A stretch of DNA of 32,202 nt from Candidatus Sulfotelmatobacter sp. GTDB taxonomy: Bacteria > Acidobacteriota > Terriglobia > Terriglobales > Acidobacteriaceae. The stretch's first letter is position 1. Every line of letters starts with the position of its first letter. The notes beneath the pieces are model-generated. The model made no database searches. It was not told where the DNA came from and saw only the letters and a program-made list of their open reading frames with translations. Positions 1 through 32,202 of the stretch are shown piece by piece. The translations under genes were made by a program, and so were the position numbers. The stretch covers positions 1-32,202 of the forward strand of contig JASHNX010000136.1 of the NCBI GenBank assembly GCA_030041415.1, written 5' to 3'.

Positions 1-1
1 C

Positions 2-1336
2 AATCTGGTGCGTTCTCACTCTGTCGGAATCGGCGAACCGCTTGCCGCGCCGGAAGTCCGCGCCATGATGTTGCTGCGCGCCAACTCCCTCGCTAAAGGC
101 TATTCCGGCGTGCGCGCCGCGGTCATCGACATGTTATGCGAGATGTTGAATCGGGGCGTCACTCCTTTCGTTCCCTCGCAGGGCAGCGTGGGCGCGAGCG
201 GCGATCTGGCGCCTCTGGCGCATCTCGCGTTGGCAATAATCGGAGAGGGCGAATGCCTGGAACCGAATGGCGCGCGGATCGCGGCGGGAGATGCGTTAAA
301 GCGTGCACAAATCAAAGCGCTGATTTTGGAAGCGAAAGAGTCCATCTCGCTGATCAATGGCACGCAAGCCATGTTGGCCGTGGGCACGCTGGCGCTGCTG
401 GCGGCGGAGACTCTGGTCGATTCCGCAGACGTGCTAGGCGGCCTAAGTTGCGATGCATTGAAGGGAACCGATGCCGCCTTCGACGAGCGAATTCACCGGG
501 CGCGCCCGCACAGCGGACAGATGCAAAGCGCGGCGAACCTGCGCAAGATGCTGGAGGGCAGCGAGATTCGCGAGTCGCATCGCACTTGCGGCCGCGTGCA
601 GGATGCTTATTCCTTGCGTTGTATTCCGCAAGTGCACGGCGCGGTCCGCGATACCCTGGCGCACTGCCGCGAGGTTTTTGAGGTCGAGGCCAATTCGGCC
701 GTCGATAATCCCCTGGTTTTTGTCAGTGGCCCGAGTCGTAATGGGTCAACCGCTTCGATGGCGCGGCAAGGTTCGGCCGTTTCCGGCGATGTGATCTCCG
801 GAGGAAACTTTCACGGCGAACCGCTCGCCTTCGCGTTGGATTTTCTCGCGATCGCCCTCGGCGCTCTCACCGGAATCAGCGAGCGCCGCATTGAGCGCCT
901 GGTTAATCCCGCACTCAGCGAGGGCTTGCCGCCGTTTCTGGCGCAGGGCGCGGGGTTAAACTCCGGTTTCATGATGGCGCAGGTGGCGGCGGCCGCCCTG
1001 GCCAGCGAAAACAAAGTGCTGGCGCATCCTGCGTCCGTCGACTCGATCACGACCTCTGGCAACAAAGAAGACTACGTTTCCATGGGGATGACGGCGGCGA
1101 ACAAGTTGAAGCGCGTGGTGGAAAACACGCGCCACGTCCTCGCGATCGAGGCCATGGCAGTTGCCCAGGCGCTTGATTTTCTTGCGCCATTGAAAACTTC
1201 CAGGCGAGGACAAGCGGCGCACGCGTCAATCCGGTCAGTCTGCCCGACGGTCGACAAAGACCGCATTATGTATGGTGATTTCGCGCGAATCGCGGCGTTG
1301 ATCGCCTCTGGAAAAGTGGTGGAAGCATTAAGGTGA
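2..1336 (+). CDS. hutH: Histidine ammonia-lyase, 5' end cut by the window
   Basis: This enzyme deaminates L-histidine to urocanate, the first step of cytoplasmic histidine degradation. The Ala-Ser-Gly triplet that cyclises to the MIO electrophile is at about 194-202, inside GSVGASGDLAPLAHLAL. Other family blocks are also present: GRVQDAYSLRC, SGGNFHGEPLAF and SVDSITTSGNKEDYVSMG. A GTG at position 8 is not the real start, because the preceding codons (N, L) stay in frame and the family has about 60 further N-terminal residues, so the gene begins upstream of the window. Roughly 20 extra residues, rich in Ser and Gly, sit between VDNPLVF and SGGNFHG (about 718-792), where the typical enzyme has a short turn. 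No other hut gene follows. The identification is firm; aromatic amino acid lyases share the fold, but the overall block pattern fits HutH best. Confidence 0.93.
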   Translation, partial: NLVRSHSVGIGEPLAAPEVRAMMLLRANSLAKGYSGVRAAVIDMLCEMLNRGVTPFVPSQGSVGASGDLAPLAHLALAIIGEGECLEPNGARIAAGDALKRAQIKALILEAKESISLINGTQAMLAVGTLALLAAETLVDSADVLGGLSCDALKGTDAAFDERIHRARPHSGQMQSAANLRKMLEGSEIRESHRTCGRVQDAYSLRCIPQVHGAVRDTLAHCREVFEVEANSAVDNPLVFVSGPSRNGSTASMARQGSAVSGDVISGGNFHGEPLAFALDFLAIALGALTGISERRIERLVNPALSEGLPPFLAQGAGLNSGFMMAQVAAAALASENKVLAHPASVDSITTSGNKEDYVSMGMTAANKLKRVVENTRHVLAIEAMAVAQALDFLAPLKTSRRGQAAHASIRSVCPTVDKDRIMYGDFARIAALIASGKVVEALR

Positions 1337-1464
1337 AACAATACTTACACGTCTCTCCCCCGTTTTGCCCGCGATGAGTTTCTCGGCGTTTGGACTCACG
1401 TCTCCCACATAAGCGCACATCGACCGCGGCAATCAGCGAACTTAAAGCCTGACGGATCTCAGTC

Positions 1465-1803
1465 TTAAGCCGACTTCTTTTGCGCCGCTTTGATCTTCGC
1501 CCATCGCAGCTTTTGGGCTGCGGCAATCTTCTTTCGAGCGGCCACCGACATTATTCTCTTTTTCGGCATGCTGACGATTTTTGGCTTTTGCCCGCCACTT
1601 GCCCGTACCTTTGCCCACCGCGCTCTCTGCGCGGCTGCAATCCTCGCCCTGGCCGCAACTGACAGTCTGTTTCGAGTTCGCGTCGCAATTGCGAGCGAAC
1701 CGTTGTTGAGTGCAGCGAGTGCAGCATCGATGCGATCGACGGTGCTTGCAGCCTGATCCCGCTCTTTCTGCAGTTCCCGAACAATTTCAACCAAGTTAGC
1801 CAT
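1465..1803 (-). CDS. Small basic repeat protein, possibly nucleic-acid binding
   Basis: This encodes 112 residues of unknown function. I chose the ATG at 1803 because a purine-rich Shine-Dalgarno (GAGGGGGG) sits just upstream; the frame is open further upstream to 1911, but that extension looks non-coding. The N-terminal 30 residues (MANLVEIVRELQKERDQ...) form a likely amphipathic or coiled-coil helix. The C-terminal part has two copies of a basic motif: one contains ARIAAAQRARWAKV and the other KKIAAAQKLRWAKI, joined by a Lys/Pro-rich linker containing PKKRIMS. The Ala/Lys/Arg composition resembles histone H1-like or AT-hook proteins, so DNA binding is a reasonable inference but is not shown. 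I recall similar small proteins being common in Acidobacteriota genomes. The gene stands alone on the - strand. Confidence 0.72.
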   Translation of the reverse strand: MANLVEIVRELQKERDQAASTVDRIDAALAALNNGSLAIATRTRNRLSVAARARIAAAQRARWAKVRASGGQKPKIVSMPKKRIMSVAARKKIAAAQKLRWAKIKAAQKKSA

Positions 1804-1822
1804 GTATCCCCCCTCGACGGGG

Positions 1823-1831
1823 ATTGTATCA
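1823..1831 (-). promoter_or_regulatory. Extended -10 promoter candidate for the small basic protein
   Basis: Read on the - strand, this is TGATACAAT: a TACAAT hexamer with a TGn extension, about 20 bases upstream of the ATG at 1803. No good -35 lies at 16-18 bp, as is usual for extended -10 promoters. The implied leader is very short but still contains the Shine-Dalgarno. Confidence 0.35.
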
Positions 1832-1937
1832 AGAGACAAGTCAGCGATGATCTTCCAAGGCTGGATGCTAAGCGGGAGAAACAAGCCGCGAAACCGGACG
1901 AATTCCCCCAAGTCACGAGCGAAGCGTCGAGGAACAA

Positions 1938-2846
1938 TCAGGTTTTTCGCGCTGCTAATTTGTCCAGAGGCGGGATGGAATATGATTCCGTCAACGTATG
2001 GACTGGCGGTTGGCTTCCCTGCCGGATCGCTTTCACCAGAATTTCAATCGCCTGTCCGGCGAGGGGCGGCACATAAACTGTCGCGGACAGCCATCCTTGG
2101 CGGACCCATTCCTGTCCCGTCGTCGGCTGACCGTCACATCCGGTGAATGGCAAGCAGAGCCACCGCTTTCGCTCTTCTTCATTTGGGAGCGCCTGGAAGG
2201 CCCTGCGCGCACCCCTGGCCATGGAATCATCTTGTGCTGCGACCAGATCAATGGCGGAACGTTGCGCAGTGGCGAGCTTCAGCCAGGAGGATACGGCCCT
2301 TTCGGCACTTTCCTCGGTCCAATTTCCCTTCAGCATCGTCAGTTGAACGTTCTGGGGCTTCGTCTGGAGCATCCCCGCTGTACGTTTCTGGGCCGAAGAA
2401 CTGTGCGAAGGCCCTTCCACATAAAGGACCGCGCCTCCTTGCGGAAGTAGAGCGGCGAATTGTTTTCCTTGTATATGGCCGATTTCAGTATGGTCGGAAC
2501 TGACCGTAAAGATGGGCACCGTCGCGGCTTTATGCAGCTCCAGCACGTATTCCGGGCTCCGATTCAAGACGGCCCAGCCGATACCGACCGCACTGGCAGC
2601 CTTCGCCACCTGAGGAAGCGCCGTGCCACTTACAGGTTCCAGCACAATCCCATCGGGTCGAGACTCGGCGCGGTCCTGGATGGCTTTGAGAAGCTGTGTG
2701 CTTTGATCAACGGCATCGTTATTCGCGAAGCTGATTTCCGTGTCGACTCCGAATCTCTGTGCGGCTTGTTGTGCCGACAACGCCTGGGCCCTCTGAAAAT
2801 CGTTATCGCTGGTGTGAAGAGAGATGAGGAATTTGAGTTTTTTCAT
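1938..2846 (-). CDS. Periplasmic-binding-protein-like sugar sensor, no signal peptide
   Basis: This 302-residue protein has the layout of a type I periplasmic binding protein (Peripla_BP_4, ribose/xylose-binding type). The N-terminal lobe starts with strand KFLISLHTSDNDF. A GIVLEPVSGTALPQVAKAA segment and a VPIFTVSSDH segment follow, then a C-terminal lobe with IDLVAAQDDSMARGARRAFQ and a final SATVYVPPLAGQAIEILVKAI helix region. The protein begins MKKLKFLIS and has no signal peptide or lipobox, and no ABC permease or ATPase is adjacent. A cytoplasmic ligand sensor is therefore as likely as a transporter component. The start is fixed, because an in-frame TAG lies two codons upstream of the ATG, although the Shine-Dalgarno is weak. 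The ligand cannot be named. Confidence 0.72.
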   Translation of the reverse strand: MKKLKFLISLHTSDNDFQRAQALSAQQAAQRFGVDTEISFANNDAVDQSTQLLKAIQDRAESRPDGIVLEPVSGTALPQVAKAASAVGIGWAVLNRSPEYVLELHKAATVPIFTVSSDHTEIGHIQGKQFAALLPQGGAVLYVEGPSHSSSAQKRTAGMLQTKPQNVQLTMLKGNWTEESAERAVSSWLKLATAQRSAIDLVAAQDDSMARGARRAFQALPNEEERKRWLCLPFTGCDGQPTTGQEWVRQGWLSATVYVPPLAGQAIEILVKAIRQGSQPPVHTLTESYSIPPLDKLAARKT

Positions 2847-3139
2847 CGCCTATGAATCGACGTGGCTTCCTCCAAAATACACGCTGGGCGGGCGAAAGTC
2901 CTTTGATTTCGGTAGAAGTTGTCTCGATCATTAATCCCGGCTTCCGGGAGGGCGGACTCCGGGACCGATTCGCGCGAATGCGGCGAGCGATGTTTCCTTG
3001 CACTTTTTTGGAAGCTTCGCTCAAGTGAGTAGCATCAATTAGATCGGTCTCTGTGCGGCGCTGTCAGCCGAACGTTTCCACGCGAACCAGAAATTCCAAA
3101 CCAACTTCCAATCCGCTGTAAGAATTCATCGGGGGATTT
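2847..3139. other. Divergent intergenic region
   Basis: This stretch lies between the - strand binding-protein gene and the + strand alcohol dehydrogenase, so it should carry both promoters. I could not identify a convincing -35/-10 pair for either. A perfect small stem-loop (TCCCGG, loop CTT, CCGGGA) occupies 2935-2949 and has no T-tract, so it is not a terminator. No convincing gene is seen. Confidence 0.4.
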
Positions 3140-4189
3140 ATGGCAACCATGAGAGCTCCAGTACCCGAAGTTGCAACCATGAAGGTCATGCAGATCACCA
3201 GGCCGGGAGCAGGTTTTCAGCTTGTGGAGCGTGAGATTCCCGAGCCAGGCGCAGGACATGTACGGATCAAAGTACAGGCATGTGGCGTTTGCCATAGCGA
3301 TGTTCTCACGGTCGAGGGCCTGTGGCCGGGAATCGAGTATCCGCGGGTTCCAGGTCATGAAGTCGCCGGCGTGATCGACGCGGTAGGCGAAGGCGTTTCT
3401 TCGTGGAAGAAAGGGCAGCGCGTTGGCGTGGGTTGGCATGGCGGTCAGGACAATACCTGCCGCGAGTGCCGGCGCGGCGATTTTCGCAATTGCCGGAACC
3501 TGAAGGTCTGCGGCATTAACTACGACGGTGGTTACCAGGAGTACATGATCGCTCCAATTGAAGCTCTCGCCGCCATCCCGGAAGGTCTGAGCGACGTGGA
3601 CGCGGCGCCGTTGCTCTGCGCTGGAATTACTACCTACAATGCACTTCGGCATAGCCGCGCTCTCCCGGGTGATCTGGTAGCAGTTCTCGGCGTCGGCGGA
3701 CTCGGTCATCTCGCGATTCAGTTTGCCAACAAGTTTGGATATAAGGTCGCAGCCATTGCGCGTGGATCTCAAGAAGCAGCACTGGCAAAGAAATTGGGAG
3801 CGCAGGTCTACATCGACAGCACGGCAACCAAAGCAGCGGAGGAATTGCAAAAGCTAGGCGGCGCACAGGTCATTCTGGCGACGGCGCCCAACTCGAAGGC
3901 AATGTCGGAATTAATCGACGGCCTCGGACCGAATGGAGAGCTGATGGTCGTGGGCGCATCCTTCGACCCGATTGAAGTCACGCCACTGCAACTCATTAAC
4001 GGAAGCAAAACTATTCAGGGCTGGGCTTCGGGAACACCCGCCGACTCCGAGGACACGCTGCGCTTCTCCGAATTGAGTGGTGTCCGGCCGATGATTGAAA
4101 CCTATCCGCTCGAGAAGGCGGCCGATGCTTATGGGCGCATGATGAGCGGAAAGGCACAATTCCGCGTGGTCTTAACGATGCAAGACTGA
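3140..4189 (+). CDS. Zinc-dependent alcohol dehydrogenase (MDR family)
   Basis: This is a 349-residue medium-chain dehydrogenase that would interconvert an alcohol and an aldehyde with NAD(P) in the cytoplasm. Catalytic zinc ligands are visible as Cys51 in ACGVCHSD, His73-Glu74 in PGHEVAG, and Cys160 in PLLCAGIT. The nucleotide-binding motif is GVGGLGH, about residues 184-190. The structural zinc lobe reads GGQDNTCRECRRGDFRNC, so three of the usual four cysteines remain and the first is replaced by Asp104. The start at 3140 follows a GGGGG Shine-Dalgarno; the internal ATG at 3179 (MKVMQIT) has no good site. The substrate is not predictable. The overall pattern is closer to the AdhA/AdhP and cinnamyl-type subfamilies than to class III formaldehyde dehydrogenases. 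The gene stands alone, with no obvious operon partner. Confidence 0.9.
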   Translation: MATMRAPVPEVATMKVMQITRPGAGFQLVEREIPEPGAGHVRIKVQACGVCHSDVLTVEGLWPGIEYPRVPGHEVAGVIDAVGEGVSSWKKGQRVGVGWHGGQDNTCRECRRGDFRNCRNLKVCGINYDGGYQEYMIAPIEALAAIPEGLSDVDAAPLLCAGITTYNALRHSRALPGDLVAVLGVGGLGHLAIQFANKFGYKVAAIARGSQEAALAKKLGAQVYIDSTATKAAEELQKLGGAQVILATAPNSKAMSELIDGLGPNGELMVVGASFDPIEVTPLQLINGSKTIQGWASGTPADSEDTLRFSELSGVRPMIETYPLEKAADAYGRMMSGKAQFRVVLTMQD

Positions 4190-4412
4190 AGCCGCTCGAG
4201 CCTGTCATTTTATGCCGCACAGTCGGTTGTCATCGTCCAATTCAAATGCTCCACGATCGGCAAGAAAGCGCAAGTCCGTTCTTCGCATTCTGCCCTTACA
4301 TCCGCCCCCGGAATTCTGTAGCGAACCGAGTACTCCGTAGAGTATGCTTACCTGCAGATTTGGGGTCGACAAGGCATGAGCATGTATAGTCACCCTTTGT
4401 TGAGGGAGCGCC

Positions 4413-5201
4413 GTGCAGACGGGCCGCGCCCGTTATAGCCGCAGTTGCGACACGCCCTACTCTCTTACTTATCTTTCACCCCACAAAACCAATAAACTTT
4501 ATCGGGTTTATTCGCTCTTCTATTCCCTGATTGCGCTTTTGGCTCTGAGTCCTTGCGCTCTCGGCCAGTTAGGAAATCCTGCCGCTCCATCTCCGAGATA
4601 TGCTATTTCCGTGGAACAAATCCGCCTGCCCGCCAAGGTCCGCGCTCACTTAGTCAAAGCCGGGGAGGATTTCAGCAGACTCGATCTTTCCGCGGCCAGG
4701 AAAGAGGTAGAACGCGCACTGCAGAAAGATCCCGAATGTGCGCAGGCCTTTACTATGCGAGCACTTATCGAACTTGCCTCGGGTGATGTCGAGGGGGCCA
4801 AGTCCGATTCTGCCCACGCTACAGAGCTCGACCCGAACGACGCGAATGCGTTTCTCGCCCTGGCTACCGCACAGAATTCTCGCGGAGCTTTCGGGCTGGC
4901 TGCAACCCAAGCCAGGCAGGCACTCCGAATCCAGCCGGACCTATGGCAGGCGCATCTTGAAGTGGCGAAGGCTCTCTATGGCGATGGACAATGGACTGCG
5001 GCCTTGCGGGAGCTGGACTTAATGAATATTGATTTTGCCGATGTCCACCTAGTCCGTGGCGAGGTGGAGATGCGGCTTGGGCGTAGTCAGGAAGCTAGGC
5101 TCGAGTTTGCAACGTTTTTGCGGGAGGCGCCTCGCGACCCCCGCGATGAACCGGTCAAGAGAATTCTCGCCGCCGCTATTCCCCCGGCGATCGCACCGTA
5201 G
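4413..5201 (+). CDS. Exported TPR-repeat protein
   Basis: This 262-residue protein has about five tetratricopeptide units between residues 78 and 240, with typical spacing in segments such as AARKEVERALQKDPECAQAF, LDPNDANAFLALATAQ and QARQALRIQPDLWQAHLEVA. A hydrophobic stretch at residues 35-50 ending in CALGQ looks like a signal peptide with cleavage near residue 51, so the TPR domain would be periplasmic. The GTG start at 4413 is supported by GAGGGAG five bases upstream, and a TATAGT hexamer at 4385-4390 could be its -10. TPR units mediate protein contacts, and no partner is evident from the sequence. The gene precedes the TonB-receptor operon on the same strand, but a separate promoter lies between them, so it is probably a neighbour and not a member. 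Confidence 0.78.
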   Translation: MQTGRARYSRSCDTPYSLTYLSPHKTNKLYRVYSLFYSLIALLALSPCALGQLGNPAAPSPRYAISVEQIRLPAKVRAHLVKAGEDFSRLDLSAARKEVERALQKDPECAQAFTMRALIELASGDVEGAKSDSAHATELDPNDANAFLALATAQNSRGAFGLAATQARQALRIQPDLWQAHLEVAKALYGDGQWTAALRELDLMNIDFADVHLVRGEVEMRLGRSQEARLEFATFLREAPRDPRDEPVKRILAAAIPPAIAP

Positions 5202-5305
5202 TTTGAGCCTGGGCCCGCCACGCCGATAATCTGGGACGTTCTCTATAGCATTCGAGAATTCGATCACATTCATCAAAATTTAACCTATAAAGTCTACTAT
5301 TCCAC

Positions 5306-5334
5306 TTGACATGATAGACATGGTTGGGTATGGT
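5306..5334 (+). promoter_or_regulatory. Sigma70-type promoter for the ten-gene run
   Basis: A perfect TTGACA (5306-5311) is followed, after exactly 17 bp, by TATGGT (5329-5334), which matches the -10 consensus at four of six bases. Transcription would start near 5341, giving a leader of roughly 257 nt before the ATG of the TonB receptor at 5598. It is the best promoter-like match I noticed on the + strand of the window. Confidence 0.55.
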
Positions 5335-5340
5335 CGATGT

Positions 5341-5597
5341 CGATTAACCGCGGGGCCTAATGTCATCGGCGATCAACAAAGCGTTCCTCCCCCAATCAGG
5401 CAGCACTGATCGCCGTGGCACGCAATGTGCGGCTTGTCTCTGTTCGTCGGACTTCCGACCCTGTTGTTGAACGACGAACGCAACACTTGCCCGAATCCAA
5501 AGCAGAATCACCGGCAACCCATCGCCGATCCGTATCTGCATTTGTTCGGGATTCTGAAGTCATTTGGTGCGGTAATTTCAGATCGAAAAGGATCGTT
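5341..5597 (+). promoter_or_regulatory. Long leader with several inverted repeats, possible cis-regulatory RNA
   Basis: This region lies between the promoter and the receptor start codon and holds several perfect inverted repeats. CGGCGATCA (5367-5375) pairs with TGATCGCCG (5407-5415). GTTCGTCG (5442-5449) pairs with CGACGAAC (5472-5479). GTCGGA (5446-5451) pairs with TCCGAC (5454-5459), which cannot form together with the previous stem. CCCGAA (5490-5495) pairs with TTCGGG (5545-5550), and CAGAATC (5503-5509) pairs with GATTCTG (5550-5556); these two cross. I do not recognise a known riboswitch here and found no B12 box. The receptor frame happens to be open back to 5415, but nothing suggests that this part is translated. 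Confidence 0.35.
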
Positions 5598-8500
5598 ATG
5601 AGGAAATTGGGGCGTATTTTCGGGTCGATATTGCTGGCGGTGACGGGCATCGCCACGTATGCGCAGGATTCGCAGGTTTCCGGGCAAATTCGAGACGCGA
5701 GCAAAGCGGCGGTCTCAGGAGCTCAAGTCACGCTGACCCGCACCGAGACGGGCGACCATCGAGAGGCGGTTTCGACCGACGAAGGGTATTACTCGTTTCC
5801 AACCCTGCTTCCAGGCCACTACGACCTCAAGGTGGCGAAGGAAGGATTTCAGTCGCAGATCCAGACCGGAATCGTCGTCGAGACCGCAAGTATCAGCACC
5901 GTGGATGTGACGCTCGTGGTCGGTTCTGTGAGTCAGAGCGTGGATGTCGACGCAAGTGTCGCGCTACTGCAGACCGAAAGCGCCGCGATCTCCCACGTGG
6001 TGGAGAACCAGACGATCACGGACATGCCCTTGTTGGACCGTCGTTCGGCCCAGCTTCAGGGGCTCAACGGATTCGTGGTGCAAACGGGTTCAGGAGAGAA
6101 CGTTACATTCTCAACCGCTGGTGGACGGGGCGATAACGCGAATTACCTGATCGACGGAGGGACGGCAGTCAACCTGCTGATCGGTACTCCGAGCCTGATT
6201 ATCGACCCTCCGGTGGAGTCACTCCAGGAATTCACCGTGGCCCAGAGCAACTATGCACCCGAACTTGGCCGCACGGGAGGGGCGGTGGTGCAGTGGACAA
6301 CGAAGTCGGGCACGAATCAATTCCACGGATCCGCCTACGAGTACTATCGGGAATCCAACCTTGCCGCCGTTCCTTACTTCTCTACAACAAACCCTCCGCT
6401 CCACTACAACTTGTTCGGCGCAACCATCGGAGGGCCGATCAGGAAGGATAAGACTCACTTTTTCTTCAATTATGAGGGCCGGCGTCAGGTTTCATCGGTC
6501 ACCGAAACCAATCAGGTCCCCACTTTGGCGGAGGCCTCAGGGAATTTCAGCGCCGATCCGACCATTTACGATCCGCTCACCGGCTTACCGTTTCCCGGGA
6601 ACATCATTCCAAAGAACCGTTTCGATCCCATTGGCGCTCAGCTGGTATCGTACTATCCCGCGCCCAATATTCTAGGCACCAATCTGTTCCGGGCGAGCGA
6701 TCCGACAACGGTCGGAGTGGACGACTACGTTTTCCGTATCGATCACATTTTCAACGATAACGACCGCATTTTCGCGCGCTTTATTGGCCAGCGGGATCAC
6801 TATCTAACGGCCTCAATCTTTCCCAGTCTGATGGACAACTACGCTGACTTCTACAAGGACAATGAATACAGCGGGTCGACGACATGGACTCATAATTTCC
6901 GGCCGACGCTTATCAACGAACTCCGCCTCACCTATACATGGCGGGAATTTCTTGACTACGGAATCGGCGCGGGAAACAAGCTTGGAGCGGCGCTTGCAAT
7001 TCCCGGTGTCAGCCAGCAGTTTGCGCCATTGATCACTGTTTCAGGGATCGATGACCTCAATGGCAGCTACATTCAGGGCGAACAGGAACGCTTCCAGTCG
7101 CCAGTGATCAGCAACTCCTACGAGGACAACGTCAGTTGGATACGCGGCCGCCATCAGTTCAAGTTTGGCTTCGATTGGCGCACCTCGATTGATGGAGATG
7201 TTTTCGGTCTGTATCCCGGAGGGGCCTTTACGTTTAACAGTCAAACCACTAGCAACCCGCTCAGCCCGGGTAGCGATGGAGACGGCATCGCCTCGCTTCT
7301 TCTCGGCGAAGTCTATGAAGGGCAGATTCAGTATGAAAACCACCTGCATAGCGGCGCCCAAAGCTGGGGGCTGTTTGCGCAGGATGATTTTCGCCTCACT
7401 CCCCACCTGACTTTGAATCTGGGGTTACGCTATGACCTCGACACCCCGCGCCACGAATTCCACCAGCAGCAAAATGGATTCAATCCGGACATCATCAACC
7501 CGGTTTCGGGAACGCCGGGCGTAGTCACATTCGCAGGACGCGACGGCGCTAGCACTTATGCTAACAACTGGGCTACGCACAATTTTGGCCCACGCTTCGG
7601 CCTGGCCTGGAAACCTCGTGATCAGTGGGTGGTTCGAGCAGGTGGCGGATTGCTCTACATGGGCGAATACGATCAGGCAATGCCGATTCAACTCGCGCTG
7701 GGCTTCGGCATCAACGGCGACTTCGTTTCCACTGGTGGAGTAGCACCGGCCTTTCAGCTTTCCAAAGGCCTGCCCGCAGTCCCCGCTCCTGCGCTGACTC
7801 CGGCATTTGGGGCCGTACGGGTTGGGGAGGCTCCGACCACAACGGTGCCCTTCGTCGCTCCCGACCATCCCACGGGATACATGGAATCGGTGAGCGCGGA
7901 TGTACAGCGCCAGTTTGGCCAGAACCTGCTCGTGGATGTGGCCTATCTTGGCTCTTTCGGCCATCATCTTCCTTCTCCGAATCCGGTCAATATCAATCAG
8001 GTTCCAACCGCGGACCTGCCGCTGCTCAAGGCAAATCCTTCGATCGCGCAGACTCTCCGCCCGTTTCCCCAATTCAACGATGTGCAATCGATTGCCGATC
8101 CCTACGGCAATTCCACCTATCACGGCCTGAATCTGGGAGTGGAAAAGAAGTATTCATACGGGTTGCTGTTCAAAGCCAACTACACCTACGCGAAGTTTAT
8201 TGACAATGTCCAGTCTCGCGCCGATTTGGAATATGCCAATTACGGTTACAGCAACTTTCCTTGGCTCAACTATTACGATCCGGCTTCGGCGCGCGGTCTG
8301 TCGGGCAACGACATCCGAGACCGAATTGTTTTGAGCACGGTTTATGAGTTGCCTTTCGGCCGCGGGAAGCTCATCCATCCCGATTCGCGCGTAGTCGACC
8401 AGGCGATTGGCGGATGGTCGTTCGGCGTGATCGCCGAGGCCAACACTGGCACTCCCTTAAGTCCGATCATGGCCGTCAATGAAACCGATACCTTCTCGCA

Positions 8501-8867
8501 GGGAAACCGGCCGGATCTAGTCGGAAATCCGAATCTGTCAAGTGGACGCCCTCGCGCCGAGAAGTTGGATGAGTGGTTCAACACGGCGGCCTTCACCGAT
8601 CCCGGAGCGTTTGCCTTCGGCAACGCGCCACGCTCGTTTGGTACGGGCCCGGGTGTCTTCAATGTTGATCTGTCGCTGCTGAAGGACTTCCACGCGACCG
8701 AACGTTTTGATTTCCAACTTCGGTTGGAAGTGCTGAATGCATTTAACCATGCGAACTTCGCCAATCCTGACACGCAATTCGGAACTGCGGCTTTCGGTCA
8801 AGTGACAGGTCTGTACTCCGGAACACCGGCGCGGATCGTGCAACTGGGAGCACATTTGACCTTCTAG
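5598..8867 (+). CDS. TonB-dependent receptor, Oar-like, with CarboxypepD_reg domain
   Basis: This 1089-residue outer-membrane protein starts at the ATG at 5598, preceded by AAAAGGA. Residues 1-22 are a signal peptide ending ATYAQ. An Ig-like CarboxypepD_reg domain covers about residues 25-105 (VSGQIRDASKAAVSGAQVTL... GYYSFPTLLPGHYDLKV). A plug domain follows, with a segment reading QEFTVAQSNYAPELGRTGGAVV, and then a long barrel with repeated aromatic strands such as FFFNYEGRR, GLFAQDDFRLTPHLTLNLGLRYD and FKANYTYAKFIDN. The chain ends HLTF, a C-terminal Phe as expected for Bam recognition. The family imports large or scarce ligands across the outer membrane using TonB energy. The ligand here is unknown; a metal chelate would fit the downstream metal-transport genes, but that is inference. 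This is the first gene of a ten-gene + strand run. Confidence 0.9.
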   Translation: MRKLGRIFGSILLAVTGIATYAQDSQVSGQIRDASKAAVSGAQVTLTRTETGDHREAVSTDEGYYSFPTLLPGHYDLKVAKEGFQSQIQTGIVVETASISTVDVTLVVGSVSQSVDVDASVALLQTESAAISHVVENQTITDMPLLDRRSAQLQGLNGFVVQTGSGENVTFSTAGGRGDNANYLIDGGTAVNLLIGTPSLIIDPPVESLQEFTVAQSNYAPELGRTGGAVVQWTTKSGTNQFHGSAYEYYRESNLAAVPYFSTTNPPLHYNLFGATIGGPIRKDKTHFFFNYEGRRQVSSVTETNQVPTLAEASGNFSADPTIYDPLTGLPFPGNIIPKNRFDPIGAQLVSYYPAPNILGTNLFRASDPTTVGVDDYVFRIDHIFNDNDRIFARFIGQRDHYLTASIFPSLMDNYADFYKDNEYSGSTTWTHNFRPTLINELRLTYTWREFLDYGIGAGNKLGAALAIPGVSQQFAPLITVSGIDDLNGSYIQGEQERFQSPVISNSYEDNVSWIRGRHQFKFGFDWRTSIDGDVFGLYPGGAFTFNSQTTSNPLSPGSDGDGIASLLLGEVYEGQIQYENHLHSGAQSWGLFAQDDFRLTPHLTLNLGLRYDLDTPRHEFHQQQNGFNPDIINPVSGTPGVVTFAGRDGASTYANNWATHNFGPRFGLAWKPRDQWVVRAGGGLLYMGEYDQAMPIQLALGFGINGDFVSTGGVAPAFQLSKGLPAVPAPALTPAFGAVRVGEAPTTTVPFVAPDHPTGYMESVSADVQRQFGQNLLVDVAYLGSFGHHLPSPNPVNINQVPTADLPLLKANPSIAQTLRPFPQFNDVQSIADPYGNSTYHGLNLGVEKKYSYGLLFKANYTYAKFIDNVQSRADLEYANYGYSNFPWLNYYDPASARGLSGNDIRDRIVLSTVYELPFGRGKLIHPDSRVVDQAIGGWSFGVIAEANTGTPLSPIMAVNETDTFSQGNRPDLVGNPNLSSGRPRAEKLDEWFNTAAFTDPGAFAFGNAPRSFGTGPGVFNVDLSLLKDFHATERFDFQLRLEVLNAFNHANFANPDTQFGTAAFGQVTGLYSGTPARIVQLGAHLTF

Positions 8868-8931
8868 CAGCGTTTTTGCGCGGGAGGCAGTAAACGCAGT
8901 GAGTGAAAATTAGAAAGGAGAATACGAAATC

Positions 8932-11916
8932 GTGGCTCGCACGCGACTGTGGTTTGTTCTTGCCCTGATTATCTCAGGGTGCGGAATTCCTTCCTACGCT
9001 CAGACCGGTGTGCGCATTCTGCTCGGCCTGACGGACAAGGCCTCCAACCGATGGGATGGTTCAGTTGCGGTTGAGGGTGGGCAGATCACGCGCATCGATC
9101 CCTGGCGGTTTACGCCGGACGATGAGATTCATTCCGATCATTCCTGGCGAGCGTCGACTCACCCAGTCCTGATTGATTGGGATTCATGGACCGACCAGCA
9201 GCCGTTAGCCGCGAACGGAGTGATCGTTTGGCTGAACGGAGAAAATCCCGACACCGAGATCAAAGTCAAAACCGCGCGCGGAGATTTCAACTTTCGGGTG
9301 AGCCAGTTGGCCTTCGGACGATTCCAATATGCTCTCGACGGGCGGGTTGGCGTCGATCGCATACCAGCGAACTGGCAACTCACCAATACTCCCGATGAAG
9401 AGGACTATCCTGCAGCAGCAGTCGGCCCGAACGGCGATATCTGGCTGGCCTATTTGCAATTGCAACATCATCCCGAGCATAACCAGATTCGCGCTCCTTA
9501 TACGACTGCGCCAAAGGATTTTTCGAAATTATCCGAGCCTCCAAAAGGCGACCAGGTATTCGTTAAGCGCTTCTCCGACAATAAGTGGAGCGAGCCGATT
9601 GCGATCTCGAGTTTGGGAGACCTCTATCGGCCAGCAATTGCGATCGACGGAAAAGGCAGGCCGTGGGTCTTCTGGTCCGACAATCGAAGTAAGAAGGGCG
9701 TTTACGAACTCTACGCTCGTGTCCTCGAAAATGGCAAAGCTGCCGAGTCGCTCACCATCTCCAAGGCCTCGGGATCGGACGTATTCCCAGTGGCCACTAC
9801 CGATGCGCAAGGGCGAGTGTGGGTAGCGTGGCAGGGTTGGCGTGAAGGCAGAGCCGCGATCTTCTCCGCTACTCAGCAGGACAATGGGTTTTCTTCCCCG
9901 CAACAGGTTTCGAACTCCTCCGCGAACGAATGGAATCCCGCAATTGCCGCGGACTCGCGGGGTGCGGTGAGCGTCGCATGGGACTCCTACCGCAATGGCA
10001 GCTACGACGTTTATGTGCGCACGGCCTCGTCGGACTCATGGGGATCCGAAATTCCCGCAGCCGCGACCGCGCGCTACGAAGCCTATCCCTCAATCGCCTA
10101 CGACCCACAAGGAACGCTGTGGATTGCCTATGAGGAGGGAGCAGAAGGATGGGGCAAGGATTTCGGCGCGTATAAAACATACGGTGTTCCTCTTTACCAG
10201 GCGAGAGCAATTCGTCTTGTGGGTTTAAGTAGTTCAGGACGGCTGATCGATCCCGGAGTTGATGTGGGTACTGTGTTGCCGGGTATCGGCGATCTGCGAG
10301 AGGACAATCCCAGCCGACAATCGGATGTCACCGGGTGGGAGAAACCCGATCAGTCGGCAGCATCCAGACGTCCCCAGGATGTCGACAGCCTTGGGAATCA
10401 AAACGTGCGCAACACCCTGCCGCGATTGCAAGCCGATGCTTCCGGAAGGATCTGGCTGGCGTTCCGTTCCATGTCGCCGGTCGTGTGGTCGATCTTGGGC
10501 ACGTCATGGTCTGAATACGTGACTTCGTTTGACGGCAAGGTATGGACCGACCCGGTTTACCTATTCCGCAGCGATAACACGCTCGACAACCGTCCTGCTC
10601 TCGTTTCGCGCGGACCGGGTGATCTGATTGTGATCGAATCTTCGGATTATCGCCGCGAAGTGCAGCGCGGCCTGGCCAAGGGCTGGAACCCCGGAGTTTG
10701 GGATGGATACGGCTTCGACGATCCTTACAATAATGACCTCTTCGCCAGCGTTCTCAGCTTGCCCCCGGCGGCATCGCCCGTGGCTGGGCGCGATGCCGGA
10801 CCTCCGCCCGCTCCGGTCAAGCCCAGAGACACGGATTCAGATCAAACGGATTTGGCCAACGTCCGCAGTTATCGGATCACTGGCTCAGGTCCGGATTTGC
10901 AGATTTTGCGCGGCGAATTTCATCGCCACAGTGAAATCTCGTTTGATGGCGGGCACGATGGAACCATCATCGACCAGTGGAGATACATTCTCGATGTGGC
11001 CTCGCTCGATTGGGTCGGCTGCTGCGATCACTCGAATGGCGGTGGCCGTGAATACAGCTGGTGGACGACGCAGAAACTCACCGACATCTTCACCACCCCG
11101 GGGAAGTTCTCCGGAATGTTCAACTACGAGCGCAGCATCGAATATCCCGAGGGGCACCGCAATGTAGTGTTCGCGCAGCGCGGAGTTCGCCCGCTGCCGC
11201 GCCTTCCAAAGGTTGACGTAGATTCCACGGGGCACGCTCCGGACACTCTCAACTACTACGCATACCTGAAAAAGTACAACGGCGTGACGGCAGCGCACAC
11301 CAGCGCTACCGACATGGGAACCGACTGGCGGGACAACGATCCCGACGCCGAGCCAGTGGTTGAGATTTACCAAGGTATGCGGCAAAACTACGAAATTGCC
11401 GACGCTCCGCGATCCCCCAACGATAAGGATTCGATTGGCGGCTGGCGGCCGAAAGGATTCGTTAACATCGCGCTGGAAAAAGGCTACAAGCTGGGATTCC
11501 AATCGAGTTCCGATCACGTCTCGACGCACATCAGCTACGCCAGCGTGCTCGCCGCTTCGAACAGCCGGGAGGCCGTGCTCGACGCCCTGAAAAAGCGGCA
11601 CGTCTACGCCGCGACCGACAACGTCATTGCTGACGTGCGAAGCGGTTCGCACGTCATGGGCGATGCCTTCTCGACCAGCACAGCGCCAGAATTGTCGGTG
11701 AAACTGATCGGCACCGCACCGTTCGCCAAAGTTGTCATCGTCAAAGACAGCAAGTACGTCTATTCGACCCAACCGAACTCAAAGAACGTGGAGTTCAAGT
11801 GGCGCGACTATGCGCCACAAGCGGGCAAGACCAGTTATTACTACGTGCGCGGCGAACAGGAGAACGGAGAACTCGTGTGGGCCTCGCCTTTCTGGATTAC
11901 ATATACAGGCAAATAA
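8932..11916 (+). CDS. Exported beta-propeller protein with PHP-type phosphoesterase-like domain
   Basis: This encodes 994 residues. The GTG start at 8932 has GGAG at 8917-8920, a rather long spacing. A signal peptide (LALIISGCGIPSYAQ) indicates export. Residues about 150-580 contain repeated propeller blades with the pattern P-A-x-A-x-D-x-x-G-x-x-W-V-x-W (for example AIAIDGKGRPWVFW, VATTDAQGRVWVAWQG, IAADSRGAVSVAWDS, IAYDPQGTLWIAYE). The C-terminal third looks like a PHP metallohydrolase: HRH at 664-666, DHS at 699-701, Glu733 in NYERSIEYPEGHRN, His789 in AAHTSAT, and DH at 861-862 in SSSDHVSTH. These could form a multi-metal site. The substrate is unknown; PHP domains generally cleave phosphoesters. 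The gene lies 64 bp after the receptor and 13 bp before the cytochrome/DUF1549 gene, so cotranscription is likely. Confidence 0.75.
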   Translation: MARTRLWFVLALIISGCGIPSYAQTGVRILLGLTDKASNRWDGSVAVEGGQITRIDPWRFTPDDEIHSDHSWRASTHPVLIDWDSWTDQQPLAANGVIVWLNGENPDTEIKVKTARGDFNFRVSQLAFGRFQYALDGRVGVDRIPANWQLTNTPDEEDYPAAAVGPNGDIWLAYLQLQHHPEHNQIRAPYTTAPKDFSKLSEPPKGDQVFVKRFSDNKWSEPIAISSLGDLYRPAIAIDGKGRPWVFWSDNRSKKGVYELYARVLENGKAAESLTISKASGSDVFPVATTDAQGRVWVAWQGWREGRAAIFSATQQDNGFSSPQQVSNSSANEWNPAIAADSRGAVSVAWDSYRNGSYDVYVRTASSDSWGSEIPAAATARYEAYPSIAYDPQGTLWIAYEEGAEGWGKDFGAYKTYGVPLYQARAIRLVGLSSSGRLIDPGVDVGTVLPGIGDLREDNPSRQSDVTGWEKPDQSAASRRPQDVDSLGNQNVRNTLPRLQADASGRIWLAFRSMSPVVWSILGTSWSEYVTSFDGKVWTDPVYLFRSDNTLDNRPALVSRGPGDLIVIESSDYRREVQRGLAKGWNPGVWDGYGFDDPYNNDLFASVLSLPPAASPVAGRDAGPPPAPVKPRDTDSDQTDLANVRSYRITGSGPDLQILRGEFHRHSEISFDGGHDGTIIDQWRYILDVASLDWVGCCDHSNGGGREYSWWTTQKLTDIFTTPGKFSGMFNYERSIEYPEGHRNVVFAQRGVRPLPRLPKVDVDSTGHAPDTLNYYAYLKKYNGVTAAHTSATDMGTDWRDNDPDAEPVVEIYQGMRQNYEIADAPRSPNDKDSIGGWRPKGFVNIALEKGYKLGFQSSSDHVSTHISYASVLAASNSREAVLDALKKRHVYAATDNVIADVRSGSHVMGDAFSTSTAPELSVKLIGTAPFAKVVIVKDSKYVYSTQPNSKNVEFKWRDYAPQAGKTSYYYVRGEQENGELVWASPFWITYTGK

Positions 11917-11929
11917 CGAGAATCTGCAA

Positions 11930-14900
11930 ATGGCACTGGAGAGAGTTGTGAGAAGGGCTGGCTGGGTAGCCTTGTTCGGTGTATGTGGAATGCTATCGGC
12001 TATCAGTTTGTGGCCGAAAGGAATGTCCGTCGCAATGGCAGCCGGCGCGGAGGCTCCGCCAACACCCACTCCGGCGCAGGTGGACTTCTTTGAGAAGAGG
12101 ATTCGTCCGCTCCTCGTCGACCACTGCTACGACTGCCACTCGGCGACTACCAAGCAGTCGGGTGGATTGCGCCTGGACGATCGCGATGCGCTGCTCGCCG
12201 GAGGCAAAGATGGTCCGGCAGTTGTCCCCGGTGATCCCGAGAACAGCATGCTGATGCAGCGCGTTCTCGAAAAAGATGACATCAAGCGCCGGATGCCAAA
12301 GGGAGAAGACGATCCGCTTTCGCCGGAGGAAATCTCCGACCTGAGGGCCTGGATCAAGCAAGGCGTGTTCTGGCCGGTGGAGAAGAGCGACTACGTGCCT
12401 CCACCTTCACCGAGCAAAGCTGCCTTAAGGCTTGCCGCTTATCCGCGGCCTGCGACTCCCGAGCAACTGAGTTATTTCGAGAAGAACGTTCGTCCCATCT
12501 TCGTCAACCGTTGCTACAACTGCCACTCGGACGCCTTCAAAGAGGCCGGCGGCCTGCGCGTGGATTTCGGCGCCAGCTTCTTTTCCGGCGGCAAAGATGG
12601 ACCGGTTGTCGTTCCGGGACATCCCGAAAAAAGTTTGATGATCGAGAAGGTAAAAGAGAGCGATTCCAAGAAGCGCATGCCGCAGGAGAGTCCTGCACTG
12701 CCGGAAACTGAGATCGCAATTTTCGAAACCTGGATCAAAGACGGTGCCGCCTGGCCGGATGAAACGGAGAAGACGCCGGCAACGCCGGCTCACATCGCGG
12801 CAAATTACGTGAAACTGCGAGCGAACCACTGGGCATGGAAGCCTCTGAGCGATCCCGCTGTTCCGCAGGTTTCTAATGGGAAGTGGCCGTCGACGGATGT
12901 TGACCGTCTTCTATTAGCAAAGTTAGAAGAAAAGAAACTTGCCCCCGTTGAGGATGCCGATCCAGTTACGCTGATTCGTCGTCTGACCTTCGACCTCACG
13001 GGGCTGCCACCGACTCCCTCCGCGGTCAAGGCGTTTCAAAAAGATCACTCGGCAAAAGCTTACGCCCAGTTGGTCGATCGTCTTCTCGCGTCTCCGCAGT
13101 ATGGCGAACGATGGGGCCGACACTGGCTCGATGTTGCGCGCTATGCGGAGTCCACCGGCCCTTCGCGCAACATTCCTTTTCCTAACGCGTGGCGCTATCG
13201 CGATTATGTGATCGACGCGGTCAACCGTGATATTCCCTATGACCGCTTCATTCAGGAACAGATCGCGGGCGATTTGTTGCCAACCAAAGTGCCTGCCGAA
13301 CGTGATCGTCTCATCACCGCGACCGGATTTCTCGCTTTGGGTCCAAAGGACGTGAACCAGCGCTTTAGCGCCCGCTACAAAATGGATAACGTCAACGATC
13401 AGATCGACACGGTGACTCGCTCGACACTGGCAATGACGGTCTCATGCGCGCGTTGCCACGATCACAAGTACGATCCCATTCCAACCGCCGACTACTATGC
13501 AATGGCGGGAATTTTCGCCAGCACCACCGACGCATCCGGATTAAAAAGCGGAATGGGCGGGGCCAGCCTCGACTATTACACGCCAAAACTGCTGGCTTAT
13601 CTGAGCGACGCGAAAGCGCCGACAGTTTCCAAAGATGAAATTGAGAAGCTGAAAGCCGAAACTGCAGACGCCAAAAAAGCCTTCGATGCCATCAAAGATA
13701 CTGCCGAAGGTACTGCACTCGATTCGGAGGGCAAGCCAGTACAAGATCGCGTCGAGAAAAAATACAACCGCCTGAATGAAAACCTCATGCTAATCTCAGA
13801 CCTCGGCGAGCAGGGGTACGGAATTCACAGCATGCGAGATGGCGTCGCTGCGGATACGAGCGTGCGCATTCGTGGAATCGAAGAGCGGCACGGGCCAACA
13901 GTGCCGCGTGGTTTTCTCAGCGTAGTTCAGGTTCCGGACGCACCCAAGATTCCGGGGACTCACAGCGGACGCCTCGAGCTTGCGCAGTGGATTACGAATC
14001 CCAGCAATCCTCTCACTGCGCGGGTTTACGTCAACCGGGTCTGGCAGCATTTGTTCGGCGTAGGCATCGTCAGTACGGTGGACGATTTCGGCTCGCGCGG
14101 CGAGCCGCCATCTAATCCAGAGCTGCTGGATTTTCTCGCCCGAGATTTCATGCGCAACGGATGGTCGACCAAAAAGCTGATCCGCGAACTGGTTCTTTCC
14201 CATGCGTACCGACTGGGATCGACTGTTCCCGGCGGTTACCGTGATGTCGATCCCGCCAACCGGTTGGTCTGGCGGCATTCACCGCGGCGGCTGGAAGCCG
14301 AAGAAATTCGTGACAGCATCCTACTTTCGTCAGGCCGCCTGAATCTCGATCACCCCGCGGGCTCTCCTTCGATGAAAGTAAGAATGATCGAGATTCAGGA
14401 CGACGGCCCCGTCGCGCACTCTCTTCTTGCAGCAGCCGACCGCAGCACCTATCGCAGCATCTATCTTCCGCTGCTTCGCGGCGAAACTCCGCGCTCGCTG
14501 GCGGCATTCAATCCTGTCCTGCAAACACTTGTGACTGGCCGTCGCGACGCAACCACGGTCGCAACGCAAGCGCTTTTCATGCTGAATTCCCCGTTCGTGA
14601 GCGAGCAGTCTTTTTATCTCGCCGATCGATTGCTGAGCGAAAAAGGCCGCGGCAACCGTGATCGCATTCGCGAAGCTTATGAGCTCGTTCTCTCAAGAGA
14701 TCCGAGCCCGCAGGAATCGCACAAAATCCGTTCTTTCTTGTCGAGCTACGAGAGCTCTTACAAGAAGGCGCATCCATCTGCGTCTGGTGCTGCAAAGCTG
14801 ACGCGGGTGACCGATACGACCGCGGATATCACCGCCGGCGTTGTTCGCGCCGACGACGAAGCCGACGTACCGAAACCGAGCAAACAGGAACCAGCGCAAC

Positions 14901-14980
14901 CGAAAAACCCTAAACAAGCGGCGTGGGCGAGTTTTGTGCAGTCGCTTTATGCCTCCGCAGAATTTGAATTTGTGCGGTAA
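11930..14980 (+). CDS. PSCyt1-PSCyt1-DUF1549-DUF1553 multiheme-type protein
   Basis: This 1016-residue protein was assigned to start at the ATG at 11930, just after the previous stop. The Shine-Dalgarno is weak, and GTG 11948 is an alternative. A hydrophobic export segment covers about residues 10-40. Two tandem planctomycete-type cytochrome c domains follow, with heme motifs CYDCH (66-70) and CYNCH (195-199); each has a later RMP that may supply the axial Met. DUF1549 runs from about residue 320 (DVDRLLLAKLEEKKLAPV... GERWGRHWLDVARYAES) and contains a third motif, CARCHDHKYDP, at 506. DUF1553 begins near residue 678 (LAQWITNPSNPLTARVYVNRVWQHLFG). The function of the family is undetermined; an exported redox or hydrolytic role is usually assumed. 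It is paired with a DUF1501 protein immediately downstream, the common arrangement. A Lys/Pro-rich segment precedes the C-terminal end. Confidence 0.88.
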   Translation: MALERVVRRAGWVALFGVCGMLSAISLWPKGMSVAMAAGAEAPPTPTPAQVDFFEKRIRPLLVDHCYDCHSATTKQSGGLRLDDRDALLAGGKDGPAVVPGDPENSMLMQRVLEKDDIKRRMPKGEDDPLSPEEISDLRAWIKQGVFWPVEKSDYVPPPSPSKAALRLAAYPRPATPEQLSYFEKNVRPIFVNRCYNCHSDAFKEAGGLRVDFGASFFSGGKDGPVVVPGHPEKSLMIEKVKESDSKKRMPQESPALPETEIAIFETWIKDGAAWPDETEKTPATPAHIAANYVKLRANHWAWKPLSDPAVPQVSNGKWPSTDVDRLLLAKLEEKKLAPVEDADPVTLIRRLTFDLTGLPPTPSAVKAFQKDHSAKAYAQLVDRLLASPQYGERWGRHWLDVARYAESTGPSRNIPFPNAWRYRDYVIDAVNRDIPYDRFIQEQIAGDLLPTKVPAERDRLITATGFLALGPKDVNQRFSARYKMDNVNDQIDTVTRSTLAMTVSCARCHDHKYDPIPTADYYAMAGIFASTTDASGLKSGMGGASLDYYTPKLLAYLSDAKAPTVSKDEIEKLKAETADAKKAFDAIKDTAEGTALDSEGKPVQDRVEKKYNRLNENLMLISDLGEQGYGIHSMRDGVAADTSVRIRGIEERHGPTVPRGFLSVVQVPDAPKIPGTHSGRLELAQWITNPSNPLTARVYVNRVWQHLFGVGIVSTVDDFGSRGEPPSNPELLDFLARDFMRNGWSTKKLIRELVLSHAYRLGSTVPGGYRDVDPANRLVWRHSPRRLEAEEIRDSILLSSGRLNLDHPAGSPSMKVRMIEIQDDGPVAHSLLAAADRSTYRSIYLPLLRGETPRSLAAFNPVLQTLVTGRRDATTVATQALFMLNSPFVSEQSFYLADRLLSEKGRGNRDRIREAYELVLSRDPSPQESHKIRSFLSSYESSYKKAHPSASGAAKLTRVTDTTADITAGVVRADDEADVPKPSKQEPAQPKNPKQAAWASFVQSLYASAEFEFVR

Positions 14981-15008
14981 ATGAGATTTGCACAAGGAGC
15001 GTGAAAAA

Positions 15009-16391
15009 ATGTCCGAAAAATTGCCCCTCCAAACCTCGCGGCGCACTTTATTGAAAACTGCCGGATGTGGCTTCGGCTACTTCGCGCTGGCCGGGTTGCT
15101 CGGCTCGGCCACCCAAAAAGCGATGGCTTCCGACCTCTCTAACGCTGCAAATCCGCTGGCTCCCAAGCGCCCGCATTTTACGCCCCGGGCGAAGCGCATC
15201 ATCTTTCTGTATATGGAAGGCGCGATGTCCACTCTGGACACCTTCGAATACAAAGCTGTGCTGCAGAATAGCGCCGGCAAATCCGGGCCTGGCGGTGGCA
15301 CGCTGACGCCTTCGAAATTTCAGTTCAAGCAATATGGCAACACCGGAACGTGGTTTTCCGAGTTGATGCCGAACATTGGCACGCACGCCGACGATCTCTG
15401 TTTTCTACGCAGCCTCTACACGGACACCCCAGCGCATCCGCAAGCGGTCGTGCAACTGCACACCGGCAGCGCCAATGCTGCGTTGACCCGCCCCAGCATG
15501 GGCGCATGGTTGTTGTATGGCCTTGGGACTGACAATCAAGATTTGCCGGGATTCATCACCATCAACCCGACGATCGATTTTGGCGGCGCCGTCAATTACG
15601 GCAGCGCTTTCCTGCCCGCCTATTATCAAGGCACGCCGATTAGTGATGAGGGCTTCATGCCCAACATCGAACCGGCTGCGCCAAAGGGCTTGCAGCGGCA
15701 GCAACTCGATCTCATCCAGGACATGAACCGAAGTCTCGCGGCTTCGGACGGCGCGCCAGACGCGGTCGATGGCGTGATCAAGTCCTACGAACTCGGCTTC
15801 CGCATGCAAGATACGGTTCCCGCCCTGCTCGACATTTCGAAGGAACCGCAAAAAGTCCTGGACGCCTACGGAGTAAAACCCGGTCCCGAGGGTTCGTTCG
15901 CGCGGCAGTGCCTGATGGCCCGCAGGCTCAATGAAGCCGGGGTACGTTTCGTCGAGATTCGCCAGCCGGGATGGGACCATCACACCAACCTGCACCGCGG
16001 AATGATCGATCAATGCCGCAGAATCGATCAGCCAACTGCCGCCCTGCTCACTGACCTCAAGCAACGCGGACTACTCGAGGACACGTTAGTCATGTTTGGA
16101 TCGGAATTTTCGCGTCTGCCAACCAGCGAAGGAACAGACGGCCGCGACCACAATATCACCGGTTATTCCATGTTCCTCACCGGCGCCGGCGTAAAAAAGG
16201 GATTCAATTACGGCTCGACCGACGACATTGGAATGAAGGCCATCGAACACCGCATGCACGTCAATGATCTGCACGCCACTCTGTTGGCGTTAATGGGACT
16301 GGATCACGAGCAACTCACGTATCGCTACGCCGGACGCAATTTCCGGCTCACCGATGTTGCCGGAGTGGTGCAGAACGAAATTTTCGCTTAG
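15009..16391 (+). CDS. Tat-exported DUF1501 protein
   Basis: This 460-residue protein starts at the ATG at 15009 with AAGGAGC ideally placed; an in-frame TTG at 14988 is less likely. The N-terminus carries a twin-arginine signal: SRRTLLK with arginines 11-12, followed by a Gly/Ala/Leu-rich stretch ending near AMAS, so the protein should be exported folded. DUF1501 belongs to the alkaline phosphatase/sulfatase-like fold. The expected metal-site blocks are present as LDTFEYK near the N-terminus, GWDHHTNLH in the middle, and FGSEFSRLPTSEGTDGRDHN then HVNDLHATLLALMGLD near the C-terminus. The biochemical activity of the family is not established. Its place 28 bp after the DUF1549/DUF1553 gene supports a joint function, probably on the outer face of the inner membrane. 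Confidence 0.88.
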   Translation: MSEKLPLQTSRRTLLKTAGCGFGYFALAGLLGSATQKAMASDLSNAANPLAPKRPHFTPRAKRIIFLYMEGAMSTLDTFEYKAVLQNSAGKSGPGGGTLTPSKFQFKQYGNTGTWFSELMPNIGTHADDLCFLRSLYTDTPAHPQAVVQLHTGSANAALTRPSMGAWLLYGLGTDNQDLPGFITINPTIDFGGAVNYGSAFLPAYYQGTPISDEGFMPNIEPAAPKGLQRQQLDLIQDMNRSLAASDGAPDAVDGVIKSYELGFRMQDTVPALLDISKEPQKVLDAYGVKPGPEGSFARQCLMARRLNEAGVRFVEIRQPGWDHHTNLHRGMIDQCRRIDQPTAALLTDLKQRGLLEDTLVMFGSEFSRLPTSEGTDGRDHNITGYSMFLTGAGVKKGFNYGSTDDIGMKAIEHRMHVNDLHATLLALMGLDHEQLTYRYAGRNFRLTDVAGVVQNEIFA

Positions 16392-16412
16392 GCATCAAGG
16401 GATTCCGAACCG

Positions 16413-16949
16413 ATGGGGAATTGGGTGAAGTCGTCGTGGGCGAAATTCAGAGGTTTCTTGGGCGGAAGAAATTCGCCAGCCAAAAAAATGGCGGTGACCG
16501 TCGCGTTTCTGGGCTTCTTTGCGGTAGTCACGCTTGTGGCGCAGCGCGCATCAAGGGTGTTGTTAACTTCGTCCGGGAAGTTTACTGCCGCGCAGAGGGC
16601 CGAGGGTGAGCAACTCTTCAGCGACAAAGTAAGGCCAACTCTTAAACGCAAATGCGGTAAGTGCCACGGCGAGGATGACTCGCGCTCCGGTTTGCGTGTG
16701 GACTCTCGCGACGCACTCCTTTGCGGCGGTCACCGGGGGCCTGCCATTACGCCAGGGCAACCCGATCACAGCTTGCTGATTCTGGCAGTGCTTCAGACCG
16801 GCGACTTGAAGATGCCGCGGCGGGGCAAGTTATCGCCCGAGGAAATCCAGGCGCTCTCGGACTGGATCAAAGACGGCGCGCCTTGGCCGCAGACGAGCAC
16901 TCTCGGTTGGAAAGACAAATTCGCAAAGGTTGTGGACTGCATTCTATAA
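16413..16949 (+). CDS. Membrane-anchored single-heme PSCyt1-type cytochrome
   Basis: This encodes 178 residues. One membrane segment (about residues 26-45, MAVTVAFLGFFAVVTLVA) is followed by a single cytochrome domain with CGKCH and a later MPRRGK that may supply the axial Met. The blocks SGLRVDSRDALLCGGHRGPAITPGQPDHS and LSPEEIQALSDWIKDGAPWP match the two domains in the 11930 gene closely, so it is a free-standing relative of those modules. It probably passes electrons at the outer face of the inner membrane. It lies 21 bp after the DUF1501 gene and 27 bp before the permease gene, which links the heme genes to the transport genes. Confidence 0.82.
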   Translation: MGNWVKSSWAKFRGFLGGRNSPAKKMAVTVAFLGFFAVVTLVAQRASRVLLTSSGKFTAAQRAEGEQLFSDKVRPTLKRKCGKCHGEDDSRSGLRVDSRDALLCGGHRGPAITPGQPDHSLLILAVLQTGDLKMPRRGKLSPEEIQALSDWIKDGAPWPQTSTLGWKDKFAKVVDCIL

Positions 16950-16976
16950 ACAATCGCTTCATCCGAATTCTCGATC

Positions 16977-17726
16977 ATGTCTGCAAACACCGTAAATCTT
17001 GCGCTTCTCTCCGCTGCGGTCTTGGGCTTTCGCCACGGTTTCGATTACGACCACATCGCCGCGATTTCCGACATCACCAGCGTCGAGAGCTCACGCAAAC
17101 GCGCCATGCGTATGGGATTGGTTTATGCCCTTGGCCACGCCACGACGGTTGCAACGCTCGGGGCACTTGTCCTTCTCTTTCAGCAGTCGATTCCCAAACG
17201 TCTCGACAATTGGGCCGAACGCGCAGTCGGATTTACCCTCGTGATTCTAGGCGTTTATGTTCTAGGTACGCTGCTACGTGAAAGGTCTGAGTACATCCCG
17301 CGATCACGCGCGGCGATTCTCATCGATTTCACTCGTTGGTTGCGGTGGGAGTTCAAACGCTTCTTCGGTTTCAATGTTGCAGAAGTACGGCCTGAGCGTC
17401 AGAACGGTTCCTACAGCTGGAGTTCGGTCTTCACCATTGGGGTGATTCACGGCTTGGGCGCAGAAACCCCAAGCCAATTGATGTTATTTCTTCTGGCCGC
17501 GAATTTGGGCGGCCCAGCTCGCGGACTGCTCGGCCTCGCCGTGTTCTTGTCAGGACTGCTTCTGATGAACACGCTGATGACCGCTTCCGCCGTAGGTGTG
17601 TTCGGACTAAGTGCGGCGAAACCAAAAGTTCTACGTTTCGTGATAGCAGCAACCGCAGCTTACAGCGTAGTTGTGGGATCGGTTTTCTTACTGGGAGCTT
17701 CCAAGCTGCTTCCGCAACTGGGGTGA
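16977..17726 (+). CDS. NiCoT-like metal permease
   Basis: This 249-residue membrane protein has about six hydrophobic segments. The first carries RHGFDYDHIAAI, matching the HX4DH signature of nickel/cobalt transporters (His20, Asp25, His26). A second helix has LGHATTVATLG, like the family's second signature, and a central helix has IHGLGAETPSQLMLF (His158, Glu163). The known family moves Ni2+ or Co2+ through the inner membrane, and related UreH-like members handle other metals or are unassigned. No nickel enzyme genes are present, so the metal is open. The gene lies between the cytochrome gene and the P-type ATPase fusion on the same strand. It may be the import arm opposite the ATPase, or both could serve one direction. 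Confidence 0.8.
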   Translation: MSANTVNLALLSAAVLGFRHGFDYDHIAAISDITSVESSRKRAMRMGLVYALGHATTVATLGALVLLFQQSIPKRLDNWAERAVGFTLVILGVYVLGTLLRERSEYIPRSRAAILIDFTRWLRWEFKRFFGFNVAEVRPERQNGSYSWSSVFTIGVIHGLGAETPSQLMLFLLAANLGGPARGLLGLAVFLSGLLLMNTLMTASAVGVFGLSAAKPKVLRFVIAATAAYSVVVGSVFLLGASKLLPQLG

Positions 17727-17840
17727 GCGGCCTTGCTGGCAATTGATTTGCAAATTTTCGGGAAGAGTAACGCCCGTTCATCGGTCTGACAAAACGAAGT
17801 CGGAGTGGCGAGATTCTAAACGTGAGGCCTAGGAAAAACA

Positions 17841-20819
17841 GTGAGCGCTGAAATGGATCGAGAACACCAGGAGCGAATCCGGTACTACGTTTTCGCGGCG
17901 TTCGTAGGAGTCTTGCTCCTGCTGAATTGGCTTGGCATTTTTAAGACTCTCTTCGGAATCGACACGGCGGTTTTGATCACGCTGCTGGCCGGATATAAGA
18001 CTTTCTATAACTCACTGTCTTCGCTTCTCGAAAAGCGCATCTCCGCCGACATCGCGCTTTGCGTTGCCGTGATCGCTGCTTTAGCAGTGGGACAATATCT
18101 TGCCGCCGCGGAAGCCATGTTTATCGTGCTGGTTGGAGAAGGGCTGGAATCCTACGCGGCCGGACGCACGACCGCGGCGATTGAGCGCTTTGTTGAACAA
18201 CTTCCGAAAACCGCAACAGTGGTGCATGGCGGAGTCGAAGAAACTGTCGACTCGAGCGCCGTCGTTGTCGGCGACCTCGTTCTGGTCCGGAGCGGGGACC
18301 GCATTCCGGCCGACGGAATCATCGAATCTGGGAACTCTTCGGTCGACGAGAGCTCGATTACCGGAGAACCGTTGCCGCAGGAAAAGAAGCCGGGCGACGA
18401 GGTCTTTTCCGGGACTTTCAACACTCATGGCTTGTTACGCATTCGCGTTTCCCGCATCGGCGGAGACACTACGCTAGGTCGCGTCATCGAGCTTGTAAAG
18501 GAAGCACAGGAAAAACGGGCGCCGGTCGAGCGGCTCGCTGACCAGTACGCCAAATATTTTCTTCCCGCCCTGCTGCTCTCTGCAGGACTTACTTTTTATT
18601 TCACGCGCGACTGGCTGCGAACCGTCGCAGTTCTTATTGTTGCTTGTCCATGTGCGCTGATTCTCGCCACTCCAACAGCCATGGTCGCTGCCATGGGGGG
18701 CCTCGCCCGTCGCGGCATTCTTGTGCGCGGCGGGGCGGTGGTTGAGCGCATTGCAAAGATCGACACCCTTGTTTTCGACAAGACTGGAACTATCACCGAA
18801 GGCAAGCTGGAAATCGTCGGTATTCTACCGGTTGAAAGCGAGGACGAGGTTCTCGCCCTCGCTGCCGCCGCCGAGTCAGCATCTGCGCACCCTCTTGCCC
18901 GAGCGATCGTAGCGGAAGCCACAAGACGCCGCCTGAAATTGATTAAACCTCAAACTGCGGAGGTTGTCCCTGGCCGCGGGGCAGTGGCTCGTTTGGGTCC
19001 AAGTGAAATCCGCGTTGGCAACGCAGCATTTCTTCAGGAAGCTGGCGTGATCGGAACCGAGGCTCTAATGGCGAGAGCTGACGAAGCTTTAGCCACCGCA
19101 GTGCTGGTTGCTGACGGCAAGCGCCTGGTCGGTGCCATTTTGTTCCGGGATCGCATCCGCGAGGGCGCTGTAAGCGCCCTCATGGCGTTCCGCGATCTCG
19201 GACTTCAAGATCAGTACATTTTGACGGGCAACCGTCCACGGATGGCGGAATACATTGCGCGTGAGGTCGGCATTTCTCATGTCGAAGCTGCGCTTTTGCC
19301 CGCGCAAAAAGTCGACCGCATTCAAGCCCTGATGGCGTCCGGCCACCGACCCGCCATGATTGGCGACGGATTGAACGATGCCCCCTCATTGGCGACCGCT
19401 AGCGTCGGAATCGCAGTTTCCGGCGCCAGCGACATTACTGCCGAGGCTGCGGACGTCGTCTACATGCCACATTCGCTGGAAGCGTTGCCGGAGTTGTTTC
19501 GCCTCAGCCGGCGTGCGGTTCACACGGCCTGGCAGAACATTATTCTGTTCGCGGGAGTGCTCAACGCATCGGCTGTGGTCTGCGCAGCGACAGGGATCAT
19601 TGGCCCAGTCGGAGCCGCGATTACCCATCAGCTGTCGTCGTTTTTCGTGATGATGAATTCGCTCCGTCTGCTGCGTGTGCCTTCCAACAAAGAGTCGCGA
19701 ATTCGGAGTATTTTCACTTCGCTCTGGGCACGAGTCCCCGTCGCAGAGATCGAATCCTGCGTCCAGTGCACGGTTGCGAAGCTGGAATTTGGGACGCTGC
19801 TCGACGGATTCATTTCTCGAACTCCTAGCTGGCCGCGCCTACGGATGCCCCTCCTTTACTCAACCTTGGGCGTTTATGTGCTAAGCGGCATTTACACTCT
19901 CGCCCCCAGTGAAGTCGGCGTGATCGAGCGCTTCGGCCGCAAGCAACTGCCTTACCGCGAGCCCGGCATCCACTACAGGCTTCCATGGCCAGTCGAGCAG
20001 CTTACGCGCATCCAAGCAAACAAAGTGCGCGTTGTCGAAATCGGTTTCCGCTCGGGCTCTAGCTCACAAGCGAGTGAGCCCACCGCCTACGAGTGGAATG
20101 TGCAGCACCGCAGCGGACGTTTCCAGAAAATTCCTGAAGAGTCGCTCATGCTAACCGGCGATCAGAACATGATCGAAATGACAGCGACTATTCAGTACAT
20201 TCCCGAGCGCCCTGACGATTTCCTCTTCCGCCAACTTGATGCTGACGGGACCGTGCGTGCCGCTGGCGAGTCTGTCATCGAAGGCGTGACAACATCTTCT
20301 TCGCTGGATGACGTGCTGATCCTGCACCGGCGAGAAATTGAAACGCGCGCTCAGAATGAACTGCAGAAGCGTCTTTCCGCTTACGGCGCCGGGGTGCGTG
20401 TGCTGCAGGTAAAGCTCGAGGATGTCCACCCTTCCATCGAAGTAGTCGCCGCGTTTCGACAAGTCTCGGACGCGTTCGAAGAGAAGAACCAGATGATCAA
20501 TCAGGCTGAGGGATACCGGAGCGAGCAGTTGGCGCTGGCGCGCGGTAATGCGACTGCTGCTGTCACCAATGCTGAAGCCTTCCGAATTGGACGAAAAACA
20601 CGTGCCGAGGGAGACGCTAGTCGCTTCGACTCTGCCGAGCTGGCGTTTCGCGGTGTGCCGCAGGCGACCGAATCGCGTTTGTATCTGGAAACGATGGAAG
20701 ACGTTCTGCCCGGCAAGAAGAAGCTGATTCTTGACAAGAGCAGCAACAAACGGCATCTGTTTCTCCTGCAAGACGGAGTGGAACTTCCAAACGGCCTTCG
20801 CGCTCTGCCGGAGAACTGA
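17841..20819 (+). CDS. Heavy-metal P-type ATPase fused to an HflK-like SPFH protein
   Basis: This is one uninterrupted 992-residue frame. The GTG start at 17841 has AGGA upstream. Residues 1-615 form a P1B ATPase without an N-terminal HMA domain: four helices before the actuator, TGE at 174-176, CPC at 269-271 in helix 6, the phosphorylation motif DKTGT (Asp313), HP at 350-351, GDGLNDA at 508-514, and two last helices including [16 protein letters not shown]. Residues 616-670 are a linker with CVQC (640-643). A ninth membrane helix (about 671-690) then leads into an HflK-type SPFH module with [30 protein letters not shown] and [15 protein letters not shown], ending in KKLILDK. The C-terminal half resembles the separate HflK at 21747. 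ATP-driven metal transport within an SPFH scaffold is the natural inference. The helix-8 residues do not match the standard metal-specificity classes that I know. Confidence 0.9.
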
Positions 20820-20865
20820 ACCACAGGCACTTTAAGAAATCGGCGGAATACCGGGGAATACGAAA

Positions 20866-21750
20866 ATGACGACAAAATCGAAACGTTTATGGATCGGCAG
20901 CGGTGTTGCGCTGTTACTGATTTATCTATCGTTCTACAGCGTGCACGAAACGGAATTCGCCCTGGTGACGCAATTCGGGCGTCCAGTCAGAACCGTGGCC
21001 GACGCCGGCTTGCATGTGAAATGGCCATTTCAATCGATCCTTTGGTTTGATAAGAGACTACGCATTTACAACCCGCGGCCATCGGAATTCCTTACTCGCG
21101 ACAAAAAAAACCTAGTCATCGAGAACTACGTCGCTTGGCGCATCGAAGACCCCAATCGATTCGTCCAGACTGTCGGGGATACGGCAGCCGCAGAGATGCG
21201 CTTGCATGACATCATCTGGTCGGGTCTCTCAGCGTCTCTTGGGACTCAGGATCTCGAATCTCTCGTCTCTGCTTCTCCCGACAGAGTACACACCGGACAG
21301 ATGCTAGATCTACTGACCACAAGTTCGGAGCGCGCTGCAGTAAATCAGTATGGGATTCGTATTGTTGACATTCGCATCAAGCGATTGAACCTACCCGAAC
21401 AGAACAAACAGAGCGTATTTGCTCGCATGCGGGCCGAACGCGAACGCATTGCCATGCAGTATCGCGCCGAAGGGGAGCAACAAGCCCTAGCCATTCGTGC
21501 AGATGCGGACCGCGAGAAGGAAGAGATCCTTTCGGCGGCCTACAAGGAGGCCGAAACCATTCGCGGCCAGGGCGACGCGGAAGCAACCCGCATCTATGGC
21601 CAGGCTTATTCGAAAAATCCGCAGTTTTACAAACTGCTGCGAACGCTGGAGGCATACAAGAAAGTCCTTGATGACAAGACGACCATCATTCTCAACTCCG
21701 ACTCAGAGTTGTTGAAGGTTCTCACCCAGGGCGAGGCGGGCGCAAAATGA
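20866..21750 (+). CDS. hflC: HflC-like SPFH membrane protein
   Basis: This 294-residue protein has one N-terminal membrane helix (about residues 8-24) followed by an SPFH/band 7 domain. The HflC pattern includes ETEFALVTQFGRPVRTVADAGLHVKWPFQ, DKKNLVIENYVAWRI and DIRIKRLNLPEQ. A charged coiled coil from about residue 185 to 245 (MRAERERIAMQYRAEGEQ...) and a C-terminal strand IILNSDSELLKVL complete it. In E. coli, HflC assembles with HflK into a large cage around the FtsH protease. The gene lies 46 bp after the ATPase-HflK fusion and overlaps the next hflK by four bases (ATGA), so all three SPFH proteins are probably made together. No ftsH lies in the window. Confidence 0.88.
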   Translation: MTTKSKRLWIGSGVALLLIYLSFYSVHETEFALVTQFGRPVRTVADAGLHVKWPFQSILWFDKRLRIYNPRPSEFLTRDKKNLVIENYVAWRIEDPNRFVQTVGDTAAAEMRLHDIIWSGLSASLGTQDLESLVSASPDRVHTGQMLDLLTTSSERAAVNQYGIRIVDIRIKRLNLPEQNKQSVFARMRAERERIAMQYRAEGEQQALAIRADADREKEEILSAAYKEAETIRGQGDAEATRIYGQAYSKNPQFYKLLRTLEAYKKVLDDKTTIILNSDSELLKVLTQGEAGAK

Positions 21751-22745
21751 GCACTGTGCTTAGCCCCCGACTCGCCACCGTCAGCCAGATCGAATCTCCA
21801 GAACCGGTTCGATCACGGCGCCTCAGACATTACTGGGCGTGGTTGCTGGCACTGTGGCTGGTCGCAGGAATTTACATTGTGCCGGCAGACCAGCAGGCGG
21901 TCGTCACGCGTCTGGGGGCGGTAGTCACCCCGCGCGTGCCGCCCGGAATTCATTATGCCCTGCCCTGGCCCATCGACAGTATCTACAAACTCAAGGTTCA
22001 CCAATTGCGTCGAACTGTAATTGGCGGCGATATGCCCGACGCCGCCCTGGGTCGCCTTCAGCCGGTGGCTTCCGAATTCCTGAGCGGAGATCAGAACCTG
22101 CTTAACATTCGAGTTGTCGCTCAATACTCCGTCAGTGAACCGAAAGATTTTCTTTTTCAGACTTCCGACGTGGACGGCGTGGTGCGGTCGGTTGTTGAAT
22201 CGGAACTTGCCCGTCGCATCGCCCACACTCCGGTCGACGCGATTCTCACGACCGACAAGATAGCAATTCAAAATGATGTTCTCCAGACTGGAGAACGATC
22301 TCTGGTTAGCTACCATGCCGGCGTGGTGCTCTCCAGCATCAACATCGAAAATGTGACTCCGCCCGCCGAGGCTGCCGACGCCTTTCGCAGCGTTGCGGGC
22401 GCGCGCGCCGATGCAATTCGCCTGGTCAATGAGGCGGAAGGGTATGCCAATGACTTACTGCCGCGGGCGCGAGGGGAAGCGGCTCAACTTGGCGAACAAG
22501 CGCAAGCTTACAAGGATGGAAAGATCAACCGCGCGAATGGCGACGCCGCACGCTTTTCCGAGATCGCTGCCGAATATGCGAAGGCCCCAAAAGTCACAAC
22601 TACTCGTGCCTACGTCGAAGCGATGGAACTAATCTTGCCGAGGCTCAAAAAGCTCATTGTCGATAAGAACGGCAATCTCGATCTCACAATCATGCGTCGC
22701 GACAACGGGACGCCCAACTCGCAAAACGGAGTCCCTCTAAAATGA
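21747..22745 (+). CDS. hflK: HflK-like SPFH membrane protein
   Basis: This 332-residue protein has a short cytoplasmic N-terminus, a membrane helix (about residues 30-46) and an SPFH domain of HflK type. The domain includes PADQQAVVTRLGAVV, PPGIHYALPWPIDSIYKL, FLSGDQNLLNIRVVAQYSV and INIENVTPP, followed by NEAEGYANDLLPRARGEA and the terminal KKLIVDKNG. The same blocks occur in the C-terminal half of the fusion at 17841, so the operon has two HflK-type subunits and one HflC. Unlike E. coli HflK it has no long Gly-rich N-terminal tail. Translation is probably coupled on both sides through ATGA overlaps. The paralogues may form alternating or heteromeric rings with HflC, which is an inference from the gene order. 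Confidence 0.86.
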   Translation: MSTVLSPRLATVSQIESPEPVRSRRLRHYWAWLLALWLVAGIYIVPADQQAVVTRLGAVVTPRVPPGIHYALPWPIDSIYKLKVHQLRRTVIGGDMPDAALGRLQPVASEFLSGDQNLLNIRVVAQYSVSEPKDFLFQTSDVDGVVRSVVESELARRIAHTPVDAILTTDKIAIQNDVLQTGERSLVSYHAGVVLSSINIENVTPPAEAADAFRSVAGARADAIRLVNEAEGYANDLLPRARGEAAQLGEQAQAYKDGKINRANGDAARFSEIAAEYAKAPKVTTTRAYVEAMELILPRLKKLIVDKNGNLDLTIMRRDNGTPNSQNGVPLK

Positions 22746-23245
22746 AGTACAAAATCGACAGCAAGACCATTTTTACCGTCTCGTTTTTGCTCACCCTGTT
22801 TGCACTGGCTGTTCTTCGCAATCACCAACCGACTCTTTCCTCCTGGCTCTTTGATCGGTTTTCATCCAAGCCTGCCGCCAGTCCTGAGGATTCGATCTAT
22901 GCCATGCTCGACGCCGCCCGCGCCGGAGACACGAAGGCATACCTAGAGTCCTTTGCGGGTCCGATGCGGGACCAGCTTCTGCAAGTTGTGAAAGAAAACT
23001 CCGAGCCCAGGTTTGCTGACTACCTGAAATCGCAAAACACCGCATTTCAAAGTGTTGCCGTGAGCATCGCCGATCGCCCCAGCGACTCCGAGGTGCAGGC
23101 GCGCATCGAGTATGTCTACACCGATCGAAATGAAGTGCAAAACCTCTATTTGCGCAAGGACAACTCGCGGTGGCGGATTTTCAAAATCGGCGGCTCCGAC
23201 CAAATCAAAACGCTAGTGCCGTTTGGAAGTTTGGTAGGCGATTGA
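22742..23245 (+). CDS. Membrane-anchored small protein, possibly NTF2-like
   Basis: This encodes 167 residues. Residues 9-26 (TIFTVSFLLTLFALAVLR) form a membrane anchor. The remainder is soluble and presumably outside the inner membrane. The pattern PEDSIYAMLDAARAGDTKAYLESFAGPMRDQL followed by alternating strands (QARIEYVYTDRNEVQNLYLRKDNSRWRIFKI) resembles small NTF2-like/DUF4878-type lipoproteins, but no catalytic residues are evident. The start codon overlaps the hflK stop (ATGA), so it is the last gene of the transcription unit and probably an accessory subunit or assembly factor of the SPFH/ATPase membrane system. That role is inferred from position only. Confidence 0.72.
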   Translation: MKYKIDSKTIFTVSFLLTLFALAVLRNHQPTLSSWLFDRFSSKPAASPEDSIYAMLDAARAGDTKAYLESFAGPMRDQLLQVVKENSEPRFADYLKSQNTAFQSVAVSIADRPSDSEVQARIEYVYTDRNEVQNLYLRKDNSRWRIFKIGGSDQIKTLVPFGSLVGD

Positions 23246-23549
23246 GCAGCTGGCTCCTCGCGGCTTCTCCTCTAGGGCAGCTTCGAACAGCTGCTTGACC
23301 GCTTCCCATTTCTCAGCGGACGTTCACGAGCGCGGATCGCCTCAAGGCATCTCATGCCTACACCACCGCGAGAGTTCATAATTCACTTTAGAGTGGACGG
23401 AGTCGACGGGGTACCGGCTCAAGAGAATTTCTTCGTCAAGGTAACCGGCATTTAAAGGCGCTCTCTAACCTTATCGACAATCGACGCTTCGCGGAGCCAA
23501 CCGACCCTACTGTGGGCCACCAAGTCCGACACGTCTTCTTCTTGTTACA
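23246..23549. other. Convergent intergenic region with one small open frame
   Basis: This region lies between the ends of the + strand run and the - strand amidohydrolase gene. Apart from the weak hairpin near its start, it contains a 33-codon open frame on the + strand (ATG 23354, stop 23453-23455) whose end reads FRVDGVDGVPAQENFFVKVTGI. That composition looks more protein-like than random, and the frame is open upstream to a TAG near 23274, so it may be a remnant of a gene 3' end. No Shine-Dalgarno is convincing, and I do not call a gene. Confidence 0.3.
23275..23296 (+). terminator. Weak terminator candidate after the ten-gene run
   Basis: A stem GCAGCT / AGCTGC (23277-23282 and 23289-23294) with loop TCGAAC starts about 30 bases after the last stop codon and can be lengthened by two G-U pairs. 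Only a few T residues follow, so intrinsic termination would be poor, and Rho-dependent ending is equally possible. Confidence 0.25.
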
Positions 23550-24653
23550 TCACAATCCGGGAATCCAGCGGATGGCATTGCTGCGAAATATTTTCTGAAG
23601 GACCTGCTGGGGCAGGTTCAATCCCTGCACCTGTTTGCCTTCGACAGTAAGGGTTTCACCGGTCGCCAGGAATTTCCAGTCACGCGCATAGGTGGACTGC
23701 CATTCGGCCAATGTATCCGGAACGTTTGCGTCTGGGTTTAAATCGAGATCGGTGCCGTAGAGAACGCGGTCCTGATACTTGATAAGAAATGCCCTTACCT
23801 TTTCCGGCGGCATCAGCATGAGGTATTCCATCCTCGCCGCTGTGTCGATGGCAAAATTGGGATACCTGTCGAGGTGGCTTCCGATATTGTCGAGGTTACG
23901 CTCCATGCTGCCCAGATGAACACCCACCATGCGCAGTTTTGGATTTTGGGCGAGCACATGATCACGGGCGTCGAGAATCCTCTGCTTCGAAGGGAACCCA
24001 GGTCGATTGGCAACGTACCATTGCGGATTTTCCTGATAGTAGGACCACGATGGGTCGGCCGCATCGGGTGGCCCCCAGGCCACATCGGGCTCGGCTTGGT
24101 GCGTCATGAGCGTCTTGCCGTGGCGGGCGATGTCTTTGTAGATCGGCTCAAACTTCGGATCGTCAGCCATGATGTATTTCCCGCCGCCGTTCTTGATTTC
24201 CATTCCGACGTTCTTCCAGACCTTGACCGCCACGGCCCCCTGCGCGAAGTCGCGATCGATTTGCTTAACGGCGTCGGCAGCAAATGAGGCGCTGTCGAAT
24301 TTGTAGGGATCGAAGGTCGTACACAGTGCGAAGTGGCCGCCGCCGGATCGCACCAGCTCCAATGCGCTATCGATCTGCGGCTGCAATTGCTTGCGAATGG
24401 GGTTCGTATCGTCCATTACGAGAATATCCAGCAGTTTCAGGTTGAGCCGTTCGAGCATCTCCTGAAATGCGGGATCGGTCTTGAAGACATGAACGTGGAC
24501 ATCGATGGGGTGGATCGCTGCAAAAGCTGAGAGAGCCCCTTCGTTATCGGCGGGTTTCGCGGGAGCGGACGCGGAAGTGGGCGCTTGGGCGGCAGACAGG
24601 GCAACGCAGAGGGTTATAACGATTTGAGCGATAGCTCGTGCCGAACGAATCAC
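23550..24653 (-). CDS. Secreted amidohydrolase-family protein
   Basis: This 367-residue protein belongs to the amidohydrolase superfamily (Amidohydro_2 type). The GTG start at 24653 is preceded by GGAGGGAG at good spacing. A signal peptide ends near residue 23 (LSAAQA). Metal-ligand positions of the TIM barrel are visible: HVH (53-55) in IDVHVHVF, Lys144/147 in AVKVWKN, His185 in LMTHQAEPD, His246 in VGVHLGSMERN and Asp302 in LYGTDLDL. Family members hydrolyse or decarboxylate varied substrates, and this one cannot be assigned. Export is unusual for the classic decarboxylase members but common among relatives in this type of bacterium. The gene lies 131 bp after the TonB receptor on the same strand and could be cotranscribed with it, which would suggest processing of the imported compound. 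Confidence 0.82.
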   Translation of the reverse strand: MIRSARAIAQIVITLCVALSAAQAPTSASAPAKPADNEGALSAFAAIHPIDVHVHVFKTDPAFQEMLERLNLKLLDILVMDDTNPIRKQLQPQIDSALELVRSGGGHFALCTTFDPYKFDSASFAADAVKQIDRDFAQGAVAVKVWKNVGMEIKNGGGKYIMADDPKFEPIYKDIARHGKTLMTHQAEPDVAWGPPDAADPSWSYYQENPQWYVANRPGFPSKQRILDARDHVLAQNPKLRMVGVHLGSMERNLDNIGSHLDRYPNFAIDTAARMEYLMLMPPEKVRAFLIKYQDRVLYGTDLDLNPDANVPDTLAEWQSTYARDWKFLATGETLTVEGKQVQGLNLPQQVLQKIFRSNAIRWIPGL

Positions 24654-24784
24654 CTGAAACTCCCTCCATTAACGGCGGAACTTCTTTGATCGCCTCTTCT
24701 CCGCTTGTAGGGCGTGGAATCCATCGCTTACAGCAAACGAGGCTACTAGCCCGACTCAAGGCCCGGCTCGATGTCGCGTTGGCT

Positions 24785-27700
24785 TCAGAAATAGAATTTC
24801 AACGCAAATTGAATAAACCGGGGGTCGTGCGCAGCTTGAGCGAAGCCGAAGGCGCAGTTTGAATTCGAGTTGCCGTTGGTACAGCCAGTCACCGCCGCCG
24901 TTTCATTCAGTCCGTGTTCGGTAGCGATGTTTGTATCGCTGAAGTTACCGGGATTGCTGAACTCCGGATCGTAGTGATTGAAAGCATTGAAAAACTCTGC
25001 CCTGAACTCGAAGCGTTTTTCTTCGCTGATGGGGAAAAACTTATACAAAGAAATATCCCAGTTCTGGATGCCTGGCCCCTGAATAATGTTTCGACCTGCG
25101 TCGCCAAACGATCCGATAATTGTGTTCGTCACGAAAGCACACGTGTTAAACAGCGTTCCCTGTACACATGGGTGTCCGCTGGGATTTCCCACCACATTGG
25201 GGCGCGATGCGCTGGCAACCTCGCCGCCACCATCAGATGTGGAGAGGTTGGTGGAAATGTCGGTAGGTGTATACCAATTTCCTGTGGTTGCAAGCGTGAT
25301 GCCTGCAACCTGCCAATTGCCGATGATCTGGTTCCAAGTGCCAGAAGCATTTCCCCCAAACGCCTTATTTTTTCCGAAAGGTAAATCGTACGCATAGCTC
25401 AAGGTGAATCGTTGACGAGCATCAAAATCCGCATTCCCGTATTCGAGCATGGGATCGTTTTGGAGGCGGAAGTCGCCCTGATTCTGCGATCCCAGGCTGG
25501 CGCTCGAAGCGTCATCGAGGGCATGGCTCCAGGTATAAGCGAGCTGGAATTGCAATCCGTGGGTGGGGCGTTTTTCGAAACGAACCTGCAAAGAGTTATA
25601 GTTGGAGATGTCGTTGGAGCGAAATGTTGCGATCGAAGTATCGAACACAGGGTCGCAGTCATCGGTAAGGCTCAAGTTGCAGGTAGAGCCGGCGGGAGCG
25701 CCAGGATCCACTGCATGAGCGGGTCTCCGCTCGGCAGTTGGGCAACTCAGTAAGCCGCCGAAATTTGCCGTGCAAAGGGCAGCAAACTGCGGAAGGGTCG
25801 CGGGCGCCGCCTGGTTGCCGTTATAAAACCCATAGAGTCTCTGACCGTGCGAGCCGGCGTAGGAAACATCCAGTACCGTTTGCGCCGGCATTTGATATTG
25901 CACCCCGAAGTGCCACTGCTGGGTAAAGGGAATCCGCAGATTGGGCTGGATGGAATAGAGTTCTGGAGCGTTGGGGTTGGAGAGGGCGTTCGAAGGGAAT
26001 CCATTGGCCAACGTGTTCGAGCCATTGATATTCAGGGAAGCGACCGAGCAATTGAGCGCATTCCCGGCAGGGAAAGCGGGATTGGAAGCCAGATTCCCGC
26101 ACGGCGTCGAATATGCCTCGGAAGAGAAGAACGGCGGATTGAACCCCGGACTGGGATTGGAATAGGGCCCATTCTCCTGCCCGCCGTAGAAAATGCCGTA
26201 GCCGCTGCGTACCACAAGTTTGTCCAGGGCCTGGAAAGCGAAGCCTATCCGCGGCGCGAAATTGTCCAGGTCAGGACTGATTAGTCCGCGCGAGCCATGC
26301 TCGATCGGGATGCTGGCCGCGAGCGTGGGCGTGAGTGGTTCATTCTGTCCGTTGGGAACAAGCAGAGAATTGGGGCCGAAAACAAATGTTCCCTCCTCAT
26401 TGTTGTGCTCCTTGACCGTGCTGAAGACTTCATAGCGCAGGCCAATATTTAGGGTCAGGCGGTCGGTGGCCTTCCAGTCGTCCTGTGTGAAACCCGCGTA
26501 GATTTGACGGCGGTAATCAATGTTGTGCAGGCTCGTAATTGCGCCACCATCGGCAACGCCCAGCAACATGGTAGCGAAGGAACTCCCGCCCGTTCCCGGC
26601 GCGGCCGGGTTGTCAGTGAAATCGTTGCCGAAGCTCAGACCGCCGCGCGAAGCGGCGGGCTGGAAAATCGTGAACTGTTCGATACGCACTTCGGTGCCGA
26701 ACTTCAGCGAATGGCGCCCCTTGATCCAGGTCAGGTTGTCGGTGAAAACAAAACTGTTCTGTTTCTCGATCGAGGGCAGGTATTCGGAGCTTCCAATTCC
26801 AGCGGTGCCATCGCCGAAGGTGATGTTCGGCAAGCCGCCGTTGTCTGGGCTAAAGGGGACACCCGGAAAGTCCAGTTGAGCAGCGAGATCCTCGTTCGCG
26901 TTGAGCTGAAACCGGTGAGAATTGATGCGGTTATACCCAAAGCGGAATTCATTGATCACAGTGGGTTTGAAGAGGTGAACTTCGCTCAAAGCCAGGCTGC
27001 GGTAGGAATTGTCCTCAACACCGTCGAAAAACCCTCCGCCATCTAGTTCATTGTTGAAAGGCGGAGGAATGAAACTTGGTTGGTTCTCGTAACTGAATCG
27101 GCCGAAAGAGTTGTCCTTGTCGCTGATTTTGTGATCGATGCGGACGTCGAAGTTGTTGCGGGTTTCCTGCCGTTCCGGATCGGAAAGAAAGTTGTTGCCT
27201 CCGTTGTTGGCAGTTGGCGTGGTATTAGGAACTGGCCAAAACGCGGACAGGCGGGCTGCGAGTGGATCAATTGAGTGTGCGGGAAATATGTTGGTCGGAA
27301 AGCCGTTGGCATAGCCGCCGATAGGGACGCCGCAAAAACCGGTCGGACTCGAAGCCGAGGCCTGCGTAAGACGGGTGTTGAATATTTCGCCGGCATAAGT
27401 AGGATCCCCATTGCAATCGGTGCCCGTCACTGCAGCAGTGTCGAGGAAGCTGGAGAAATTCCCAGTAATCATCGCCGGTGTAGGAATCAACTCCAAGAAA
27501 GGCGTTGCCTGCCTGATCCGCAATCCCTCGTAATCGCCAAAAAAGAAGGTGCGATTCTTGATGATCGGCCCGCCCAGTGTGGCGCCGAATTGATTCTGCT
27601 TGTAAGGCTGACGGACCGTATCAAATGCGTTCCGCGCGTCGAGTTTGTCATTCCTGAGGAACTCATACAGGTCGCCGTGGAAGCCGTTCGTTCCGGACTT

Positions 27701-28444
27701 GATCGCCGCATTCAGAATCGCTCCGTTTCCTCGCCCGAACTCCGCACTGTAAGAGTTGGTTTGGACTTTGAACTCGGCGATGGCATCAACCGAAGGCTGG
27801 ATGACGAAAGCAGTCTCATTCAGCAAATCGGCCAGGTTTGAATTGTTATCAATTCCATCCAGCAGAAAGTTGTTCTGTTCCGACCGCGCTCCACCCGCGC
27901 TGAATCCGTAACTGGCGTTAATACGGGAACCGGGTTCTGCAGGAGCCACGCCCGCGCTCAGCTGCGCCAATTGCGCGAAGTTTCGGCCGTTCAGGGGCAG
28001 CGTGGTGGCCGTCTGTCCATTCACCACATCTCCCAGCTCCGAAGTTTCCGTCTGCAGCTGCGGTCCCTCGGAGGTAATCGTCACGACCTCATGTATGCTG
28101 CCCACCTGCAACGTAATATCGACCTTTGGGTGCTCCTGAATATTCACCGCGATCGGCCCTACGACCGTTTTCCTAAAGCCTGCTTTCTCGGCGGTGACGC
28201 TGTAGTTTCCGATTTTGAGCGGACTGGCAACGTACTCTCCTTGCGTGCCAGTGGTGAGCACCATCTCGGTGCCACGGTCAACATCCTTAACGCTGATCTT
28301 GGCGTTGGGAACCAAGGCGCCAGCGGAATCACGCACAACTCCTGCGATTCCACCGCTGTCTTTCTGCCCAACTGCGACAGGTGGCACGGCCATGGCGACT
28401 AGCAAAGCAAGAGCAAATAAGAAGCTCCGACAAGTTCTTTTCAT
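24785..28444 (-). CDS. TonB-dependent receptor, Oar-like, with CarboxypepD_reg domain (second copy)
   Basis: This 1219-residue outer-membrane receptor starts at the ATG at 28444, seven bases after GGAGGGGG; the open frame extends to 28534 but that part is not needed. A signal peptide (FALALLVAMAVPPVAVGQ) is followed by an Ig-like CarboxypepD_reg domain (IAGVVRDSAGALVPNAKISV... GEYVASPLKIGNYSVTAEKAGF). Next comes a plug with TLPLNGRNFAQLAQLSAGV and NNFLLDGIDNN, then a barrel with YEFLRNDKLDARNAFD, FFFGDYEGLR and FTQDDWKATDRLTLNIGLRYE. It ends FALKFYF, with the expected terminal Phe. The domain order matches the receptor at 5598, but the two are clearly divergent. The ligand is unknown; the upstream sugar genes on the same strand suggest a glycan or glycoside, by inference. 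Confidence 0.92.
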   Translation of the reverse strand: MKRTCRSFLFALALLVAMAVPPVAVGQKDSGGIAGVVRDSAGALVPNAKISVKDVDRGTEMVLTTGTQGEYVASPLKIGNYSVTAEKAGFRKTVVGPIAVNIQEHPKVDITLQVGSIHEVVTITSEGPQLQTETSELGDVVNGQTATTLPLNGRNFAQLAQLSAGVAPAEPGSRINASYGFSAGGARSEQNNFLLDGIDNNSNLADLLNETAFVIQPSVDAIAEFKVQTNSYSAEFGRGNGAILNAAIKSGTNGFHGDLYEFLRNDKLDARNAFDTVRQPYKQNQFGATLGGPIIKNRTFFFGDYEGLRIRQATPFLELIPTPAMITGNFSSFLDTAAVTGTDCNGDPTYAGEIFNTRLTQASASSPTGFCGVPIGGYANGFPTNIFPAHSIDPLAARLSAFWPVPNTTPTANNGGNNFLSDPERQETRNNFDVRIDHKISDKDNSFGRFSYENQPSFIPPPFNNELDGGGFFDGVEDNSYRSLALSEVHLFKPTVINEFRFGYNRINSHRFQLNANEDLAAQLDFPGVPFSPDNGGLPNITFGDGTAGIGSSEYLPSIEKQNSFVFTDNLTWIKGRHSLKFGTEVRIEQFTIFQPAASRGGLSFGNDFTDNPAAPGTGGSSFATMLLGVADGGAITSLHNIDYRRQIYAGFTQDDWKATDRLTLNIGLRYEVFSTVKEHNNEEGTFVFGPNSLLVPNGQNEPLTPTLAASIPIEHGSRGLISPDLDNFAPRIGFAFQALDKLVVRSGYGIFYGGQENGPYSNPSPGFNPPFFSSEAYSTPCGNLASNPAFPAGNALNCSVASLNINGSNTLANGFPSNALSNPNAPELYSIQPNLRIPFTQQWHFGVQYQMPAQTVLDVSYAGSHGQRLYGFYNGNQAAPATLPQFAALCTANFGGLLSCPTAERRPAHAVDPGAPAGSTCNLSLTDDCDPVFDTSIATFRSNDISNYNSLQVRFEKRPTHGLQFQLAYTWSHALDDASSASLGSQNQGDFRLQNDPMLEYGNADFDARQRFTLSYAYDLPFGKNKAFGGNASGTWNQIIGNWQVAGITLATTGNWYTPTDISTNLSTSDGGGEVASASRPNVVGNPSGHPCVQGTLFNTCAFVTNTIIGSFGDAGRNIIQGPGIQNWDISLYKFFPISEEKRFEFRAEFFNAFNHYDPEFSNPGNFSDTNIATEHGLNETAAVTGCTNGNSNSNCAFGFAQAAHDPRFIQFALKFYF

Positions 28445-28533
28445 TGGTGAGCCCCCTCCGCATGTTTTCGCTCCGAGATTGCGATCTATTTCTTTTTGTT
28501 TGCCAGACTTTCGTTTTATTGGGCAGGCAACCA

Positions 28534-28561
28534 TTTACCGGATAATGTGCTCGTTTGTCAA
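28534..28561 (-). promoter_or_regulatory. Promoter candidate for the second TonB receptor
   Basis: On the - strand a perfect TTGACA lies at 28561-28556. A 17-bp spacer leads to GTAAAT at 28539-28534, a poor -10. A strong -35 with a weak -10 is typical of activator-dependent promoters, and a palindrome sits just upstream. The implied leader is roughly 80-90 nt. Confidence 0.35.
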
Positions 28562-28568
28562 TCATTTT

Positions 28569-28617
28569 GTTTACTCGGTAGTGGGTCAGTTTCAAACTGA
28601 CCCGTTACCGTTTACTC
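28569..28617. promoter_or_regulatory. Palindromic operator candidate with flanking direct repeats
   Basis: A perfect 10-bp inverted repeat, GGGTCAGTTT (28583-28592) and AAACTGACCC (28594-28603), is centred on a single C at 28593. After a 2-bp mismatch on each side, the symmetry resumes with CGGTA (28576-28580) and TACCG (28606-28610). Two direct copies of GTTTACTC (28569-28576 and 28610-28617) flank it, 41 bp apart, close to four helical turns. With no loop and no T-tract it fits a dimeric regulator site better than a terminator. Its centre lies about 65 bp upstream of the predicted transcription start, a usual activator position. Confidence 0.5.
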
Positions 28618-28724
28618 ATGACAGTTCGCTTCCTCCGGCAAGCACTTCGCCCTGCCAAGCACCCCTATCTGAGAAAATGATCACCTTCTAAGAGTCCGCT
28701 TTGCCGCAGCAATCCCCCGGAGAG

Positions 28725-30107
28725 TTACGGAAGGATTGCCTTGATCCCAGTGATTTCGCAAAAATCGACTAGTGCCGGATAGAGATTTTCGCCGTAGCCC
28801 AAGCATGCGTATTCATTGGTCCAATGCTGCAGCAAAATATCGATGTCACAATGCGCCGTTACGAAGCCGTGAGGCCAGAATGGGATGCCACACTCGTTGA
28901 GCCGCTTTTCAACCTGATCAGAGGTGGGCTCAAAAATGCTGGCTCGAGTAATGACCATCTGAAATTCGCCGTTCACTCTGCCCAGCCTGGCTAATACACC
29001 TTCTCCCACTTTGCAGATCAGCTTTACGGAGAGTCCGCCTGCTTCGCCTTCCGTAGGGATGCCGTGCTCCGAAAATCCAGCTGGACCCAGCTTGCTGGCC
29101 AGGGAAGGCGGACAAGCCCCATCCCCAATGATCTTGATTTCTTTTGTCTTCTTATCAATATGCTGCAGATCACCGTAATACACTCTCTCCTTGCTCAGTT
29201 TGGTGAGCAGAAGAACCGTCAAAGCAGTATTGAAATCGCCCAGCGTGGAGGTGCCCACTCCATCCTCGAGCATCATGCTCTGCGCAAAGCAAGTCGCAGA
29301 ATAGTCGCCGGCAAGACCGGGGAAGGATTGAATCGTGTAGAAATCAAACTTTTCTTTCGCGACAAGTTTTCTCAGCCCAAGATATAGGCGCATCGAACGC
29401 TCGGTCACTGCGTTTCGATCTGGCTGCTTGCCAAACAACTGCTTCAGCCTTGGCTGAAGTTCATCCAGTTCTTTTGGTGAGATCGCTTCAGCGGCTTCCT
29501 TCAACTCCGTCGTGTCTCGGGAATCGATATCGATGCCAAACATCTTCATCCATTGGGAAGGATCGGCAGCGCCACAGGTTTGTCCCATCCCGCGCCCGCC
29601 AAATGCGCCGATGGTAGACATGTTCAAGAAGTTTTTGAGATGAGAAGCCTGGGCGTAGCTGACAATCTCGCCGAGCGTGTCTGCCTCCTCGATCGCTCCG
29701 TATACGAACTTGTGCTCGACACCGATTTCAAGTAAACCTCCGTGCAGCACTAATCCGCCGACCGGCCGCCAGCCTTGAGAGCCAGGATGGGTCCATATAA
29801 GCAAACCCTTGCCGCTCGCGCAATAATCGCGAATCGCGCCGACCATGTGCGCCGCCCAAACCCAGGTACCGGAAAATAGAATGACAGCATCGACTGTATC
29901 GTCGCACTTCATTGTCCTGAATGCGGCTCTAGCCTCTTCTTTGCTGGCGACCACAACACCATGCTCAATAACCTTCAGGCCCGCCGCAGCCAGCGCGCTC
30001 TTGGCGCGCCGAATCAGTGCATCATCAATGAACGGCGTGCCCATCGGGTCTTTCAGCCCGTCTTTGTGAACTCCGAAAACTATGAATGCTACTGTGGGTT
30101 GTATCAC
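28725..30107 (-). CDS. L-fucose/L-arabinose isomerase-family protein
   Basis: This is a 460-residue cytoplasmic protein. I chose the GTG at 30107 because GGAGGA lies immediately upstream; an in-frame ATG at 30161 would overlap the preceding kinase gene and adds a poor N-terminus. The start (TVAFIVFGVHKDG), the LFSGTWVWAAHMVGAIRDY region, CFAQSMMLEDGVGTSTLGDFNTALTVLLL and the late WPHGFVTAHCDIDILL fit the fucose/arabinose isomerase superfamily. The Glu in MLEDG, the Asp in GDFNTA and a C-terminal His are plausible metal and catalytic ligands. Such enzymes interconvert aldoses and ketoses. It lies 29 bp after an FGGY kinase on the same strand, so an isomerase-then-kinase route for a sugar is likely; the sugar is not identifiable. 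Confidence 0.75.
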   Translation of the reverse strand: MIQPTVAFIVFGVHKDGLKDPMGTPFIDDALIRRAKSALAAAGLKVIEHGVVVASKEEARAAFRTMKCDDTVDAVILFSGTWVWAAHMVGAIRDYCASGKGLLIWTHPGSQGWRPVGGLVLHGGLLEIGVEHKFVYGAIEEADTLGEIVSYAQASHLKNFLNMSTIGAFGGRGMGQTCGAADPSQWMKMFGIDIDSRDTTELKEAAEAISPKELDELQPRLKQLFGKQPDRNAVTERSMRLYLGLRKLVAKEKFDFYTIQSFPGLAGDYSATCFAQSMMLEDGVGTSTLGDFNTALTVLLLTKLSKERVYYGDLQHIDKKTKEIKIIGDGACPPSLASKLGPAGFSEHGIPTEGEAGGLSVKLICKVGEGVLARLGRVNGEFQMVITRASIFEPTSDQVEKRLNECGIPFWPHGFVTAHCDIDILLQHWTNEYACLGYGENLYPALVDFCEITGIKAILP

Positions 30108-30136
30108 TGTTCCTCCGACCTCGCCCTCTCGAAACC

Positions 30137-31657
30137 TTAAGCGCCTGTCCTGGCAGTGCACGCCGATCTCAAATCGTGGTATCGCCCGGCTTGCGGTCCG
30201 TACGATGCCGCAATGGCATTGTCGGGCGAAATCACTGAAACATCGCGCACTACGAGGTCCACACCTTCCTGCAGGCTCCCGTATTCACCGCAGGCCACGC
30301 CGGCAAGTATGGCGCCGCCTAGACACACCGCCTCTGGACACTCCATGAGATGCAGCCGTCGACCCGACAAAGCAGCGCGCAACTGAAGACCCAGCGCCGA
30401 CTGCGAGCCTCCGCCAGTAACATAAATGTCGCGAAATTCCCCCACTACAGTTGCCATGATGTCAGTCATCTGCGACATCTCACAGGCAAGCCCCTCGAGA
30501 ATGCCTTTGTAAATGTGCCTGCGGGTGGTGTTTGCGCTCAAGCCGGAGATGATTCCGCGAGCATTCGGGTTGAAGTCAGGATTGCAGGTCCCAATCAGAT
30601 TCGGAGTGATGCACAGACCTGTCGGGCCAGCCGGTGCGTCGCGCTCTAGCCAGGCATAGTGCAGAGCTTCTCCGTCAGACGGATGCCCATGCTGTGCGTC
30701 GACATTTTCGGCGAGCGCCTCTCCGTAGAGCAGATCGTGGAACCACTTGACCATAATTCCCGAGGGAAAATACGCCAGCGTGACAAATTTGTCTGGAACC
30801 ACGTGACAATAAGAGTTGAGAGAAGCCGCGAGCGCCGCAGCGGTTAAGCTGGGCTGGTCGGAAGCAGCCAACAGACATTCGTAAGTACCCATCGAGTCGG
30901 CCACGCGACCCGGACCGGTAGCACCAACTCCCAATGCGCCGCAGGGTTGATCGTGGCCTCCCATGACCACGATCGTCCCTGCCGAGAGGCCGAGTTGGCT
31001 AGCATTGGATCCTTCTAGTTTTCCCGCAATCGTTCCAGCACTCACCGGAACAGGCAGGCATTCTGCATTTATCTCGGCGGCGGCGAGAATTTCTTCAGAC
31101 CACCGGCGCTGCCGAACATCAAATGCCAGATAGCGCGAGGCCAGGGAATAATCGACATACGGAGGCAGTCCCAGTCGCGAAAGAACATACCCGATTACGG
31201 TAAGGAAACGAACCGACGAAGCGAAAATATCCGGCCGGTGATTCCGCAGCCAAAGAATCTTCGGAACCGGATACATGGAATGAGCGACCAGGCCGGTGAT
31301 TTCGAAGAGTCGTTTTCTTTCGCATATTTTTTCCAGCCAGGCGGCTTCCTCGGTGGCTCGATTGTCCTGATTGAGAATGGCCGGGGCGATGGCTTCAAAT
31401 CGTTCATTTACCGGCACGAAAGTTTCGCCGTGCGAGCTTAGGCATAGCGCTCGGACGGGATCGGAGAGATCCCTGGACGCGGCCTGCGAGCAAACGCACA
31501 CCGCCTGCCAAAAGACCGCCGGGTCCATTTCCGCGTGCGAAGGAGCGGGAAACTCCGGCGTGTAGACGCAGGAATGCTGCGCGAGTATCTCGCCGGCCAG
31601 TGCAAACACGACGGCTTTGCACCTGCTCGAACCGATATCGATGGCAAGCAAACTCAT
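30137..31657 (-). CDS. FGGY-family carbohydrate kinase
   Basis: This is a 506-residue sugar kinase. The ATG at 31657 begins MSLLAIDIGSSRCK, the first phosphate-binding motif (Asp7), and has GGAAG upstream; a start at 31687 is less likely. The N-terminal FGGY domain includes LSSHGETFVPVNE and ILNQDNRA. The C-terminal domain has GGHDQPCGALGVG with the probable catalytic base Asp236, ADSMGTYECL, and GGGSQSALGLQLRAAL for adenosine binding. The enzyme would phosphorylate a ketose or polyol with ATP in the cytoplasm. The substrate class (xylulose, fuculose, rhamnulose, gluconate) cannot be fixed from motifs. The adjacent isomerase and mutarotase-like genes support a catabolic operon that starts beyond the right edge. 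Confidence 0.88.
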   Translation of the reverse strand: MSLLAIDIGSSRCKAVVFALAGEILAQHSCVYTPEFPAPSHAEMDPAVFWQAVCVCSQAASRDLSDPVRALCLSSHGETFVPVNERFEAIAPAILNQDNRATEEAAWLEKICERKRLFEITGLVAHSMYPVPKILWLRNHRPDIFASSVRFLTVIGYVLSRLGLPPYVDYSLASRYLAFDVRQRRWSEEILAAAEINAECLPVPVSAGTIAGKLEGSNASQLGLSAGTIVVMGGHDQPCGALGVGATGPGRVADSMGTYECLLAASDQPSLTAAALAASLNSYCHVVPDKFVTLAYFPSGIMVKWFHDLLYGEALAENVDAQHGHPSDGEALHYAWLERDAPAGPTGLCITPNLIGTCNPDFNPNARGIISGLSANTTRRHIYKGILEGLACEMSQMTDIMATVVGEFRDIYVTGGGSQSALGLQLRAALSGRRLHLMECPEAVCLGGAILAGVACGEYGSLQEGVDLVVRDVSVISPDNAIAASYGPQAGRYHDLRSACTARTGA

Positions 31658-31690
31658 GATGGACTTCCGCTTCCCGATGATCAGCACTAT

Positions 31691-32202
31691 TCACAGGAAT
31701 TTGTTTGCTGCGACTGAAAGGGTCTGCCCGCGAACTCCAGATTCGACAACATCGATCTTTCTCTCGCCAACGGAAACCTCTGCCACACCACGACAGGTCT
31801 CGGGCACTTCAAACAACAGGATGAGGAACCGAACCTTAGCCTTGGATTTGGCGGGAAGCCAGCGATAGGTTGGTTCTCCGAAGAGCGGACCTTGCGCGAT
31901 GGTTTGGCGTCGCGGGATGGCAAACGGAGTCGTGCTGAACTCGAGCCCCCGGCAGAACGTTTTTCCTCGCCATGGGGCTGCGGTTCGGTTAAATCGCTCT
32001 TCCCAATTGCCGACCCAGGGAAAATCCGCGCGTCGAAATGCGTAGACGACGAGTAGCTTCAGGCGTGGGTTACATGCAGCGATGAAACCAGTCTCAAGTT
32101 CCGGATTGAGCAATTGTGCAGTGTAATGTCCGAACCGCCGCGCCGGCATGGTACGCAGGTTCATCCGCTTGCGCTTTTTTGTTGGCGCGTTGGGCCACGT
32201 GA
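31691..32202 (-). CDS. Galactose-mutarotase-like protein, 5' part beyond the window
   Basis: The C-terminal 170 or so residues are present. The frame has no stop up to the window edge, so the ATG at 32164 is probably internal and the gene starts outside. Blocks such as NPRLKLLVVYAFRRADFPWVGNWEERFNR, FCRGLEFSTTPFAIPRR, GPLFGEPTYRWLPAKSKAKVRFLILLFEVP resemble the beta-sandwich of aldose-epimerase-like proteins of unknown exact function. The stop lies 33 bp before the FGGY kinase start, so it probably heads the same transcription unit or belongs to it. I recognise the superfamily only by style; no catalytic His/Glu pair can be confirmed in the part that is visible. Confidence 0.55.
   Translation of the reverse strand, partial: TWPNAPTKKRKRMNLRTMPARRFGHYTAQLLNPELETGFIAACNPRLKLLVVYAFRRADFPWVGNWEERFNRTAAPWRGKTFCRGLEFSTTPFAIPRRQTIAQGPLFGEPTYRWLPAKSKAKVRFLILLFEVPETCRGVAEVSVGERKIDVVESGVRGQTLSVAANKFL

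Follow-up and report, generated by a model that had tools for sequence, protein, structure and literature searches.

A metal-pumping ATPase and an SPFH protein of the HflK type are encoded as one polypeptide of 992 residues in the stretch of DNA analysed here (the window, 32,202 nucleotides from Candidatus Sulfotelmatobacter sp., Acidobacteriota), and this P1B ATPase-HflK fusion is real. With a probability of about two in three, it belongs to a cassette for metal export in which the exporter and a wall subunit of an SPFH assembly of the HflK/C type form a single covalent chain. Which molecules SPFH assemblies house, and for what reason, is a standing question, and identifying this cargo usually takes hard structural work; in the present case evolution would have tied the cargo to the wall, with three unrelated pumps, which makes the housing of transporters by SPFH proteins directly testable with one four-gene cassette.

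The fusion protein and its cassette

The fusion occupies a single open, stop-free frame (17841-20819, + strand). It had been predicted that the hallmarks of P1B ATPases and an HflK-type module share this frame, and both were recovered in the same protein: NCBIfam assigns 540 bits to TIGR01525, the heavy-metal P-type ATPase family (cut-off 346), and 180 bits to TIGR01933, hflK (cut-off 159.4), and the Pfam domains E1-E2_ATPase (residues 120-291), Hydrolase (307-520) and Band_7 (688-891) all lie above the gathering score. Among solved structures, the front part comes closest to the CopA-type and cadmium P-type ATPases, and the back part to E. coli HflK. The P1B ATPase part, as delimited by Pfam, NCBIfam and the alignment, comprises residues 1-613 (17841-19679) and carries TGE at residues 174-176, CPC at 269-271 in the sixth helix (18645-18653), DKTGT at 313-317 (18777-18791), the H350-P351 pair, GDGLND at 508-513 (19362-19379) and HQLSS in the eighth helix (19626-19640), a set of motifs which, together with the TIGR01525 score, identifies it as a P1B heavy-metal ATPase; no heavy-metal-associated domain was found at the N-terminus by Pfam or NCBIfam. 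The start of the protein is uncertain: in L009, L038 and L010, all close homologues, the sequence starts at the counterpart of Met5, and the true start codon may be the ATG at 17853.

The ATPase part is followed by a linker, expected to be cytoplasmic (residues 614-665, 19680-19835), whose sequence is poorly conserved in the alignment: a CVQC motif of the window protein is absent from all 11 other aligned proteins, and in four homologues of family f29 the linker is His-rich. A ninth membrane helix had been proposed to precede the SPFH domain, and the mean hydropathy of 38 homologues, used in place of single-sequence counts, which were erratic, indeed reveals a helix at residues 670-688 (19848-19904), equivalent to the single anchor of HflK, along with seven of the eight helices expected of a P1B ATPase, the missed one being expected near residues 90-115. 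The SPFH/Band 7 domain of the fused HflK (hereafter HflK'; residues 688-891, 19902-20513) contains an insert with the motif W752-x3-H756 (20094-20108), which is a mark of the fused HflK' proteins (see below), and a long helix (866-937) is predicted after the domain in a low-confidence AlphaFold model; the model of the whole fusion, built from a 17-sequence alignment, reaches a mean pLDDT of 54 and a pTM of 0.29 and was not used for geometry.

The assignment of the pump to a P1B subgroup is complicated by its combination of motifs. In the P1B-4 group (Co/Cd type), SPC in the sixth helix is reported to be paired with HEGGT(X)5N in the eighth, and in the P1B-2 group (ZntA type) CPC is paired with an Asp in the eighth helix (the two helices being numbered TM4 and TM6 in PMC10800456); all 38 fused ATPases show CPC and, in the eighth helix, HQ-x-[SA]-S. 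They thus keep the His of P1B-4 but have CPC instead of SPC, and they share the CPC of P1B-2 but have an eighth-helix motif without Asp, so that neither assignment was retained. The CopA-type model TIGR01511 is passed (411 bits, cut-off 397), as is that of the cadmium family (TIGR01512); the eighth helix is without MxxSS, which was taken as the P1B-1 criterion from the unfused CopA-like rows of the same alignment. The most probable substrates would be transition-metal ions such as Zn, Cu or Cd.

Downstream, as predicted, the hflC and hflK genes are intact on the same strand. The first (20866-21750, +; TIGR01932, 231 bits, cut-off 134) places an HflC-family gene adjacent to the fusion, as in HflK/C systems; the second (21747-22745, +; TIGR01933, 208 bits, cut-off 159), which overlaps it by four bases, encodes a second, pump-free HflK (K2). 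Another four-base overlap leads to a gene (22742-23245, +) for a protein of 167 residues with an N-terminal membrane helix and a probable NTF2/cystatin-like domain (model pLDDT 73; Foldseek matches mostly to NTF2-like folds, E 5e-5 and worse, with TM-scores below 0.6). The original prediction was silent on this fourth overlapping gene and on the recurrence of the arrangement with other pumps. A BLAST match to the 167-residue protein is present in 34 of the 38 loci with an ATPase-type fusion (three of the other four stop at a contig edge, and L055 shows none) and in none of the 14 loci with the other pump types described below, one of which (L116) ends at that place.

At 114 bases upstream of the fusion gene lies a gene for a NicO-like, nickel/cobalt-type permease (16977-17726, +; PF03824, 29.8 bits, cut-off 27.7), a 67% homologue of which is found directly upstream of the fusion in locus L038. 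Seven loci of family f56 (L104, L107-L109, L112, L113, L115) have in its place a frame of 251 residues, which in L107, the only one translated, encodes a His-rich membrane protein; the frames of L104 and L107 match no Pfam family above cut-off. Apart from a CbiX gene, a scan of five genes of the window and of as many neighbours taken from other loci brought up no further metal-related role, and none of the eight genes scanned with Pfam between 14988 and 24653 encodes a PacL protein (DUF1490), the hallmark of the mycobacterial effluxosomes.

Distribution of the fusion and variety of the fused pumps

Typing established the architecture in 38 loci, whose identity in the ATPase part goes as low as 42%; the nearest relatives with the same fusion are a genome of the same genus (G005, 74%) and a Sulfotelmatobacter MAG (71%), and a further one, G059, stands at 49%. 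A scan of a genome collection returned 16 loci, in each of which one frame spans nearly the whole query, and the ATPase fusion was found in 20 of the 396 genomes sampled from the phylum and in 34 of the 399 sampled from the class, counts that are not additive since the three samples partly overlap. BLAST typing covers 24 of these 34 genomes of the class, and the other ten were judged by the length of the frame (1009-1104 residues) and by a match starting inside the ATPase part. The class sample contains 41 genomes with an HflK match; of the seven that do not display a fusion, one (G555) has a fragment at a contig end, three (G582, G588, G594) have contigs ending before the position of the fusion, and three (G060, G477, G499) have plain hflK-hflC pairs. 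Apart from the piece in G555, 201 residues long and lying at a contig end, no stand-alone HflK' of the fused type was seen in the loci inspected. The hosts are soil and sponge bacteria. Within the window's own genus the distribution is patchy, given that only G000 and G005 among 37 genomes (G000-G036) show the fusion.

The window comes from a fragmented draft assembly (350 contigs), a circumstance in which an assembly or annotation artefact, such as a read-through or a misassembly, might be suspected; the same fusion is nevertheless carried by independent genomes, including the 34 of the class sample and some very long contigs (6.2 Mb in G568, 4.4 Mb in G700), so that the fusion is no artefact and the probability of such an explanation is negligible. 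The original judgement that an assembly error is unlikely is therefore borne out by G005, by the Sulfotelmatobacter MAG and by the class sample alike, and a split of the two parts into separate genes in close relatives was looked for and not found, the nearest relatives being fused.

Two other metal exporters, of unrelated kinds, are likewise found joined to HflK at this position: a CDF exporter in eight loci and an SO_0444-type Cu/Zn permease in six. Pfam was run on all 14 of these fusions and on six ATPase fusions, and in 14 of 14 both the exporter domain and Band_7 pass: PF01545 (CDF) in G338, G370, G386, G172, G332, G239, G181 and a plasmid of Aquibium oceanicum, and PF03773 (ArsP_1-type permease) in G072, G119, G296, G407, G392 and G235. 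The best NCBIfam model of three scanned PF03773 fusions is the SO_0444 Cu/Zn efflux transporter (NF033936). NCBIfam was applied to six of the 14: both cut-offs are passed by one CDF fusion (L163) and one SO_0444 fusion (L151), L152 passes NF033936 (357, cut-off 300) and not hflK, L158 passes the CDF model (85.0, cut-off 82.35) and narrowly misses hflK (156.3, cut-off 159.4), and P0002 (CDF) and L154 (SO_0444) pass neither. In the phylum sample, a fusion of one type or another is present in at least 33 of the 396 genomes (20 ATPase, seven CDF, six SO_0444), and one family, f37, mixes types, with an ATPase fusion in G246 and CDF fusions in G172, G181, G239 and G332.

The catalytic and metal-site motifs are largely kept. 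TGE, CPC and DKTGT occur in all 38 ATPase fusions, and GDGxNDA in its strict form in 33, with a variant in the other five; the eight CDF fusions have HxxxD twice; the SO_0444 fusions have the second Cys motif in six of six, and the first (CSC) in three by pattern and in two (L154, L156) by eye, while in the sixth (L155) the bases of the corresponding stretch, towards the front, are unknown. To judge by these motifs, the fused pumps look working. In one relative outside the 52 typed loci (G547) the fusion persists, but the ATPase is shorter by about 190 residues, lost in frame; the SPFH part may be useful there without a working pump, or the assembly may be faulty at that point. In the averaged hydropathy profiles, both groups of CDF fusions from Acidobacteriota show six helices plus one, and the count for the SO_0444 type is ambiguous; Pfam lists no C-terminal dimer domain in the eight CDF fusions, and HflK stands there instead.

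Outside the Acidobacteriota, the search covered plasmids (72,556 records). At a query cover of at least 80%, none of them carries the ATPase-type junction or matches the first CDF-type or the SO_0444-type query. The A. oceanicum fusion, first met among the neighbours of a partial plasmid match, recovers at 80% cover, when used as a query, only itself; it is located on a conjugative plasmid of this alphaproteobacterium, and its gene, whose annotation is limited to 'FtsH protease activity modulator HflK', encodes a metal exporter too.

A fixed gene order around a distinct HflK subunit

Irrespective of the pump, 51 of the 52 fused loci typed by BLAST (38 ATPase, eight CDF, six SO_0444) have pump-HflK', hflC and the second hflK in this order and on the same strand, the remaining one (L098) being stopped by a contig edge after hflC; an HflC-like gene thus stands next to the fusion in 52 of 52, and the second hflK is present in 51, in some of them partly cut by contig ends. 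The fused subunit, in the loci inspected, always belongs to a set of three SPFH proteins. The 26 unfused loci, three of which are plasmid records, are hflK-hflC pairs with no second hflK in view, although many are short views, in part of only 3-4 kb, in which a more distal copy could be missed (L094 and L144 show nothing beyond hflC); their genomes mostly contain a single HflK match.

The fused HflK' is also distinguishable by its sequence, since in 50 of 52 cases an insert with W-x(0-4)-H follows the first SPFH strands and precedes the conserved LTGD stretch (38/38 ATPase, 7/8 CDF and 5/6 SO_0444 fusions, the exceptions being A. oceanicum and L151). The motif occurs in none of the 50 second HflKs and in none of the 24 rows carrying the label unfused; among these rows is L147, which covers a short part of the G072 cassette, is really a second HflK and does not count among the 26 unfused loci. 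The motif was picked after inspection of this first set of sequences; in the later class set, it is present in 28 of 28 fused views (22 genomes, all of the ATPase type, with G568 and G700 apparently already in the first set) and in none of 32 second-HflK views and three unfused HflKs, one fragment being not scorable.

Such regularities bear on the simplest reading of the fusion, according to which it merely couples the expression of the two parts, the product being cleaved or the parts acting independently. The variable linker would suit this reading; three non-homologous pumps are however joined to HflK' in the same orientation, and never to the second HflK in the typed loci, and the insert of HflK' is common to 50 of 52, all of which makes mere coupling very improbable.

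The evolutionary origin of the arrangement is less easily traced. In a careful tree, from which three plasmid HflKs and every HflC row had been omitted, the fused ATPases make up a single group (97/99), two origins or more are required for the CDF fusions, and the second HflKs do not come together; a single origin of the latter, supported at 87 in a quick tree, was consequently not upheld. A single clade comprising every fused HflK' was not rejected when tested (p 0.67). From the trees in general, two short HflK pieces (L054, L147), 19 loci (mostly near-duplicates) and about three quarters of the remaining HflC rows were left out. One HflK' may have swapped its pumps, or several fusion events may have occurred; either way, unrelated exporters have reached the same place.

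A putative pump-loaded compartment and its known counterparts

The C-terminus of P1B ATPases and of CDF exporters is cytoplasmic. The one extra helix would hence bring the SPFH domain to the periplasmic side, where that of E. coli HflK lies, and HflK' and the second HflK, sharing the HflK places, would take turns with HflC along a dome-like wall, in which the second HflK, having no pump, would be a spacer that leaves room for the bulky pumps. The pumps would be clustered or enclosed in a small membrane compartment and stabilised there, the metal would exit under the periplasmic dome, and the Trp-His insert may touch the pump or the emerging metal. A pump built into an SPFH cage, as originally suggested, would fit the fixed set of pump-HflK', hflC and hflK as well as the recent structures of SPFH proteins with their cargo: HflK/C is reported to build 24-subunit alternating walls round FtsH, in closed and nautilus-like open forms (PMC12048511), and stomatin to enclose the water and urea channels AQP1 and UT-B (PMC12407830). 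Taken together, the genes suggest that metal export may be built into protein-walled membrane compartments.

In its most elaborate form, this proposal becomes a self-loading metal-export microcompartment, in which interchangeable exporters (P1B, CDF or SO_0444 type) are covalently carried by a wall subunit of the cage, an unloaded HflK serves as the spacer, and the metal, instead of reaching the open periplasm directly, would emerge in a walled-off part of it that has a gate or sensor of its own (the Trp-His insert); we put it forward tentatively, at rather less than even odds.

It may be objected that the cassette serves FtsH. In the window genome (95.6% complete) no HflK or HflC gene was found besides those of the cassette, the four other Band_7 genes all scoring below the HflK and HflC cut-offs, and one FtsH is encoded alone on another contig; the cassette may therefore serve this protease, and it could be an FtsH-modulating HflK/C complex like that which encloses FtsH in E. 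coli (PMC12048511), to which the fused pump would confer metal responsiveness or in which it would be a favoured FtsH client, compartmentalised export not being the point. In 13 of the 14 family-f56 genomes with a fusion, G400 being the exception, there is however a third HflK match outside the cassette, which makes the cassette an additional one there, and the partner is a metal exporter in all three types of fusion, pointing to metal export as the selected function; we thus regard service to FtsH as unlikely.

The SPFH part might also serve as a scaffold on which the pumps collect in open clusters, like an effluxosome raft with no dome. Mycobacterial P-ATPases cluster in efflux platforms (PMC9374683), where PacL is reported to gather them into foci independently of flotillin (PMC9374683, PMC13043812), and flotillin-type SPFH proteins are linked to membrane microdomains (PMC9374683), so that an open raft retains some chance; a heteromeric wall would account better than a mere self-associating tether for the retention of HflC and of the second HflK, seen in 51 of 52 loci, the last of which is cut short. 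We accordingly prefer to see the pump as attached to the wall of an HflK/C-type assembly.

Among the matches listed in the open-licence full-text literature, no fusion of a metal pump with an SPFH or HflK protein is described, in keeping with the original prediction, which knew of no described ATPase with its own SPFH domain; the available excerpts of a 2009 paper on SPFH evolution (PMC2636767) and of a 2026 survey of Pseudomonas SPFH proteins (PMC13086221) make no mention of a transporter fusion, and domain-architecture databases may list the combination without comment. SPFH housings and metal pumps are both known kinds of proteins; it is their covalent union, with several families of pumps, that is not described in the literature covered.

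Each element of the cassette can be set beside a known system. The fusion shares with P1B heavy-metal ATPases (TIGR01525) the full catalytic core and CPC, and differs from them in that no N-terminal metal-binding domain was found, in HQxxS in the eighth helix, and in the extra helix and the HflK domain; likewise, the exporter cores and metal-site motifs of SO_0444 Cu/Zn permeases (NF033936) and CDF exporters (TIGR01297) are kept in the respective fusions, which differ in being joined to HflK' and, for CDF, in having no C-terminal dimer domain listed. With the HflK/HflC-FtsH system of E. coli, the cassette has in common the HflK and HflC families, SPFH domains that by homology would be periplasmic, and a putative hetero-oligomeric wall round membrane proteins; in E. 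coli, however, the cargo FtsH is bound non-covalently, the subunits are two only, and there is no exporter. Stomatin resembles the proposed arrangement in enclosing transport proteins (AQP1, UT-B) in an SPFH assembly, and is unlike it in being eukaryotic, with non-covalent cargo, cytosolic SPFH domains and no metal pumps. The PacL-CtpC/CtpG/CtpV effluxosomes of Mycobacterium share with the proposal the scaffolded clustering of metal P-type ATPases, but rely on small PacL proteins, are flotillin-independent and, in the excerpts available, involve no SPFH fusion (PMC9374683, PMC13043812). By comparison, the cassette suggests that SPFH proteins offer a second way to the kind of clustered metal efflux that mycobacteria display.

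Genes upstream of the cassette

Immediately upstream of the gene for the NicO-like nickel/cobalt-type permease, which itself precedes the pump-HflK' fusion gene, the window carries genes for a PSD1/PSCyt cytochrome-like protein, a DUF1501 protein and a small PSCyt1 protein (window 11732-16949); PSD1-like genes are also found near the cassette at four of the compared loci (L051 and L099-L101). A DUF3604 protein with propeller-like repeats is encoded at window 8932-11916. In several families (L054, L102, L106-L109, L201 and L202, among other loci), proteins of this type, 945-996 residues long, recur upstream of ATPase-type cassettes, at some loci immediately adjoining them. To the eye, their N-terminus looks like a signal peptide.

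Surroundings of CDF-type cassettes and of a plasmid hflK-hflC pair

On a conjugative plasmid of Aquibium oceanicum (L163:8439-14864), the cassette in which HflK' is fused to a CDF-type exporter has downstream of it genes encoding a peptidylprolyl isomerase, a heavy-metal P-type ATPase, a PCu(A)C copper chaperone, and SCO, DsbB and thioredoxin-domain proteins. Another CDF-HflK' cassette is adjoined by a divergent CbiX-type gene, of the metal chelatase family (L117:5492-6424).

On a Vibrio plasmid, nhaA, which encodes a Na+/H+ antiporter, lies immediately downstream of hflK-hflC (L166:6903-9217); the antiporter is perhaps a further transporter linked to an SPFH pair.

Variants of the fusion protein

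The ATPase-HflK' fusion of genome G547 (L187:6193-8715) lacks about 190 ATPase residues with the frame kept, the SPFH part and the other cassette genes being intact. In family f29 (L098-L101), histidine is highly abundant in the linker between pump and HflK'.
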